Shown here: piece by piece, positions 1 through 64,000 of the stretch
How the letters are laid out: each line of letters starts with the position of its first letter
Position numbering within the stretch: the stretch's first letter is position 1
Assembly (NCBI RefSeq): GCF_020103725.1
Contig: NZ_JAHXBG010000005.1
Span: forward strand, 434,001 to 498,000
From: Hyalangium gracile
GTDB lineage: Bacteria > Myxococcota > Myxococcia > Myxococcales > Myxococcaceae
DNA length: 64,000 bases
Direction: 5' to 3'
Made by a program: the position numbers and the translations under genes
Notes under the pieces: generated by a model
What the model was told of the DNA's origin: nothing
The model's input: only the letters and a program-made list of their open reading frames with translations
The model's database searches: none

Positions 1-2027
1 GCGAGCTGCTCACGCCGCTGCATGTCTCCCATCTCCCAGGCGTTCTGCAGGTTGCGCGAGGCCGCCAGGCCGGGCTGCGTCGGCCAGCTCGTCTTGAAGC
101 CGTGGATGGAGTCTCCCGCGTCGATCATCGGAATGCCCAGCCGCGTCTTGGCGCAGGCCGACTGGTAGCTGGCGATCTCCTGGGGAGACAGGGGGCCCAT
201 GGTGAAGCCCGCCTCGGGGTAGACCTTGGCCTCGTAGAACATCTGCATGGCCTTCTCGTGCAGCGTCATCCGGCTCATCAGATCGTTCACGCGGGTGGTG
301 ACGGGGTTGTGCCAGTCCTCGTACGGCTCGATGGTCCCGTTCTTGTTGAGGTCGCGAATGCCGTTGATGAGCGCCACGCCATCCGCCGCCGTCTCCACCG
401 TGGGCAGGTAGAGGCTGAAGGTGCGCATGTCCGAGCGGCTGGTGCTCCCGCTGGAGAGCTGGGCGACGACGTACCACTTATAGGTCCAGCGATCGGGCAG
501 GTCCTCCGTCAGGGTGAAGGAGGTGCCGGTGGTGGAGGCCACCTGGGTGAAGCGATCGAGCAGGCTGCCCGGGGCCATCCAGTCGTAGTCGTTGCGCGTG
601 ACGTTGACGAAGAGCCTGTAGCTGGTGGCACCCGTGACGGCGGCCCAGCTGAAGGTGGGGCGGCGGGTGTTGGTGATCATCGCGTTGTTGGCCGGAGCGG
701 TCACCGCGAACGCGCCCGCCGTGGGGGGCGGAGCCGGCGCCACATACGGGTCCGGGATGATGGGGCCACCCTGCGGCGGGTTGGTGGAGCCCGTGGAGTA
801 GATCTCCACCTGCCACTCCGCATCCTGCACGGCGAGGGCCGTCACGGACTGCGCGCGCTGGGTACCAGAGGACGTGGTGACGACCAGACGGATGTCGGTG
901 TTGGGCTCGGTGGGAGAGAACTGGTTCTTCGACATCGTCACCGTGGTGTTGGGCGGGAACGTGAGCAGGTAGGTGAAGGGCCCGGGCGGGTTGCGCACGG
1001 ACGGCGTCGCGGCGCCCTCCTCCGGCGTGGGCGTGATGGAGATCGGCGTCGGAGAGACGTTGATCTTCGCGTACGCCAGCTCGGGGAACATCAGCTTGAT
1101 GGTCTGGTTGGTCGTCTGCGTCGGAGGCGTCGTGGTGCCGCCGGTCCTGTAGACCTCGAACGACCAGAGCGAGTAGCCGTAGCCCGTGCCACGCTCGGTG
1201 CCGCGCATGCGCACATAGCGCGCGGTCCCCGAGACGGGGATCTCCTTGCGGCCCACCGCGCCATCGGTGACGGTAGCCAGGGTCGTCCAGTTGGCGTCAT
1301 CGTTGGAGCCATCGATGGTGTACGTCTTGCCGTAGGCCCCCTCCCACACGAGCACCACCTGGCCGATCTGCTGGGACGAGCCCAGGTCCACCCGGATCCA
1401 CTGGGGATCGGCGGCGGCAGAGGACCAGCGGGTGCCGGCGTTCCCGTCGAACGCATAGGTGGCCGCCAGATTGGGATCGTTGTTCTCGATGGTCGAGGCC
1501 GTCGCGGGCCGGCCCCGGGCGAGATCCGTCGCGGTGTCCGTGCCGCCGTAGATCTCGAGCTCCCAGAGCGAGTACCCGTAGCCGATGGCGCGCTGCACGC
1601 CGAGCATGCGGACATAGCGGCCGCTGCCGGACACGGTCAGGTCATCGACTCCGCCGTCCCCGTTGGTCACCGTGGCCACATCCGTCCAGCTCGTGGCGTT
1701 GGCGGACACCTGGATCTTGTAGCTCTTGCCGTAGGCCGTCTCCCAGCTGAGCCTCACGCGGTTGAAGCTCGTCGTGGCCCCGAGGTCGACGTAGATCCAC
1801 TCGTTGTCGGTGAAGCCGCTGCTCCACCGGGTCCCGGCATCGCCGTCCACGGCGGAGGAGCCGACGAAGACACCATCGGTCGAGGACACCGTGACGGGCT
1901 TGCCACGGGCGAGGTTGGTCTGAGCCTCCGCGGCCAGCGGCGAGACCGCCACCAGGGCCATGAGGCACGCACACGTCCAGCGGAGCCAGGCGCTTCTCGC
2001 GCCCTGGAGGAGAGAATGAATGGGCAT
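1..2027 (-). CDS. Secreted glycoside hydrolase family 3 enzyme with two F5/8 type C domains (3' part outside window)
   Basis: Only the N-terminal 675 residues are visible. The start at 2027 gives a clear signal peptide of about 36 residues ending in LAAEAQ. Two discoidin (F5/8 type C, CBM32-like) domains follow, each running from an LARGK/RP start to a YGYSLW...EVY/EIY end (about residues 37-175 and 178-310). A linker and a fibronectin-like module (ITNTRRPTFSWAAVTGATSYRLFVN-type, about 425-530) lead into the family-3 N-terminal barrel from about residue 555, with MTLHEKAMQM, LGIPMIDAGDSIHG and the PTQPGLAASRN block. The catalytic Asp lies beyond the window. The family hydrolyses beta-glucosides or beta-glucan oligomers; the discoidin domains would bind glycans outside the cell. 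No strong ribosome binding site is seen before the chosen ATG. It is co-directional with the GH16 gene upstream. Confidence 0.88.
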   Translation of the reverse strand, partial: MPIHSLLQGARSAWLRWTCACLMALVAVSPLAAEAQTNLARGKPVTVSSTDGVFVGSSAVDGDAGTRWSSGFTDNEWIYVDLGATTSFNRVRLSWETAYGKSYKIQVSANATSWTDVATVTNGDGGVDDLTVSGSGRYVRMLGVQRAIGYGYSLWELEIYGGTDTATDLARGRPATASTIENNDPNLAATYAFDGNAGTRWSSAAADPQWIRVDLGSSQQIGQVVLVWEGAYGKTYTIDGSNDDANWTTLATVTDGAVGRKEIPVSGTARYVRMRGTERGTGYGYSLWSFEVYRTGGTTTPPTQTTNQTIKLMFPELAYAKINVSPTPISITPTPEEGAATPSVRNPPGPFTYLLTFPPNTTVTMSKNQFSPTEPNTDIRLVVTTSSGTQRAQSVTALAVQDAEWQVEIYSTGSTNPPQGGPIIPDPYVAPAPPPTAGAFAVTAPANNAMITNTRRPTFSWAAVTGATSYRLFVNVTRNDYDWMAPGSLLDRFTQVASTTGTSFTLTEDLPDRWTYKWYVVAQLSSGSTSRSDMRTFSLYLPTVETAADGVALINGIRDLNKNGTIEPYEDWHNPVTTRVNDLMSRMTLHEKAMQMFYEAKVYPEAGFTMGPLSPQEIASYQSACAKTRLGIPMIDAGDSIHGFKTSWPTQPGLAASRNLQNAWEMGDMQRREQL

Positions 2028-2112
2028 ATGGGGAATGGAGAGGAGAGGAGTTGAAGACAGTCGGCGTCCGCGCATCGCCGACAACCACGACAACGGGGGG
2101 CGCCGCGCGGAC

Positions 2113-2147
2113 AGGCCCCCTCCGGCACACAGCCTCGGAGAGGGCCT
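2113..2147 (-). terminator. Stem-loop between the GH16 and GH3 genes
   Basis: AGGCCC (2113-2118) pairs with GGGCCT (2142-2147), and inner TCCG/CGGA bases extend the stem. It sits just after the GH16 stop on the minus strand. There is no U-tract, so it may attenuate rather than terminate. Confidence 0.4.
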
Positions 2148-2163
2148 GCTCGAGCCCGACGGC

Positions 2164-4677
2164 CTACTTCAGATCCAGGTAGTCCACCGAGTAGATCCAC
2201 CCGTTGGGGTGTGTCACGCCCACCAGGCAGAGGGTTCCGGTGCCAGTGGCGGAGATGGCGGTGGAGATGTTGGCCAGGCTGGGGCTGCTCCAGCCACCCG
2301 TCGCCGTGCTCAGCTTCAGTGTGCCGATGGTGGTGTTGTTGAACCTCAGCTGCGCCTCGCCATTGGGATAGGGAGCGCCCACGCGAGCGGTGGCGCTGGT
2401 GAAGCCCGTCAGGCTCACGTTGCTCCAGCAGATGGAGTCGCCGCCCTCGAAGGCCACGACCTTGCCGCCGCTGTCGCCACCGGCCTCGGCGAAGCAGCCC
2501 GTCAGCGTGGCGCTCTCCGCCTCCTTGCGCACGGAGGTGGGAGGCGTCGAGGTGCACTGGCCCGAGCTGTTGCAGGTGCTGCCCGAGGCGCACGTGCCGC
2601 AGGTGCCACCGCACCCATCGCTGCCACACGTCTTGCCCGAGCAGCTCGGGGTGCAGGTGCTCGTCGACGCGGTGCAGTGCCCCCAGCTCGCGCAGCTCGT
2701 CCCCGAGCGGCACGTGCCGCAGGAGCCGCCGCACCCATCGCTGCCACACGTCTTGCCCGTGCACTCGGGCTGGCACGTATTGGCCGTGGTGCCCAGGTAC
2801 ATGTCATCCACGTACAACTGGAGGTTGTTGTTGGCGCTGCCGCCCGCGTCGATCTCGAACTTGTAGGTGCCCGTGGCGGTGGGGGTGAAGTTGGGACCGG
2901 TGCACGTGGTCCAGCCGGTACCCACGTTGCAGTTGAAGCTGGCGACGGTGCCCCAGGGATCCTGCGCCTGGGCGATCTTGATGGGGAGCGTGCGCGCCGC
3001 GCTCGACTTCACGTCCACCTTCCACTTGTAGGTGGTGCCGGCGGTGAGCTGGAAGCCCTCCTGGCGGATCTGCACGCTGTAGGGCTGCCAGCCGCCATTG
3101 TCGATGCGCACCCACTGGACGAAGCCTCGGGTACCGCCCTCGTTGATGATGTCGGTGAGGCCCTGGCCTCCATCGAAGAAGAGATCGCTGCGGTGGTAGG
3201 TGTAGTCCTCGTTGAAGCCGCAGTTGCGGATGATGTTGTCACTCGTGCCGTCGCCATTGCTGTCCTGGCACGCCGCGCGAGAGGCCTGGGGGTAGCCCGA
3301 GTTGCGGTGGTACCAGCGCACATAGTCCACCTCCAGCTTGGCCTTGTCGCCGTGGGCGGCCCAGTCGATGTTGATGCACGAGCTGGGCGTCTCCTGGCAC
3401 TTGCCGCCCGAGCACGCCGCGCCATTGGCGCACTGCGCGCTGGAGGTGCACGACCGGCCGGACCAGCCCAGGCAGCCCAGCTCACCGCCCACCGCGTTGT
3501 TGAGGATGAGGTACATCGGCTGGCGGAACTCGGTCGCGTTGTCCCCGGTGGTGAAGGTCGCCACGGGCGCGCCGCCGTTCTGCGGCAGGTTGTCGATGTA
3601 GATCTTGAAGCCGTTCTCGTCCCAGAGGAAGCCCCAGGTGTGCCACTGGTGGTAGTCGATCGTCTTGCCCGGCCACTGCACGCGCGAGCCGCCCACGTCT
3701 CCGTCGCACTTGGCGTCACCGTGGTTGGGCCAGTCGCTGCACGCGTTGGCCTGCCAGCCACCCGGCGCCGCCGCCATCTCTCCGGCCTCGGGGTACTCGC
3801 GCCACAGCGCGTTGAAGCCCATGGCCTCGTTCGTGGGGAACAGGGCGCTGTTCTCACGGATCTGCGTGTACTCCATGATGTCGATCTCGCCCGTCATGGG
3901 CCAGCCGGCGCTGTCATCGCGGCCACCATTGGAGATGGCGCCGTTGGCCCCGAGCAGCCAGATGGCCGGCCACATGCCGCTGGGCGGCGTGGCCCCGGCG
4001 GGCAGCTCCGCGAAGGGCATGCGCGCGCGGAACTCGATGTAGCCGTAGCGGTACTCGACCTTCTCGTCGGTCTTGATGCGGCCCGAGGAGTACTGCATGC
4101 CATTGGCCGGCGCGTTGGCCAGGCCATTGAAGGGCGCGCACTCCTCGTGGTCATACACGCCGTTGCGGTTCTGGTCGTAGACGCAGTAGCCGGTGGCCGC
4201 GCAGGTGCCGTTGGTTCCACACTGGCTGCTGGCGGTACATTGCTGCCAGACGACACAGTCCAGCGGCTCCTTGCGAGCCAGCAGCGTCAGCTTGCCGTTC
4301 TCGACACAGTAGTTCCAGTTGTTGGGATGGGTGACACACTCCCGGTTGGTATAGGCCTGCTGCTCGTAGTTGACGCCCAGGTTCTCCTTGGTCCAGTTGG
4401 CGGTGTTGAGCAGGGACCTGGGCTGGCCCGCATTCAGGTTGCCACCAAAGTCATCCTCCCAGGTCAGCGTGAAGGGCTGCCCCGAGATGTTGAGCGTCCG
4501 GGAGCCCGTGGACTCCAGCGGCACCTCGCTCTCGACGGACGCGGAAGCTTCCGGCTCCTCCACCGCGACACAGCCTCCACCCACCAGAGCCAGGGCAAAG
4601 ACACCGCAGCCCAAGACGGCCTTCTTCCAGGCCGCACTGCTGTTCCGTCTCATCTCAGCGCACCACCTTCTGCTCAT
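2164..4677 (-). CDS. Lipoprotein glycoside hydrolase family 16 (beta-1,3-glucanase/laminarinase type)
   Basis: An 837-residue secreted enzyme expected to cleave internal beta-1,3 (or beta-1,3-1,4) glucan bonds. The ATG at 4677 was chosen because GGAGG lies 8 nt upstream; an ATG at 4683 is too close to it. The signal sequence ends in the lipobox LVGGGC (Cys36), so membrane anchoring is likely. The GH16 catalytic motif EIDIME gives nucleophile E264 and acid/base E269. A Cys-rich insertion lies at about residues 140-180, a CBM4/9-like jelly roll at about 490-640, two Cys-rich repeats (KTCGSDGCGG) at about 645-715, and a CBM6/35-like module ends the protein. The multi-module layout fits binding to insoluble glucan such as fungal wall. 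The exact substrate is inference. Confidence 0.9.
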   Translation of the reverse strand: MSRRWCAEMRRNSSAAWKKAVLGCGVFALALVGGGCVAVEEPEASASVESEVPLESTGSRTLNISGQPFTLTWEDDFGGNLNAGQPRSLLNTANWTKENLGVNYEQQAYTNRECVTHPNNWNYCVENGKLTLLARKEPLDCVVWQQCTASSQCGTNGTCAATGYCVYDQNRNGVYDHEECAPFNGLANAPANGMQYSSGRIKTDEKVEYRYGYIEFRARMPFAELPAGATPPSGMWPAIWLLGANGAISNGGRDDSAGWPMTGEIDIMEYTQIRENSALFPTNEAMGFNALWREYPEAGEMAAAPGGWQANACSDWPNHGDAKCDGDVGGSRVQWPGKTIDYHQWHTWGFLWDENGFKIYIDNLPQNGGAPVATFTTGDNATEFRQPMYLILNNAVGGELGCLGWSGRSCTSSAQCANGAACSGGKCQETPSSCINIDWAAHGDKAKLEVDYVRWYHRNSGYPQASRAACQDSNGDGTSDNIIRNCGFNEDYTYHRSDLFFDGGQGLTDIINEGGTRGFVQWVRIDNGGWQPYSVQIRQEGFQLTAGTTYKWKVDVKSSAARTLPIKIAQAQDPWGTVASFNCNVGTGWTTCTGPNFTPTATGTYKFEIDAGGSANNNLQLYVDDMYLGTTANTCQPECTGKTCGSDGCGGSCGTCRSGTSCASWGHCTASTSTCTPSCSGKTCGSDGCGGTCGTCASGSTCNSSGQCTSTPPTSVRKEAESATLTGCFAEAGGDSGGKVVAFEGGDSICWSNVSLTGFTSATARVGAPYPNGEAQLRFNNTTIGTLKLSTATGGWSSPSLANISTAISATGTGTLCLVGVTHPNGWIYSVDYLDLK

Positions 4678-4979
4678 TTCCATCTCCTCCCAGCTCCGTG
4701 AGAACGAAAAGGGCGCACGCATCTCGTCAGTGCCAGGGAGGCCTGGAACCGCTGTGTTTGATTTGGCTCGATGATGTTTCGCGTTGCGTCAGAGGTCCCC
4801 AGCACTGCTCGGAGACTACCGGGCATCCTCAAACACAGTTGTAGACCCGATTACTCGGATAGTAAAGGGCTCTTTTGAAACCGCCACCAAAATTCCGGCC
4901 CTGCCTTCACTGAGAGCACAGAAGTTCACAAACCCGGCGTCCGCGCTCGGAGCACCGAGCCACATTTCCATGGCTGATT

Positions 4980-5080
4980 GCGTCAAAACAGACGCAAAAC
5001 CATGGCCCCACGCGTCAAGATTCACATGAATTCGTGGCTGCATGCGTCAAAAACAGGCGCGATCGCGGCAAAACAGGCCC
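4980..5080. repeat. Phased GCGTCAA direct repeats with inverted-repeat arms
   Basis: GCGTCAA occurs at 4980, 5012 and 5044, exactly 32 bp apart, about three helical turns. The first copy is part of GCGTCAAAACAGACGC (4980-4995), with arms GCGTC/GACGC. The third is in GCGTCAAAAACAGGCGC (5044-5060). A degenerate relative, GCGGCAAAACAGGCCC, lies at 5065-5080. The arrangement looks like a multi-site activator or repressor array for the flanking genes; the binding protein is unknown. Confidence 0.6.
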
Positions 5081-5087
5081 TTGGGCG

Positions 5088-5101
5088 TGAATGCGCTTTC
5101 A
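5088..5101. promoter_or_regulatory. LacI-type operator, distal site for the transporter operon
   Basis: TGAATGCGCTTTCA matches the palindrome TGAAAGCGCTTTCA at 13 of 14 positions. Its centre is 197 bp upstream of the second site at 5285-5298, so repression by looping is possible. It could also act on the divergent GH16 gene. Confidence 0.6.
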
Positions 5102-5284
5102 TCCCCGCACTCGCAAGCTCCCTTGAATTCTGCTAATTCCCATCTCATGAACGTCGGCCATCGACAGCCCACGCCTGGCCCCGGTGATGGCTCAGCCATC
5201 GGGCCTGGCAATGCATGACGCCTCGCGTTGTAAGAACGGCCCTCCTCACCAGGAGGTGAATAGCGTATACGGTGCGCCTCCCGC

Positions 5285-5298
5285 TGAAAGCGCTACCA
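5285..5298. promoter_or_regulatory. LacI-type operator, proximal site for the transporter operon
   Basis: TGAAAGCGCTACCA has a perfect left half and AGCGCT centre relative to TGAAAGCGCTTTCA. It ends 5 bp before the AGGAG ribosome binding site of the substrate-binding protein gene, where a bound repressor would block transcription. Confidence 0.65.
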
Positions 5299-5314
5299 AA
5301 AACAGGAGCGATCC

Positions 5315-7015
5315 ATGTCACGCCGGCTGTTGATGATGTGCATGTCCCTGCTGTCGCTGGGGGGCCTCGTTCACTGCTCGAAGAGCCCGCCGGAGGGTGC
5401 ACAGCCCGCTCCCGCGACGGCCCCCGCCGCGGTGGCCGCGCCGAAGGTCACGGCACTCACGGTCATCCAGGAGCAGCAGGCCTCGTGGGTCCGGAACTTC
5501 AATCCCCTGCTGGCGCCGGGCAACGCGCGCTGGCCGACCCGCGCCGGCATCTACGAGCCGTTGATGATCTACAACACGCTCAAGGGTGAGTTCGTGCCCT
5601 GGCTGGCCGTGAAGCACGAATGGAGCGCGGACAACAAGAAGCTCACCCTGTCCGTGCGCCCCGGCGTGAAGTGGTCGGATGGCCAGCCCTTCACCGCCAG
5701 GGACGTGGCGTTCACCTTCGAGCTCCTCAAGAAGCACAAGGCCCTGGACTTCTCGGCGGTGTGGGCGTTCCTGGACGGCGTCCAGGTCAAGGATGACGCG
5801 ACGGTCGAGTTCAGCCTGGTGCGCCCCTACGTCCCCGGCCTCGTCTACATCCTTCATCAGCCGATCGTGCCCGAGCACAAGTGGAAGGACGTGGCGGACC
5901 CCGTCACGTTCACGAACGAGACGCCCGTGGCCACGGGCCCCTTCACCGAGGTGAAGGTCTTCCAGAACCAGATCTTCGAGCTCGGACGCAACCCGCACTA
6001 CTGGCAGCCGGGCAAGCCCGCCGTCCAGAGCCTGCGCTTCCCGGCGTACCCCGGCAACGATCAGGCCAACATGGCGCTGCTCACCGGCGAGCTGGACTGG
6101 GCGGGCAGCTTCGTGCCCGACATCGAGCGCGTCTACGTGGCCAAGGACAAGGAGAACAACCACTACTGGTTCCCCCTGGTCGGCAACACGACGACGCTCT
6201 ACGTGAACACCGCCAAGAAGCCCTTCGACGACGTCCGCGTGCGCAAGGCGATCAGCATGGCGATCGACCGCGATCAGATCGTCAAGGTGGCGATGTATGG
6301 CTACACGCGGCCCGCTGACGCCACGGCCCTGAGCGACGCGCACAAGAACTGGCACAACCCCAAGGCCCTGGAGTCCGGCGACTGGACGAAGCTCGACGTG
6401 GCCAAGGCGAACGCCCTGCTCGACGAGGCCGGCTACAAGCGAGGCGAGGACGGCGTGCGGATGACGCCGGACAAGCAGCCCATGCGCTACGAGATCAACG
6501 TCGTCACGGGCTGGTCGGACTGGGTGCGCGCCTCGCAGCTCATCGGCCAGCACCTCAAGCAGCTCGGCATCGACGCCACCTTGAAGACCTACGACTTCAG
6601 CCCCTACTTCGAGCGGCTCCAGAAGGGCGAGTTCGACATGAGCATGGGGTGGACGTCCGAGGAGCCGACCCCCTATCACTTCTACCGGGGGCTCATGGGC
6701 AGCGAGACGCTGAGGCCCATCGGCGAGATCGCCGCCCACAACTGGAACCGCTTCGCCAGCAAGGAGGCCGACGAGCTGCTGCGGGCGTTCGAGGGCACCA
6801 ACGATGCCGCGGAGCAGAAGAAGCTGGCGGGACAGATGCAGGAGCTCTTCGTCCAGAACGCGCCGGCCATCCCCCTGTTCCCCGGCCCGTCCTGGGGTGA
6901 GTACAACACGCGTCGGTTCACCAACTTCCCGAGCGCGTCCAATCCGTACGCCAAGCTCACGCCGAACAGCTCTCCCGAGAACCTCTTCCTCATGGTCGAA
7001 GTGAAGCCCAAGTAG
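5315..7015 (+). CDS. ABC transporter substrate-binding lipoprotein, family 5
   Basis: This 566-residue extracytoplasmic binding protein (SBP_bac_5) captures the substrate for the transporter encoded downstream. The start has AGGAG 6 nt upstream. The signal peptide ends in lipobox LVHC (Cys21). Family features include TFTFELLKKH-like and RKAISMAIDRDQIVK segments and the usual length of 500-600. Most family members bind peptides, but some bind cello- or laminari-oligosaccharides. The co-directional beta-glucosidase genes at 11048 and 12454 favour a beta-glucan oligosaccharide here. That assignment is inference from context. Confidence 0.88.
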   Translation: MSRRLLMMCMSLLSLGGLVHCSKSPPEGAQPAPATAPAAVAAPKVTALTVIQEQQASWVRNFNPLLAPGNARWPTRAGIYEPLMIYNTLKGEFVPWLAVKHEWSADNKKLTLSVRPGVKWSDGQPFTARDVAFTFELLKKHKALDFSAVWAFLDGVQVKDDATVEFSLVRPYVPGLVYILHQPIVPEHKWKDVADPVTFTNETPVATGPFTEVKVFQNQIFELGRNPHYWQPGKPAVQSLRFPAYPGNDQANMALLTGELDWAGSFVPDIERVYVAKDKENNHYWFPLVGNTTTLYVNTAKKPFDDVRVRKAISMAIDRDQIVKVAMYGYTRPADATALSDAHKNWHNPKALESGDWTKLDVAKANALLDEAGYKRGEDGVRMTPDKQPMRYEINVVTGWSDWVRASQLIGQHLKQLGIDATLKTYDFSPYFERLQKGEFDMSMGWTSEEPTPYHFYRGLMGSETLRPIGEIAAHNWNRFASKEADELLRAFEGTNDAAEQKKLAGQMQELFVQNAPAIPLFPGPSWGEYNTRRFTNFPSASNPYAKLTPNSSPENLFLMVEVKPK

Positions 7016-7045
7016 CGTCAGCGCCTCGGAAAAGAGCCCCACGCC

Positions 7046-8023
7046 GTGCGACACCTCCTGCGAAACCTGGCCTTGTACGCGGTCGCCGCGTGGGCCTCGC
7101 TGACGCTGAACTTCCTGATCCCGCGCCTCATGCCGGGCGATCCCGCCTCGACCATGTTCGCGCGCTTCAGGGGGCAGCTGCAGCCCGAGGCCATCGACGC
7201 ATTGCGAGTGGCGTTCGGCTTCACGAACGAGCCGCTCTACAAGCAGTACTTCACCTACGTCGTCCACCTGTTCCAGGGCGATCTCGGCCTCTCCGTCGCG
7301 TACTTCCCCGCGAAGGTGACGGACGTGATCGCCACGGGGCTCGGCTGGACGCTGCTGCTCGCGGGTGCCGCGGTGATCATCAGCTTCGCGCTCGGCACGA
7401 CGCTGGGCGTGGTCGCCACGTGGAGGCGTGGCGGCTGGCTGGACTCGGTGCTGCCGCCGGTGCTGGTCTTCCTGGGAGCCTTCCCCTACTTCTGGCTCGC
7501 CATGGTGCTGCTCTACGTGCTCGGGTTCAACCTGGGCGCCTTCCCCCTCCGGCACGCCTACGACGACGCGCTTGCTCCCGCCTTCAGCGGCGAGTTCATC
7601 CTCAGCGTCGTCCAGCACATGATGCTCCCGGCATCGGCGATCGTGATCGCGACGCTCGGGGGGTGGATGCTCAGCATGCGCAGCACCATGGTGGGGGTGC
7701 TCTCCGAGGACTACATCACCATGGCGAACGCCAAGGGCCTGTCCCAGGGGCGGATCATGTTCCACTACGCCGCTCGCAACGCGCTGCTGCCCAACGTCAC
7801 GGGCTTCGGCATGGCGCTGGGCTTCGTCCTCTCGGGCTCGCTGCTGACGGAGATCGTCTTCTCGTACCCCGGCCAGGGCTACCTGCTCATCCAGGCGGTG
7901 CGCAACCAGGACTACCCGCTCATGCAGGGTATCTTCCTGACCATCACGCTTGCCGTGCTGGGCGCGAACCTGCTCGTCGACATCCTCTACGTGTGGCTCG
8001 ACCCCCGGACGCGGACTCGCTGA
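7046..8023 (+). CDS. ABC transporter permease (DppB/OppB type)
   Basis: A 325-residue inner-membrane permease of the BPD_transp_1 family, with an N-terminal helix, a periplasmic loop and five further helices. The EAA-type loop contains the segment MANAKGLSQGRIMFHYAARNALLPN, which contacts the ATPases. GTG at 7046 starts the gene, with GGAAAAGAG upstream. It lies 30 nt after the binding-protein gene and pairs with the next permease. Confidence 0.9.
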   Translation: MRHLLRNLALYAVAAWASLTLNFLIPRLMPGDPASTMFARFRGQLQPEAIDALRVAFGFTNEPLYKQYFTYVVHLFQGDLGLSVAYFPAKVTDVIATGLGWTLLLAGAAVIISFALGTTLGVVATWRRGGWLDSVLPPVLVFLGAFPYFWLAMVLLYVLGFNLGAFPLRHAYDDALAPAFSGEFILSVVQHMMLPASAIVIATLGGWMLSMRSTMVGVLSEDYITMANAKGLSQGRIMFHYAARNALLPNVTGFGMALGFVLSGSLLTEIVFSYPGQGYLLIQAVRNQDYPLMQGIFLTITLAVLGANLLVDILYVWLDPRTRTR

Positions 8024-8047
8024 CGGGTAGAAAGGAGGAAGCCTGGA

Positions 8048-8992
8048 ATGTCATCCGCGAAACCAGCCGGGAGGCAGCGCTCGGGGTTCATCTGGCAGCT
8101 GCTCGAGAATCGCAAGGCGGCCGTCGGGGCGGCGATCATCCTCTTCTTCGTGCTGCTCGGGCTGTTCGGGCCCCTGCTGGTGAAGGTCGACCCCTCCGCC
8201 TTCGTGGGCCCGCCGCACCAGCCACCCTCCTCCGAGTATCTCTTCGGAACCAACGGCCAGGGGCAGGACGTGCTCGCGCAGACGATCGCGGGGGCGCGCA
8301 CCTCGCTCGCGGTGGGGTTCCTCACGGGCTTCGCCGTCATGGCGATTGGCGCGCTCGTGGGGATGACCGCCGGGTTCTTCGGCGGCTGGCTCGACAGTGT
8401 CCTGTCCTTCGTCACCAACGTGTTCCTGCTCATCCCCGGCCTGCCCATGGCCGTGGTCATCGCGGCGTACCTGAAGCCCGGGCCCGTCACCATCGGCCTG
8501 GTGCTGATCATCACGGGGTGGGCCTGGAACGCACGCATGCTGCGCGCGCAGATCCTCTCGCTGCGGGAGAAGGACTTCGTCATGGCCGCCATCGTGAGCG
8601 GCGAGGGGCGCCTTCGGATCATCTTCCGGGAGATCCTCCCCAACATGACGTCGCTGCTGATGAGCGGCTTCATCTCCGCGACGGTCTACGCGATTGGCGC
8701 GCAGGTGGGGCTCGAGTTCCTGGGGATCGGGGACGTGAGCGTGGTCACCTGGGGCACCAACCTGTACTGGGCCGCCAACAACGCGGCCCTGCTGACCGGG
8801 GCGTGGTGGACCGTGGTCCCCACCGGCATGTGCGTCGCGCTCATCGGGTTCGCGCTCGTGCTCGTCAACTTCGCGATCGACGAGCTCACCAACCCGCGAC
8901 TGCGGGCGGAGCGCACATGGACTCGGCTCCTCGAGAGCCATGATCTGGAAGAGGGGCTCTCGACCCCCGTGGTGAGGAGCCATGGAAACTAA
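8048..8992 (+). CDS. ABC transporter permease (DppC/OppC type)
   Basis: This 314-residue second permease completes the membrane channel. AAAGGAGG at 8031-8038 fixes the ATG. The N-terminal OppC leader precedes the first helix (AAVGAAIILFFVLLGLFGP), and the SEYLFGTNGQGQDVL signature of OppC proteins follows. The EAA loop is ...AAIVSGEGRLRIIFREILPN. It overlaps the next gene by 11 nt, so translation is probably coupled. Confidence 0.9.
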   Translation: MSSAKPAGRQRSGFIWQLLENRKAAVGAAIILFFVLLGLFGPLLVKVDPSAFVGPPHQPPSSEYLFGTNGQGQDVLAQTIAGARTSLAVGFLTGFAVMAIGALVGMTAGFFGGWLDSVLSFVTNVFLLIPGLPMAVVIAAYLKPGPVTIGLVLIITGWAWNARMLRAQILSLREKDFVMAAIVSGEGRLRIIFREILPNMTSLLMSGFISATVYAIGAQVGLEFLGIGDVSVVTWGTNLYWAANNAALLTGAWWTVVPTGMCVALIGFALVLVNFAIDELTNPRLRAERTWTRLLESHDLEEGLSTPVVRSHGN

Positions 8993-9953
8993 GGCCTCGA
9001 CGTTGCTGTCGGTGCGGGACCTCCGCGTCGAATACCTGACGCCCGTGGGCTCCGTGTGCGCTGTCGACGGCGTCTCGTTCGACATCGGGCGCGGCGAGGT
9101 GCTGGGGCTCGCCGGCGAGTCGGGCAGCGGCAAGTCCACCGTGGCGCAGGCCCTGCTGCGGATCCTCCGGCCCCCCGCCGTCATCACGGGCGGTCAGGTG
9201 ATGTTCGAGGGAGAGGACATCCTGGGCATGAGCGAGGCGCGGCTCCGGGAGCTGCGCTGGCGCAAGGTGTCGCTCGTCTTCCAGAGCGCGATGAACTCGC
9301 TCAACCCCATCCTCACGATTGGTGAGCAGATCGTGGACGCGATCGAGGCCCACCGGCGGGTGAAGCGCTCCGAGGCCGTCGACAGGGCCGTCTCGCTGCT
9401 GAAGCTCGTGGGCATCGACAGCTCCAGGCTCACGAGCTATCCGCACCAGCTCTCGGGCGGCATGCGGCAGCGCGTGGTGATCGCCATCGCGCTGGCGCTC
9501 GAGCCGCCGCTGATGATCATGGACGAGCCGACGACGGCGCTCGACGTGGTGGTGCAGAAGGAGATCCTGCACCAGGTCTCGGAGCTCAAGGACAAGCTCG
9601 GGTTCTCCATCCTGTTCATCACGCATGATCTCTCGCTGATCCTCGAGTTCTCCACGCGCATCGCGGTCCTCTACGCGGGCAGGATGATGGAGATGGCCCC
9701 CTCTCGGGAGCTCTTCCTCTCCCCCAGGCACCCGTACACCCGGGGGCTGCTGGGCTCGGTCCCCTCGGTCCGAGGGCCGCGCAGGAAGCTCGTGGGCATC
9801 CCGGGCTCGCCTCCGGACATGCGCAAGCTCCCCGACGGGTGCCGCTTCCACCCGCGTTGCCCCTCGGCGACGGACCGCTGCAAGGTCGACGTGCCCCAGC
9901 TCCGCCCGCTGGGACCTGACCACATCGAGGCCTGCCACCTGGACGCGCCATGA
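8982..9953 (+). CDS. ABC transporter ATP-binding protein (DppD/OppD type)
   Basis: This 323-residue ATPase powers import. Visible motifs are Walker A GESGSGKST, ABC signature LSGGMRQR, Walker B LMIMDEPTTALD and switch His in ITHDLS. The C-terminal oligopeptide/dipeptide transporter extension carries the CRFHPRCPSATDRC cysteines typical of an iron-sulfur or metal site. It overlaps the next gene by 4 nt (ATGA). Confidence 0.92.
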   Translation: METKASTLLSVRDLRVEYLTPVGSVCAVDGVSFDIGRGEVLGLAGESGSGKSTVAQALLRILRPPAVITGGQVMFEGEDILGMSEARLRELRWRKVSLVFQSAMNSLNPILTIGEQIVDAIEAHRRVKRSEAVDRAVSLLKLVGIDSSRLTSYPHQLSGGMRQRVVIAIALALEPPLMIMDEPTTALDVVVQKEILHQVSELKDKLGFSILFITHDLSLILEFSTRIAVLYAGRMMEMAPSRELFLSPRHPYTRGLLGSVPSVRGPRRKLVGIPGSPPDMRKLPDGCRFHPRCPSATDRCKVDVPQLRPLGPDHIEACHLDAP

Positions 9954-10999
9954 CGACCATCGACCTGGAGAGCCAGCCGATCCTCGAGGCGAAAGGCCTC
10001 GGCAAATACTTCCAGGTGGGCAGTGGCTTCCGGCCGAAACGGCTGCGAGCCCTCCACGAGATCTCCTTCGCCCTGGGGAAGAGGCAGGTCGTCGCGCTCG
10101 TGGGAGAGTCGGGCAGCGGCAAGAGCACGATCGCCCGACTGCTGGTGCGGCTGATGGAGCCTTCGGCCGGGAAGATCCTCTTCCGTGGCCGAGACATCCT
10201 CCAGGAGGAGCCGCGCCAGGCCTCGCTCGACTACCGGGCACAGGTGCAGATGATCTTCCAGGATCCCTTCGGGTCGTTGAACCCGGTCCACACCATCGGG
10301 GCGCACCTCGAGCGCCCTCTCCTGCTCCACGGAAAGGCCAAGGGAGCCGCGGAGCTCAGGGATCGCGTGCATGAGCTGCTCGAGACCGTCGACCTGAAGC
10401 CGGCGGCCGAGCTCGCGACGCGGTATCCACATCAGCTCTCGGGGGGCCAGCGGCAGCGAGTGGCCATCGCGCGAGCGCTGGCTCCGGGTCCCTCCGTCAT
10501 CCTGGCGGATGAGCCGATCTCCATGCTCGACGTGTCGATCCGCGTCGGCGTCTTGAACCTGATGGAGCGCCTCAAGGAGGAGCGCGCAATCTCGTATCTG
10601 TACATCACGCATGACATCGCGAGTGCGCGCTACTTCGCGGACCGGACGATGGTGATGTACGCGGGGCACATCGTGGAGGGCGCGCCGAGCGAGGAGCTCA
10701 TGCAGCAGCCCGCGCATCCCTACACGCAGCTCCTGCTGTCCGCGGTGCCGGACCCGAACGGCTCCATGAAGAGCGAGCTGAAGGCGAAGTCGGGCGCGCC
10801 CAAGCTGATCGATCCGCCGCCCGGCTGTCCCTTCGCCGACCGGTGCCCGAGCGCCATGGCGGTGTGTCGCCGGGAGATGCCGGAGACGACCCAGCTCGAT
10901 GATTCGCGCTGGGTGCGCTGCCACCTGTTCGGACGAGGCGCCGCGTCTGGAACCGCCGGCCCGCAGGGGCTGAGTGCCGTTGCCAGAAGCGCGCTCTAG
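9950..10999 (+). CDS. ABC transporter ATP-binding protein (DppF/OppF type)
   Basis: The second ATPase of the importer, 349 residues. It has Walker A GESGSGKST, signature LSGGQRQRV, Walker B VILADEPISMLD and ITHDIA. A C-terminal Cys cluster (CPFADRCPSAMAVC) is also present. In Walker B/D-loop the common TSALD is replaced by ISMLD, a variant seen in some sugar-linked members. The family-1 glucosidase gene follows after 48 nt with no terminator between, so it probably belongs to the operon. Confidence 0.9.
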   Translation: MTTIDLESQPILEAKGLGKYFQVGSGFRPKRLRALHEISFALGKRQVVALVGESGSGKSTIARLLVRLMEPSAGKILFRGRDILQEEPRQASLDYRAQVQMIFQDPFGSLNPVHTIGAHLERPLLLHGKAKGAAELRDRVHELLETVDLKPAAELATRYPHQLSGGQRQRVAIARALAPGPSVILADEPISMLDVSIRVGVLNLMERLKEERAISYLYITHDIASARYFADRTMVMYAGHIVEGAPSEELMQQPAHPYTQLLLSAVPDPNGSMKSELKAKSGAPKLIDPPPGCPFADRCPSAMAVCRREMPETTQLDDSRWVRCHLFGRGAASGTAGPQGLSAVARSAL

Positions 11000-11047
11000 A
11001 CGAGCGCGGCCTCTCGATGAGTCCCACTGAATCCGGTTCCCACGCGC

Positions 11048-12421
11048 ATGAGCACTCTTCGCTTTCCCAATGAATTCGCCTGGGGGGTCGCCACCTCCTC
11101 CTACCAGATCGAAGGCGCCGCGACGGAGGACGGGCGCGGTGAGTCGATCTGGGATCGCTTCTCCAAGACGGCCGGCAAGGTGGAGGACGGGACGAACGGC
11201 GATGTCGCCTGCGACCACTACCACCGCTTCCGCGAAGACGTCGCGCTGATGAAGAGCCTGGGCATCAAGCACTACCGCTTCTCCATCGCCTGGCCGCGCA
11301 TCTTCCCCACGGGCCGTGGAAGGCTGAATCAGCCCGGCCTGGACTTCTATGGCCGCCTGGTGGACGCGCTGCTCGAGGCGGGGATCGAGCCCTTCGCGAC
11401 GCTGTACCACTGGGATCTGCCGCAGGTGCTCCAGGATGAAGGAGGCTGGACGCGGCGGTCGACCGCCGAGGCGTTCGTCGAGTACTCGCGCGTCGTTGCT
11501 CGCAGCCTGGGTGATCGGGTGAAGAAGTGGATCACCCATAACGAGCCGTGGTGCACGAGCATGCTCGGCTACATGGAGGGGCGCCACGCACCGGGCTTGA
11601 AGGACTACCGGGCGGCGCTCGCCGCGAGCCACCACGTGCTCCTGTCCCACGGACTCGCGGTCCCCGTCATCCGCTCCGAGAGCCCCGGGGCCGAGGTCGG
11701 AATCACCCTGAACCTGGTCCCCGCCGAGCCCGCCTCACCGAGCGCGGCGGACCACGACGCCACCCGGCACTTCGACGGCTTCTTCAACCGCTGGTTCCTC
11801 GACCCTGTCTTCGGGCGCCACTACCCCGCCGACATGGTCGCCGACTACATCGCCGCCGGGCACCTTCCGCCCGAGGGGCTCACGGTCGTGCAACCTGGAG
11901 ACCTCCAGACGATCGCGGTGAAGTGCGACTTTCTGGGCATCAACTACTACAACCGCGCGGTCCTTCGGAGCACCGCGGTGCCGGAGGCGCGGAACGAGCC
12001 TCGCAAGGTGTTCGTCGCTCCTGAGAAGGATTGGACCGAGATGGGCTGGGAGGTGTACCCCGATGGCCTCCGGGAGCTCCTGCTGCGTGTCCACCTGGAG
12101 TACCGGCCGCGCAAGCTCTACGTGACGGAGAACGGGGCGAGCTACTCGACGCCTCCTGGCGCGGATGGGCGGGTGAAGGACGAGAAGCGGATTGCCTTCC
12201 TGCGAGACCACTTCATCGCGGCCCGGCGCGCGATGGAGGGAGGCGTGCCGCTCGCTGGGTATTTCGTGTGGTCGCTCCTGGACAACTTCGAGTGGGACCG
12301 CGGCTACTCACAGCGCTTCGGCATCGTCTGGGTGGATTACGCGAGCCAACAGCGCATCCCCAAGGACAGCGCGCTCTGGTACCGGAGCGTCATCTCGGAG
12401 AACGCGGTACCCACAGTTTGA
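11048..12421 (+). CDS. Beta-glucosidase, glycoside hydrolase family 1
   Basis: A 457-residue cytoplasmic enzyme with no signal peptide, the usual GH1 length. It hydrolyses beta-glucosides such as laminaribiose or cellobiose to glucose by a retaining mechanism. The acid/base residue is E166 in THNEPW (TFNEP motif), and the nucleophile is E361 in YVTENGA. The N-terminal FAWGVATSSYQIEGA signature is intact. It follows the transporter genes and would act on imported oligosaccharides. A second GH1 (30510-31865) is a diverged paralogue. Confidence 0.94.
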   Translation: MSTLRFPNEFAWGVATSSYQIEGAATEDGRGESIWDRFSKTAGKVEDGTNGDVACDHYHRFREDVALMKSLGIKHYRFSIAWPRIFPTGRGRLNQPGLDFYGRLVDALLEAGIEPFATLYHWDLPQVLQDEGGWTRRSTAEAFVEYSRVVARSLGDRVKKWITHNEPWCTSMLGYMEGRHAPGLKDYRAALAASHHVLLSHGLAVPVIRSESPGAEVGITLNLVPAEPASPSAADHDATRHFDGFFNRWFLDPVFGRHYPADMVADYIAAGHLPPEGLTVVQPGDLQTIAVKCDFLGINYYNRAVLRSTAVPEARNEPRKVFVAPEKDWTEMGWEVYPDGLRELLLRVHLEYRPRKLYVTENGASYSTPPGADGRVKDEKRIAFLRDHFIAARRAMEGGVPLAGYFVWSLLDNFEWDRGYSQRFGIVWVDYASQQRIPKDSALWYRSVISENAVPTV

Positions 12422-12453
12422 AACCAGTCGTGTCTCTCGACGAGGACCCAGAT

Positions 12454-14763
12454 ATGTCCGACCCATTCACATACTACAAGGCACGAGCACGGGAGCTGGT
12501 GCTCCAGATGACGCTGGAGGAGAAGGCCCTGCTCTTGTCTGGCAATGGCTCCTGGACGACTCACAAGGTCGAGCGGCTGGGCATTCCTTCCATCTACATG
12601 ACGGATGGCCCGCATGGGCTCAGGAAGGCGCTGGGGCCGAGCATGGCGGACAGTGTCCCCGCGACCTGCTTCCCCACCGCTTCCGCCCTGGGCTCCACCT
12701 GGAACACGCAGCTCATGGAGCAGGTGGGCGCCGCCCTGGCTCGGGAGTGCCAGGCCAACGATGTCCAGCTGCTGCTGGGCCCCGGCATCAACATGAAGCG
12801 CTCTCCCCTGGGCGGGCGCAACTTCGAATACTTCTCCGAGGATCCTGTCCTCACCGGACACCTGGCGGCGGCCTACATCCAGGGTGTCCAGGGCGAGGGC
12901 GTGGGCACTTCGTTGAAGCACTTCGCGGTGAACAACCAGGAGTTCGAGCGGATGGTGAGCAACTCGAACCTGGACGAGCGAACGCTCCGCGAGATCTACC
13001 TGCCCGCGTTCGAGCTCGCGATCACCCAGGCCCAGCCGTGGTCGGTGATGTGCGCGTACAACAAGGTGAACGGTGTCTACGCCTCCGAGAACCCCTTGCT
13101 GCTCGAGCAGATCCTCCGGGAGGAGTGGGGCTTCGAGGGGTTCGTGGTGTCGGACTGGGGCGCCGTCCACGATCGCGTGAGGGGCGTGCTGGCCGGGCTG
13201 AACCTGGAGATGCCCGGCAGCGGTGAAGTGAATCGCAAGAAGATCATCGAGGCCGTCAACGCGGGGCGGCTGCCCATGAGTCGCCTGGATGAGGTGGTAG
13301 CCTCGCTGCTCGCCGTGGTGCTCAAGGCCGCGGAGAGCCGCAAGCCCCAAGCTCGGGTCGACCTCGATCAGCACCACGCCCTGGCCCGGCAGGTGGCGGG
13401 TGAGAGCATCATCCTGCTCAAGAACGAGGACCACCTCCTGCCGCTGGACGTGGGGGCGAAGAAGAAGCTCGCCCTGATTGGCGCCTTCGCCAAGGAGCCG
13501 CGTTACCAGGGCGCTGGGAGCTCGCAGGTGAATCCGAGCCGCATCTCCAACGCGCATGACGAGCTGCTGGAGCTCTTGGGAGGAAGCGAGCGCATCGGCT
13601 ACGCGAGCGGCTACGACACGGAGGGGGTCACCACTCCCTCGCTGCTCGAGGAAGCGCAGCGGCTGGCCAGGGACTCGGACGTGGCCATCGTCTTCGCGGG
13701 ACTGCCTGACAGCCACGAGTCCGAAGGGTTCGATCGCTCCTCCCTGGACATCCCCGAGGGGCATCACCGGCTGATCGACACGGTCACCCAGGCCCAGCCC
13801 AACACGGTGGTGGTGTTGATGAACGGCTCCGCCATCACCATGCCCTGGGTGGGGCGAGTGAAGGCCCTCCTCGAAGGCTGGCTGACGGGACAGGCGGGCG
13901 GAGGCGCCATCGCCGACATCCTGACCGGACGGGTCAACCCCTCGGCGAAGCTGGCCGAGACCTTCCCGCAGCGGCTGGAAGACACGCCCACCGCCACCGA
14001 GTTCCCCGGCTTGAACCAGGAGACCTACTACGGCGAGGGGGTCTTCATCGGCTACCGGTACTACGACAAGAAAGACATCACCCCGCTGTTCCCGTTTGGC
14101 TTTGGGCTGAGCTACACGACCTTCGCCTATTCGGAGCTGAGCCTCGGCTCGCCGTCCATCAAGGACACCGATGGGCTGACCGTGCGGGTGAAGGTCAAGA
14201 ACACGGGGAAGGTCGCTGGAAAGGAGATCGTCCAGCTCTACGTCCGTGAGGACAGGCCCGTCGTCAGCCGTCCGGAGAAGGAGCTCAAGGCCTTCACCAA
14301 GGTGGCGCTCGATCCTGGCGAGGAGAAGACGGTGAGCTTCACGTTGAAGCCTCGTGACTTCGCCTACTACGACACCGCCCGCCGCCGGTGGTCCGTCACC
14401 CCCGGGCGGTTCGACATCCTGGTCGGTGGCTCCTCCCGGGAGCTGCCTCTGCGGCAGCACGTCCAGGTGGAGACAGCCGAGGTGGCCGTCCCCGCGCTGA
14501 CGCGCCACTCCATGGTGAAGGAGTTCAAGAACCACCCCAAGGGGAAGGCCTTCTACTCGCGCCTGACCCACATCATCACGGGAGATGCCTTCACGAAGCA
14601 GAACCCGGTGAAGCTCACGCCTCAGGAGGAGCGCGCCAGGAAGAAGGCGGAGATGTCGACGATGGTGTTCGTCAACGACATGCCCGTCTACAAGCTGGTC
14701 GCCTTCTCCGAAGGCAAGTTCACCGACCAGATGCTGGACGACATCCTGGCGCAGGTTCAGTAG
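12454..14763 (+). CDS. Beta-glucosidase, glycoside hydrolase family 3
   Basis: A 769-residue enzyme without signal peptide. The ATG at 12454 has GAGGA 7 nt upstream. The (beta/alpha)8 domain contains RLGIPSIYMTDGPHG, KHFAVNN and nucleophile D234 in VVSDWGAVHD. The second alpha/beta domain includes SHESEGFDRSSL, and a C-terminal fibronectin-III-like domain follows (FGFGLSYTTF, VKNTGKVAGKEIVQLYV). About 80 extra residues follow that domain, charged and without a known fold that I can name. It acts with the GH1 enzyme on imported oligosaccharides. The last gene of the operon; an mrp operon converges from the right. Confidence 0.93.
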   Translation: MSDPFTYYKARARELVLQMTLEEKALLLSGNGSWTTHKVERLGIPSIYMTDGPHGLRKALGPSMADSVPATCFPTASALGSTWNTQLMEQVGAALARECQANDVQLLLGPGINMKRSPLGGRNFEYFSEDPVLTGHLAAAYIQGVQGEGVGTSLKHFAVNNQEFERMVSNSNLDERTLREIYLPAFELAITQAQPWSVMCAYNKVNGVYASENPLLLEQILREEWGFEGFVVSDWGAVHDRVRGVLAGLNLEMPGSGEVNRKKIIEAVNAGRLPMSRLDEVVASLLAVVLKAAESRKPQARVDLDQHHALARQVAGESIILLKNEDHLLPLDVGAKKKLALIGAFAKEPRYQGAGSSQVNPSRISNAHDELLELLGGSERIGYASGYDTEGVTTPSLLEEAQRLARDSDVAIVFAGLPDSHESEGFDRSSLDIPEGHHRLIDTVTQAQPNTVVVLMNGSAITMPWVGRVKALLEGWLTGQAGGGAIADILTGRVNPSAKLAETFPQRLEDTPTATEFPGLNQETYYGEGVFIGYRYYDKKDITPLFPFGFGLSYTTFAYSELSLGSPSIKDTDGLTVRVKVKNTGKVAGKEIVQLYVREDRPVVSRPEKELKAFTKVALDPGEEKTVSFTLKPRDFAYYDTARRRWSVTPGRFDILVGGSSRELPLRQHVQVETAEVAVPALTRHSMVKEFKNHPKGKAFYSRLTHIITGDAFTKQNPVKLTPQEERARKKAEMSTMVFVNDMPVYKLVAFSEGKFTDQMLDDILAQVQ

Positions 14764-14770
14764 GCAGGAA

Positions 14771-14795
14771 GGGCCCGCCCATCCCGCACGGGCCC
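14771..14795. terminator. Hairpin between convergent GH3 and mrpG genes
   Basis: GGGCCCG (14771-14777) pairs with CGGGCCC (14789-14795) around an 11-nt loop. It lies in the 55-nt gap between two convergent operons. No U-tract follows on either strand. Confidence 0.45.
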
Positions 14796-14818
14796 GAGGG
14801 GCTGCTCACCGCCGGAAC

Positions 14819-15205
14819 TCAGGCGGAGGGCGGCCGATCTCCCTCCGAGCTCGGGGTCCCCCCTGGAACCTCGGTGCCGCGCCCGAACTTGTCCTTGAGC
14901 TCGTCCGGATGCGTCTCGGGCGCCAGGGGGGCGCCCACGAGGTACCCCGCCCGGGCCAGCATGTGGGCCGCCACGGGCGCGGTCAGGAACAAGAAGGCGA
15001 TCACCAGGCCTGCATTGGTCACCACCTGCAGCTCGCCGAAGAACAGCGCCGTGCCGAAGAGGATGCAGCCCGCGCCAGCCGTCCCTGTCTTCGTGGCCGC
15101 CTGCATCCGGGTGAAGAGATCCGGCATGCGTACCACTCCCAGCGCGGCGATGGCCATGAACGCCGCACCTGTGAGCATCCACGCGATTGCGAACCAGCGC
15201 ATCAC
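14819..15205 (-). CDS. mrpG: Na+/H+ antiporter subunit MrpG
   Basis: A 128-residue small membrane subunit of the seven-part Mrp cation/proton antiporter. It has three predicted helices and the conserved GVVRMPDLFTRMQAATKTGT segment of MrpG/MnhG. GTG at 15205 or ATG at 15202 can start it; both overlap the mrpF stop. The C-terminal 40 residues are a hydrophilic tail rich in Pro, Gly and Ser that most family members lack. Last gene of the mrp operon. Confidence 0.92.
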   Translation of the reverse strand: MMRWFAIAWMLTGAAFMAIAALGVVRMPDLFTRMQAATKTGTAGAGCILFGTALFFGELQVVTNAGLVIAFLFLTAPVAAHMLARAGYLVGAPLAPETHPDELKDKFGRGTEVPGGTPSSEGDRPPSA

Positions 15206-15486
15206 CGGGGCTCCTTCCTTTCCAGGTACCTTGCAACCGCCACCGTCCCCAGAAAGGAGATCAGCGCCAGGCCCGTGGCGACTCGTAGCAGGTGCCGCTC
15301 CCCCGTGAGGGCGGTATAGACGGCGATCACGCCCACGGAGACGCCGGCAATCAAGTCCAATGCCACGATGCGATCAGGTGCACTGGGCCCGCGCACCACG
15401 CGCCAGAGGGCGAGCAACATCGTGAGCGCCAGGAGGGCCAGCGTTCCCAGCAGCACGTTTCGAAGCGCGGGAGGAAGATCAATCAT
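15202..15486 (-). CDS. mrpF: Na+/H+ antiporter subunit MrpF
   Basis: A 94-residue subunit with three helices and the PSAPDRIVALDLIAG motif that defines MrpF. It overlaps mrpE by 4 nt and mrpG by a few nt, so the tail of the operon is translationally coupled. Confidence 0.93.
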   Translation of the reverse strand: MIDLPPALRNVLLGTLALLALTMLLALWRVVRGPSAPDRIVALDLIAGVSVGVIAVYTALTGERHLLRVATGLALISFLGTVAVARYLERKEPR

Positions 15487-15947
15487 CGCAGCAACTCCAG
15501 GATCCGGCGCTCGAAGCCCTGCTTGATCTCGCGCCGGGTGGCTTCAGGATCCGACACATACATCGCGTGGATGTAGAGGGTCTTCCGGTCGCTCGAGATA
15601 TCCAGGGCCAGTGTGCCAGGCGTGAGTGTGACCACGATGGCGAGCATGGCGATCTCCGCGTCTGTCTCCGCGTCGAGGGGGATGCCAAGGACCGAAGGCT
15701 TCATGTACGGAGTGGGAGTCAGCACGTCATGAGCCACGCGGGCCGTGGCGATCGCCAACTCGCGGAGGAAGAACCCCGTGAAGCGCAGCCCCTGGCCCAC
15801 CCGCCGGAAGTAATTGCTCCGATGAGCCAGCCCCGGAGAGAACCAGAGGACGAAGTAGCCGAGCGCGAAGCCGATAATCAGCTGCGTCGCGGACAGCTCG
15901 GTCATCGCCATCCAGATGCCCGCGAGGGCGAGGTTCCGCGTCAGCAT
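15483..15947 (-). CDS. mrpE: Na+/H+ antiporter subunit MrpE
   Basis: A 154-residue subunit. The family pattern is visible: an N-terminal helical hairpin (TQLIIGFALGYFVLW), then ELAIATARVAHDVLTP and the cytoplasmic VVTLTPGTLALDIS block. The start at 15947 overlaps the mrpD stop by only a few bases upstream, as is typical for this operon. It helps assemble the antiporter complex. Confidence 0.92.
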   Translation of the reverse strand: MLTRNLALAGIWMAMTELSATQLIIGFALGYFVLWFSPGLAHRSNYFRRVGQGLRFTGFFLRELAIATARVAHDVLTPTPYMKPSVLGIPLDAETDAEIAMLAIVVTLTPGTLALDISSDRKTLYIHAMYVSDPEATRREIKQGFERRILELLR

Positions 15948-15949
15948 GC

Positions 15950-17437
15950 TCAAGGAGAGGCCCTCCGGACGGCGGCGACGTACCCCTCGATCGAGAGCAA
16001 CTCCTCCGCCACGCGTGTGCTCAAGACCATCCCCTGCTCGGCGAACAGGCCCAGCATGCAGGTGAGCAGGGCCAGGATGGAGGAAGGGACGGCCATTCCC
16101 AGCGGGAGCGATCTGGAGGCAGTCGGAAGCTCGTGGGGCGGCTCCTTCCAGAAGGCCTCGGCCCACACCTTCGTCATCGAGAACAGCGTGAGCACGCTCA
16201 CCACCGCAGCGGTCCCGACGACGAGATACTGCTCCTGCTCGAGCCCCGCGCGCAGCAGGACCAGCTTGGCGAAGAAGCCAGACAGGGGCGGCATGCCCGC
16301 CAGCGCGAAGGCGGGGACCAGGAAGAGCAGCGCCAGCGCTGGCCGCGATCGGTACAGCCCCCCCAGCGCCTTCAGCTCGTAGGTGCCAGTGAGCCGGGCC
16401 GCCAGCCCCGCAACCAGGAAGAGGTTGGTCTTCACCAGGATGTGATGAACCACATAGAAGACCGAGCCGGCCAGCCCTGTCGCCGTGAACAAGCCCAGGC
16501 CCATCAGCATGTAGCCAATCTGGCTGATGATGTGGAAGGCGAGGATGCGCCTGAACTCCATCTGTGACGCCGCGCCGAGCACACCGGTGATCATGGTCAA
16601 CCCGGCCATCGCCAGCAGCACGCCATGGGTGAAGCCAACGTCCTGGACGAAGAGCAGCGTGAAGACGCGGATCAACGCATAGACGCCTACCTTGGTGAGC
16701 AGCCCCGCGAACACCGCGGAAACGGCGATGTGCGGGGTGTGGTAGGCGGGGGGCAGCCAGAAGAAGAGCGGGAAGGCCGCGGCCTTGATGCCAAATGCTC
16801 CCAACAGCAGCGTGGCCACGGTCAGTAGCAGCCCGGGCTGAGGCGCCTGCCGGAGCTTCACCGCCAGGTCCGCGAGGTTCAACGTGCCGACCATGCCGTA
16901 GAGCAGCCCGGCCGCCGCCAGGAACAACAGCGAGGAGAGCAGGTTGAGCGCCACATACTTCACCGCGCCCTCGAGTTGCGGCCGCTCGCTGCCGAGCGAC
17001 AGCAGCACGAAGGACGAGATCAGCAGCACCTCGAACCAGACATAGAGGTTGAACAGGTCGCCAGCGAGGAAGGCCCCACACACCCCCATCAGGAGCGCGT
17101 GCAGGAGCGGGTAGAAGCCGTGCGCCTTCCTCTCCGAGTCAACCGACTGCACCGAGTAGATGAAGGTCGCCAGGCCAATCAGCCCGGTGACGAGGAGCAT
17201 GAGCGCGGACAGCAGATCGGCGACCAGGGTGATGCCGAAAGGGGCTGGCCACCCGCCGAGCTGAACGGCCTGGGTGCCCTCCCCCAGCACCCGCAGGAAG
17301 AGCAGCAGCGTGGAGCCGAGCAACGCGAAGGCCCCCGCGAGCATGAGCGCCTGGTGCACCCACCGCTGACGTACGACCAGCCCGAGCGCCGCGGTGGTCA
17401 GGGGAATGACGATGGGGCTGAGGAGGAGCAGGCTCAT
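15950..17437 (-). CDS. mrpD: Na+/H+ antiporter subunit MrpD
   Basis: A 495-residue homologue of the antiporter-like subunits of respiratory complex I (NuoL/M/N). About 14 helices are predicted. The [18 protein letters not shown] segment holds the proton-path Glu, and the discontinuous-helix region includes [21 protein letters not shown] with its conserved Lys. It overlaps mrpC and nearly abuts mrpE. Confidence 0.94.
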
Positions 17438-17781
17438 CGCTCGGTGTTCCTCAGTTCGTCGAGTTCCGAGAAGCGAATGGATTGGTGCGCGCGATAGAGC
17501 AGCACGACCATGAAGACCAGCAGGCCGAAGCTGATCACGATGGCGGTGAGCACCAGCGCCTGCGCCAGGGGATCAGCCACGCCGGGGGCGGTCGTCTCGG
17601 CCCCCTCGGGGACAAGGGGCGCCCGGCCGCGGGTCAGCCCCACGCTGGTGAAGACGAGCAGGTTGGTGGCATGCGCGAGCAGCGCCAGGCCGATGACCAG
17701 CTTGACGATGTTCCGCCGGAGGATCATGTAGAGCCCCGTCGCGTACAGCCCACCGATGACCAACGCGAGCAGGGACTCCAT
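17434..17781 (-). CDS. mrpC: Na+/H+ antiporter subunit MrpC
   Basis: A 115-residue NuoK-like subunit with three helices. The start at 17781 ([16 protein letters not shown]) was chosen over longer frames because it matches the family N-terminus. Conserved blocks are [16 protein letters not shown] and [14 protein letters not shown]. The symbol is the antiporter subunit, unrelated to the myxobacterial developmental regulator of the same name. Confidence 0.92.
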
Positions 17782-17783
17782 CG

Positions 17784-18197
17784 TCACTTCTCCGCCAGAG
17801 AGAGGATGAAGGTGAGCGTCACTCCCAGCACCACCAGGTACACCCCCAGATCGAAGAGCAGCGGCGTGCCCAGCTCCAGGCTGCCGAGCCCGCCCGCGCC
17901 GACCTTCAGCCACACGCTGGTGAGGAAGGTCTTGCCCGTCACCGTCCCCACCAGCCCACTGGCGATGCCGCAGAGCAGCCCCACCCCGATCAGCTTCGTC
18001 AGGGGAATGTGAAGGGCCCGCCTCGCCGAGGCGGGATCATTGGCGGCCGCGTGCAGCGCGAAGGCAGAGGCCGCCACGAGGCCTCCCGTGAAGCCACCGC
18101 CCGGCTCATGGTGCCCACTCAGGAGCAGCAAGACGGAGAACAACAGCAGCAGCGGCTGAAGCGCCCGGACCACCGCATTGAAGATGAGTGAAGTCAT
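17784..18197 (-). CDS. mrpB: Na+/H+ antiporter subunit MrpB
   Basis: A 137-residue subunit with four helices. The family signature [20 protein letters not shown] is plain, as is the C-terminal [16 protein letters not shown]. The ATG at 18197 overlaps the mrpA stop by 4 nt. It complements the MrpB-like domain fused at the end of MrpA. Confidence 0.93.
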
Positions 18198-20488
18198 CGT
18201 CCCGCCTCCCTCCCGTGCCCCAGCTTGAGCAGCGCGGCCACCCCGAGCGCCGAGATCGCCAGGACGGTGATCTCTCCGAGCGTGTCCAGGGCCCGGAAGT
18301 CGACCAGGATCACGTTCACCACGTTGCGGCCGTGGGCCGCGGGGACGCTGTTCTCGAGAAAGTAGTCCGAGATGGGCGGGTAGAGCTGGTTCTGGGTCAC
18401 CATCAGCACGAGCCCGGTCATCACCGCCCCGAAGGCCAGCGAGATCAACAGATCCCGGGCGCGGGTCGAACGGCTCGACAGCTCCTGATAGTGAGGCAGG
18501 TTGAAGAGCGCCAGCAAGAACACCACCACCGTGAGCGCCTCCACGATGGATTGCGTGAGCGCCAGATCCGGTGCTCCGAAGAAGAGGAAGACCAACGCGA
18601 CCCCGAAGCCCACCACGCCCATGGCCGCCACCGAGGCCAGGCGGGAGCGGGAGTTCGCCGCGGCCAGAGCGGCCAGCACCATCAAGCCCCCCAGCACGGC
18701 CTCGTGAACCTCGACATCCGAGAGCTCCAGCCGTAGCCGCACCCCGCTGCGTGCCACCAGGGCATACGCGGTGAGACCGCCGATCGTGAGGATCGTCACC
18801 AGGAGGTACCTGCGCAGGTAGCCGCTCTGCAGGAGCCGGGTCTGGAAGCCCGCGACCTGGAGCATGGCCCCGAGCCCCCAGGTGTAGGCCCTCTCCGGGC
18901 CCCAGCGCCCGAGCCGCAGCCTCGCGAGGAAGGCGCGGATCCGATCGCGCAGCAGGAAGAGCCCCACGCCACCCGCAAGGCTCAGCACGCTCAGCCCCAG
19001 CGCCGGTGTCAACCCGTGCCAGAGCTTCAGGGGGGCAAGCTCGGAGGGCTCGAGCCCCGGTGAGGCTCGCGCGAGCAGGCCCCCCACCAGCGCGGGTTGC
19101 GCCCCCAGCACGAGCCCTAGCGCGGAGAGGACGAGCGGCCCCAGCCACATGCCCGCTGGAGCCTCATGAGGAGCATGAGGCAGCTCACGCGAAGGCCCGA
19201 GAAAGGGCTGGAGCGCGAGCATGGCCGCGACGGCCACCAGGGGCATGAAGGTGAGCGCGCTGGCCACCGTGGCAAGCCAGGTCGCTGGTCCCTCCTGGAG
19301 CGCGGCCTCGTAGACCAGCTCCTTCGCGATGAACCCGAAGGCCGGCGTCAGCCCCGCCATGGAGAGCGCGGACAGGCCCACCGCCGTGGCGGTCACGGGC
19401 ATGGCGCGGCGAAGCCCTCCCAGCAGGGAGAGATCCCGCGTGCCGGTAGCGTGATCGATTGAGCCCGCGGAGAGAAACAGCGCGCCCTTGTAGAGCGCAT
19501 GGGCCAGCAGGAAGACCCCGGCGGCGTGGAGCGCGGCGGGAGTGCCCATCCCCAGGAGGAACGTCAACGTGCCGAGGACGCATACGGTGGCATAGGCCAG
19601 CACCCGCTTGAGATCGCGCTCTCCGAGCGCCAGTAAGGCGCCCAGGAGCATGGTGATGGCCCCCACCAGGCTCAACGACGTCCCCCACAGCGCCGTTCCT
19701 CCCAGGACAGGCGAGAGGCGAGCCAGCAGGTACACTCCCGCCTTCACCATGGTGGCCGAGTGCAGATAGGCGCTCACCGGCGTGGGCGCGGCCATCGCCC
19801 CGGGAAGCCAGAAGTGGAATGGGAACTGCGCCGACTTGGTGAAGGCCCCCGCCAGGACGAGCAGGAGCATCCCGGGATAGAGCGGGTGCTCCCGCGCGGA
19901 CAGGCCCGACAGCTGGGAGATCTCGAACGTCCCCGTCGCGGCCCCGAGCAGCAAGAAGCCGAGGAGCAGCGCCTGCCCTCCCCCCACGGTGACGAGCAGC
20001 CCCTGCAGCGCCGCTGCCCGTGAAGTCTCACGGGTATGGTCAAAGCCAATCAGCAGGTACGAGCTGAGGCTGGTGAGCTCCCAGAAGATGAAGAGCGCGA
20101 GCAGGTTGTCGGACAACACCAACCCGAGCATCGAGGCCATGAAGGTGAAGAAGAAGAGGAAGAACCTGCCCAGATGCGGGTGGCCCTCGAGGTATCTGCC
20201 GGCGTACAGCGTCACCAGCGCGCCAATCCCGGTGATGAGCAGCACGAACAGGAGGCTCAGCCCATCCACTCGGAGAGAGAGCTGGAGCATCAACCGGGGG
20301 GACCAGGCGTGCTGCTCGGAGAGCGTTGCGCCAGCGGTGACGGGCCCGAGCAGGGACATGAAATAGACAAACAGCGCGGCCGGGACGACGGCGAGGACCG
20401 CACCGGTCCACCGGCGCGCGACGAGATGAATGCCGGGCGCAAGGGTCGCCGTCGCGAACCCCACCAAGAGCGCCACCGTCATGCCCAT
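18194..20488 (-). CDS. mrpA: Na+/H+ antiporter subunit MrpA
   Basis: A 764-residue NuoL-like subunit, first gene of the operon. GAGGAG 6 nt upstream supports ATG 20488. The core has the [37 protein letters not shown] block with its proton-path Glu and [26 protein letters not shown]-terminal extension (from about residue 600) includes [23 protein letters not shown], the MbhE/MrpB-like region. The complex exchanges Na+ (or K+) for H+ and supports pH and salt tolerance. Confidence 0.94.
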
Positions 20489-20729
20489 GCCCTGCTCCTC
20501 ATGCCAGCCGCTAGCTCTATGAGGAGGCCGGCGTTGCGCGCGCTCGGTATCGGCGACAATTCGCCTTGCGGTTCGATGGATGACGGCAGCCCCCGAAGCT
20601 CCGTCCGCCAAGAGACATCGATGGCCCAGGCCGGTCACGGCCCGGCTTGTTCACTTTCGAGCTTCCCTCGGGGTGCCGAAGGCGGTGTAGCCTCTGGACT
20701 CCTTTGAACACAAAGGGAGCCCATCTCCG
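20489..20729. promoter_or_regulatory. Divergent control region of mrp operon and nhaP, with a duplicated leader
   Basis: A 241-nt spacer between two divergent Na+/H+ antiporter units. The last 80 nt before nhaP carry a leader whose core, AGCCTCTGGACTCCTTTG (20689-20706), recurs exactly at 22604-22621. Flanking similarity (TTCACYTTCGMGCTTCCCT upstream, CTCCGA downstream) shows that the two leaders are related beyond the core. Confidence 0.6.
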
Positions 20730-22343
20730 ATGCACTTCGAGCAGGCCTTCATTCTGCTGTTCGCCATCGCCACGGCGGTCGCCATCGCCGCGCGCTACTT
20801 CCGAATCCCCTACACGGTGGCGCTGGTGGTAGCTGGGCTCATCCTCGGGGTGGCGCACGCCTTCGAGCCACCGCACCTCACCAAGGAGCTGCTCTTCGCC
20901 ATCATCCTGCCCGGGCTCGTCTTCGAAGCGGCCTTCCACCTGGAGTTCCGCCAGTTCTGGAAGAACAAGGTGGCCATCCACTCGCTGGCCATCCCGGGCG
21001 TGGTGGCCTCCATCTGGCTGACCGCCGCCATCCTCACCCCTGTGGTGGACGGGCTGCACTTCGTGCAGGGCTTCTCCTTCATCCACGCGCTCGTCTTCGC
21101 CTCCATCATCGTCGCCACGGACCCCATCGCCGTGGTGAGCCTCTTCAAGAGCCTGGGCGCGCCCAAACGGCTGGCGGTGCTGGTGGAGGGTGAGAGTCTG
21201 CTCAACGACGGCACCGGCGTGGTGTTGTTCACGCTCGTGCTGGGCGTGGCGACGGGTGGCAGCTTCACCCTCTCTGGCGCGGCATTGGAGTTCGTGAAGG
21301 TGGCGGGCATGGGCGCGCTCATCGGAGGGGTGATGGGCTACACCATCTCCCAGCTCATCCGCCGCATTGACGACGCCACGGTGGAGATCACCCTCACCGT
21401 CATCGCCGCCTACGGTTCGTTCGTGGCGGCCGAGCACTTCCACTACTCGGGCGTCATCGCCACGGTGGTGGCCGGCATGGTGTGCGGCAACTGGGCGGCG
21501 CACGTCGGCATGAGCCCCACCACGCGCGTGGCGGTGGAGAGCTTCTGGGAGTACCTGGCCTTCGCGCTCAACTCGGTGGTGTTCCTGCTCATCGGCCTGG
21601 AGGTGCAGCTGTCCTCGCTGCTGGCCTCGTGGAAGCCCATCCTCGTGGGCTTCATGGCGGTGGTGACCGGGCGGGCGCTGGTCGTGTACGCCGTCTCCGC
21701 GCTGCTGCGCCCCACCGCCGAGCGCGTGCCCTGGTCCTGGAGCGCGGTGCTCACCTGGAGCGGGCTGCGAGGGGCCATCTCCATGGTGCTCGCCCTCAGC
21801 CTGCCCGCGAACTTTCCCTACCGCGAGCTGCTCATCAACATGACGTTCGGCGTGGTGGTGCTCTCCATCATCGTCCAGGGGTTGAGCATGGCGCCGGTGC
21901 TGCGCCGGCTGGGCGTCACCGGCATGGTGGATGCCTACCAGGGACAGTACGAGCTGGCGCGAGGCCGGCTGTCCTCCGCGGTGGCGGCACTCTCGGCGCT
22001 CCAGGGCCTGCGCAGCGAGCGCACCATGGTGGGCGCCGTGCTGGAGGACCTGGAGCGGGACTACCAGAAGAAGATCTCCGAAGCCGAGGCGGAGCTACGC
22101 GCCCTGCAACAGCAGAGTTCGCGCTTCCGGGAGGAGGAGCATCAGGAAGCCATCCGGCGCACACTCATCGTCGAGAAGGAGGCGCTCATCAAGGACTTCC
22201 AGAAGGGCGCCATCGGCAAGGAGACCTTCGAGCACCTCATGGCGGAGGTGGACGCACGCATGGAGAAGGCGAAGCTCGAGGAGGCGCCCCCGCCGCAGAC
22301 GCCACAGTCTCCCGAGCAGGCGTCCGCACCCGACAAGGCTTGA
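20730..22343 (+). CDS. CPA1-family Na+/H+ antiporter (NhaP type)
   Basis: A 537-residue antiporter. About 12 helices occupy residues 1-400, with the ion-binding motif ATDPIAVVSLFKSLG (Asp pair region) and GESLLNDGTGVVLF. The R-rich TWSGLRGAISMVLALSLP block is typical of NhaP. A cytoplasmic tail of about 130 residues includes a coiled coil (DLERDYQKKISEAEAELRALQQQ-like) and may sense pH or Ca2+. GGGAG upstream supports the start. It is divergent from mrpABCDEFG. Confidence 0.92.
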   Translation: MHFEQAFILLFAIATAVAIAARYFRIPYTVALVVAGLILGVAHAFEPPHLTKELLFAIILPGLVFEAAFHLEFRQFWKNKVAIHSLAIPGVVASIWLTAAILTPVVDGLHFVQGFSFIHALVFASIIVATDPIAVVSLFKSLGAPKRLAVLVEGESLLNDGTGVVLFTLVLGVATGGSFTLSGAALEFVKVAGMGALIGGVMGYTISQLIRRIDDATVEITLTVIAAYGSFVAAEHFHYSGVIATVVAGMVCGNWAAHVGMSPTTRVAVESFWEYLAFALNSVVFLLIGLEVQLSSLLASWKPILVGFMAVVTGRALVVYAVSALLRPTAERVPWSWSAVLTWSGLRGAISMVLALSLPANFPYRELLINMTFGVVVLSIIVQGLSMAPVLRRLGVTGMVDAYQGQYELARGRLSSAVAALSALQGLRSERTMVGAVLEDLERDYQKKISEAEAELRALQQQSSRFREEEHQEAIRRTLIVEKEALIKDFQKGAIGKETFEHLMAEVDARMEKAKLEEAPPPQTPQSPEQASAPDKA

Positions 22344-22772
22344 TCGAAGCCCCTGGCCTTCAGCGGACCGCGTGGAGATACAGCATCCCTATCCCCATGA
22401 GATAGGCCACGAGGACGAGGTCGTCTCCGCCGCGAAGGTGGCGCACGACGGCGGGGGCTGGAGGCGCTGGAGCTCACCTCCGCGCTCCACTCCAGTGCTC
22501 CCTTCGTCGAGCTCATCCGCAATGGGTTATCGCCGCGGCTGCCTGCGACGTCCTCGTCGCCCGCCCCAACTCATTCACCTTCGCGCTTCCCTGGCTCGAG
22601 TGGAGCCTCTGGACTCCTTTGCCCCCATGGAGTCCCTCTCCGAGGCCAAGCCGCGCGGACCCTATTGCCCGGTAAGTAGACCCTTAACATAATCCAGCAA
22701 CTCGCATTCCCATCGGGGAATCGAGGCGCGCGGCAACGCCCGCCAACAGGCTGAAGACACGGAGGACGGAAG
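22344..22772. other. Spacer with remnants: possible exchanger tail and second nhaP-type leader
   Basis: There is no intact gene in these 429 nt. On the minus strand, the frame closing at 22360-22362 encodes about 33 residues ending DLVLVAYLMGIGMLYLHAVR, resembling the last helix of a membrane exchanger; an in-frame stop lies upstream. At 22577-22650 a copy of the nhaP leader is found without a following antiporter gene. Together these suggest deletion of a duplicated transport gene. The tail identification is weak. Confidence 0.4.
22604..22621 (+). repeat. Second copy of the nhaP leader core
   Basis: AGCCTCTGGACTCCTTTG is identical to 20689-20706, with related sequence on both sides. The start codon that follows the first copy is missing here, and the next gene begins about 150 nt later. 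Confidence 0.65.
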
Positions 22773-23120
22773 ATGAGCGAGCGAGAGTTCCTGGCGGAGC
22801 ACGCGCAGTCTGGCCCCCCCGAGGCGACGCCGGCACATGAAGCCCTGCTGGAGCAGTACCTGCACCTGCTCCAGGCGGACCCCTCCCTTCTCGCAGCCGC
22901 CGCTCAGTCAGGGCGCGAGCAGACCCTGCAATGGGCCGCTGACGAGCTGAAGCACACGGCGGCCACGCTGGGCGATCTGCCTCTGGAGGATGCCCAGTAC
23001 GAGCTGGAGCGCGTGCTTCGGGAGCTCAGGGAGCGCCTGGAAGTGCCGGAAGATCGAGCCTGGCCCCACGCTGACCGCGATCGAGATCCTTCGCTTCACG
23101 AGGAGCAACTCCCGTCTTGA
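22773..23120 (+). CDS. Small helical protein of unknown function
   Basis: 115 residues, acidic and probably all helical, with two Leu-rich stretches (ALLEQYLHLLQADPSLL and LERVLRELRERLEV). GGAGG 7 nt upstream of the ATG supports translation. It has no signal peptide or membrane helix. The stop overlaps the TTG start of the next gene (TTGA), so the two are probably co-translated and may function together. I do not recognise the family. Confidence 0.65.
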   Translation: MSEREFLAEHAQSGPPEATPAHEALLEQYLHLLQADPSLLAAAAQSGREQTLQWAADELKHTAATLGDLPLEDAQYELERVLRELRERLEVPEDRAWPHADRDRDPSLHEEQLPS

Positions 23121-24427
23121 CCGAACTCGTCATCATCCTCCTGCTCGTCCTCGCCAACGGCATCTTCGCGGGTGCGGAGATCGCCCTCCTCTCCGTCCGA
23201 AAGACGCGGCTGCAAGAGCTGATCGAGGCGGGCAGCAGCTCCGCTCGGGCGGTGCTGGCACTCCGGGACAACCCGGAGCGCTTCCTGGCCACGGTGCAGA
23301 TCGGCATCACCGTGGTGGGTGCCACGGCGGCAGCCTTCGGCGGTGCGTCTCTCGCCCAACCTCTCGCGGGTGTGCTCGAAGGCCTGGGAGTGAGCGCGGC
23401 CTCGGCCGAGGAGCTGGCGTTCGCGCTGGTCGTCGGGCTCGTCTCCTACCTCTCGCTGGTGGTGGGCGAGCTGGTACCGAAGTCGCTCGCGCTCCGGTAT
23501 GCGGAGCGGTACGCGCTGCTCATCAGCCGTCCCCTGCGTGGCATCTCGCGGCTGATGAAGCCGGTGGTGTGGCTGCTCACCTTCAGCTCCAACCTCGTGC
23601 TGCGCCTCTTCGGGGATAAGACCTCCTTCACTGAGTCGCGCCTGTCCGCCGAGGAGCTCCAGCAACTCGTGGAGGAGGCCGCCAAGGCCGGCTCGGTGCA
23701 TCCAGGCACGGGCGACATCGCCTCGCGGGCCTTCGAGATGGCGGAGCTGACAGCCGCCGAGGTGATGGTTCCGCGTCCTCGTGTTGTCTCGTTGCGCCGA
23801 CATGCCTCGCCCGAGGAGATCAAGCGCGTGCTGCTCGAGGAGGGACACTCGCGGATGCCCGTGTACGAGGACACGCCCGATCACATCGTCGGGTACGTCA
23901 TCGCCAAGGATCTCCTAGGAGTGGCGCTGGAGAAGGACCTCATCGTCATGGAGGATGTCCTGCGCCCGGCCTTCTTCGTGCCGGAGACCACCCGCGCCAT
24001 GGACCTGCTCCGGCAGATGCAGGAGCGCCGCACCCCCATGGCCATCGTCGTTGACGAGCAGGGCGGAATGTCCGGCCTCGTCACCATGGAAGACCTTCTG
24101 GAAGAGCTGGTGGGCGAGATCTTCAGCGAGCACGAGGAGCCGCCCGAATCCTTCAGGCGAGAGCCGGACGGCGCGATCCTCGTGGAGGCGGAGGCGAGCA
24201 TCCGGGACACCAACCGCGCCCTGGGCCTGGAGCTGCCGGAGGGCGAGAGCTTCTCCACCGTGGGTGGACTCTGCCTGTCCCTGGCGGGCGCGATTCCTGC
24301 TCCCCAAACGCGGCTGACGCTCCCGGATGGCACCGTGCTGGAGGTGGTGGAGGCCTCTCCTCGGCGAGTGAAGCGCGTCCGTATCCGTCCCGCTCCGCCC
24401 CCTGCCCAGCTCGACAAGCAGGAGTGA
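23117..24427 (+). CDS. CNNM/CorC-type membrane protein with CBS domains (hemolysin family)
   Basis: A 436-residue protein: a DUF21 membrane domain of four helices (residues 1-190; GIFAGAEIALLSVRKTRLQEL, LVPKSLALRYAERYA), two CBS domains (about 205-325; MVPRPRVVSLRR, MPVYEDTPDHIVGYVIAKDLL, AIVVDEQGGMSGLVTMEDLLEE) and a C-terminal CorC_HlyC domain. The family exports Mg2+ or Co2+ or regulates it. TTG is the start, coupled to the preceding gene; AGGAG lies 11 nt upstream. Confidence 0.9.
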   Translation: MTELVIILLLVLANGIFAGAEIALLSVRKTRLQELIEAGSSSARAVLALRDNPERFLATVQIGITVVGATAAAFGGASLAQPLAGVLEGLGVSAASAEELAFALVVGLVSYLSLVVGELVPKSLALRYAERYALLISRPLRGISRLMKPVVWLLTFSSNLVLRLFGDKTSFTESRLSAEELQQLVEEAAKAGSVHPGTGDIASRAFEMAELTAAEVMVPRPRVVSLRRHASPEEIKRVLLEEGHSRMPVYEDTPDHIVGYVIAKDLLGVALEKDLIVMEDVLRPAFFVPETTRAMDLLRQMQERRTPMAIVVDEQGGMSGLVTMEDLLEELVGEIFSEHEEPPESFRREPDGAILVEAEASIRDTNRALGLELPEGESFSTVGGLCLSLAGAIPAPQTRLTLPDGTVLEVVEASPRRVKRVRIRPAPPPAQLDKQE

Positions 24428-24675
24428 GCACCGGCGACCGTCAGGCTGACATCGCCTCCGATCTTGCCGTGCTTCAGAAGGTAGGCCAGCTCCGTCGGCA
24501 GCAGCGCCTTGACGGTGACGAGCCGTACCTTCTCGGGGGTGGCGTTCGGCCTCTGGGTGGTCTTCTCCAGCTTGGGCGTGCTGCTGGGGGCAGCAGTGGG
24601 TGGCGCGATAGCTGACTCGAGCGCGCACCGGCGTCTGCCCGCCTGAGCGCTTCGACTCATGCGCTCAACCACCAC
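24428..24675. other. Spacer with an unassigned minus-strand frame
   Basis: On the minus strand a frame runs about 75 codons through this spacer, including KALLPTELAYLLKHGKIGGDVSLTV, then continues meaninglessly opposite the CNNM gene. The segment looks protein-like, so it may be the end of a lost gene, but I cannot name a family. Confidence 0.3.
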
Positions 24676-25260
24676 CTACTGGCTTTGAAGCAGCTCCAGC
24701 ACGAGGGGTGTAATCGAGAGCTGCGAGGGCTCTGGGCCCAGCAACCCATCCACGCGCTCCCTGAGCTGGCGGCCTTCCTCGTTTCGCTTCGCGATGATGA
24801 GTGGGATTCGGCTGTCCTGGGCGGTGGGGCTGCCATGCCAGGAGCGATAGCGGTTGGCGAAGTAGAAGCGGTCCTCGATGGGGCGCTCCAAGCCCGAGCG
24901 TGCCAGCAGCAGGACATCCCCTGCTCGCTCGCCCCAGGGCCCCACTGAAAGCCAGTCCATGCGCTCCCGCAGGCGAAGCAGATCCGGCCGGGGATGGGCC
25001 TGAAGGTACTCGGAGATAGACACCAGACGGGAGCCGTCGAACACCTGAAAGGGAAGATCCTCCTCCTCGACCGGACGGGGCTCCCGCGCGAACACCAGGT
25101 CCAGCGAGCCCTTCATCGCCGCGATGGCCTCGCCCTGCTCGCTCGCGAGGGAGAAGGCCCGGGCCACGGGGAGCACGTCCTCTTCCAACCGGGGGGGGGC
25201 GGCTCCAGTCACAGCGTTGTCCGGGACGTGAGCAGGTGGAGCGGTCCGCGAGGCGTCCAT
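24676..25260 (-). pseudogene. N-terminally truncated alkaline-phosphatase-superfamily protein
   Basis: 194 residues resembling only the C-terminal half of a phosphodiesterase/alkaline-phosphatase-like protein. The segments RYRSWHGSPTAQDSRIPLIIA (metal-binding His plus the S/D-x-x-x-P motif) and PSQLSITPLVLELLQ are typical of its end. The N-terminal metal-binding core with the catalytic Ser/Thr is absent, and no matching sequence lies upstream, where the AI-2E gene begins after about 125 nt. It may be expressed as a fragment, but catalysis is not expected. Confidence 0.6.
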
Positions 25261-25385
25261 GCCGCTACCGTCGTGGACGGGAGGATACTCAGCGCCCGAG
25301 CAGGACGATGACTCCCCCTGCCGCCCACCAGCCTGAATGTTTGCGCGAAGGCATGCGTGTGGGATTTCGCTACCACGGCTCTCGG

Positions 25386-26519
25386 TCAATGAGGTGCCGG
25401 AGGCTCTGACACGGCACCTTGTGACTCTCGGCCATCGGTTGCCACAGGAGGCTGAGGCACGAAGGAGCCCGGTCCCCCTATCCACCGGCTCTGGCGCCGG
25501 GCCAGCGCATCCTGGAGAAACACCTGGAGGGCGCCCGCCACGGGCAGCGCGAGCAGCGCTCCGAGCACGCCCGCAAGCGAGGTGCCCAGCAGCATCACCA
25601 TCGTGATGATGAGCGGGTTCATCTTCAGAGTGCGGCGCTGGATGAGCGGCTGAAGCAGCTCGTTCTCCACCTGCTGGTACACGAGGTAGACGACGGCGGT
25701 GATGACACCGGCCTTGACCCCGCTCGACGCGAACGCGGTACCCACCACCACCACCGCTCCCAGGGCGCTGCCAATGAAGGGGATGAGCCCCAACACCACC
25801 ATCACGAGCCCCAAGGGCAGGAAGTAGGGCACGCCCAGCACCAGCAGCGTCACGGCGGTAACGACACCGCCCACGGTGGCAACCAGGAAGGAGCCAGCCA
25901 CGTAGCCTCCCACCGAGCGGTGCATCTGGACCGCCAGGTGGACGTAGCGCTCGCGCTCCTCTGGCCGCACCCACTCCAGCGCCTTGCGGAAGACCTCCTC
26001 GCCAAACAGCAGGAAGAACACGGTGAGGGCCACGATGGTCACCGTTGCCGCCAGCCCACGTGCCGCGCCGGTGGCCACACTCAGCGCAGGCGCAGCGGCT
26101 TGCGCGGCATTCTCACGCAGCTCCGTCTGGATCCGGTCCATCACGTCGAAGCGCTTGTCCGCCCATTTCATCGCACGGCTCTCTTCGATGCGCTCCAGCA
26201 GGTCCGGTGCCGCGTTCACCAGGGCCTTGCCCTGTTCCACCAGCATGGGCACGAAGCTCGCCACCAGGAGCGCCACCAGCCCACCCAGCACCAGGAACAC
26301 CGCGAGGACCGCCAGGCCCCGGCGCAGGCCCTTGCGCGTCAACCATCGGACCGCGGGGTGAATGGCCAATGCCAGCAGAAGCGCCACCAGCATCCAGGAG
26401 ATGACCGTGCGGCTGTCGTGGAGCACGAGGACCACCACCACGAGGAGCAGGGCATTGAGCCCCACCGTCCATACTGTCCGAGGGCTCACCTGAGAGGGGC
26501 GGTGTTGCGTGGCAGGCAT
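25386..26519 (-). CDS. AI-2E/PerM-family transporter
   Basis: A 377-residue membrane protein with about eight helices and the family regions GYVAGSFLVATVGGVVTAVTLLVLGVPYF, LIPFIGSALGAVVVVG and LQPLIQRRTLKMNPL. A long hydrophilic stretch (SFVPMLVEQGKALVNAAPDLLERIEESRAMKWAD) links helices 3 and 4, as usual. Substrates vary in this family: autoinducer-2, Na+/H+, or unknown. I can assign the family but not the substrate. Confidence 0.88.
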   Translation of the reverse strand: MPATQHRPSQVSPRTVWTVGLNALLLVVVVLVLHDSRTVISWMLVALLLALAIHPAVRWLTRKGLRRGLAVLAVFLVLGGLVALLVASFVPMLVEQGKALVNAAPDLLERIEESRAMKWADKRFDVMDRIQTELRENAAQAAAPALSVATGAARGLAATVTIVALTVFFLLFGEEVFRKALEWVRPEERERYVHLAVQMHRSVGGYVAGSFLVATVGGVVTAVTLLVLGVPYFLPLGLVMVVLGLIPFIGSALGAVVVVGTAFASSGVKAGVITAVVYLVYQQVENELLQPLIQRRTLKMNPLIITMVMLLGTSLAGVLGALLALPVAGALQVFLQDALARRQSRWIGGPGSFVPQPPVATDGRESQGAVSEPPAPH

Positions 26520-26645
26520 GCGGCTTCACTTGGCCCTGCCCGCCCGCCGTGGCAACGCCCGCCCATGGCCCGTCCTCCGTGGGAGGCTACAATTGGACTG
26601 GCACGCGGGGCCCCCCGTTGGCCAGGAGACGGTCCCTGGCGGCCC

Positions 26646-27659
26646 TCAGAAGAGGAGCGGAACCAGTGTCAGCAAGAAGGCATCCTGGGCGCTGGCATCG
26701 CGGCCCCAGAGCACGCGCTGGTACCCCACGAGGAGCTGCACCTGCTTGCCGGCAATGAGTTCCACGCCAGCACCGAGGCGCACTTCAATGGTGGAGCCGT
26801 CCCTCGTCTCCAGGCCGTCCAGACGCGGCGGTCCCTGGTAGAGGCCGCTCGTCTCCAGCATCAGCGCGAGCGCTCCGCGCCAAAGGGGCCACTCCCCAGC
26901 AAGGCTCCAGGCAATGGCGTCACCGGCGGAGAGGGAGACCCCGCCCACCTGGGCTGGTAGCGGGTGGGTATAGAGCACCTGCATGTGCACGAGAATGGGG
27001 CGTAGGCCCCGGGTCATGTCCACTCCCAGCGTCAAATCGGTGCTTCCCGTCCCGCGCACATCGGTCTCCAGCAACTCCTCGCCCGCGCTGACGGCCCGTC
27101 CGGTGGGGAGTTTCACCATGCCCAGAAGCGTCAGCTCGGGCTGCCCCCCCGCTTTCTCGTGGAGGAGCACGGCTCGCCCGAAGAGGTGGGTATCCGCCAG
27201 GCCGGAAGACTCCGCCTCGCCCGAGCCCTCGCGCCGCCGCTGGTAGCGCCACTCCAGCTCCGTCCCGGCGGAGAACCGCTTCGCCAGCCCATATTCCAGG
27301 AAGAGGAGCAGGGCCGCATGGGATTGTGCCTCCTCGCGCTTCAGCGGCTGGTAGCTCCCGGTCTCGTCATATTCGCCGCGGATGGAGGCGAGGCGCAGCA
27401 GGGGCTGAGCCGTCAGCTTTCCCGGCGGGGTGATGAGCGCGGTATAGGCGACGAGTGGGCCCGAGGTGGTGGGGCGATACACCTCCTCTCGTGCGTCCTC
27501 GGGCGCGGTCTCCGCGCCGGAGTTGACGGTGGATTCCGAGACGCCCCCCGCCTGGGCGGTGACGGCCCGTGGAGTGGCACACGCTGGCGCGGCCAGCAGC
27601 GGAGGCGCCACGAGCGGCAGGAGGAGAAGAAGGCGCAGGGGGGGCCTGTGGTGGCTCAT
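26646..27659 (-). CDS. Predicted outer-membrane beta-barrel protein
   Basis: 337 residues with an N-terminal signal peptide (LLLLLPLVAPPLLAAPACA). The rest has alternating polar/apolar strands typical of a transporter/MetA-pathway barrel: YGLAKRFSAGTELEWRYQRR, ELTLLGMVKLPTGRAV, STDLTLGVDMTRGL, and a C-terminal aromatic-ended strand LLTLVPLLF. The start overlaps the upstream exchanger stop by 4 nt. The coupling suggests a role in metal or cation passage, but this is inference. Confidence 0.75.
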   Translation of the reverse strand: MSHHRPPLRLLLLLPLVAPPLLAAPACATPRAVTAQAGGVSESTVNSGAETAPEDAREEVYRPTTSGPLVAYTALITPPGKLTAQPLLRLASIRGEYDETGSYQPLKREEAQSHAALLLFLEYGLAKRFSAGTELEWRYQRRREGSGEAESSGLADTHLFGRAVLLHEKAGGQPELTLLGMVKLPTGRAVSAGEELLETDVRGTGSTDLTLGVDMTRGLRPILVHMQVLYTHPLPAQVGGVSLSAGDAIAWSLAGEWPLWRGALALMLETSGLYQGPPRLDGLETRDGSTIEVRLGAGVELIAGKQVQLLVGYQRVLWGRDASAQDAFLLTLVPLLF

Positions 27660-28540
27660 GGTGGCAGAAACATCAGGAGGACTGAGGCCACATAGACGAT
27701 GAGCAGCAGCACGGACTCGAAGCCGATGTTTCCGGGGCCCCGCCGCTGCCGGCGCAGCAACCCGGCGATGACGATGGCCGTCATGAAGATGCCAGTCACC
27801 GATAGCAGCAACTGGTCCGGCCGGGCTGCGTGGTAGAGCGAGCCCTGGCGGTAGGCCACATCTCCCACCGCCAGGTTGAGCACATCGAAGGCGTTGCCCC
27901 CCAGCACTCCCGCCATGGCCAACGTCAGCGCGCCCCGACGGACAGCCGCGACGCTCGTCACCGTCTCGGGCAGGGCATTGACGATGCCCATGATGAGCGC
28001 TCCCACCAGCGCATCCGGCAGGCGGGTGTGGACGACGATGGACTCGGCGGCCTGAGCAATGGCCCACCCGGAAACGGACACGAGCCCGCCCATGAGCCCG
28101 AACTCGAGCAGCAGGCGGGGGGTGCTCCGCTGGCGCCACTTGCCCTGCTCCTCCGGCACGTCCTCCCGAGTCTCACGGGTCTTCCGCGGCACCCAGGGCG
28201 GCAGAGAGCGCAGCTCCCGCGCCAGCTTCATCCCGTAGCCATAGGCCGCCACGAGCAGGAGCGAGCCGGGATGGATGCGCCAGAGGGTCACGTCCGGGCT
28301 GAAGCTCAGCGCGACCGCGAGGCTGAGCAGGCAGATGAGGAGTACCCCGAAGAAGATGTTGGGCAGCGAGGCCGCGGCGAACAGGAGGGCTCCCAGGAGC
28401 GCTTCCCCCCAGCCCAGCCGGTCCGCGAGCACATCTCCCAGTATCGCGAGCCGGATGGACGTGAGGAGCGTGAGCACGGCGCACCCGGCGCCGAGGAGCA
28501 AGCCGCCGGAGAGCGGCCAGACATCCATCTGCTCGGACAT
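27656..28540 (-). CDS. CaCA-family cation exchanger with shortened first alpha repeat
   Basis: 294 residues; ATG 28540 is preceded by GGAGG at 4 nt. The second alpha repeat is intact (GALIMGIVNALPETVTSVAAVRRG, GNAFDVLNL), matching the Ca2+/Na+ or Ca2+/H+ exchangers. The first repeat is not: the expected S-L-P-E is S-L-P-N in FAAASLPNIFFGVLL, and the stretch that normally follows appears to be missing, with no frameshift at the site. The protein may be inactive or have altered coupling. Downstream it is coupled to the barrel gene. Confidence 0.75.
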   Translation of the reverse strand: MSEQMDVWPLSGGLLLGAGCAVLTLLTSIRLAILGDVLADRLGWGEALLGALLFAAASLPNIFFGVLLICLLSLAVALSFSPDVTLWRIHPGSLLLVAAYGYGMKLARELRSLPPWVPRKTRETREDVPEEQGKWRQRSTPRLLLEFGLMGGLVSVSGWAIAQAAESIVVHTRLPDALVGALIMGIVNALPETVTSVAAVRRGALTLAMAGVLGGNAFDVLNLAVGDVAYRQGSLYHAARPDQLLLSVTGIFMTAIVIAGLLRRQRRGPGNIGFESVLLLIVYVASVLLMFLPP

Positions 28541-28914
28541 GGAGCCTCCACGCCAGACGGGTAGGATCCGGCAGCCCGCGCGCCGCGGCAACCCTGGTCT
28601 TCCGCGCCACGGCGCCGCTGTCCACAAGTCGTCGGTGCTGCAGACCTACCGCTGACTCATGCCCGCGAGGAGGCATGGCGTGGGAGGACGATGGAGAACG
28701 TCCCGCCGTATCGAGGCGTACCCCGGGCGTCGTGCTGCACGTGGTGGACAGGGCCAGGAACAAGGCCGCAACGACCAGACGACGAGGATGACGCCATGAG
28801 TCCCGACCTGGCTGGTTCGAAGCGGACGTTGGCAGGTCGGCTGCTGCCGAGGGCGGCGAGCGTACTCCCGGGAGTAGGACGGCTCCGGCCCCGTGTTGCG
28901 CCTTGTCGTACCTC
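28541..28914. other. Non-coding spacer upstream of the tRNA gene
   Basis: I found no supported gene in these 374 nt. A perfect 14-bp palindrome, TACTCCCGGGAGTA, lies at 28863-28876. A plus-strand frame at 28691-28942 has no family resemblance and is probably not coding. Confidence 0.5.
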
Positions 28915-28943
28915 TTGCAGAGGCCCCTCAGGCCCGGTATAGG
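28915..28943 (+). promoter_or_regulatory. Sigma-70-type promoter of the tRNA gene
   Basis: TTGCAG (28915-28920) and TATAGG (28938-28943) are separated by 17 bp. Transcription would start about 8 nt before the mature tRNA. Confidence 0.65.
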
Positions 28944-28957
28944 GGGCTGCACTTCAC

Positions 28958-29031
28958 GGCCAGGTAGCTCATCTGGTTAGAGCGGCGGTCTCATAATCCG
29001 CAGGTAGTCGGTTCAAGTCCGACCCTGGCCA
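28958..29031 (+). tRNA. tRNA with CAT anticodon (elongator Met, or Ile2)
   Basis: A complete 74-nt cloverleaf: acceptor GGCCAGG/CCTGGCC (7 bp), D-arm GCTC/GAGC, anticodon loop CTCATAA and T-arm GTCGG TTCAAGT CCGAC. The anticodon is CAT. G1-C72 pairing rules out initiator tRNA. The discriminator is A and the 3' CCA is not encoded. Position 31-39 at the foot of the anticodon stem is a T-T mismatch. Whether it is Met or lysidine-modified Ile2 cannot be decided by eye. Confidence 0.93.
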
Positions 29032-29033
29032 CA

Positions 29034-29071
29034 AGCCCCGTCCCCGGTTCTTCCTGGGACGGGGCTTTTTT
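29034..29071 (+). terminator. Rho-independent terminator of the tRNA gene
   Basis: AGCCCCGTCCC (29034-29044) pairs perfectly with GGGACGGGGCT (29056-29066), followed by a run of T. Its 11-bp GC-rich stem is one of the two clearest terminators in the window. Confidence 0.93.
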
Positions 29072-29179
29072 CGTTCCCCCTGCCCCGCAAACGCCAAGGC
29101 CGGAGGCCACTGAGTTCCCTCAGCAGCTCCCGGCCTCGGTGCTTCCCTCAGGCCCTGCAAGGGCCCCTCGGGCTTCCGC

Positions 29180-30376
<1,197 letters not shown>

Positions 30377-30401
30377 CTCGATCTCCTTGGTCGAAGGAAT
30401 A

Positions 30402-30423
30402 CTGGAACGCCGTGTAATTCCAG
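30402..30423. promoter_or_regulatory. Inverted repeat before the second GH16 gene
   Basis: CTGGAA (30402-30407) and TTCCAG (30418-30423) are separated by 10 bp, 26-47 nt upstream of the start codon. It could be a binding site or part of a 5' hairpin. Confidence 0.35.
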
Positions 30424-30447
30424 TTTCCCCAGGAGCCAAGGATTTTG

Positions 30448-30461
30448 TGAAAGCCCATTCA
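30448..30461. promoter_or_regulatory. LacI-type operator before the second GH16 gene
   Basis: TGAAAGCCCATTCA matches TGAAAGCGCTTTCA at 12 of 14 positions and is part of a longer inverted repeat GTGAA-AGCCCA-TTCAC. The centre is 78 bp upstream of the start codon. Confidence 0.55.
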
Positions 30462-30509
30462 CGATTTTCAGGCCCTACCCCTGTACACCTCGGGGCAGAG
30501 CTGTTCGGT

Positions 30510-31865
30510 TCATGACAGCGCTTGCGTCACCGCGGCGTGGGGGGCCGTCTGGGAGCGCTGCGACTCGATGAAGGCCCGGTACCAGTACGCGCTGTCCTTC
30601 AGCACGCGCCGCTGGGTGCCGTAGTCCACGTACACCAGGCCGAACCGCTTCTGGTATCCCGACGCCCACTCGAAGTTGTCGAGGAAGCTCCAGGCGAAGT
30701 AGCCGCGGACATCCACTCCCTGGCTGCGCGCGGCGTTCATCGCCGCGAGGTGCTGCTCCAGGTACGCCACGCGCTGCACGTCATGCACCGCGCCCCCCTC
30801 CAGCCGGTCGACGAACGCGGCGCCATTCTCGGCGATGTAGATGGGGGGCAGGCGGTAGTCGCGCGCCAGCCGCACCAGCAGATCCGTCAACCCTTGCGGA
30901 TAGATCTCCCACCCCATGTCCGTGAACCCCAGCTCGCCCGGAGGCGTCGCCGCGGGGTCCTCGGCATGGATGAAGTTGCGCATGTAGTAGTTGATGCCCA
31001 GGAAATCGAGCGGCTGCCGGATCAACGCCAAGTCCCCCGGCTCCACGTCGGGCGCGTCCTCCCCCAGGTGCTCGAGCACGTCCCGCGGGTAGCTGCCCTG
31101 GAACAGCGGGTCCATGTACCAGCGCAGCCCCAGGCCATCCTCCAGGCGCGCCTTCGCCCGGTCCGCCGCCACGGGGCGAGCCGGATAGCTGGGCGACAGG
31201 TTCAGGACGATGCCCAGCGGCACCCTCGGCACCAGCGTGCGCAGCGCCTGCACCGCCAGGCCGTGCGCCACCAGCAGGTGGTGTGACACCTGCATCGCCA
31301 GCTGCCTGTCTCGGAGGCCGGGAGCGAAGATGCCCTTCTCGTGCCCCAGCGTGGCCACCACCCAGGGCTCGTTGAAGGTGCAGAGGCTCTCCAGGCGGTC
31401 GCCCAGGCGACGCGCCACCACCTCCGCGAAGTCCACGAAGCGCAGGGCCGTGTCCCGCTGCCCCCACCCTCCCTCGTCCTGCAGCGCCTGCGGCAGATCC
31501 CAGTGGTAGAGCGTCAGGTGAGGCCGCAGGCCGCGCGCCAGGATGCCGTCCAGCAGCCGATCGTAGAAGTCGAGCCCCCTGGCGTTCGTGGGACTGCGCC
31601 CCGTGGGCTGAATCCGCGGCCACGCCACCGAGAAGCGGTAGGCGTTGACCCCCAGCGCCACCAGCAGATCGAGGTCCTCCTCCCACCGGTGGTAGTGGTC
31701 GCACGCCACCTCCCCCGTGTCGCCGCGGGCGATGGTGCCCGGCACCTGGCTGAAGGTGTCCCAGATCGACGGGCCACGCCCATCCTCGGAGACCGCACCT
31801 TCAATCTGATAGGCGCTGGTAGCGACGCCCCACTGGAACTCGTCGGGAAGCAGGCTGGAAGGCAT
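30510..31865 (-). CDS. Beta-glucosidase, glycoside hydrolase family 1 (second copy)
   Basis: A 451-residue cytoplasmic enzyme with no signal peptide. Acid/base E166 lies in TFNEPW and nucleophile E346 in YIAENGA. It shares the family layout with the GH1 at 11048 but is clearly diverged, so it probably prefers another chain length or linkage. It lies between the repressor gene and the GH16 gene on the same strand. A perfect-core LacI-type operator lies 59-72 nt upstream of the start. Confidence 0.94.
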   Translation of the reverse strand: MPSSLLPDEFQWGVATSAYQIEGAVSEDGRGPSIWDTFSQVPGTIARGDTGEVACDHYHRWEEDLDLLVALGVNAYRFSVAWPRIQPTGRSPTNARGLDFYDRLLDGILARGLRPHLTLYHWDLPQALQDEGGWGQRDTALRFVDFAEVVARRLGDRLESLCTFNEPWVVATLGHEKGIFAPGLRDRQLAMQVSHHLLVAHGLAVQALRTLVPRVPLGIVLNLSPSYPARPVAADRAKARLEDGLGLRWYMDPLFQGSYPRDVLEHLGEDAPDVEPGDLALIRQPLDFLGINYYMRNFIHAEDPAATPPGELGFTDMGWEIYPQGLTDLLVRLARDYRLPPIYIAENGAAFVDRLEGGAVHDVQRVAYLEQHLAAMNAARSQGVDVRGYFAWSFLDNFEWASGYQKRFGLVYVDYGTQRRVLKDSAYWYRAFIESQRSQTAPHAAVTQALS

Positions 31866-31923
31866 CGTGACTCCTCGGAGCCTCGAGGGCTCACCGGAAG
31901 GATGTCACGTCCGCCGCCAGAAC

Positions 31924-31937
31924 TGAAAGCGCTTTCG
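31924..31937. promoter_or_regulatory. LacI-type operator before the second GH1 gene
   Basis: TGAAAGCGCTTTCG matches the palindrome TGAAAGCGCTTTCA at 13 of 14 positions. It lies between the stop of the repressor gene and the start of the GH1 gene and contains a perfect 12-bp palindrome GAAAGCGCTTTC. Confidence 0.75.
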
Positions 31938-31942
31938 AGACC

Positions 31943-32962
31943 TCAGGGGCCGCGCCGCCGCATGGTCGACTCGCGGACGATGACCTGCAGGGGGATGGTG
32001 GGGATGGCGTAGTCCTGGCCGTGGATCAGCCCCAGCATCGCGTCGCCGGCGATCTTCCCCAGGTCGTACGCGGGCTGGCGCACGGTGGTGAGTGGCGGCG
32101 TGGTGTAGAGCGAGGAGGGCAGATCATCGAAGCCGATGATCGACATGTCCTCCGGCACGCGGATGCCCTTGCGGTACAGCGCGAGCCTGGCGCCGTAGGC
32201 CATCTGATCGTTGGCGACGAACAGCGCCGTGAAGTTCAGCCGCGTCTCCAGCAGCTGGTTCACCGCCAGCAGGCCGCTGGACTCGTGGAAGTCCCCCGTG
32301 GCGATCAGGCGCTCATCCACCGGCAGGCCGTGCTCCCTCAGCGCCCGGCGGTAGCCCTCCAGACGCTGCTGGGCATCGACGTTCGCCTCGGGCCCGGCGA
32401 TATGGGCGATGCGCGTGTGGCCGAGCTCGATCAGGTGGCAGGTGGCCTCGTAGCCCGCCTGCTCGTTGTTGGCCTGGATGCTGACGACATTGGGGCCGTG
32501 CAGGTTGCGGCCGGTGATGACCAGCGGCAGGCGCGCCGCGTACTCCATCAGCGAGGCGTCGTCGATCATGCCCGTCAGCACGATGACCCCATCCACGCGG
32601 CGGGCCACCAGCAGCGACATGCACTCGACTTCCTTCTCCTTCTTCCAGTGGCCGCTCACGAACAGCGGCGCGTAGCCCGCCTTGGCCAGGCTGTCCTCGA
32701 TGCCCTTGAGGGCCTCGTTGAAGAAGGGGCTGGCGATGTCCTGGGTGATCACCCCCACCGACATCGAGCTGCCGCGCGCCAGGCCCTGGGCCATCACGTT
32801 GGGGCGGTAGTTGAGGTCGGCGATGGCACGCTCCACGGCCTGACGCTTGCTGTCCCTCACACGAGCAGTGCCGTTGAGGATGCGCGACACCGTGCTGGGT
32901 GACACTCCGGCTCGACGGGCTACTTCCTCCAGTGTCACAGGGGCGTTACCGCGGCCATCCAT
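31943..32962 (-). CDS. LacI/GalR-family transcriptional repressor
   Basis: A 339-residue regulator. ATG 32962 was chosen because AAGGAG lies 7 nt upstream; a GTG at 32980 is less likely. The N-terminal helix-turn-helix VARRAGVSPSTVSRILNG matches the family, with the hinge helix that inserts in the minor groove of a central CG step. The sugar-binding domain follows (GVITQDIASPFFNEALKGIE, DGVIVLTG, FVANDQMAYG, GFDDLPSS, TTVRQP). It probably senses a beta-glucan oligosaccharide and represses the glucan genes and itself. The ligand is inference. Confidence 0.93.
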   Translation of the reverse strand: MDGRGNAPVTLEEVARRAGVSPSTVSRILNGTARVRDSKRQAVERAIADLNYRPNVMAQGLARGSSMSVGVITQDIASPFFNEALKGIEDSLAKAGYAPLFVSGHWKKEKEVECMSLLVARRVDGVIVLTGMIDDASLMEYAARLPLVITGRNLHGPNVVSIQANNEQAGYEATCHLIELGHTRIAHIAGPEANVDAQQRLEGYRRALREHGLPVDERLIATGDFHESSGLLAVNQLLETRLNFTALFVANDQMAYGARLALYRKGIRVPEDMSIIGFDDLPSSLYTTPPLTTVRQPAYDLGKIAGDAMLGLIHGQDYAIPTIPLQVIVRESTMRRRGP

Positions 32963-32990
32963 GGGAGGACTCCTTAACACATCCTCCGCA

Positions 32991-33004
32991 TGAGAGCGCT
33001 CTCA
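32991..33004. promoter_or_regulatory. LacI-type operator before the repressor gene
   Basis: TGAGAGCGCTCTCA is a perfect 14-bp palindrome with the AGCGCT core of the other sites, 29-42 nt upstream of the repressor start codon. This fits autoregulation. Confidence 0.75.
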
Positions 33005-33063
33005 AAGCGGGCCGGCCGCGTGCGGGCCTGTCCGAAGGGGCAGCTCCTGGCTGACTGCTCGCC

Positions 33064-33534
33064 CTACGCCGCCGGTTGCGCCTCGATGCCCAGCGCCTCG
33101 TGGGCGAAGCGGAACATGCGCTCGCGCAGCTGCTCGAGCGCCTGGCGCGGCAGCCGGCCGGAGCGGTCCGCCGCGTCCTCCAGCTTCTCCTTGCAGCGCA
33201 GGTCCATGCACAGGCACACCCCCACGCGGCGCTTGCTGTTCACGTCCGTCGTCAGCAGGCCCACCTCGCTCGACGAGCCGGTGCTGTGGCACCAGTCGCA
33301 GATGCGCGAGCCCAGCCCGCTGTCCGAAGTGTCGCGACGGAAGATGATTCCAATGGGCTTGCGGCTGCCCGGCGCGGCGAACACCAGGTACACCCGCGCC
33401 CCCGAGGTCTCCGTCCACGCCAGGTAGTCGCGGACGAAGAGCGGGAAGGTGACGCCCTCGGGCATCTCAATGACCCGGCGGTCAGGCGAGCGGAAGGACT
33501 CGATGAGCGCCCGGTCGGTTTCGAGTCGGAACAC
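33064..33534 (-). CDS. FBP/FusB-type C-terminal treble-clef zinc finger protein
   Basis: 156 residues. GTG 33534 starts the gene with AAGGAG upstream. Cysteines in CDWCHS and CLCMDLRC, with R-I-C-D-W-C spacing, match the FBP_C treble-clef finger found in FusB-type EF-G-binding proteins. Family members can rescue EF-G stalled on the ribosome by fusidic acid, but most environmental copies are uncharacterised. Whether this one binds EF-G is unknown. A short palindrome lies close upstream. Confidence 0.75.
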   Translation of the reverse strand: MFRLETDRALIESFRSPDRRVIEMPEGVTFPLFVRDYLAWTETSGARVYLVFAAPGSRKPIGIIFRRDTSDSGLGSRICDWCHSTGSSSEVGLLTTDVNSKRRVGVCLCMDLRCKEKLEDAADRSGRLPRQALEQLRERMFRFAHEALGIEAQPAA

Positions 33535-33550
33535 GGCTGCTCCTTGGGAG

Positions 33551-33563
33551 AGGGACTGTCCCT
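33551..33563. promoter_or_regulatory. Palindrome before the FBP-domain gene
   Basis: AGGGACTGTCCCT is a perfect odd palindrome with 6-bp arms, centred about 23 nt upstream of the GTG start. It looks like a small repressor site; the regulator is unknown. Confidence 0.4.
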
Positions 33564-33621
33564 AACAGCCAGCCCCTCCCGAATCCACCTCGGCTGGCGG
33601 GCTACCGAGCCCCTGCCCGGC

Positions 33622-34803
33622 TCAGTACACCCACGCCTCCACGCCGCGCCCCGGCACCAGCTCGTCGCGCTTCACGTGCTCGTGGCCCGTGGCCTTGCCC
33701 AGCTCCAGCAGCGACTTCAGCCGCAGCAGGTCGTCGTCCATCTGCTTCTTGGGGTCCGCCCCCAGCAGCTTGGCGAACGCGTGGCCGATGATGCCCGCCG
33801 GCGGGTTGTACGACAGCCGGATGTCCAGCCGCGTCCGCCCTCTTCCCGCATCCTCGAAGCGGATGGTGCCCTCGTTCTCCACCATCGCGCCCTCCACGCT
33901 CCGCCACGACAGCAGCCGCCCCGGCTCAATGCGGGTGGTGATCGCTTCCCACTCGAAGATGATCCCCGCGGGCCCTCGCACCCTCCAGTGAGAGCGGCCG
34001 TCCTGGGACATCCACACGTCCTCCACGTGGCTCATGAAGCGCGGGAAGTTGTGCATCGCCTGCCAGAAGGCGAACACCTCGTTCACCGGCGCGTTCACCG
34101 TGATGTCCTTCTGGAACGACAGCGCCATCCGCCCCGCCCCCACCCCCGTCAGGTGCTTCAGATCGAGGTTGGTCAGGCTCCGCAGCCCCAGCAGCAGCCC
34201 CGCGCCCGCCAGCGCCGGCCTCAGCACGCCGCGCCGGGACAGCCCGTAGCCGATCATCCCCAGCCCCCCCAGGCTCGCCAGGAAGCGGGCCGTCGGGGAC
34301 CAGTGGTGCTGCAGCAGCTCCGGACGCTCTCCGGGCCGGCTCACTCCGCCTTGCAGGTCCGGGTGGTTGCCCGCCTGCGTGTGCGGCTCCAGATCGTCAT
34401 CGATCTCCCGCACGCCCCGCACGCTCCGCACCCGCGCGAGCACCCGCTTCACCTCGCTGGCCAGGATGGTGCCCTCGAGTTCCACCTGCCCGTGCCGGCA
34501 GGCCACCCGGATGGCCCCGGGATGCGAACAGACACGGCCGAGCGCGGACCGCACGCGCGCCTCGAGCGTCACGTCGTCCACCTGTTCCTCCTGCAGCCGC
34601 CCCTGGAGCTTGAAGTAGAGCCCGCGCGCGCGGTGCTCCATGTCCCGCGCCACCACCTCGAGCGCGTCCGCCGCTCCGTAGAGCATGTGCCGGGCCTTCT
34701 CCCGGACATGGGCTCGACGCCCGCCGCCGCTGCGCGGATCCGCCCAGTACATCAGCCCCGCTCCGAGCCCCACGCCACCGAGTGCCCACCCTGCCCTGGT
34801 CAT
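33622..34803 (-). CDS. Membrane protein with BON and SRPBCC (polyketide cyclase-like) domains
   Basis: 393 residues. AAAGGAGG 6 nt before ATG 34803 decides the start. It begins with a Gly-rich membrane-type segment (GWALGGVGLGAGLMYW), then a BON domain (about 78-145; VRSALGRVCSHPGAIRVACRHGQVELEG), a helical pair (about 180-215) and a C-terminal SRPBCC fold (about 235-375; DITVNAPVNEVFAFWQAMHNFPRF, RIEPGRLLSWRSVEG). BON suggests membrane or periplasmic binding; the SRPBCC cavity can bind lipids or other hydrophobic ligands. The ligand is unknown. Confidence 0.82.
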   Translation of the reverse strand: MTRAGWALGGVGLGAGLMYWADPRSGGGRRAHVREKARHMLYGAADALEVVARDMEHRARGLYFKLQGRLQEEQVDDVTLEARVRSALGRVCSHPGAIRVACRHGQVELEGTILASEVKRVLARVRSVRGVREIDDDLEPHTQAGNHPDLQGGVSRPGERPELLQHHWSPTARFLASLGGLGMIGYGLSRRGVLRPALAGAGLLLGLRSLTNLDLKHLTGVGAGRMALSFQKDITVNAPVNEVFAFWQAMHNFPRFMSHVEDVWMSQDGRSHWRVRGPAGIIFEWEAITTRIEPGRLLSWRSVEGAMVENEGTIRFEDAGRGRTRLDIRLSYNPPAGIIGHAFAKLLGADPKKQMDDDLLRLKSLLELGKATGHEHVKRDELVPGRGVEAWVY

Positions 34804-35016
34804 CGCTGGCCTCCTTTGTGTTCGCCCCCTCAACGTGAAGGCGACATCGTCCCCGAGCAGCAGCCGAGCGAGGAACGCCTCCAACGTCCGCCTCTCTCTC
34901 GCCGCCCGGCCGTCTGCCCTCCAGCCAACTGTTTTTTTGACGGGACGCCGGGTCGACCTCCTAATGCCACCCACAGGCCAGTAGCGGCCTGTAGCAGCTC
35001 GCCCAGGAGGCCCCTG
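34804..35016. promoter_or_regulatory. Divergent spacer before the BON/SRPBCC and ribbon-helix-helix genes
   Basis: 213 nt with no gene. It must carry both promoters. A run of seven T near 34930 (CTGTTTTTTTGACGG) stands out against the GC-rich background; no clear -10/-35 pair was identified. Confidence 0.35.
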
Positions 35017-35259
35017 ATGCAGGATGGCAACATGAGCCCGCTGAGCGCCGACACCTCGTCGGCCGCTCCGCTCGATACCGGTGACCGCCGCGCCAGCCCC
35101 GAGGCCGAGGTCGTCTCCACCCACGTGCTCGTCGGCGAGGAGCAGGTGCAGAAGCTGCGCGAGCTGTCCCGGCGCACCCGCATCGCGCAGAGCGAGTACC
35201 TGCGCGAGGCCGTGGAGGATCTGCTCGCCAAGTACGGCCGCAACGGAGGCGAGCCGTGA
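35017..35259 (+). CDS. Ribbon-helix-helix (CopG/Arc-type) protein
   Basis: 80 residues; AGGAGG ends 6 nt before ATG 35017. A disordered N-terminal part of about 32 residues precedes STHVLVGEEQVQKLRELSRRT, RIAQSEYLREAVEDLLAKYG, the beta strand and two helices of a ribbon-helix-helix DNA-binding domain. Such proteins dimerise and bind operator repeats, often as antitoxins or small repressors. The overlap with the next small ORF (GTGA) suggests a coupled pair. Confidence 0.78.
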   Translation: MQDGNMSPLSADTSSAAPLDTGDRRASPEAEVVSTHVLVGEEQVQKLRELSRRTRIAQSEYLREAVEDLLAKYGRNGGEP

Positions 35260-35420
35260 CGACCGCCTCCCCCACGGACACCCGCCACGTCCGCGAGGTG
35301 CTGCCGCTGGGGCTCATGCGCGATCTGCCCGGCATGAGCGCCGCGCTGCCTGCGCCGCCCGCCGAGCCGCCCTCGTCCATCAAGGCGGCCATCGTCCGCT
35401 GGCTCAACGCGGAGCTGTAG
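35256..35420 (+). CDS. Small 54-residue protein coupled to the ribbon-helix-helix gene
   Basis: GTG at 35256 overlaps the preceding stop in a GTGA junction. It encodes 54 residues: a polar start, a VREVLPLGLMRDLPGMSA stretch, a Pro-rich linker and a possible helix IKAAIVRWLNAEL. The codon use matches neighbours and the start overlaps, which favour a real gene. It resembles no family that I know. It is too short to be a usual toxin; it may be a partner or modulator. Confidence 0.5.
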   Translation: MTTASPTDTRHVREVLPLGLMRDLPGMSAALPAPPAEPPSSIKAAIVRWLNAEL

Positions 35421-35447
35421 TCCCCGCCGCGGCGACGCGGCTCCGGC

Positions 35448-36506
35448 TCACGCCACCGGAGCCGAGGCCTCGCCCTCCTTGTCCAGCTTCGTGGCGATGT
35501 CCTTGAAGGACATGTGCCCGATGGACAAGAGGATGAGGCCGAAGCCGATCTGCTGCACCGTCTGGCACAGCCACACCACGTTGGCGTAGGCCAGCCCGCT
35601 GTTGTTCACCACCGCCGCGGGCAGGAAGAGGCTCAGCCCCACCTTCGTCGCCGCCTGGAAGGTGCCCATCATCCCGGGCGCCGCCGGGATCATCAGCCCC
35701 ACCACCAGCACCGTCATCACCACGTAGGCCTGGAACAGCGACAGGCTCATGGGCTGGCACGCCGCGTCCGCGCCCACGCAGCCGAAGGCCCGCGACAGCA
35801 GCGCCATGCCCGCGCCGTTCAGGCCCCAGTACACCAGCGTGAGCAGGAAGAAGAAGGTGAGCTGCCTCGCGCTCGGCAGCTGGCGCATCGCGCCCACGAA
35901 GCCGTCCACGATGTCCGCCATCTTGTGGGCCACGCCCGGCAGGAAGCGCCCCACCGTGATGCGCACCAGGTTCACCGCGCGGTCATGCTGCCAGCGCGCG
36001 AAGAGCAGGAAGGCCAGCCCGCCGCCGAACACGGCGAACATCAGCGTGGAGCCCAGCTTCACGTAGCGGATCTCCGCCGTCTCCCCCGGGATGAAGAAGA
36101 GCAGCACCCGCAGCAGCGTGGCCACCAGCAGGCCGTCGGTGATGCGCTCCAGCACCACGGACGTCATCGCCGCGCTGCGCCGGATGGAGCTGCGCTGGGC
36201 GATCAGGAAGGGACGGGCGAACTCGCCCAGCCGGAACGGCAGCACCAGCAGCATCATGAAGCCGATGCCGGAGGCCTCGTTGAGCGGCCGGAACGGCACC
36301 CGCTCCATGCCCGACAGCAGGCATCCCCAGCGCAGCGTCCGGCAGATGTGGATGAGGGTGAGGATGCCCAGATAGGGCAGCACGTAGGAGTAGTCCGCGG
36401 AGCGCAGGCTGGCCCACTGAGACTGGACGTCCGTGTCCCGGAACGCCCACCACGTGAACAGGAGGGTGACCAGCAGGCTGGCCACGAGCTTGAGGGCACG
36501 CTTCAC
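35448..36506 (-). CDS. UPF0104/LPG-synthetase-type membrane protein (YbhN-like)
   Basis: A 352-residue integral membrane protein with about eight to nine helices. Family segments include LRWGCLLSGMERVPFRPLNEASGIGFMMLLVLPFRLGEFARPFLIA and the conserved P-A-A-P-G motif in GLMIPAAPGMMGTFQ. GTG 36506 is the start. The family includes the membrane domain of MprF and proteins of lipid or polysaccharide transport; no catalytic synthase domain is attached. It lies 18 nt from the PHP-type gene. Confidence 0.82.
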   Translation of the reverse strand: MKRALKLVASLLVTLLFTWWAFRDTDVQSQWASLRSADYSYVLPYLGILTLIHICRTLRWGCLLSGMERVPFRPLNEASGIGFMMLLVLPFRLGEFARPFLIAQRSSIRRSAAMTSVVLERITDGLLVATLLRVLLFFIPGETAEIRYVKLGSTLMFAVFGGGLAFLLFARWQHDRAVNLVRITVGRFLPGVAHKMADIVDGFVGAMRQLPSARQLTFFFLLTLVYWGLNGAGMALLSRAFGCVGADAACQPMSLSLFQAYVVMTVLVVGLMIPAAPGMMGTFQAATKVGLSLFLPAAVVNNSGLAYANVVWLCQTVQQIGFGLILLSIGHMSFKDIATKLDKEGEASAPVA

Positions 36507-36523
36507 AGCGGGCGGGTATACCG

Positions 36524-37255
36524 TCAGTCCCCCTCGGACTCCAGTGTCTCCCCCGCCAGCAGACGTGCTGGGTTGCCTCGCATGAGGCGAGCGAAGGCCT
36601 GCTCCCCTGCCCTGGAGCGCAGCTCCGCGAGCGCCCGCCCTACCCAGTCCCTCGCCCCCACCGGCGCGTGCAGATCCGTGGCGCCCAGCGCGTACAGCCC
36701 GTCCTCCAGGAAGGCGCGCGCCAGCTTCCTCGCCGTCCCTCCGTAGCGCCCGGTGAGCGCGCCCACGTCGAGTTGCAGCAGCGCCCCGGAGCGCACCGCC
36801 TCCGCCGCGCGCCCCTTGCGCTCGAACTCCAGGCAGCGCTCGGGGTGCGCGAGCACGGGCGTCACGCCCTTGGTGCGGATGCGGAAGAGGATGTCCAGCA
36901 GCGGCGGCACCGGCGTCGTGTACGGCAGCTCCACCAGCACGTACCGGCCCGCGCCCAGCATCCGCGCCGCGGGCGTGCCCAGGCCGCGCAGGAAGGCGTC
37001 ATCCAGCACGTTCTCCGCGTTGCGCCCCAGCGTCAGGGGGATCCGCTCCCGCTCCAGCGCGGCGCGCAGCTCGACGAGCCGGGACTCGATGACCTCTGGC
37101 GGCGCGTACTCGGGGCGCGCATGCGGGCTGGGCGCCACCGCCGAGAAGCCCAGGTCGACCAGCGCCCGCGCCATCTCCAGGCTGTCCTCCAGGGTCTTCG
37201 CCCCGTCGTCCACGCCCGGCAGCAAGTGGCAGTGCAGGTCGACCCAGCCGCTCAC
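36524..37255 (-). CDS. PHP-domain CpsB/CapC-type protein-tyrosine phosphatase
   Basis: A 243-residue cytoplasmic enzyme. Metal-binding motifs are DLHCHLLPGVDDG (residues 6-18), HARPEY, NAENVLDD, LAHPERC and ATDLHAP. These match the CpsB/YwqE tyrosine phosphatases that control capsular polysaccharide synthesis by dephosphorylating BY-kinases. GTG 37255 overlaps the yacG stop. No BY-kinase gene is present nearby, so its substrate may be elsewhere. Confidence 0.85.
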   Translation of the reverse strand: MSGWVDLHCHLLPGVDDGAKTLEDSLEMARALVDLGFSAVAPSPHARPEYAPPEVIESRLVELRAALERERIPLTLGRNAENVLDDAFLRGLGTPAARMLGAGRYVLVELPYTTPVPPLLDILFRIRTKGVTPVLAHPERCLEFERKGRAAEAVRSGALLQLDVGALTGRYGGTARKLARAFLEDGLYALGATDLHAPVGARDWVGRALAELRSRAGEQAFARLMRGNPARLLAGETLESEGD

Positions 37256-37455
37256 GCGTCGCTCCGCCGATCGGGATGCTCCGGCGGCAGCTCGTCCTCT
37301 CGCTCATCCGTCAGCCGCTCGGGCACGCGGTACTCCTCTCCCAGCCAGCGGCCGAGATCCACCGCCCGACAGCGGCGGGAGCAGAACGGGTACGAGACAT
37401 TCTCGGCGCGCGGCGCCACGGGCTTCTGGCAGATGGGGCAAACGGAGTGCGACAT
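37252..37455 (-). CDS. yacG: DNA gyrase inhibitor YacG (zinc-binding)
   Basis: A 67-residue protein with the zinc site CPICQKPV and FCSRRCRAVDLGRWL, the YacG signature. AGGAG 5 nt before ATG 37455 supports this start over the longer frame. Family members bind GyrB and block supercoiling. The C-terminal tail is acidic (TDEREDELPPEHPD), as usual. Confidence 0.92.
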   Translation of the reverse strand: MSHSVCPICQKPVAPRAENVSYPFCSRRCRAVDLGRWLGEEYRVPERLTDEREDELPPEHPDRRSDA

Positions 37456-37655
37456 GGTATCTCCTGGACTCATAAGCCCTGTGGTCGCCACGTTCCAGGG
37501 AGCGCAGCGGGCAGAGGCCCTGGTTTCCCACCAGGGCGGCAGAGGGATCTGTCACACCCACACCGTAATATTGCAACAGCCATGCAGCTCTCCCTACGAT
37601 GGCAGCAGACCGACCCAGCTGCCCCCGCGCTGTTCGGCGAGTCCCGGAGCGAACG
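37456..37655. promoter_or_regulatory. Divergent spacer before the envelope operon
   Basis: 200 nt between yacG and the first gene of the plus-strand envelope operon. An open frame from 37599 is joined to that gene but lacks similarity. No promoter could be assigned with confidence. Confidence 0.35.
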
Positions 37656-39881
37656 ATGAACCAGGCAATGAGCCGTCGTCTCCGCCCTTGCGGTCTGCTG
37701 CTGCTCGTCCCCGTGCTGATGGCGAGCACGTCCCCGAGCCTGGCGGTGACGGGTCCGCCGCATCACCTGGCCATCGTGGGGCTGCCCCCCGAGCTCCTGT
37801 TGAACGCCTGCATCCCGCTGTCCGTGGAGGTCCATGACAGCAACGGCGCGGAGGTCAAACCGCTGGCTCCCGTCCAGGTCACCCTGAGCAGCACCCTGCT
37901 CGGGGGCACCTTCCACGAATCGAGCTCCTGCACCAGTCCGCCGATCACCGCCGTGCTCATCCCGACGGACAACTCTGGCCGGCTGTTGTGGTTCCGGGCG
38001 TCCGTGCTCGGAGCGGTGGCGCTCTCCGCTTCCGATGGGATGGGGGGACTGGATGATGCCGGCTCCGGGGTGCGCTCCGTGGTGGCGTCCCTCACCAGCC
38101 GGCTCGAGCTCTCCGGGGTGCCGCCGCTCGTGCAGGCCGGAGTTCCGATCACCGTCACCGTGACGGCGAAGAACGCCAACGGCATCGCCTCTGGCTACGC
38201 GGGCACCATCCACTTCACCTCCACAGCGCCTCGCAAGGTGCTCCCGCAGGACTACACCTTCAATCCGGCGCTGGACGGAGGCTCGAAGTCGTTCTCCGTC
38301 ACGTTCCAGTCCACCGGCGCATGGGAGCTGAAGGTCGAGGACCTCCATGACATGGTGCTCCAGCACCAGCTTCCCAGCATCCCGGTGGCACCGGGCCCTG
38401 CCTTGCGCTTCGAGGTGGTCGTGCCCCCGCTCGTCACGGCCGGAGAGCAGTTCGAGGTCCGGGTCATCCCCCGAGACGCGGAAGGGAACGAGGCGTCCTT
38501 CGCCGGCCAGGTGAAGTTCTCGACGACGGTGCCCAAGTTCAAGCTCCCGGAGGACACGAGCTCCCACTATCAGTTCCCCACGGAGTTCAACGCCACGCTC
38601 TACAGCGCCAGCCCGACGCAGCAGACCATCACGGTGACCGATCTGTCTTCCGGCCAGGGCATCACGGGCAGTGGCCAGACCGTGGTCCAGCATGGCCCGC
38701 TGGCGAGGATCGCGGTGAAGACGTCTCCCAACCCGGTGCCCGCCTGCGGGCATGTGAAGATCGAGCTGGAAGCGCTGGACGCCTGGGACAATGTGCTGGT
38801 GGACGAGCCCATCACCGGAGTGTCGATCTGCAAGCCCCAGAGCCGCTCCGCAACCTTCGTCAGCACCACCCTCCAGACCTCGATCCCCTCCAGCTACTGC
38901 ATCAGCGGCGTGCTCATGGGACGGGCAGAGGCGCTCTGGAAGAACTCGGAGGGTGAAGACGTCGAGTTCTCCCTCTCCTACGGCTCCAGCGGGAGGACGT
39001 CCTTCACGGTCGTCTGGGAGGAGGGACTGCCCAACCCCGCCACCTCGACCCTGAAGTTCTCCGAGAGCTCCGAGCCCCTGCCCGCGCTGCGCACGTACAC
39101 GGGACAGCTCACGCTGGAGCTCGACCTGCGCGATGGGTGCGGCAAGCCGGTGGAGCTGGACTCGGGCCAGACCCTCACCTTTGCCTCCGACACGGCGCTC
39201 ACCCTCTCCCAGCCTCCCGTCCAGGTGCAGCCCGGTCGGTGGACGGTCACCGCTCGGCTGCCGGAGTGCCCGGAGAACCCGTCGCAGTCCCTGGCCATCT
39301 GGCCGCTCATCGACAACGAGCCGCTGTACAGATCGACCAGCCAGCGCTTCGAGCGGCGCGTGCTGCCGCACTGCATCCCCCCCGCCGTGCAGATCGAGGT
39401 GCTCACTCCCAGCGAGCCCGTGAGCACGGAGCCCGGCGCCATGGTGGAGTTCGAGGTGAAGGTGTCGAACTCGGAAGACCCGCCCATCACCGATGGCCTG
39501 CTGATGGTGTCCGCCAATGGGCTGACGGTGCTCTCGGCCAGCCTCGACAACCAACCCCTCGCGGCCAAGGGAGAGGGGTTCGTGCTCCCGGAGCTGCGCA
39601 AGGACGCGCCCCAGACGGTGAGGCTCACCGCCCAGGTCTCCGTGACGTCCTCGAAAGAGGTGAAGGCCCACGTGTGGTGCGCCCACTCGGATGGCACCCT
39701 GCTCACCGAGAAGAAGAGCGTGGTCTTCAATCCGGGGGAGGTCGGGGTGGACGTCGGCTGTGGCTGCCACGCCGCCACGCTGCCAGGCCAGGTGTGGCCC
39801 TGGCTCGCCCTGCTCCTGGCGGCATCGCGCCCCTGGGAGCGTTTGCGTAGACTGCGGCGCAGCGAAAGGAACCACCTCTAG
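37656..39881 (+). CDS. Surface protein with Ig-like repeats and MYXO-CTERM-like tail
   Basis: 741 residues. ATG 37656 has GGAG 8 nt upstream. A signal peptide (LRPCGLLLLVPVLMASTSPSLA) is followed by at least five Ig-like/big-domain repeats, with repeated patterns such as PLSVEVHDSNG, GVPITVTVTAKNANG, GEQFEVRVIPRDAEGNEASF and LELDLRDGCGKPVELD. The tail GCGCHAATLPGQVWPWLALLLAASRPWERLRRLRR has the Cys-rich motif, helix and basic end of MYXO-CTERM sorting signals, though with a longer tail than usual. It probably displays on the cell surface or is released. First gene of a six-gene operon. Confidence 0.78.
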   Translation: MNQAMSRRLRPCGLLLLVPVLMASTSPSLAVTGPPHHLAIVGLPPELLLNACIPLSVEVHDSNGAEVKPLAPVQVTLSSTLLGGTFHESSSCTSPPITAVLIPTDNSGRLLWFRASVLGAVALSASDGMGGLDDAGSGVRSVVASLTSRLELSGVPPLVQAGVPITVTVTAKNANGIASGYAGTIHFTSTAPRKVLPQDYTFNPALDGGSKSFSVTFQSTGAWELKVEDLHDMVLQHQLPSIPVAPGPALRFEVVVPPLVTAGEQFEVRVIPRDAEGNEASFAGQVKFSTTVPKFKLPEDTSSHYQFPTEFNATLYSASPTQQTITVTDLSSGQGITGSGQTVVQHGPLARIAVKTSPNPVPACGHVKIELEALDAWDNVLVDEPITGVSICKPQSRSATFVSTTLQTSIPSSYCISGVLMGRAEALWKNSEGEDVEFSLSYGSSGRTSFTVVWEEGLPNPATSTLKFSESSEPLPALRTYTGQLTLELDLRDGCGKPVELDSGQTLTFASDTALTLSQPPVQVQPGRWTVTARLPECPENPSQSLAIWPLIDNEPLYRSTSQRFERRVLPHCIPPAVQIEVLTPSEPVSTEPGAMVEFEVKVSNSEDPPITDGLLMVSANGLTVLSASLDNQPLAAKGEGFVLPELRKDAPQTVRLTAQVSVTSSKEVKAHVWCAHSDGTLLTEKKSVVFNPGEVGVDVGCGCHAATLPGQVWPWLALLLAASRPWERLRRLRRSERNHL

Positions 39882-39886
39882 GCGCC

Positions 39887-41338
39887 ATGTCGGCAGCGAC
39901 TCTCACTCTCTTGGTCCTGACTCTGACGGGTCAGGCTGTCGCGCTGCGCTCCGACAAGCCCTTCGTCACCTCCGAGGACAGCGCGCAGGTCGAGGTCAGC
40001 GTGCTCGATGACTCGGGCCGCCCGCTGCGAGACGCGCAGGTGTCGCTCACCGTCAACATCGGCTCCCTCACTGAGCCCGTCCCCTCCCAGGACGGCACGT
40101 TCACCGCCACCTACAAGCCGCCCTCCCAGGAGGGCCCCCAGGTCGCCCTGCTCCATGCGACGGTGCGGCAGGGAGCACGGAGCTCCGGGGCCTGGCTCGC
40201 CCTGCCCGTCCATGGGTCCCACCGCCTGCGAGTCCAGGCTCCGCCTCGAGCGCGCGTGCGGGTGTCGATCGGCGCTGCCTCCTATGGGCCCGTGACGGCC
40301 TCGGCCAGCGGCGAGGCCCTGCTCCCCGTGAAGCTTCCCCCCGGCGCAGAGAGCGCGCAGGTGACGATCACCGACCGCGCGGGAAAGAGCCGCACGCAGA
40401 CGGTGCCCCTGCCCGCGCCCAGGTTCGCTCGCGTCCAGCTCGTGGCGCTGGAGCCTCCCGTCCAGGGCAGGACCGTCCGGCTGCAGGGGTTCGTCGTGGA
40501 TGACAGCGGCAACCCGGCCGTGGCCCTCCCTGCGCTCACCGTGAGCGCGGAGCAGGGCTCGCTGGGCCCCATCGAGCCGAAGGAGGGCGGCGTCTTCGAG
40601 CTCCCCTACACCGCCTCCACGAGCAGCTCGGCGCCGGTGACGATCTCCGCCTCACCGCTCGAAGAGGCCGAGCGCTCGGCCTCGCTCCAGGTCGAGCCGC
40701 TCCCGGCCGCTGCCGGCACGGCGACGGATCCGCGAGCGACGACCCAGGATCCCGCGGTGGCCTCCTCGGGAGCGACTACACCTGAGTCGCAGCGGATGCC
40801 GTGGCAGCGCACGCTCGGCGCCTTCTTTTTCGCGCACACCAACACCGCCGCGGCGAACGGGTTCGGGCTCCAGGCGCAGGGCGCGCTCCGGCTCGGCACG
40901 CTGCCGCTGGAGGGCCTGGCGCTGCTCGAGCTTCGAGGCAATGGGGACGTGAGTGAGACCATCGGCCGGGACGGGCCCAATCCGGTGACCAAGACGTTCA
41001 GCCTCGACGGCCTGGGCCTCCGGCTCGGCGCGCGCTGGAGCCACCCGTTCCTGGCTCGGGGCGTGCTCTTCGCGGATGCGAGCCTGGGCTTCCTGGCCAT
41101 GGGCGGAGAGGTGCTCCTGAAAGACCTCCAGGAGAACGAGCGGAGGGAGGATGTCCGCTCGGTGGGGCCCTCCGCCTCCGTGGGCGGCGGCCTCGCGTGG
41201 CCCCTGGGTCCAGGCAGCCTGTGCGGCCAGCTCCACTGGGCCTACGCACCGGGACGCGGGCTCGTGAGCGGAAACCTGGGTGGGTTGTCGTTCGGCGTGG
41301 GCTATCAGCTCTCCTTCGGTGGGAGGACACGTCCATGA
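39887..41338 (+). CDS. Envelope protein with Ig-like domains and C-terminal barrel-like region
   Basis: 483 residues, 5 nt after the previous stop. After a signal peptide (LTLLVLTLTGQAVA), two Ig-like/invasin-type domains appear (ALRSDKPFVTSEDSAQVEVSVLDDSGRPLRDAQV; VRLQGFVVDDSGNPAVALPALTV). From about residue 300, alternating beta strands (LGAFFFAHTNTAAANGFGLQAQGALRLG ... LSFGVGYQLSFG) look like an outer-membrane barrel. This suggests an outer-membrane anchor for the first gene product. Family unknown. Confidence 0.65.
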   Translation: MSAATLTLLVLTLTGQAVALRSDKPFVTSEDSAQVEVSVLDDSGRPLRDAQVSLTVNIGSLTEPVPSQDGTFTATYKPPSQEGPQVALLHATVRQGARSSGAWLALPVHGSHRLRVQAPPRARVRVSIGAASYGPVTASASGEALLPVKLPPGAESAQVTITDRAGKSRTQTVPLPAPRFARVQLVALEPPVQGRTVRLQGFVVDDSGNPAVALPALTVSAEQGSLGPIEPKEGGVFELPYTASTSSSAPVTISASPLEEAERSASLQVEPLPAAAGTATDPRATTQDPAVASSGATTPESQRMPWQRTLGAFFFAHTNTAAANGFGLQAQGALRLGTLPLEGLALLELRGNGDVSETIGRDGPNPVTKTFSLDGLGLRLGARWSHPFLARGVLFADASLGFLAMGGEVLLKDLQENERREDVRSVGPSASVGGGLAWPLGPGSLCGQLHWAYAPGRGLVSGNLGGLSFGVGYQLSFGGRTRP

Positions 41339-42162
41339 GCCGGTGCGCGATGGCGCTCCTGGTCGCGCTCCTGGGCGGCGTCGCCGTGGCGGCTCCTCCC
41401 TCGCCCGAGGCTTCCGGGACGGTGTGGATCACCCTGCGGCCGCAGAGCTCCCTTCCCTTGAAGAGCCCGCGCGTCCAGGTCGGCGGCAAGGACGCCGTCG
41501 CCTCGGGCGGAGCGTTCCGCGTGGACGGGCTCGCCTCCGGTCCGGTGGTCCTCACCGCCTCGGCCGAGGGCTATCAGCCCGTGGAGCGCAAGGTGCTCGT
41601 TCCCGCGGGAGGCCAGGCCAGCGTCTTCCTGCCGCTCGAGCGCATCCCTGGCCCTGGCACCGTGAAGGGGCGCGTCCTCCAAGAGCAGGGCCGTGAGGGG
41701 ACGAAGGTCCCGCTCGCCGACGTCGAGGTGCAGCTCGGCGGCAAGGTGGTGGCCCGGAGCGATGCGGAGGGCGTGTTCGTGGTAGCCGAGGCCGGCCCTG
41801 GTCCCGTCACGCTCAAGCTCGCCGGCGCCGGAGTCCGTCCCCAGGAGGAGGTGGTGGTCGTCCCCTCCCACGGCGAGGCCTCCGTCGAGGTCGTCCTGCA
41901 GAAGGGCGAGGAGATCCGCGCCTGGATGCGAGGACGCGTGCGCTCCACCCAGGGCCGCCCCGTCGTGGCCACCCTGCGGATCGCGGAGGCTCGCATCAAG
42001 GCCCGCACCCGCCCGTCGGGAGACTTCGAGTTCCGCCTGCCCGCGGGCCGCTACCACGTGACCTTCGAGGCGCGAGGCTATGTCCCGCAGACGAAGGTCG
42101 TCGACGTGGCCGCCGGAGATCAGGCGCTGTTCTACGTGGATCTGTCGCCCCTGGAGAACTGA
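41335..42162 (+). CDS. Secreted protein with carboxypeptidase-regulatory-like domains
   Basis: 275 residues, coupled to the previous gene by an ATGA overlap. A signal peptide (MALLVALLGGVAVA) precedes three beta-sandwich repeats of the CarboxypepD_reg type: VFLPLERIPGPGTVKGRV, VEVQLGGKVVARSDAEGVFVV, and RGRVRSTQGRPVVATL ... YHVTFEARGYVPQ. They resemble binding or assembly modules in secreted proteins. No catalytic motif was found. It is likely a periplasmic partner of neighbours. Confidence 0.75.
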   Translation: MSRCAMALLVALLGGVAVAAPPSPEASGTVWITLRPQSSLPLKSPRVQVGGKDAVASGGAFRVDGLASGPVVLTASAEGYQPVERKVLVPAGGQASVFLPLERIPGPGTVKGRVLQEQGREGTKVPLADVEVQLGGKVVARSDAEGVFVVAEAGPGPVTLKLAGAGVRPQEEVVVVPSHGEASVEVVLQKGEEIRAWMRGRVRSTQGRPVVATLRIAEARIKARTRPSGDFEFRLPAGRYHVTFEARGYVPQTKVVDVAAGDQALFYVDLSPLEN

Positions 42163-42165
42163 GCC

Positions 42166-44106
42166 GTGCGTGCCCTGTCCCTCACGCTCCCGCTGTTCCT
42201 GCTCCTCTGGGGATGCGAGGGGTGTGACCCGAAGCAGCCCGCCACGCCCGACGCCTCCGCGGTCGCGCAGCTGGCGACGCTCACCCAGCTCCAGGGCCAG
42301 GTGACGGTGCTGCGAGACGCGGCCTCCCGCCCGGCTCGCGCGGACGAGCCGCTCTACCCTGGCGAGACCGTGCAGACCGGGCCTGGGAGCTCGGCGCGCG
42401 TGCGGTACGTCAACGGCGCGGAGGTGGAGGTGGCCGAGAACAGCCGCTTCCGCGTGAACGGCGCTCCCGGTGCGCTCTCCCTCGAGCTGGAGGAGGGGCG
42501 GATCATCTCGAGCTCCGCCCAGGCCACCGGGGGCAGCGGGCTCACCATCACGGGCCGCTTCGGCCGGGCGGAGATGGTGACCGCCGCGGAGATGGTGTTC
42601 GACCTGCGCGAGAAGGATCCCAAGCTGACGCTCCAGTACGGAGAGATCCGCGTGATCGGCCCGGACGGACAGGCAGTCCCCGTCGTGGCGGGCGAGGAGC
42701 TCTCACTCTCGCTCAGCAAGCCCTCGCAGCCCCCCACGTCCGCGCCCGTCGTTGTCGCCGAGGAGATCGTCTTCACCCTCAAGCCCCAGGGCGGCAAGGC
42801 CCGCGTGCGGGGCGCGCAGGATGCCGCCTTCACTGACGTCTCCCCGGACCAGAGCCGCGAGCTCGGCCGCGGCGCGGCGTTCGAGATCCCCGCGAATGCC
42901 AGCGCGCGCCTGTCCTCCAGCGCGCTGAAGGTGAGCCTCTCCGGAGACACCGCCGGGACGATCACCGAGGCCTCCCGCCAGGGCGACCAGAGCGCCTACG
43001 CCCTGCAGCTCAGCCGCGGCAGGGCGCGGCTCCAGTTCGCCGCCGGCAAGCACTCCCTGAAGCTGACCGACGGCCGAGGCGAGGTCGAGCTCAAGGTCTC
43101 CGAGCAGAGCACGGTCTCCGTGAGCAATCCCCAGGCGGGCGCCACCCTGACGGTCCTCACCGGGAAGGCGGAGCTGGTCGCCGACGGGAAGACCACGGTC
43201 CTCGGGGCGGGCGAGGCAGTGCAGCGCTCCTCCGCGTCACCCCAGGCCGCGCGAGACGCAGCCCCCGCGCTGGTGCTTCCGCCCGATGCGAAGGCGGCGC
43301 GGGTGTTCACCGACGGGCTGCCAGGCGCGGGCATCCAGGTCCCCTCCTCTTCCGGAAGCCCGCTGCGGGTGGAGGTGGCGGATGAGCCCTCCTTCCGCGA
43401 GCCCCTGCTCGCCGGCCGCGTGGGCGAGGACTGGGTGCGCGTCGATCCACCCACCCGGGGAGAGCTCCACTGGCGCTTCCTCGGCGAGGACGGGAGCGTG
43501 CGCACGCAGGGCTCGGCCCGCTTCCAGCCAGATCGCGGCCGCTCCTCGCTGGCCGGCCAGAGTCCCAAGGCCGAGGTGCTCGAGACGGGCCTCAAGGCCA
43601 CGGTGTACTTCCAGAGCGCGGTGCCCTCGCTGCGCTTCAGCTTCGAGCCCCGCTCCGGCGCGCGCTCCTACCAGCTGCGCATCTACCGGGCCTCGGACGT
43701 GAAGAAGCCGCTCCTCCAGCGGGTGACGAAGGAGAACCAGTACAACCTGGAGCCCGGCGCGCTCGGAGAGGGCAGCTACCTCTGGTACGTGGCGGCCCTG
43801 GGCCCGGGCGGCGACGAGCTCGCCGGTGGCCGCATGAACAAGCTCGACCTGGTGTACGACAATGAGCGCAGGGGGCTGGCCCTCAGCCGTCCCCGTCCCG
43901 GCGAGCGCCTGGGGCGCGGCGACGTGCCCGTGGAGGGTGTGGTCCCTCTGGGCTCCCGGCTCTTCGTCAACGGGAAGGCCGTGACACTGGATGGCAAGGG
44001 GCGCTTCTCCCAGCGTGTGCCCGCCACCCCCGTCCTGGTGTTCCGTCTCGTCTCGGGTCAAGGCGAGGCATACTGGGTCCGTACGCTCCGGAGCGACCGG
44101 CCATGA
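42166..44106 (+). CDS. Lipoprotein with two FecR-like domains
   Basis: 646 residues from GTG 42166. The signal peptide ends in lipobox LLWGC (Cys17). Residues about 40-180 contain a FecR domain (GQVTVLRDAAS, ETVQTGPGSSARVRYVNGAEVEVAENSRFRV), and residues about 270-355 look like a second one. The rest is Ig/fibronectin-like (RFSFEPRSGARSYQLRIYRA). FecR proteins pass signals to sigma factors in other bacteria; here the sigma factor is replaced by the kinase encoded next. The pairing with a kinase is inference from the ATGA overlap at 44103. Confidence 0.82.
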   Translation: MRALSLTLPLFLLLWGCEGCDPKQPATPDASAVAQLATLTQLQGQVTVLRDAASRPARADEPLYPGETVQTGPGSSARVRYVNGAEVEVAENSRFRVNGAPGALSLELEEGRIISSSAQATGGSGLTITGRFGRAEMVTAAEMVFDLREKDPKLTLQYGEIRVIGPDGQAVPVVAGEELSLSLSKPSQPPTSAPVVVAEEIVFTLKPQGGKARVRGAQDAAFTDVSPDQSRELGRGAAFEIPANASARLSSSALKVSLSGDTAGTITEASRQGDQSAYALQLSRGRARLQFAAGKHSLKLTDGRGEVELKVSEQSTVSVSNPQAGATLTVLTGKAELVADGKTTVLGAGEAVQRSSASPQAARDAAPALVLPPDAKAARVFTDGLPGAGIQVPSSSGSPLRVEVADEPSFREPLLAGRVGEDWVRVDPPTRGELHWRFLGEDGSVRTQGSARFQPDRGRSSLAGQSPKAEVLETGLKATVYFQSAVPSLRFSFEPRSGARSYQLRIYRASDVKKPLLQRVTKENQYNLEPGALGEGSYLWYVAALGPGGDELAGGRMNKLDLVYDNERRGLALSRPRPGERLGRGDVPVEGVVPLGSRLFVNGKAVTLDGKGRFSQRVPATPVLVFRLVSGQGEAYWVRTLRSDRP

Positions 44107-45875
44107 CGTCCTCACCCGCGGTGGTTTCCATGACCCGCTCCCTCACGACACCCCGCCGCTTCGGCAAGTACATCCTCATCCGCAAGCTCGCCGAGGGCGG
44201 CATGGCGGAGATCTACCTCGCCAAGCAGATCGGCGCGGAGGGCTTCGAGCGGGACGTGGTGATCAAGTGCATGCTCGATCACATCACCCAGTATCGGGAG
44301 TTCGTCTCGATGTTCCTGGATGAGGCGCGGCTCGCGGCGCGGCTGCACCATCCGAACATCGTCCAGATCACCGACCTGGGTGTGGCCGACGATCGGTACT
44401 TCATCTGCATGGAGTACCTGGCCGGCGAGGACCTGGACGCGGTGATCGCCGCCTCCCACTACAAGGGGCAGGCCGTCCCCATCCCGATCGCCGCCCGCAT
44501 CATGCTCTCGACGCTCGAGGGCCTGGAGTTCGCCCACAAGTACGAGGAAGAGGGCCAGCCCACGGGGCTCGTCCACCGCGACATCTCCCCGTCGAACATC
44601 TTCGTCACCTACCAGGGCACGGTGAAGGTGCTCGACTTCGGCATCGCCAAGGCCTCGTCGCGGATGACGCAGACGCAGCCCGGGCTGCTCAAGGGCAAGT
44701 GGGGCTACATGTCCCCGGAGCAGGCCCGGGGCGAGCCCATCGATGCCCGCAGCGATCTGTTCTCGCTGGGCGTCACCTTCCACGAGCTGCTCACCGCCCG
44801 CCGCGTCTTCGAGCGCGACACCGAGATCGGCGTGCTGCTGGCGCTGATGGACCAGCCCATCCCTCCGCCGAGCGCCCACCGCCCGGAGATCCCCCCGGAG
44901 CTCGATCGGATCGTCATGCGGGCGCTGGAGCGGCGCCGGGATGATCGCTACGCGAGCGCCTCCGAGATGCGGGCCGAGCTGGAGGAAGTGCTCCGGGGCA
45001 CCTCGTCGATCCCGGGCATGTCCCAGCTCGCCCAGTACATGCAGGGGCTGTTCGGTGCGGCGGACGTGGAGCGGAAGACGAAGATCCCTCCCCTCTCCCA
45101 GCTCGGAGTCCACACCCTGCTCCAGCGGCAGGAGGATCCCGTCGGCTTCGAGAAGACGATGGTGCGGCCCTCGGATCCCGGTGGGATCCCCGCCGTCGCT
45201 CAGCAGGGAACCGGCGTCGTCTCCGCGGTCGCACCGGCCGCCCTCCATCCCGTCCCGCAGGTGCCCGCCGCGCCCGTGCCCGCGAGCCCTCCGCCCGCGC
45301 GCAGCGCCGGCCTGTCCATGGCCATCGGAGCGCTGGGAGCCGTGGCGCTGCTGGCGCTGGGCGGAGGCGCGGTCTGGTACTTCATGCCTCGGACGGAGCA
45401 GCCCGCTCCCGTCGTCATGGCGCCCCAGCCCGTGGCCCCTCCAGCTCCCGTGGCGGCGACACCTCCCGCGCCCACTCCACCCGCTCCCGCTCCCGCGCCC
45501 GCGCCTCCCGAGCCTCCGGCGCCCGTGGCGAGCCCCGAGAAGCCCCCCGAGCCGACGACGAAGGTGGAGTCACCGCCTGCCCGTCCTTCCCGGCTGACGG
45601 CCAAGGAGATCGCCGCCACGCTGCGCAAGCACTCGAGCAAGATGCTCGAGTGTGGCCAGCAGTTCCGCGCCGATGTCCCCAAGGGCCGCCAGGTGAAGCT
45701 CATGATGACGGTGAAGAACTCGGGCGAGGTGCGGGACGTCAGGGTGTCAGAGCCCGCAAACATCGCGCCAGCGCTGGCGAAGTGCCTGGAGGGCCGACTG
45801 AAGCAGGTCCGCTTCCCTCGCAACAACCATCAGCCCGAGCTGGTCATCGAGCAGCCGCTGCGGTTCAACGACTGA
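44103..45875 (+). CDS. Transmembrane Ser/Thr protein kinase with AgmX/PglI-type C-terminal domain
   Basis: 590 residues, coupled to the FecR gene. The kinase domain (residues 20-297) has the Gly loop LAEGGMAEIYLA, K55, E74, catalytic D160 in HRDISPSN and metal-binding D178 in DFGIAK. The usual Lys of HRDxK is Ser, a variant seen in other myxobacterial kinases. A Pro-rich region, one membrane helix (about 394-415) and a second Pro/Ala linker lead to an AgmX/PglI-type domain at the end (IAATLRKHSSKMLECGQQ), which is probably periplasmic. It could sense envelope state through its neighbours and phosphorylate cytoplasmic targets. Confidence 0.9.
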   Translation: MTSSPAVVSMTRSLTTPRRFGKYILIRKLAEGGMAEIYLAKQIGAEGFERDVVIKCMLDHITQYREFVSMFLDEARLAARLHHPNIVQITDLGVADDRYFICMEYLAGEDLDAVIAASHYKGQAVPIPIAARIMLSTLEGLEFAHKYEEEGQPTGLVHRDISPSNIFVTYQGTVKVLDFGIAKASSRMTQTQPGLLKGKWGYMSPEQARGEPIDARSDLFSLGVTFHELLTARRVFERDTEIGVLLALMDQPIPPPSAHRPEIPPELDRIVMRALERRRDDRYASASEMRAELEEVLRGTSSIPGMSQLAQYMQGLFGAADVERKTKIPPLSQLGVHTLLQRQEDPVGFEKTMVRPSDPGGIPAVAQQGTGVVSAVAPAALHPVPQVPAAPVPASPPPARSAGLSMAIGALGAVALLALGGGAVWYFMPRTEQPAPVVMAPQPVAPPAPVAATPPAPTPPAPAPAPAPPEPPAPVASPEKPPEPTTKVESPPARPSRLTAKEIAATLRKHSSKMLECGQQFRADVPKGRQVKLMMTVKNSGEVRDVRVSEPANIAPALAKCLEGRLKQVRFPRNNHQPELVIEQPLRFND

Positions 45876-45914
45876 CATGCGTCCGGGTGGAGTCCAACAC
45901 GGGAAGTCCCTGGC

Positions 45915-46568
45915 ATGTCGGCTTTGAGCCGAGTAAGTCACGACGCCGTGGATGACCTCGACGCCCTCCGTCGCGAGCAGCACAAGCAGCGGCTCTCCTG
46001 GATGCCGTGGCTCTACTTCTCGCTGAAGGCCCACCACCGTGAGTGGGCCGAGGAGTGGCAGCGCGAGGTGCAGGCGCGCTTCATGGAGCTGGAGACCGTC
46101 CAGATCGCCGAGGGCTGCTTCGTCTCGCCCCAGGCCCGCCTGTTCGCCGAGCCCGGACGCACGCTCGTCATCGGTCCCGGCTCAAGCATCGCGTCCGACG
46201 CCTTCGTCCATGGACCGATCGTCCTGGGGCGGGACGTGAGCATCAACGCGCGAGCCAGCCTGGACGGAGGCGCCGCGGGCATCCACATCGGAGACGGCAC
46301 GCGCATCGCGACGGGTGCCACGCTCTACGCGTTCAACCACGGCCTGAACCCGGACCGGGAGCTGCGCGATCAGCCCGTGACGTCACGAGGCATCCGCGTG
46401 GGCGAGGACGTGTGGATCGGCGCCAACGCGGGGGTGACGGACGGCGTCACCATCGGGGCCCACGCCGTCATCGCCATGGGCGCGGTCGTCACGAAGGACG
46501 TCCCCGAGTGGGGCATCGTCGCGGGAGTGCCCGCGAGGCTCATCGGCGACCGGCGCGAGCGGCGCTGA
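45915..46568 (+). CDS. Hexapeptide-repeat O-acetyltransferase (LbetaH)
   Basis: 217 residues of left-handed beta-helix with repeating [LIV]-G-x-x-x hexapeptides ([63 protein letters not shown]). The catalytic His is in [12 protein letters not shown], as in maltose/galactoside O-acetyltransferases. It likely acetylates a sugar or polysaccharide. The 39-nt gap after the kinase gene and lack of a terminator suggest the same operon; no good ribosome binding site is seen. Confidence 0.88.
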
Positions 46569-46575
46569 AGACAAC

Positions 46576-46606
46576 GGGGGCATGCCCCCCCGCGGGACAT
46601 GCCCCC
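46576..46606. terminator. Hairpin between convergent acyltransferase and PKD-protein genes
   Basis: GGGGGCAT (46576-46583) pairs with ATGCCCCC (46599-46606), and GGGGGCATGCCCCC (46576-46589) is itself a perfect palindrome. A weak CTT follows. It could serve both strands. Confidence 0.55.
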
Positions 46607-46631
46607 TTCACTGCTCACCTCGGCGAGCCGC

Positions 46632-47996
46632 TCACCAGCGGGCCGTGCTCGTGCGGTCCGTGGGGCTGGGGTTGCGGCAGAGCGGCAGCCCGGTGACCGT
46701 GAACGGAGTCGTCGCCGCGCCCAGCGCGTTGGCCACGGAGGCCTGGATGGAGAGCTCCGTCCCCCGCGGCAGGCACCGGGGAGCCGTCCACAGCGCCTGG
46801 CTCGTGGAGTTGTTCTTCTCGATCTCCTCGATGGTCCCCACATTCGCGGTCCAGGAGTACGCCAGCAGGCCACCCATCGGATCCTGGGCGCTCACCGTGA
46901 AGGTGACCTTGCCGCCGGGAGCCACCGTGCCCGAGGACTGGGAGCTCTGGCTGATCTGCGGCAGCCCTTCCGAAGCCACCTCGGGGCCCACGCACATGGG
47001 GAACTTGCGGGTGGTGCTCTCACCGGAGCTGGCCGTGGCGACCAGGGTCACGTCGCAGCGCGTGCACGCGGCCATGGGGCCCTGAGGACCAGGGATGAAC
47101 ATCGCCGAGGACTTCTCCGGCTCGCGCCAGCTGCCCTTGCACTGCGCCGACCACTTGTAGACGAGCGTGCTCGGATCCTCGTCCGCCACGATGGCGGAGA
47201 CCGGCAGGGGCTGCCCCAGCATGAGCGTGGGGGGCACGGGGGCGGCCGAGACCACCTGCGGCGCATGGTTGAAGGAGACCATCGCGGGCAGGCCGTGCGA
47301 GTGCTCGACGGCCAGGGTGAAGCTGGCGGAGGTGGTGAGGCCCTCCGCGCCCGTGGCCGTGAAGGAGAAGGTGACGGGGCCCGGCTGGGCGGGAGCCACC
47401 CACGTGGTGGAGGCGCTCGTCGAAGCGGTCAGGCTGCCGGCCGAGGCCGTCCACTCGAAGGTGAGCGGACTGCCAGGCGTTCCACTGGTGACCGACGCCT
47501 GGAGCGAGAGGGTACCGCCCGGCTTCACCGCGTCCGCGGAGGAGAGGATGGCCGCGAGGCGCGGGCTCCTTGCGACGGCCGTGGGCTGGATGCTGCTCTT
47601 CTGCATCGCGAGCGCCGCCAGCGTCCGCTGGGTGTTCGAGAAGCCCAGGTCCGTGGCCCCGGCGGTGAAGATCACGTTGCCCTCGGCATCGACGGCCTCG
47701 GCGGACAGGGTGTTCCCCTTGCCGACGGGGAGCCCTTGAATCACGCCCTGCCACTGAGTGCCCATGCGGGTCAGCGTCTCGGTGCGCGCCGCCAGCTCGG
47801 GGCCGGACAGGGTGACCTTGATCCCGGCGACCTCCGTCGGCGGCTCGGTCTGCAGCAGCGAGGCGAGGATCTGCACGGAGCCATCGAGCCTGGGAAGGCC
47901 CGCGGGCGCCGCGCTGGAGGACTTGCGAACCATCAGGATCGCGACGACTCCCACCACGATGCCCAACATCACTTTGATCAGGATCGGCTTGCTCAT
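46632..47996 (-). CDS. Membrane-anchored protein with PKD/Ig-like domains
   Basis: 454 residues. An N-terminal helix (ILIKVMLGIVVGVVAILMV) anchors the protein. A folded region (about 35-150) is followed by PKD/Ig-like domains (VKPGGTLSLQASVTSGTPGSPLTFEWTASAGSL; PVSAIVADEDPSTLVYKWSAQCKGSW; VTFTVSAQDPMGGLLAYSWTANVG). Two Cys near ACTRCDVTL may form a disulfide. No enzyme motif is visible. It is a probable surface or periplasmic binding protein of unknown role. It runs opposite the envelope operon. Confidence 0.75.
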   Translation of the reverse strand: MSKPILIKVMLGIVVGVVAILMVRKSSSAAPAGLPRLDGSVQILASLLQTEPPTEVAGIKVTLSGPELAARTETLTRMGTQWQGVIQGLPVGKGNTLSAEAVDAEGNVIFTAGATDLGFSNTQRTLAALAMQKSSIQPTAVARSPRLAAILSSADAVKPGGTLSLQASVTSGTPGSPLTFEWTASAGSLTASTSASTTWVAPAQPGPVTFSFTATGAEGLTTSASFTLAVEHSHGLPAMVSFNHAPQVVSAAPVPPTLMLGQPLPVSAIVADEDPSTLVYKWSAQCKGSWREPEKSSAMFIPGPQGPMAACTRCDVTLVATASSGESTTRKFPMCVGPEVASEGLPQISQSSQSSGTVAPGGKVTFTVSAQDPMGGLLAYSWTANVGTIEEIEKNNSTSQALWTAPRCLPRGTELSIQASVANALGAATTPFTVTGLPLCRNPSPTDRTSTARW

Positions 47997-48000
47997 AAGC

Positions 48001-48224
48001 GGCCCCCACGAGAGAGGGACGTGTCCCTGGAAGGGAGAGGCCGCCCGATGGGGCGCCTCATCACGTCCGAGCAGGGCCACTGCAACGTGGGGGCCAGCCT
48101 GGCGCCGCTCTCATCCCCAGGCACGAGGGGCTCGTCTGGTAGCTGGCGAGCGCAAACTCTGCGGCACGATGAGGCGATGCGGTCAGGACTTGCGTGTCGT
48201 CATGGGCGGGCCGCGCTGAGCATC
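48001..48224. other. Spacer upstream of the PKD-domain gene
   Basis: No gene is supported here. The region should carry the minus-strand promoter of the PKD protein, since a strong terminator closes the upstream lipoprotein unit. No promoter motif could be assigned. Confidence 0.4.
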
Positions 48225-48265
48225 AAAAAACACGGGCGCCGCTCCCCCCGCGGGAACGGCGCCCG
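48225..48265 (-). terminator. Rho-independent terminator of the small Cys-rich lipoprotein gene
   Basis: Read on the minus strand, CGGGCGCCG pairs with CGGCGCCCG around a 15-nt loop, followed by TG and six T. Plus coordinates of the stem arms are 48233-48241 and 48257-48265; the T run is 48225-48230. Confidence 0.92.
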
Positions 48266-48288
48266 GAACCGCCGTGGACTTCAGCGGC

Positions 48289-48600
48289 TCAGCAGTTGTC
48301 GGCGATCAGATCCAGACAGGCATCCACCGCGCGCTCGAGGGTGCAGTTGGTGAAGTGACAGGTCGCCCCGCCGCCATTCGGGTTGTTGCAGTAGTCGAGC
48401 ACCACCCAGCACCCGGGAGCGACAGCCCCGCTGGCGTTCGGCTCCGCCTCACGGAAGGAGGCCACGCCCGTCTCACTCACCAGACCTTCCTGAACGGTGA
48501 CAGGGTTCCCCTTCGGGTCCGTGGTGGTCACCGAGTTGTCCTCGACGCCACAGCCAGTGAGGGAGAGCGCCAGGGCCATACCGAACAGGATCTTCTTCAT
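48289..48600 (-). CDS. Small Cys-rich lipoprotein
   Basis: 103 residues. The start at 48600 gives MKKILFGMALALSLTGC with lipobox Cys17. The mature part has a polar linker and then a Cys-rich end: CWVVLDYCNNPNGGG, CHFTNCTLERAVDAC and a final C, suggesting three disulfides. I recognise no family. It is transcribed on its own with a strong terminator, so it is probably a regulated, abundant small protein. Confidence 0.75.
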   Translation of the reverse strand: MKKILFGMALALSLTGCGVEDNSVTTTDPKGNPVTVQEGLVSETGVASFREAEPNASGAVAPGCWVVLDYCNNPNGGGATCHFTNCTLERAVDACLDLIADNC

Positions 48601-48822
48601 GAGGGAATGCTCCGTGTAGGCAAGGGTGAGCGACGGACTGCCTGACGCATCCAACGAAGGGATTCACGTCGTCCGCGCCGGCAGACACAGGTTAAATCTC
48701 ACTATCCTGACTTACTGTCAATACGGAATTAGCCGTCATTGTCGGAATTGCGCTCTGCTCCGGTAATGGGGGTTTTCGTCCTGGCAAACCTGGAGCGTGA
48801 GGCTGGGAGATACTGGAGGGCC
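48601..48822. promoter_or_regulatory. AT-rich divergent spacer before the desaturase gene
   Basis: The part at about 48690-48750 (GTTAAATCTCACTATCCTGACTTACTG-type) is much more AT-rich than the surroundings and lies between the divergent lipoprotein and desaturase genes. It is the likely promoter zone for both; exact boxes were not assigned. Confidence 0.45.
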
Positions 48823-49767
48823 ATGAGCAGCGCGCAGCGAGACTTCCGCCGCATCCCCCACCGCCTCAACACGCTCCTGACGCTCGGCATCGTCGCGGCG
48901 CTGGTGGGGCTGCTCTTCGTGGGGGCCCGCGTGGAGAGCGGCTGGGCCCTGGCGCTGTGCGTGGTGGCGTTCGCCCTGCTCTTCCAGACGCAGTTCGCCC
49001 TGCTCCACGAGGCCTCGCACCTGAAGCTGCATCCGGATCCGACGTGGAACCGCTGGCTGGGAGTGCTCTGCGGGCTGCTGTTCCCCATCTCCGCGTCGAT
49101 GCTCTCCATCACCCACTGGAGCCATCACCTGAAGAACCGCAGCGATCAGGAGATGTTCGATCTGTACTACCCGCACCAGTCCCGGCTGGGCCGCACGATC
49201 GCCTGGTACCTGATGCTGGTGGGGTTCTGGTACTGGATCATCCCGCCCTTCCTGCTGCTGCTGCTGGTGGCGCCGGGGGTGTTCCGCCGCATGTCCGAGC
49301 GGCTCCACATCGCCGAGGCCATCTTCCGCCACGAGACGATCACCGTCGGCCGCATCCGCGCGGAGCTGCTCCTGTGCGTGCTGGCGATCAGCGGCGTGTG
49401 CGTGCTGTCCGGGCTGTCCGGGGCGAGGCTCGTGCTCTTCTATGCCGTGGCGGCGGCGATCTGGTCCGGCACCAACTACCTGGAGCACTCGTACTCACCG
49501 CGGGACGTGCTCTCGGGAGCCTTCAACCTGCAGGCGCCCTGGCCGTATGGCTGGCTCAACCTGCACCGCGAGCTGGACCTGAACCACCACCACTACCCGG
49601 ACGTGTCGTGGATCCACCTGCCCGCGCTCTCGCCGCCGGGTGAGCAGCGCCGCTCCTACCTCCTCCACTATGCCCGGCAGTGGGCCACCGGTCCGATGCT
49701 CACCCACGAGCCCGGTCCGGAGCCGCTGAAGGACATTCCCCGCCAGTACCCGTGCGCCTCCTCCTGA
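48823..49767 (+). CDS. Membrane fatty acid desaturase-family protein
   Basis: 314 residues. ATG 48823 is preceded by GGAGG at 4 nt. The three His clusters for the di-iron site are plain: HEASH (early), HWSHH (middle) and HRELDLNHHHYP (late). Hydrophobic segments lie at about residues 19-60, 120-148 and 180-215. The family includes acyl desaturases, hydroxylases and carotenoid ketolases, so desaturation of a fatty acid is likely but not proven. The next gene overlaps by 16 nt. Confidence 0.85.
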   Translation: MSSAQRDFRRIPHRLNTLLTLGIVAALVGLLFVGARVESGWALALCVVAFALLFQTQFALLHEASHLKLHPDPTWNRWLGVLCGLLFPISASMLSITHWSHHLKNRSDQEMFDLYYPHQSRLGRTIAWYLMLVGFWYWIIPPFLLLLLVAPGVFRRMSERLHIAEAIFRHETITVGRIRAELLLCVLAISGVCVLSGLSGARLVLFYAVAAAIWSGTNYLEHSYSPRDVLSGAFNLQAPWPYGWLNLHRELDLNHHHYPDVSWIHLPALSPPGEQRRSYLLHYARQWATGPMLTHEPGPEPLKDIPRQYPCASS

Positions 49768-50879
49768 CCGGAGCCCGTGGCCTCCCCGCGCTCATCGCGG
49801 CGCGCCAGCTCCACCGAGCCGGCCACGACGTGCTCGTCTGCGACACCTTCCCGACTCACGCCACCCGGCACTCGCGCGAGATCGAGCGCTCGTTCCAGGT
49901 GCCCGCGCCGCGCTTCGAGGAGGAGGCGTTCATCCAGCGCCTGCTCGCGCTCATCGAGGAGCACCGGATCGATGTGCTGATGCCCACGGGCGAGGAGATC
50001 CTCTATGTGGCGCGGCATCGGGAGCGGCTGCGGGCGCGCTGCGAGGTGGTGGCGGATACGTTCGAGCAGCTCGCGGCCCTGCATGACAAATGGGCGTTCA
50101 ACCAGCGTGTCGCGGCTCGGGGCCTGCCGGCGCCGAGGACGTGGCGGCTGGAGGGGCCCGGGCACCTGGAGGCGCTCCTGCGCGAGCACGCTCGGCTCAT
50201 CGTCAAGCCCGCCTTCTCGCGCTTCGGGCAGAAGACGCGCCTGATGGAGGCGGGAGCGCCCCTCTCCGGACTCGACTGCTCGCGGACGCTGCTGGCGCAG
50301 CAGTTCATCGAGGGCACCGAGCTGTGCTCCTCCAGCATCGTCTGGGAGGGAGCGCTGCTGGCCCACGTCTGCTACCGACCGCGGTACCGGTTCCCGTCGG
50401 GGCCGGGCTACTACTACGAGCCGCTGGGTCATCCGGGCGTGCGCGAGTGGCTCCTGCGCTTTCTCGAGGGCACCCGGTTCACGGGCAGCCTCGGGTTCGA
50501 CTTCATCCAGACGGCGGGCGGCGAGCTGTATGCGCTCGAGTGCAACCCCCGGATGACGAGCGGCTTCCTCCTGTTCCCGGAGGATGGGCGGCTGGGACGA
50601 GCGCTGCTCGGGCAGGCCATCGCCGAGCCCGACCTGGAGACCCCGGCGATGGTCGGGTTCCCCATGCTGGCCGGAGCGCTTCCACGCATCCGCTCGTGGA
50701 AGGAGCTGCGGGAGTGGTGGCGAGCGTTCGGCGCCGCACGGGATGCGCTCTGGAGACGGGAGGACCTCAAGCCTTTCTGGTATCAGCTCGCGGCGTTCCC
50801 CCACCTGCTCCAGCTCTCCCGGCGCCATGGACTGGCAATGGGCGAGGCGACGACGCATTACACGGAGTGGAACGGCTGA
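49752..50879 (+). CDS. ATP-grasp superfamily ligase
   Basis: 375 residues from GTG 49752, 16 nt before the desaturase stop. The N-terminal Rossmann-like region (RLLLTGARGLPALIAARQLHRAGHDVLVCD) is followed by the ATP-grasp fold: DKWAFNQRVAARGLPAPRTW, LIVKPAFSRFGQKT, QQFIEGTELCSSSIV, and metal site FDFIQTAGGELYALECNPRMTSG. Such enzymes couple a carboxylate to an amine or thiol through an acyl phosphate. The substrates are unknown; translational coupling suggests that the desaturase product could be one. Confidence 0.85.
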   Translation: MRLLLTGARGLPALIAARQLHRAGHDVLVCDTFPTHATRHSREIERSFQVPAPRFEEEAFIQRLLALIEEHRIDVLMPTGEEILYVARHRERLRARCEVVADTFEQLAALHDKWAFNQRVAARGLPAPRTWRLEGPGHLEALLREHARLIVKPAFSRFGQKTRLMEAGAPLSGLDCSRTLLAQQFIEGTELCSSSIVWEGALLAHVCYRPRYRFPSGPGYYYEPLGHPGVREWLLRFLEGTRFTGSLGFDFIQTAGGELYALECNPRMTSGFLLFPEDGRLGRALLGQAIAEPDLETPAMVGFPMLAGALPRIRSWKELREWWRAFGAARDALWRREDLKPFWYQLAAFPHLLQLSRRHGLAMGEATTHYTEWNG

Positions 50880-50902
50880 GCCCATCGAACGGCGAGGTTC
50901 CC

Positions 50903-51892
50903 ATGCACGTCTTCCGCACCACCGGCACTGGCGGTCCCGAGGTCCTCTCCTTCGACGAGCGCCCGGATCTCACTCCTGGCCCCTCGGAGCTGCTCGTCCG
51001 CGTGCGCGCCACCGCCCTCAACCGGGCGGACCTGATCCAGCTCAAGGGGCAGTACGCCCCGCCGCCGGATGCGCCGCCGGACATCCCGGGCCTTGAGTAC
51101 GCGGGCGAGGTGCTCGCGGTGGGCCCGAAGGTGCGGCGCTTCCGGCCCGGGGACCGGGTGATGGGGCTGGTCGGAGGTGGCGCGTGGGCCGAGCAGCTCA
51201 CCGTCCACGAGCGCGAGGCCCTGCCCATGCCCGAGGGCATGGACTTCACGGACGCCGCCGCGCTGCCCGAGGTGTACCTCACCGCGTTCGACGCGCTGGT
51301 GCTCCAGGGAGGGATGCGGCCCGGAGAGACGGTGCTGGTGCATGCGGTGGCCAGCGGCGTGGGCTCGGCGGCGGCGCTGCTGTGCCGGGCCACGGGCGTG
51401 CGTGTGGTGGGAACGGGGCGCAACGCCACGAAGCTGGAGCGGGCGCACGAGTGGGGGGTGGAGCGCACGGTGCTCGTGGATGGCACGCCCCCGCGCTTCG
51501 CCGAGGCGGTGCGGGAGGCCACGGGCGGCCGAGGCGCGGACCTCGCGCTGGACCTGGTGGGCGGGGACTATGTCCCGGAGACGCTGGAGGCGCTCGCGCC
51601 CCAGGGCCGGGTGATGCTCGTGGGGCTGGTGGCGGGCAACAAGGCCCAGATCAACCTGGGTACCCTGCTGGTGAAGCGGCTGCGCATGACGGGCACGGTG
51701 CTGCGCAGCCGTGCACTGGAGGAGAAGATCGCCCTGGCCCAGGCGGCGGAGCGGCACCTGCTCCCGCTGTTCCGCTCGGGCGCCCTGAAGCCCGTCATCG
51801 ACGCCGTGGTGCCCATGAAGGACATCCGCGGCGCGCTCACGCGGATGGCCAGCAACGAGACGGTGGGAAAGGTCGTCCTGCGCTGGGACTGA
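50903..51892 (+). CDS. Zinc-independent quinone oxidoreductase (MDR family, PIG3-like)
   Basis: 329 residues, 23 nt after the ATP-grasp gene. The start is ATG 50903. N-terminal GroES-like domain: ALNRADLIQLKGQYAPPP and PGLEYAGEVLAVGPKVRRFRPGDRV. The Rossmann domain carries HAVASGVGSAAALLCRATGVRVVGTGRN, a variant of the G-x-x-G-x-x-G NADPH motif. Zinc ligands of alcohol dehydrogenases are absent. It reduces quinones or enoyl/enone groups with NADPH. In this operon it could act on a lipid intermediate. Confidence 0.88.
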   Translation: MHVFRTTGTGGPEVLSFDERPDLTPGPSELLVRVRATALNRADLIQLKGQYAPPPDAPPDIPGLEYAGEVLAVGPKVRRFRPGDRVMGLVGGGAWAEQLTVHEREALPMPEGMDFTDAAALPEVYLTAFDALVLQGGMRPGETVLVHAVASGVGSAAALLCRATGVRVVGTGRNATKLERAHEWGVERTVLVDGTPPRFAEAVREATGGRGADLALDLVGGDYVPETLEALAPQGRVMLVGLVAGNKAQINLGTLLVKRLRMTGTVLRSRALEEKIALAQAAERHLLPLFRSGALKPVIDAVVPMKDIRGALTRMASNETVGKVVLRWD

Positions 51893-51907
51893 GCCAGGGG
51901 CCCCGGC

Positions 51908-52375
51908 TCAAGGGTCCAGCAGGACCTGATAGATGAAGTCGAACTCCGTGCCCTGCGGGTTCCGGAACTCGAGCTGCATCTGCCCACGGGCGCCGTTGAA
52001 CGCCTTCGTGCCGCCCGTGATGGCCAGCGTGGAGCCCTTCGCATCGTAGAAGGGCCCCTCCACCGTGAGCTGTCCCTCCTCGAGGAAGGTCGTCCAGAAG
52101 CACTCGTAGGCCTGCCCCACCACTACGCGGATGCAGTAGCCCTGGTTGGTCCCCACCTGCCGCGTGTTGCCCTCGTCGAACACCGGGTTGGCGAACGTCA
52201 GGATGTCCCCCACCGAGTCTCCCGCGGGCGCGTTGTCCGTGGTCGCATCCGTGTCCGCGTGCTCGACGACGCGGATCGTCCGGATGACGGGCGCCGGCTC
52301 CTCGTCGTCTCCGCAGCCCACCAGCGCCGCGCCCAGCACGAGCCCGACTCCAATCCGCTTCAGCACCTCTCGCAT
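51908..52375 (-). CDS. Lipoprotein with allene oxide cyclase/dirigent-like barrel
   Basis: 155 residues from ATG 52375. Lipobox ALVGC (Cys21) follows a short hydrophobic signal. The mature part matches the small beta-barrel of allene oxide cyclase and dirigent proteins: GDILTFANPVFDEGN, GTNQGYCIRVVVGQAYECFWTT, GPFYDAKGSTLAITGGTKAFNGARG. In plants these barrels steer cyclisation; bacterial ones are uncharacterised. It is convergent with the oxidoreductase gene, 15 nt away. Confidence 0.75.
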   Translation of the reverse strand: MREVLKRIGVGLVLGAALVGCGDDEEPAPVIRTIRVVEHADTDATTDNAPAGDSVGDILTFANPVFDEGNTRQVGTNQGYCIRVVVGQAYECFWTTFLEEGQLTVEGPFYDAKGSTLAITGGTKAFNGARGQMQLEFRNPQGTEFDFIYQVLLDP

Positions 52376-52500
52376 GTGGCTTCCCCCTCTGCTGCCCGCT
52401 CCGCGCGGGGCGGCCACTGTAGCAACTCGGCGGTTGCTCGTCCGAGCGCTCAGCGAAGGCCCTTGCCTCACACGCCCGGGTCCATATCCTGCGCCGCGCC

Positions 52501-53538
52501 ATGGCTACCCACTTCGATCCCAGCGCTGCCGCCTCCCCCGACTCCGGCATCTTCGGCCTGCCCCACTCGCCCGAGGAGGCCCACGTCGTCATCGTCCCCG
52601 TCCCCTTCGAGGCCACCACCAGCTATGGCGGCGGCACCTCCGAGGGCCCCGGCGCTGTCCTCCACGCCAGCCGCCAGGTGGACCTCTTCGACGTGGAGAC
52701 CGGTCGCGTCTACGAGCGCGGCATCGCCATGCTCCCCGAGTCCGAGGACCTGCGAGCCTGGAACACCCGCGCCAAGGAGCGCGCCCAGCTCGTCATCGAG
52801 GCCGGTGGCGTCCACCCCGGCCAGCCCGAGCTCCAGGCCGCCGCCGATGAGGTCAACGCGCTCTGCCAGAAGATGAATGACGTCGTCTACCGCACCACGA
52901 AGCACTGGCTCGACCAGGGCAAGCGCGTGGGCGCCGTGGGCGGAGACCACTCCATCTCCTACGGCATCATCCAGGCCCATGCCGAGAAGTACCCCGGCCT
53001 CGGCGTCCTCCACCTCGACGCGCACGCCGACCTGCGCAACGCCTACGAGGGCTTCACCTGGTCCCACGCCTCCATCATGTACAACGTGGTGCAGCGGCTG
53101 CCCGGCGTGAAGTCGCTCGTCCAGGTGGCCATCCGCGACATGAGCGAGGAGGAGCATCAGCTCATCCAGAACTCCACCGGCCGCGTCCGCGCCTACTTCG
53201 ACTCCACGCTCCAGCAGAAGCACTTCGACGGCGTGCCCTGGAACCGGCAGGTGGATGAGATCGTCTCCGACCTCCCCGAGCACGTGTACCTGTCCTTCGA
53301 CATCGATGGGCTGGATCCCGTCCTCTGCCCGCACACCGGCACGCCCGTGCCCGGCGGCCTCTCCTTCCCGCAGGCCACCGCCCTCATCTCCGGCGTCGTC
53401 CGCTCCGGGCGCACCATTGTCGGCTTCGATCTGACAGAGGTCGCCCCCGACCCCGATGGCGGCGAGTGGGATGGCAACGTGGGCGCCCGGCTGCTCTACA
53501 AGATGATCGGCTGGATGCTGAAGTCCCAGCGCGCCTGA
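52501..53538 (+). CDS. Agmatinase/arginase-family ureohydrolase
   Basis: 345 residues. The binuclear Mn2+ motifs are complete: GGDHSISYG, HLDAHADLRNAYEG and SFDIDGLDPVLCPHTGTPVPGG. The family hydrolyses agmatine to putrescine and urea, or related guanidino compounds. The N-terminal PFEATTSYGGGTSEGP fits the agmatinase-like branch. An insertion (LCQKMNDVVYRTTKHWLDQ region) makes it longer than E. coli SpeB. Agmatine as substrate is the likely but unproven choice. Confidence 0.88.
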   Translation: MATHFDPSAAASPDSGIFGLPHSPEEAHVVIVPVPFEATTSYGGGTSEGPGAVLHASRQVDLFDVETGRVYERGIAMLPESEDLRAWNTRAKERAQLVIEAGGVHPGQPELQAAADEVNALCQKMNDVVYRTTKHWLDQGKRVGAVGGDHSISYGIIQAHAEKYPGLGVLHLDAHADLRNAYEGFTWSHASIMYNVVQRLPGVKSLVQVAIRDMSEEEHQLIQNSTGRVRAYFDSTLQQKHFDGVPWNRQVDEIVSDLPEHVYLSFDIDGLDPVLCPHTGTPVPGGLSFPQATALISGVVRSGRTIVGFDLTEVAPDPDGGEWDGNVGARLLYKMIGWMLKSQRA

Positions 53539-53568
53539 GAGGTACCCGGGTCGGGCCAGAGCGCCAGC

Positions 53569-53593
53569 AACTGGTATGCTTGTCATACCAGTT
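53569..53593. promoter_or_regulatory. 25-bp perfect inverted repeat downstream of the ureohydrolase gene
   Basis: AACTGGTATG and CATACCAGTT are perfect 10-bp arms around CTTGT. It resembles the operators of GntR-family repressors (TGGTAT...ATACCA) and is AT-richer than its surroundings. It lies just past the ureohydrolase stop and 33 bp beyond the end of a dead kinase gene. No T-run follows, which argues against a terminator. Confidence 0.55.
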
Positions 53594-53626
53594 CGCAACC
53601 AGTCCGGCCGACAGGCGGGGGCCGGC

Positions 53627-54250
53627 CTACGAGGCTCCGTCCTTCGCCTTCACGAAGGGGCGCGAGTCCAGCGGGAGCTCCAGGGTGGAGGTCGTCCCCG
53701 CTCCCGCCGAGCTGATGACGTAGATGTGGCCTCCGTGCGCCTCGGCCATGCTCCTCACCGTCATCAGGCCGATTCCCCACCCGTGCTGCCCGCTCTGCTC
53801 GGCGGCCATGCTGCGGTGATACGGGCGGAAGAGCGCCTCCACATCCAAGGCCGGGAGTGGCTCGCCCTGATTGTGGACTGATTGCCATCCACCTCGCCCT
53901 GGGCGTCGCGAGTCGCATGCGTCCGGGATGCCCTGCGAGACGAACTCGGGCATCGCCTCACGCGCGGGCAGGCCCGGGTGTCACGGCCGAACAGCCGCAA
54001 GCTCGCCGCGCTCGTGAACTCGATGACGTGATCGGGCCCGCGGTAGATGGTGACGAAGGCAGGCGCCTGCCGGAAGAGCGCTTGAAGCCTGCTGCGCTAA
54101 GACTCCGCCTCCTCCCGACGGCCCGTCTCCCTTGCCAGCGCGACTTCCAGCTCACCAATCCGATCGTTCAGCCTCTTGCGCTCGTCTTCCTCGATGTTCC
54201 CCACGCCTTCATCCTCGTTGTCACCTCCAGCATCGGAGGCCTTCGACGCG
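53627..54250 (-). pseudogene. Decayed PAS-domain sensor histidine kinase
   Basis: Pieces of one kinase lie in order on the minus strand. A charged coiled-coil segment (EEDERKRLNDRIGELEVAL) ends at an in-frame TAG at 54097-54099. The same frame resumes with the PAS start LQALFRQAPAFVTIYRGPD, VIEFTSAASLRLFGR. A frameshift then joins REAMPEFVSQGIPD, and most of the PAS, HisKA and early ATPase domain is missing. The last part is the ATPase G boxes and end (VHNQGEPLPAL, GWGIGLMTVRSMAEAHGG, TTSTLELPL), closing at 53627. One stop, one frameshift and a large deletion make it inactive. Confidence 0.85.
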
Positions 54251-54260
54251 AAGCGGCGAG

Positions 54261-55283
54261 CTACTGTCGCGGTAGCAGCAAGCTGAAGGTCGAGCCCTTC
54301 TCCAGTCGGGACTCCACCGACAGCGCGCCACCGTGCAGGCGCGCCAGCTCCGAGGCGATGTACAGCCCCAGCCCCGTCCCTCCATCCGTCTGCCGCGCCT
54401 GGAATGGCGTGAAGAGGCGCGGCAGCTCCTGGTCCGAGAATCCCGGGCCCTCGTCCCTCACCCGCACCGTCACCAGCGACTGGGAGGACGTCAGCTCCAC
54501 GCGCACCTCGCCGCGCCCCTTCCCGTGGTGGACGGCGTTGGCCAGCAGCGCGTCGAACACCTGCCGGATGCGCTCGGGATCGAAGCGCAGCTCGACGGGC
54601 GCCCCGGGCACCGCCAGCCGGATGGGCACCTCCGGCGCCAGCGACTGCCAGGACTCCACCACCTGGCGCAGGTGCGGCGAGAGATCCTCCGCCACCGGCT
54701 GCAGCGCCACGCTCCCCGCCGCCAGCCTCGCCGCGTCCTGGAGGCTCCGCGTGAGGAACTCCATGGAGCGCAGCTGCGCCCCCAGCACGTCCAGCGTCTG
54801 CCGGTCCACCGCCGGAGCCGACTGCAGCCGCTGGAGCTGCTCGCGCGCCGTCGCCAGCGGCCCCTGGAGCGTCTGCGACACCCAGTGGCCCAGCGCCTCC
54901 ACCGGCGAGGCGTCCGGCGCCGGGCTCTTCTCCGGCGTCTTCTCGAGCGACTGACGGATGAGCGACTCGAAGTCGGTGATCTCGAACGGCTTGTGCAGGA
55001 AGGCCGAGGCCTCCGGGGCCCCCTGAGGCAGCACCGCGCTCAGGAGGATCACCGGCACATCCTTGAGGATCTCATCGCTCCGCAGCCGGCGGCACAGCTC
55101 CACGCCGCTCAGCCGAGGCATCACGTGGTCCGTCACCACCAGGTGCGGCCGCCGGGACCGAGCCAGCCCCAGCGCCTCCTCACCATCCCGCGCCTGGAGC
55201 ACGTCGTGCCCCAGATCCTCGACGACCTGGCTCAGAACCTCGAGCACCGCAGGCTCATCGTCCGCCACCAGGACGAGACTCAT
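54261..55283 (-). CDS. Response regulator-histidine kinase hybrid lacking the H-box histidine
   Basis: 340 residues; GAGGAG 7 nt before ATG 55283. A receiver domain (1-115) has D52 in VVTDHVMP and K98 in FLHKPF. A HisKA-like helix pair follows (131-200), but where S-H-E-L-x-x-P is expected the sequence is SQTLQGPL, with Gln137 in place of His. The ATPase domain (about 215-340) keeps VRDEGPGFSD and GTGLGLYIASELARLHGG. It may bind ATP without autophosphorylation on His, or use nearby His133. Next to it lies a decayed kinase gene. Confidence 0.88.
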   Translation of the reverse strand: MSLVLVADDEPAVLEVLSQVVEDLGHDVLQARDGEEALGLARSRRPHLVVTDHVMPRLSGVELCRRLRSDEILKDVPVILLSAVLPQGAPEASAFLHKPFEITDFESLIRQSLEKTPEKSPAPDASPVEALGHWVSQTLQGPLATAREQLQRLQSAPAVDRQTLDVLGAQLRSMEFLTRSLQDAARLAAGSVALQPVAEDLSPHLRQVVESWQSLAPEVPIRLAVPGAPVELRFDPERIRQVFDALLANAVHHGKGRGEVRVELTSSQSLVTVRVRDEGPGFSDQELPRLFTPFQARQTDGGTGLGLYIASELARLHGGALSVESRLEKGSTFSLLLPRQ

Positions 55284-55299
55284 TCCGCTACTCCTCAGA

Positions 55300-55333
55300 G
55301 GTCAGCGTGCGGGACTCCCACCCACCGCTGACC
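55300..55333. promoter_or_regulatory. Inverted repeat before the hybrid kinase gene
   Basis: GGTCAGCG (55300-55307) and CGCTGACC (55326-55333) are perfect 8-bp arms around an 18-bp spacer; the outer AGAGG/CCTCT bases add imperfect symmetry. It begins 17 bp upstream of the start codon on the minus strand. Confidence 0.45.
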
Positions 55334-55451
55334 GACCTCTTGATCTATTAAAGGGCCACACATCGCTTCCAGCCGGGCGGGGAATGCTGCGTGGTTCCCG
55401 ACAGTCCTGGCGTCGCTCGGTCGACACACCTGTGTCATAGGGAGGTAAGGA

Positions 55452-56783
55452 ATGAGGGCCGCAGGTATGAAATGGTGGTTTCTGACGGGGCTGCTGCTGG
55501 CCTCCAGCGTCCAGGCGGACCTGGCGCGCCGCCGGGACGCCATCGTGGAGGTGGTCCAGAAGGTGTCTCCGGCCGTCGTCTATATCGGCACGGAGCAGGA
55601 GGTGGAGTCGCGCTTCCGCCGCGGCGGGCGCTCCTTCCTGGAGGACTTCTTCGGCGGCGGCCAGCAGGAGCGACGGCGGGTGCAGGGGCTCGGCAGCGGC
55701 GTCATCGTCGACGCGGCCGGCACCATCCTCACCAATGATCACGTCATCCGCGGCGCCTCCGCCATCCACGTCGTGCTCGCGGATGGACGCACGCTGGAGG
55801 CCGAGGTGCTCGGCAGCGACTCCACGAATGATCTGGCGGTGCTGCGGGTGAGCTCCAAGGAGCCGCTGCCCACCGCGAAGCTGGGCACGAGCGGCGATCT
55901 GATGATCGGCGAGACGGTGATCGCCATCGGCAGCCCGTTCGGTCTGTCCAAGACGGTGACGGCGGGCGTGGTGTCAGCCACCGGCCGCACGTTCCGCGCC
56001 GAGGATGGCACGGTCTACAACGACTTCGTCCAGACGGACGCGGCCATCAACCCCGGCAACTCGGGCGGCCCGCTGCTCAACGTGGACGGAGAGATCATCG
56101 GCATCAACACGGCCATCTTCGCCAGCGCCCAGGGCATCGGCTTCGCCATCCCCGCGGACAAGGTGCGGCGCATCGTCGAGGAGCTCACGCGCTTCGGGAA
56201 GGTCCGCCCCGCATGGGTGGGCATCGACGCGGTGGATCTGCCCAGCCACATCGCCGCGCAGCTCGGGTGGGATCGCTCGTACGGCGCCCTGGTGGCCGGC
56301 GTGGAGCCCGGCAGCCCGGCCGAGCAGGCGGGGGTCCGCCGGGGCGACGTGGTGGCCGAGATGGGCGGCTCCCGCATCTCGGACGCGGACGACTTCGACA
56401 CCCGCGTGCGCGGCTATCCCGCGCGCTCCGCCTTCCCGCTCGTCCTCTTCCGGGAGGGGGGCCTGCGCACACTCCAGGTCACTCCGGTCGAGTTCCCTCC
56501 CCGACTCGTCGAGTCCCTGGCCTGGGAGCGACTAGGACTCAGAGTGAAGGAGGCCCGGGGCGCCATGGCCATCTCGGGCGTACGGCCTGGCTCGGCGGCG
56601 CAGGAGATCGGCCTGGAGCCGGGGGACGTCATCCTGAAGGTAAACAACCAGCCAGTCGCCAACTCGGATGCCTTCCGGGAGGCCCTTCTGACGGCGAGAC
56701 GGGGACGTAGCGTATTGTTGCTCGTCCGCCGAGGCCGGTACGGGTACCACATCACCCTCCCGTTCCAGGGCCAACGCCTCTAG
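55452..56783 (+). CDS. HtrA/DegP-family serine protease with two PDZ domains
   Basis: 443 residues; GGGAGGTAAGGA precedes the ATG (an in-frame ATG at 55467 is also possible). A signal peptide (WWFLTGLLLASSVQA) sends it to the periplasm. The catalytic triad is H97 (LTNDHV), D127 (STNDLAVL) and S204 (PGNSGG). PDZ domains lie at about 255-345 and 365-440. It would degrade or refold damaged envelope proteins. The 12-nt gap to the pseudokinase gene suggests an operon. Confidence 0.93.
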   Translation: MRAAGMKWWFLTGLLLASSVQADLARRRDAIVEVVQKVSPAVVYIGTEQEVESRFRRGGRSFLEDFFGGGQQERRRVQGLGSGVIVDAAGTILTNDHVIRGASAIHVVLADGRTLEAEVLGSDSTNDLAVLRVSSKEPLPTAKLGTSGDLMIGETVIAIGSPFGLSKTVTAGVVSATGRTFRAEDGTVYNDFVQTDAAINPGNSGGPLLNVDGEIIGINTAIFASAQGIGFAIPADKVRRIVEELTRFGKVRPAWVGIDAVDLPSHIAAQLGWDRSYGALVAGVEPGSPAEQAGVRRGDVVAEMGGSRISDADDFDTRVRGYPARSAFPLVLFREGGLRTLQVTPVEFPPRLVESLAWERLGLRVKEARGAMAISGVRPGSAAQEIGLEPGDVILKVNNQPVANSDAFREALLTARRGRSVLLLVRRGRYGYHITLPFQGQRL

Positions 56784-56795
56784 CATGATCACCAC

Positions 56796-58784
56796 ATGAG
56801 TCAGGTCCGTTATCAGCCGCTTGGCCCTCTACTGTCGGGTGAGGGTTCGCGAGCCTTCCTGGGGCTCGCGCTCGAGGAGGGTGCTCCGCCTCGTCCCGTG
56901 GTGCTCATCTGGGCGCCCCAGGAAGTCGCCCAGGACGCGGACCTGACGGAGCGGCTGCGTCGAGAGACCGACCGCGCGGTCGTCTTCGACCACCCCAACA
57001 TCCTGCGCGTGCACGGACTCGTCACCCTGGAGCAGGGCCTGGCGCGCGTCACCGAGTATGCCGACGGCGAGACGCTGCGCCGGATCATGGAGGTGACGCC
57101 GCGGATTCCTCCTCCGCTCGCCGCGAAGATCGTCGCGGACGCGGCCATGGGCATCCACTACGCGCACATGGCCGGCAATGACGACGGCTCGCCGCTGGTG
57201 CATGGCGACGTCCGCCCGGAGACGCTGATCATCTCCTACACGGGCGTGTGCAAGGTGACGGGCTATGGCGCGCTGGGTGTCGCGCCGCGTGAGCGCGGTG
57301 GCCGCCGCGTGCGCAACCGGCGCAAGTACAGCGCGCCCGAGCAGCTGCTCGGTGGCCGCGACGCCGTCAACATCCAGACGGACGTGTTCCTGCTGGGGCT
57401 CACGCTGTACGAGCTCCTCACCGGGAAGATTCCCTTCAAGGACGCGAAGGACGCGGACACCGCCACGCTCACCGAGGCGCTCCCGCCGCTGCCGCTGACC
57501 ATCCCGCGGAAGATCGACGCGGTGGTGCACAAGGCCACCGCCAAGCGCGCCAACGAGCGCTACCCCACCGCCCTCGCCATGCGCGAGGCCATCGTCGAGG
57601 CGATGGGCGGGGATCTGCCTCAGCAGGACGTCCTCACGACGTTCATGAACCGGCTCTTCCCGTCGTCCGACGAGGCTCGCTCGGCGCGCAACCGGGTCCT
57701 CGACTTCGGGATCGCCGAGGCGCTCAAGCAGGCGAAGGGCGCGAAGCCCGTGACGGGCAGCACCCCTACCGTGGCGCCCGCGGCTCCGGCACCCGCCGCG
57801 AAGGCGCCCGCCCCGGCTCCGAGCCCAGCGGTGGCCCGCCCCGCGGTGCCAGGTCCAGCGCTTCCCACGGCTCCGGCTCCGGCGCTGAGTCCGGCGGCCG
57901 TCAGCCCTGCGGCTCCGGCGCCCACTCCGAGTCCGGCGGCTGTCAGCCCGGCGGCCCCCGCGCCTGCTCCCAGCCCGGCCTCCGTCAGCCCCGCCGCTCC
58001 GACTCCGGCTCCGAGCCCGTCCTCCGTCAGCCCCGCGGCTTCAGCGGGACCGCCCGCGCCCGCCCCCCTGCCTCCGGCCGCCGCGGCTCCGGTGCCGGTG
58101 CCTCCCGCCGCTCCCGCGCCCGCGCGTCGCTCCCGCCTCCCGCTGGTGCTGGCCTCGCTGGTCCTGGTCTCCGCGGGTGCAGCCGTCGTGGTGTCGCGTG
58201 ACAAGCTGCCGTCGAACCTCGCGGCCGTCGAGGAGCTGCTGGGCCTGACCACCACCCTCTCCATCTCGCCCCTGTCCCCCAACGATCCGCTGGCGCTCGC
58301 CGATGCGGGGGTGGGCACGGAGGACGCCGGAACCGCGGATGCCGGCGTGGATGGCGGAGTGGACGCAGGCGTCGAGCTCGAGCTGATCGTCGACCCGCGC
58401 GTGGACGCGCTGCTGCCCGACGGCGGAGTGCTCGGGCGCACGCCGCTGACGGTGCCCCTGCCTCCGGGCCGCTACCTGCTCTCCCTGAGCAACCCGGCGC
58501 TGGGCATCAACACCTCGCGCGTGGTGAACGTGAACCCCATGGGTCGCACCACCGCCCGCTTCTACCTGAACAAGGGCTACGTCAACGTGCGCGCGCCCGA
58601 GGGCGGCATCGTCCAGGTCGACGGCCGCAACGTGGGCACCGCTCCCATCGACGAGCTGGATCTCTACGAGGGCCAGCACCGCCTCGTCGTCACCGTGGAC
58701 GGGGCGCGCTGGCAGAAGGTCTTCACGCTGGACCCCAGCCAGCGCGTCACCTTCACGGTCGACTTCGAGGACACCGAGGAGTAA
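56796..58784 (+). CDS. Pseudokinase (Ser/Thr kinase fold) with membrane helix and PEGA-like domain
   Basis: 662 residues. The kinase-like domain (about 1-275) keeps the fold (NILRVHGLV, APEQLL, DVFLLGLTLYELLTGKIPF) but has lost key residues: the beta-3 Lys is Trp (VVLIWAP), HRDxKxxN is H136-G-D-V-R-P-E-T143, and DFG is G156-Y-G. Catalysis is very unlikely. A Pro/Ala-rich region of about 120 residues with SPAAVSPAAPAPTP-type repeats precedes one helix (LPLVLASLVLVSAGAAVVV). The periplasmic end has a PEGA-like domain (APEGGIVQVDGRNVGTAPIDELDLYEG). It may act as a scaffold linked to the HtrA protease. Confidence 0.9.
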   Translation: MSQVRYQPLGPLLSGEGSRAFLGLALEEGAPPRPVVLIWAPQEVAQDADLTERLRRETDRAVVFDHPNILRVHGLVTLEQGLARVTEYADGETLRRIMEVTPRIPPPLAAKIVADAAMGIHYAHMAGNDDGSPLVHGDVRPETLIISYTGVCKVTGYGALGVAPRERGGRRVRNRRKYSAPEQLLGGRDAVNIQTDVFLLGLTLYELLTGKIPFKDAKDADTATLTEALPPLPLTIPRKIDAVVHKATAKRANERYPTALAMREAIVEAMGGDLPQQDVLTTFMNRLFPSSDEARSARNRVLDFGIAEALKQAKGAKPVTGSTPTVAPAAPAPAAKAPAPAPSPAVARPAVPGPALPTAPAPALSPAAVSPAAPAPTPSPAAVSPAAPAPAPSPASVSPAAPTPAPSPSSVSPAASAGPPAPAPLPPAAAAPVPVPPAAPAPARRSRLPLVLASLVLVSAGAAVVVSRDKLPSNLAAVEELLGLTTTLSISPLSPNDPLALADAGVGTEDAGTADAGVDGGVDAGVELELIVDPRVDALLPDGGVLGRTPLTVPLPPGRYLLSLSNPALGINTSRVVNVNPMGRTTARFYLNKGYVNVRAPEGGIVQVDGRNVGTAPIDELDLYEGQHRLVVTVDGARWQKVFTLDPSQRVTFTVDFEDTEE

Positions 58785-58788
58785 CGGC

Positions 58789-60639
58789 TCAGGCGCTCTT
58801 GCGGCGCCGGAACATCTCCTCGTACGAGCGGGCCACGCTCTGGGCGAGGATGAGCAGCTCGCCCACATCCGGCGTCGTGAGCTGCTCCGGGCCGTTGTCC
58901 AGGTACAGCAGGTGGACGACCTTGCCGCGCACCAGCAGCGGCAGGATCACCGCCGTCTTCGGGAAGGGCGGCTCGGGCCGCTTGTCCGCTCCGAGCAGGC
59001 GATAGAAGACGTTCATCGCCGTGTCCCGACGGACCGGGCCGATGTAGTGCGAGCGGGTGTCCCGCACCAGCCGGAACGTGTTCTGCTCCCGCAGCGCCAC
59101 GCCGATGCGGCGGACCGCGGCGTCGCGGACACCCCGGCCCATTCCGTGCCAGCCCGTCACCAGGCTGCCCTGGACGGACAGCAGCAGGCACCGCCGCCAC
59201 TTGCCCACCGCGTAGCGCAGCACCGTGGTCGCCACGTCCTCGCGGTCCAGGCTCTTGGCGAGCTGCGCCTGGGCCTCGGCGAAGGAGTACGGCTTGGGAG
59301 CCGGCTGGCGCGTCGAGGCGGCTCCGGGACGCCTGGTGGCGGCCTTTCCAGGCGCGGCGGCGGGCTTCGCGGCGGCCACCGGGGCGCTGACCGGCGCCTG
59401 CCTCGGAGCAGCCACGGGCGGCACGGAGGGCGCCACGGGCGGCACGACCGGAGCCACGGGGGGCAGCGCGGCCCACGGCTGGGCGGGTTGCGACGCGCCC
59501 TCGTCCGAGGGGACGGGGATGAAGCCCGAGGAGGGCCGGGCCGCGGGGGGTGGCTCCACGGGCACGGGAATGAACGGAATCGTGGGAATCGACCGGGGCG
59601 TCCCGGCGGAGGGCCGGGCCGGAGCCACGGGGGGCGCAGCCACGGGCGGCGCAGCCACGGGCGGCTCGGCCACGGGCGGCAGGGAGTAGTCGGGGACGGG
59701 AGGCGCGCTCGCGAAGGGCTGCTCCGGCTCCGGGACGCGGGGTGCGTCCGGCAGCGGCCACATCGGCAATGTCGGCCGCTCGACCGGCGGGGCAGCCGGC
59801 GCATCCGGCAGCGTCCACATCGGGATCGTCGGTCGCTCGACCGGCGGGGCGGCCGGAGCTGCCGGCAGTGTCCACATCGGGATCGTCGGCCGCTCGGGAG
59901 GCTGGGGAGCCTGGGGCAGCGGGACGTACACCTCCCCGGGCGGCTCCTCCTCCACCACCTCACCGGTGATGACCTCCTCCTCCTCGGCGGCGGCGGCGAT
60001 CTCCTCGCCGGTGATGACCTCTTCCTCCTCCTCCAGCAGCTCGTTGATGAGCTCCGAGCGTGCGCCACCGGTGAGGGCCTGGGCGTAGACGGACTGGAAC
60101 TCCTCCTCGCTGATGAGCTCCGAGCCCTTCGCCTGCTTCGTCAGGCGGCCCGTGGGATCGTGGCGCTCCGGGGCGGGCTTCGGCCGCTCGACGGCCTTCA
60201 TGTCGATGGCGCGCAGCGGCCGGAACGCCTTGCAGTAGCGGCGCAGGAGCTGGTTCATCCGGAACTCGGGGATGATGACCGGCACCACCCGCTTGCCCGT
60301 CGCGAACGCCACCGCGTCCAGCGTCGGGTAGTCCCGCGGGTTGATGACCGCCACGCTCAACCGCGTCGCGTCCACCCGCATCGGCAGGTAGTCCTTGTCG
60401 TCCGCGTCGTTGAGGTCCACCAGCTGCAGCGCCTGGGGGTCCGGGGTCAGCTCGCCCGAGGCGTGGGCGCACCCGTGGAGCTGGCCGAGCATGCGGGCCA
60501 GGTCCTTCTCGGTAATCATCCCGAGCTCCAGGAGGTTCGTCCCCAGCCGCCCGCCCTGGACGACCTGCGTCTCCAGGGCCTCCTCGAGCGCCTGGGGCGA
60601 GATGAGCTTCTCCTGAATGAGCAGTTCCCCGAGGCGCAT
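58789..60639 (-). CDS. MshEN-domain protein with Pro-rich repeats and C-terminal GAF-like domain
   Basis: 616 residues from ATG 60639. The N-terminus (1-140) matches MshEN, the GspE N-terminal domain that binds cyclic-di-GMP in MshE (GELLIQEKLISPQALEEAL, GTNLLELGMITEKDLARML). A charged linker contains EEEEEVITGEE copies. Three near-identical repeats, PPVERPTIPMWTLPDAPAA, are followed by long Pro/Ala stretches. The C-terminal 150 residues look GAF-like (LLLSVQGSLVTGWHGMG, AVILPLLVRGKVVHLLYLDN). No ATPase domain is present. It may act as a cyclic-di-GMP sensor; the ligand is inference. Confidence 0.8.
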   Translation of the reverse strand: MRLGELLIQEKLISPQALEEALETQVVQGGRLGTNLLELGMITEKDLARMLGQLHGCAHASGELTPDPQALQLVDLNDADDKDYLPMRVDATRLSVAVINPRDYPTLDAVAFATGKRVVPVIIPEFRMNQLLRRYCKAFRPLRAIDMKAVERPKPAPERHDPTGRLTKQAKGSELISEEEFQSVYAQALTGGARSELINELLEEEEEVITGEEIAAAAEEEEVITGEVVEEEPPGEVYVPLPQAPQPPERPTIPMWTLPAAPAAPPVERPTIPMWTLPDAPAAPPVERPTLPMWPLPDAPRVPEPEQPFASAPPVPDYSLPPVAEPPVAAPPVAAPPVAPARPSAGTPRSIPTIPFIPVPVEPPPAARPSSGFIPVPSDEGASQPAQPWAALPPVAPVVPPVAPSVPPVAAPRQAPVSAPVAAAKPAAAPGKAATRRPGAASTRQPAPKPYSFAEAQAQLAKSLDREDVATTVLRYAVGKWRRCLLLSVQGSLVTGWHGMGRGVRDAAVRRIGVALREQNTFRLVRDTRSHYIGPVRRDTAMNVFYRLLGADKRPEPPFPKTAVILPLLVRGKVVHLLYLDNGPEQLTTPDVGELLILAQSVARSYEEMFRRRKSA

Positions 60640-60702
60640 GTCGCCGCTTGATACCCAGCGGGATCGCCTTTCGCAAGGCGGCCCCCGCATTGATGCGCCG
60701 GG

Positions 60703-61089
60703 TCAGTCCTCCGGATGGTGGCTGAGCGCCACCCGGTTGCCCTCCGGGTCCCGGACATAGAAGGTCCACCGCGTCTCATTCTCCAGGGGTATCCCCGCCC
60801 GGGTGAACACCTCCACCGCCGCCGCCCGGGAGGCCTTGGGGATGCGGAAGGCCAGCAGCAGCAGCCCCGGGCGCTCGTGGCGGAAGGGGGCCTGCTCGGG
60901 CTCGCCCCCCGCCGCCTCGACGGCCAGGAAGCCCCCTCCGGGAACCCCTACCCAGATGCTCCTCAGGGAGCCATCCGGGCGGTGATGTCGGGTCAGCTCG
61001 GGAAAGCCAAGCAGGTCGCGGTAGAAAGCGGTCACCCGCTCCACGTCCCGCGCCTGGATGGCAACGTGGTGGAAGCCCTGAACGTCCAT
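60703..61089 (-). CDS. VOC (glyoxalase/bleomycin resistance) family protein
   Basis: 128 residues, one VOC module. Metal-site residues are H7/H8 in GFHHVAIQA, E57/58 in FLAVEAAGG, and the C-terminal YVRDPEGNRVALSHH. It starts at 61089, only 28 nt from the divergent response regulator start. VOC members include isomerases, dioxygenases and resistance proteins; the substrate cannot be assigned. It lies between signalling genes. Confidence 0.82.
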   Translation of the reverse strand: MDVQGFHHVAIQARDVERVTAFYRDLLGFPELTRHHRPDGSLRSIWVGVPGGGFLAVEAAGGEPEQAPFRHERPGLLLLAFRIPKASRAAAVEVFTRAGIPLENETRWTFYVRDPEGNRVALSHHPED

Positions 61090-61117
61090 GACGTGAATGC
61101 TATGGTGGCTCGCCCCC

Positions 61118-62650
61118 ATGGCGCGACTGCTCATCGTCGAAGACAACCTGGAACTCGCCTCGCTGATGGTCGCGGCGGCGCATAGCCGTGGCCATACCGC
61201 CCAGGCCGCACACTCGGGCGAGGAGGCGCTGGCACTGCTGCGCCCCAGGGCCTTCGACGCGGCCGTGGTGGACCTGCTCCTGCCCGACATGCGAGGCACC
61301 GAGCTGCTCACCGCCCTGGTACCCCACGGCATACCGGCCATCGCCATCAGCGGGGTGTACAAGGGGGACAAGCTCGCCCGGGAGGCGACCACCGTCTACG
61401 GGGCCCGGGACTTCTTCGGCAAGCCCTTCGAACTGGACGCCCTCCTGGACGCGCTCGAGCAGAAGTGCGGGCTGCCCCGCCTCACGCCCCCTCCCCCGCC
61501 GCCTCCCGAGGCCCAGGAGGACGAGGAGGCCATGCTCGAGCTGCTGGAGCTGCTCCCCTCGGACGAGGTGCCCGAAGAGGAGGCGAAGGAGGAGAAGAAG
61601 GAGCAGAAGAAGCCGCTACCGGAAGACGAGGAGGTGACGACCCCCGTCGCCACGGCGCTCTCGGCGGCGGACCTGGCCGAGCTCGCCTCCGAGCCCGTCG
61701 TGGCCTCCTCCGAGTCGCTCATGGGGCTGGCCGATCTGGCCGAGGCGGCCGCCACGCCCCCGCCCGAGGGCGAGAGTCAGGCCCCCCAGGGGCCGGCCGA
61801 GCCCGAGATCTTCCTGCCCTTCGGCGAGCGGGAGAAGGTGTGGACGAAGGAGGCCTCGCAGGAGCCCCCTGCCCCGCCCCGCGAGCGGCGCCGCGCCCTG
61901 CCGGAGTGGACGCTGGAGGGGGAGATCAAGGAGGCCACCATCCCCCGGCTCCTCAACGCGTACTACGAGGCGCGCCACCACGGGGAGCTCAAGCTCAAGC
62001 AGGGCCAGATCCTCAAGGTGGTCTACTTCGAGGCTGGCCAGCCGGTGTACGCCGCGTCCAACCTGTCCAACGAGCGCTTCGCCCGCTTCTGCGCCCGCAA
62101 GGGGCTGCTGACGGAGAGCGATCTGCAGGCGGTGGCGGCGCTCACGAAGGAGGAAGGCGCCCGCACCGGTGACGCGATGATCCGCCTGGGCCTGCTCACC
62201 CCGGAGAAGCGCCGCGCGCTCGTCGAGGAGCAGGTGAAGGAGATCATCTGGTCCACCTTCTCCTGGACGTCCGGAGGCTACGGCTTCAGCCCCATGCGGC
62301 TGCAGCGCGCGGGGCTGGTGAAGCTGGCCATCTTCCCCGGCGATCTCATCCTGGAGGGCGTGCTCAAGCTGGAGACGCTGGTGGCGCTGCGCCAGAAGAT
62401 GCCGCGCACGCGCCGGCTGTCCCCCACGGCCGCTCCGCCCTACGGCCTGCACGAGCTGAAGCTGGCGGGCCCCCAGGCGCTGCTGCTGGCGTACGCGGAT
62501 GGCTCGAAGACGGTGGACGATCTGCTCACGCTCACGGACCTCTCGGAGCGCGAGACGCTCGCCACGCTGCGGGGCCTGGAGCTGATGGGCATCCTCCAGG
62601 AGCGGCGCGAGGAGTCCAACAACAAGCGCCGCATCACCTTCGGGCTCTGA
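61118..62650 (+). CDS. Response regulator with DUF4388 (PATAN) domain
   Basis: 510 residues. The receiver domain (1-120) has acidic pair E8/D9, D52 in VVDLLLP and K102 in FFGKPF. A long acidic Glu/Ala/Pro linker (about 125-255) leads to DUF4388 (about 265-400; LEGEIKEATIPRLLNAYYEARHHGELKL, ILKVVYFEAGQPVYAASN) and a helical end with SERETLATLRGLELMGIL. The DUF4388 domain is common in myxobacterial signalling and mediates protein contacts in other response regulators. No DNA-binding domain is present. An ATG 21 nt further upstream is possible. Confidence 0.87.
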   Translation: MARLLIVEDNLELASLMVAAAHSRGHTAQAAHSGEEALALLRPRAFDAAVVDLLLPDMRGTELLTALVPHGIPAIAISGVYKGDKLAREATTVYGARDFFGKPFELDALLDALEQKCGLPRLTPPPPPPPEAQEDEEAMLELLELLPSDEVPEEEAKEEKKEQKKPLPEDEEVTTPVATALSAADLAELASEPVVASSESLMGLADLAEAAATPPPEGESQAPQGPAEPEIFLPFGEREKVWTKEASQEPPAPPRERRRALPEWTLEGEIKEATIPRLLNAYYEARHHGELKLKQGQILKVVYFEAGQPVYAASNLSNERFARFCARKGLLTESDLQAVAALTKEEGARTGDAMIRLGLLTPEKRRALVEEQVKEIIWSTFSWTSGGYGFSPMRLQRAGLVKLAIFPGDLILEGVLKLETLVALRQKMPRTRRLSPTAAPPYGLHELKLAGPQALLLAYADGSKTVDDLLTLTDLSERETLATLRGLELMGILQERREESNNKRRITFGL

Positions 62651-62671
62651 GCCAGGCTCGGAGCCTGAGGC

Positions 62672-64000
62672 TCAGCGCGCGCGCCGACGACGCAGCACGG
62701 CGGACAGCCCCGCCAGCGCGAGCGCCGCGAACCCCGAGCCGCCGCCCTGGCATCCACACCCCTCGGACACGGGCACCTGCAGCGGCTGCGAGACGGGGAC
62801 GCCTCGCACGAAGGACTGGCCCTCGAACTTCGCCGAGCCGAGCAGCCGCGGGCGCACCAGGTACGTGAGCCGGCCCGCGGCGTTGCCCTCCAGCACGAGC
62901 CTCTTCGCCGTGAGCCACTCCCCCTCCACCGAGGCCTCCACGGGGGCGTCGTTGAAGCGCGCGCTGCCGGGGATGTAGTCCGCCCCCTGGAGGTGCTCCA
63001 TGTGGTCCACCTCGCGCACCCCGCACGCCGTCAGGTTGAGCAGCTCGACGGACACGCCGATGAGATCGGTGTCGGTGCCCACGGCGTTCTCGATGCTGCG
63101 CTCCACCGAGACGAAGGGCTCCGCGGTGATGGCGACGCCATGGTCCACCGATGTCTGAAGCTGGCCGGTGCTCGCGGTGACGCGCATCACCACTTCCTGG
63201 CCGATGAGCTCCCCGAACTCCGCGTCCTTCGTGGTGATGTCGATGCTCGGGCCGGTGAAGGAGCGCTGGAGCAGCTCGGGCCCGTCCACCTGCGTCCAGG
63301 AGAGGGCCACGTCCTGGCACGGCGCCGGGGGCAGCCGCTGCACCAGGGTGCCGCTGGCCGCCTGGCCACAGGTGGCCACCACGCGAGGAGCCTCGAGCGG
63401 CGCCAGCCTCACATCGACGGGCGGAACGATCACCTCGCCCTGGACGACCGCCACTGGCGCGGACTGGAGCGGCGAGCCGCTGATCAGCTCGGCCGCCAGG
63501 CTGTAGCGCTGTCCTCCGCACACGGGGACGATCGGCAGCTGCCAGGGCGCCTGCGGGGGGAAGTTGCCCTGGATGACGGTGCCATCCTCGTGCGTCAGGG
63601 TGATGCGCACCATCACGCCACCGCGCTCCTCGATGCAGTTGACGTTGCCCACCGTGGTCACCCCGGAGACGAACTCCGGAGTGACGAGGTCGGTGGAGAC
63701 CTGCAGCGTCGCGTTCTCGAGCGGAGTCCAGGCCGGATCCACGTTCACGTCGACCACGGAGGACTCTCCTGGGATGCCGGAGCCATCGCGCGTGAAGTGC
63801 CGCACGGCGAGCTTCAGCTGGGCGGCGGCGCACGCCTGGGTCTCGACGCGGAGCTCGGGGGTGACGGCCCTGGTGCCCGTGACGACCGTGCCCTGCTGGG
63901 TCTTCAGCTGGACGCCGGGGGGAAGCGACGCTCCGTCCGCGATGTCCCACACCGTGTCGACGCCCGGGAAGCCCACCACCGCGGGCTGGTCGCATGGATG
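62672..64000 (-). CDS. Surface protein with MYXO-CTERM tail (5' part outside window)
   Basis: 442 residues are visible; the N-terminus lies beyond the right edge, and the frame is open to 64000. Beta-rich Ig-like repeats include TPELRVETQACAAAQLKLAV, NVNCIEERGGVMVRITLTHEDGTVIQGNF and VSWTQ-type segments with paired Cys. The end GCGCQGGGSGFAALALAGLSAVLRRRRAR is a textbook MYXO-CTERM signal: CGC motif, one helix, Arg cluster. It is probably sorted to the outer surface. No enzyme motif is visible. Confidence 0.85.
   Translation of the reverse strand, partial: HPCDQPAVVGFPGVDTVWDIADGASLPPGVQLKTQQGTVVTGTRAVTPELRVETQACAAAQLKLAVRHFTRDGSGIPGESSVVDVNVDPAWTPLENATLQVSTDLVTPEFVSGVTTVGNVNCIEERGGVMVRITLTHEDGTVIQGNFPPQAPWQLPIVPVCGGQRYSLAAELISGSPLQSAPVAVVQGEVIVPPVDVRLAPLEAPRVVATCGQAASGTLVQRLPPAPCQDVALSWTQVDGPELLQRSFTGPSIDITTKDAEFGELIGQEVVMRVTASTGQLQTSVDHGVAITAEPFVSVERSIENAVGTDTDLIGVSVELLNLTACGVREVDHMEHLQGADYIPGSARFNDAPVEASVEGEWLTAKRLVLEGNAAGRLTYLVRPRLLGSAKFEGQSFVRGVPVSQPLQVPVSEGCGCQGGGSGFAALALAGLSAVLRRRRAR

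Follow-up and report, generated by a model that had tools for sequence, protein, structure and literature searches.

The reading frame at 54261–55283 on the minus strand of the window (the whole stretch of DNA analyzed here, 64,000 nucleotides long) encodes a protein that probably derives from a receiver-first histidine kinase (Rec-HK), is kinase-dead and today acts as a response regulator, a reading to which we assign a probability of about 0.55. Another kinase or an Hpt protein would phosphorylate Asp52 of its receiver in trans, via a nearly invariant face formed by alpha1 and beta5-alpha5, and this phosphorylation would alter either the dimerization of the DHp-like hairpin or its docking on a target. 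The former kinase body would thus serve as the output module, and its catalytic half would be dispensable for the response-regulator role. Comparisons across the ortholog family point to the receiver as the working part of the protein. The components of the ORF and its two neighboring genes are as follows.

54261..55283, minus strand: whole ORF, encoding a receiver, a degenerate DHp and a CA domain (340 aa; ATG at 55283, stop codon ending at 54261)
54969..55274, minus strand: receiver domain, residues 4–105, with the acidic pocket and phospho-acceptor Asp52 intact (Pfam Response_reg; family comparison)
55128..55130, minus strand: codon of receiver Asp52
54717..54905, minus strand: DHp-like two-helix hairpin, residues 127–189 (helices 127–154 and 161–189 in the model; HisKA below cutoff)
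54873..54875, minus strand: Gln137 codon CAG, at the phospho-His position (codon read; ortholog alignment)
54267..54581, minus strand: CA (HATPase_c) domain, residues 235–339 (Pfam HATPase_c)
54537..54539, minus strand: N-box Asn249 (Asn in 39 of 54 full-length orthologs)
54441..54455, minus strand: G1 box DEGPG, residues 277–281 (alignment)
54363..54380, minus strand: G2 box GTGLGL, residues 302–307 (alignment)
55452..56783, plus strand: HtrA-like protease gene, divergent neighbor (named from its own sequence; conserved context)
52501..53538, plus strand: arginase-like gene, convergent neighbor (named from its own sequence; conserved context)

Domain composition and genomic context

Pfam recognizes the two outer domains clearly, Response_reg at residues 4–105 (68.0 bits against a cutoff of 30.2) and HATPase_c at residues 235–339 (90.9 bits, cutoff 26.4), and gives a weak HisKA match at residues 136–190 (15.8 bits, below the cutoff of 26.9). 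An earlier note on this DNA had proposed structure prediction as a check, and the AlphaFold model returns a receiver, a DHp-like two-helix hairpin (127–154 and 161–189) and a CA fold, with a mean pLDDT of 77.1 and a pTM of 0.57 from 11 rows; part of the receiver (85–103) falls below 50, and the linker between Rec and DHp (approximately 115–126) is short and of low pLDDT. A histidine-kinase fold of DHp plus CA is thus indicated by the HATPase_c score, the model and matches in the PDB, with HisKA remaining weak. The protein keeps N249, D277-x-G279-x-G281 of G1 and G304-x-G306 of G2, and its receiver residues D8, D9, D52, S82 and K98 are all present, in agreement with the intact ATP-binding boxes and receiver Asp described by the earlier note. 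The ORF lies at the coordinates given there, on the minus strand. The same note regarded the receiver-first order as notable, but this is not a novelty: Rec-DHp-CA proteins constitute a known class, the Rec-controlled histidine kinases with LvrB as prototype, described as 'frequently found' (PMC13269768), and several matches within this same genome span both receiver and kinase.

Family counts rest on matches at E <= 1e-40 in 96 genomes from the window organism's family. Matches are present in 65 genomes and comprise 54 full-length orthologs, nine shortened orthologs, one broken copy (in genome G015) and one genome with a paralog only (G095); counts over 63 intact orthologs combine the full-length and shortened forms, the broken copy having been dropped before counting. 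Hyalangium versicolor has an 85% identical ortholog (L175), Myxococcus xanthus AM003 carries one (L173), and the shortened form occurs in M. eversor (L177) and M. llanfairpwllgwyngyllgogerychwyrndrobwllllantysiliogogogochensis (L176), among others. A record titled Comamonas sp. KCTC 72670 (BNCN01000007.1; L187) contains a 64% identical ortholog, and its name looks wrong. A scan of genome contigs, of which 80 of 167 confirmed places were kept, hit mostly distant receivers and supplied organism names and rows for structure prediction. Our literature search, which covered few subscription journals, found no publications on this receiver-kinase ortholog family.

We compared the surroundings of all 64 ortholog places. 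At 60 of them the ORF occurs together with both the arginase-like and the HtrA-like gene, and it is always oriented opposite to these two neighbors. The exceptions lack either the arginase-like gene (L087, L092, L094) or the HtrA-like gene (L113). The start of the ORF is 131–269 bp from the HtrA-like start in 59 of the 60 places (1.5 kb in L112), and the arginase-like gene and the end of the ORF are separated by a gap of no more than 152 bp in 51 places and of about 0.7–2.9 kb in nine, the window included. In the window this gap of approximately 0.7 kb (53627–54240, minus strand) seems by eye to hold scrambled histidine-kinase pieces, with a start resembling PAS and an end resembling CA that lie in different frames and are interrupted by stops. 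We treat the neighboring genes only as conserved context of the ORF.

In three genomes (G002, G088 and G095; L155, L156 and L157) the arginase-like and HtrA-like genes are closed up to about 40–110 bp apart, and no ortholog was found, indicating that the gene is not essential everywhere. The broken ortholog of G015 (L113) has a receiver match at contig position 3644 followed by stop codons, and its kinase body is not recognized. Searching the stretch beside the HtrA-like gene in 16 ortholog-less genomes with seven family proteins at E 1e-3 gave no match; some of these stretches are short, and 11 of the 16 also contained the arginase-like gene. Several loci without the ORF (L158, L160, L161, L164, L166, L167 and L168) have a conserved protein of about 220 residues between the same arginase-like and HtrA-like neighbors, with a common stretch around LNALTG..GDE.GK.

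Loss of the phospho-accepting histidine and of the ATP-binding boxes

The H-box region of the window protein reads ALGHWVSQTLQGPL, and the phospho-His column holds Gln137. The earlier note had reported this substitution, and both the codon and the alignment bear it out: His is missing at this site in 62 of the 63 intact orthologs, compared with His in all 16 of the paralogs sampled (16 fetched out of 46 listed). The residues found are Q (28), R (26), K (3), E (3), A (1), N (1) and H (1). A sequencing error or a mutation in a single strain is ruled out by the family-wide absence. The sole His-bearing ortholog (L110, in G022) has Ser in place of the N-box Asn and a broken G1, and we favor the response-regulator reading in part because His is lost in 62 of 63 and the one exception has neither an N box nor G1. 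H, N, G1 and G2 are found together in none of the 54 full-length orthologs versus 16/16 paralogs. Among other kinase loci in the same genome, the H-box His is present in 40 of 40 sampled (35 recognized by pattern, five by eye); these were chosen out of 151 non-self matches for alignments that extend close to the H box, such that kinases with an unrecognizable H box could be missed.

The archaeal kinase MA4377 offers a precedent for exactly this change, as its H497Q form is reported to keep ATP binding while autokinase activity is abolished (PMC11784639), which further supports the response-regulator reading. Autokinase activity of the window protein and its family appears unlikely, and the earlier note's suggestion of a pseudo-histidine kinase is supported by the sequences, with His loss extending throughout the family and nine relatives missing the greater part of CA. 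A biological role without catalysis may be read, indirectly, from the conservation of a family that lacks catalytic residues. That note had also pointed to a His133 outside the usual position, and this residue indeed lies one helical turn ahead of site 137, but it occurs in just nine of the 63 orthologs and was rejected as a substitute phospho-site. Phosphorylation of another His conserved in the subfamily was named there as a way in which the claim might fail; outside the receiver, none of the His columns is shared by every one of the 54 full-length orthologs, the best being H317 in the CA domain (47/54).

Thirteen of the 54 full-length orthologs, the window protein included, retain N, G1 and G2 without the His, and ATP binding may still matter in these. 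This invites the proposal of a half-active kinase, in which the window protein, through its CA domain, would phosphorylate a partner kinase such as the close paralog on its His within a heterodimer. We consider this improbable, since one or more of N, G1 and G2 is gone from the other 41 full-length orthologs, and the nine shortened ones lack most of CA. The paralog is no strict companion either: at E <= 1e-40, a cutoff that diverged paralogs may fail to reach, it is found in 45 of 63 ortholog-bearing genomes and in three of the nine with the shortened form, and on this evidence the close paralog was dismissed as an obligate partner.

A phosphatase role, also raised by the earlier note, fares worse. 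The HisKA phosphatase motif is given as E/DxxT/N (PMC11502775), and in all 63 orthologs the +1 position (138) is never acidic and the +4 position (141) is never Thr or Asn, whereas the paralogs have E in 16/16 and T in 16/16. The motif's absence disfavors phosphatase activity, which is unlikely for the family, and the proposal that the protein is an active phosphatase for another regulator, which has nothing more in its favor than the frequent bifunctionality of kinases in general, has hardly any probability.

Excision of the catalytic domain and constraint on the receiver

Nine genomes of the Myxococcus group (genus code g38) encode a form of 208–211 aa that has an in-frame loss of about residues 177–308 (approximately 130 residues and most of the CA domain), joined to the last part of CA. 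The nine form a single clade with a support of 100, and their mean identity is 94% in the receiver and 82% in the remaining hairpin. AlphaFold models one of the nine as a receiver (mostly above 90 pLDDT), a hairpin (131–154 and 161–186) and a disordered tail, with a mean pLDDT of 75.9 (five models, 52.5–75.9; 7 rows). Both the in-frame removal of CA from a clade whose receivers are nonetheless about 94% identical, and the modeled receiver-plus-hairpin architecture, argue for the response-regulator reading.

The receiver is also the best-conserved part of the family. D8, D9, D52, S82 and K98 are invariant in 63/63 orthologs, as expected of a phosphorylatable receiver, and mean identities for receiver, DHp and CA are 82, 53 and 55% among full-length orthologs versus 71, 72 and 65% among paralogs. 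Pooled dN/dS values (calculated in Nei-Gojobori style with our own script) are 0.067 for the receiver, 0.35 for the linker (111–127), 0.26 for DHp and 0.28 for CA in 13 close ortholog pairs; 0.078, 0.48 and 0.21 for receiver, linker and DHp in four shortened pairs; and 0.23, 0.80, 0.23 and 0.22 for the four parts in five paralog pairs. Constraint on the receiver is therefore about threefold stronger than in the paralogs and that on the kinase body about equal, and the stronger constraint on the receiver (by identity and by its dN/dS of 0.067) than on DHp and CA is a further reason to favor a response regulator. One pair (L070/L071, from G001 and G003) is an outlier with a CA dN/dS of 3.1 at a dS of 0.01, where there is almost no synonymous change, and a DHp value of 0.84. 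In both of these full-length orthologs a short internal deletion has taken out the F-box region that follows G1.

Within the receiver, alpha1 is the most conserved helix (96% identical in the 63 orthologs versus 67% in paralogs) and the beta5-alpha5 loop (KPFE, before alpha5) the most conserved loop (100% versus 89%). This face is where kinases and Hpt proteins dock, and its conservation beyond that of the paralogs supports the response-regulator reading, although the protein's own hairpin could use it too. A counterpoint is that the hairpin diverges more than the receiver, which makes a conserved output surface on it less sure; W134, A146 and L153 are invariant in 63/63 orthologs, but these are also what a helical core needs. 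A second counterpoint is that purifying selection still acts on the kinase body, at a dN/dS well below 1, even though nine species dropped the CA part.

Two other explanations bear on this pattern of constraint. The protein could be a phosphate sink or competitor, whose receiver would take phosphate away from a kinase that also serves another response regulator, or compete for that kinase, with the remainder of the protein left as no more than a stabilizing remnant. The strong conservation of the receiver in identity, dN/dS and the alpha1/beta5-alpha5 face would suit this, and the single-domain receiver DifD is described as a phosphate sink in M. xanthus (PMC12802240), but a pure sink has no need of the hairpin, which is kept at a dN/dS of about 0.21–0.26, the shortened clade included, and we regard a sink as unlikely. 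Much less probable still is a decaying gene heading for loss. The broken G015 copy, the three closed-up losses and the progressive loss of boxes all lean that way, but 63 copies are intact, mostly at one syntenic place, and the receiver dN/dS of 0.067 and the invariance of every receiver catalytic residue also speak against decay.

Orthologs and paralogs fall on opposite sides of a fully supported branch in the tree, which is drawn rooted on the paralogs; one long-branched member (L112, from G069, with Gln at 137) is of unsure placement relative to this root. The simplest reading would be one His loss before the family spread, later drift at 137 and one CA excision. More tentatively, and with the odds somewhat against it, the family may record a stepwise conversion of sensor kinase to response regulator in living species, in which loss of the His came first, erosion of the ATP boxes second and excision of most of CA third, as the receiver tightened under selection and the dimerization hairpin became an output domain (a pseudo-DHp). 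We found no description of a pseudo-DHp as response-regulator output in the literature searched.

Comparison with known kinases and pseudokinases

The published dead histidine kinases that we came across are for the most part isolated examples. The present case is a whole orthologous family, with Myxococcus xanthus AM003 among its members, in which graded loss of catalysis goes together with a closely preserved receiver and a naturally occurring CA deletion. Whether a kinase body can be reused as a receiver output, and which part is needed, is thus testable in a genetically tractable bacterium.

Among the top 50 Foldseek matches in the PDB the best are active kinases (HK853), with LvrB at rank 3 and DivL at rank 23; the sequence and fold comparisons brought up DivL and RetS among their matches. 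DivL of Caulobacter is a pseudo-histidine kinase with Tyr at the site, described as not needing kinase activity (PMC4211667), and RocA of group A Streptococcus is described as a dead kinase acting on another kinase (PMC7028121). These are precedents for an allosteric partner, a role also raised by the earlier note; the dead DHp-CA body would switch a kinase or a phosphorylated regulator by docking on it, with the receiver tuning the effect. We think this doubtful, at slightly lower odds than the sink, because most of CA is gone in 9/63 orthologs, seven different residues occur at site 137 and conservation is lower in the kinase body than in the receiver. DivL (PDB 4q20) shares the histidine-kinase fold and a non-His residue at the phospho-site, but it has PAS input and Tyr, whereas the window family has an N-terminal receiver, Tyr in 0/63 and one clade without the CA domain; Pfam finds no PAS domain before the kinase core of the window protein and a receiver instead.

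RocA, together with a laboratory-evolved, CA-less frameshift form of ChrS that still acts on another kinase (PMC9491836), resembles the window family in that a dead or CA-less kinase has a remaining role on another kinase. RocA, however, is a membrane-linked accessory with transmembrane domains and the ChrS form is laboratory-evolved, and the available text of these papers describes no receiver in either.

The closest counterparts in architecture are LvrB and the family's own paralogs. LvrB (PDB 8vc9) matches the window protein by sequence and fold, with the same Rec-DHp-CA order and a receiver phospho-site, but it is described as an active kinase that has its His and a coiled coil on which Rec phosphorylation acts (PMC13269768), whereas the window family has lost the His family-wide and has a short, low-confidence linker; of the features of an active Rec-HK of LvrB type, the window protein retains the domain order and the receiver Asp, and the phosphorylatable DHp His is missing. 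The His-bearing paralogs (L123–L138) are 40–46% identical to the window protein, with the same architecture and a close receiver, but differ in that H, N, G1, G2 and the phosphatase motif are intact in 16/16 sampled.
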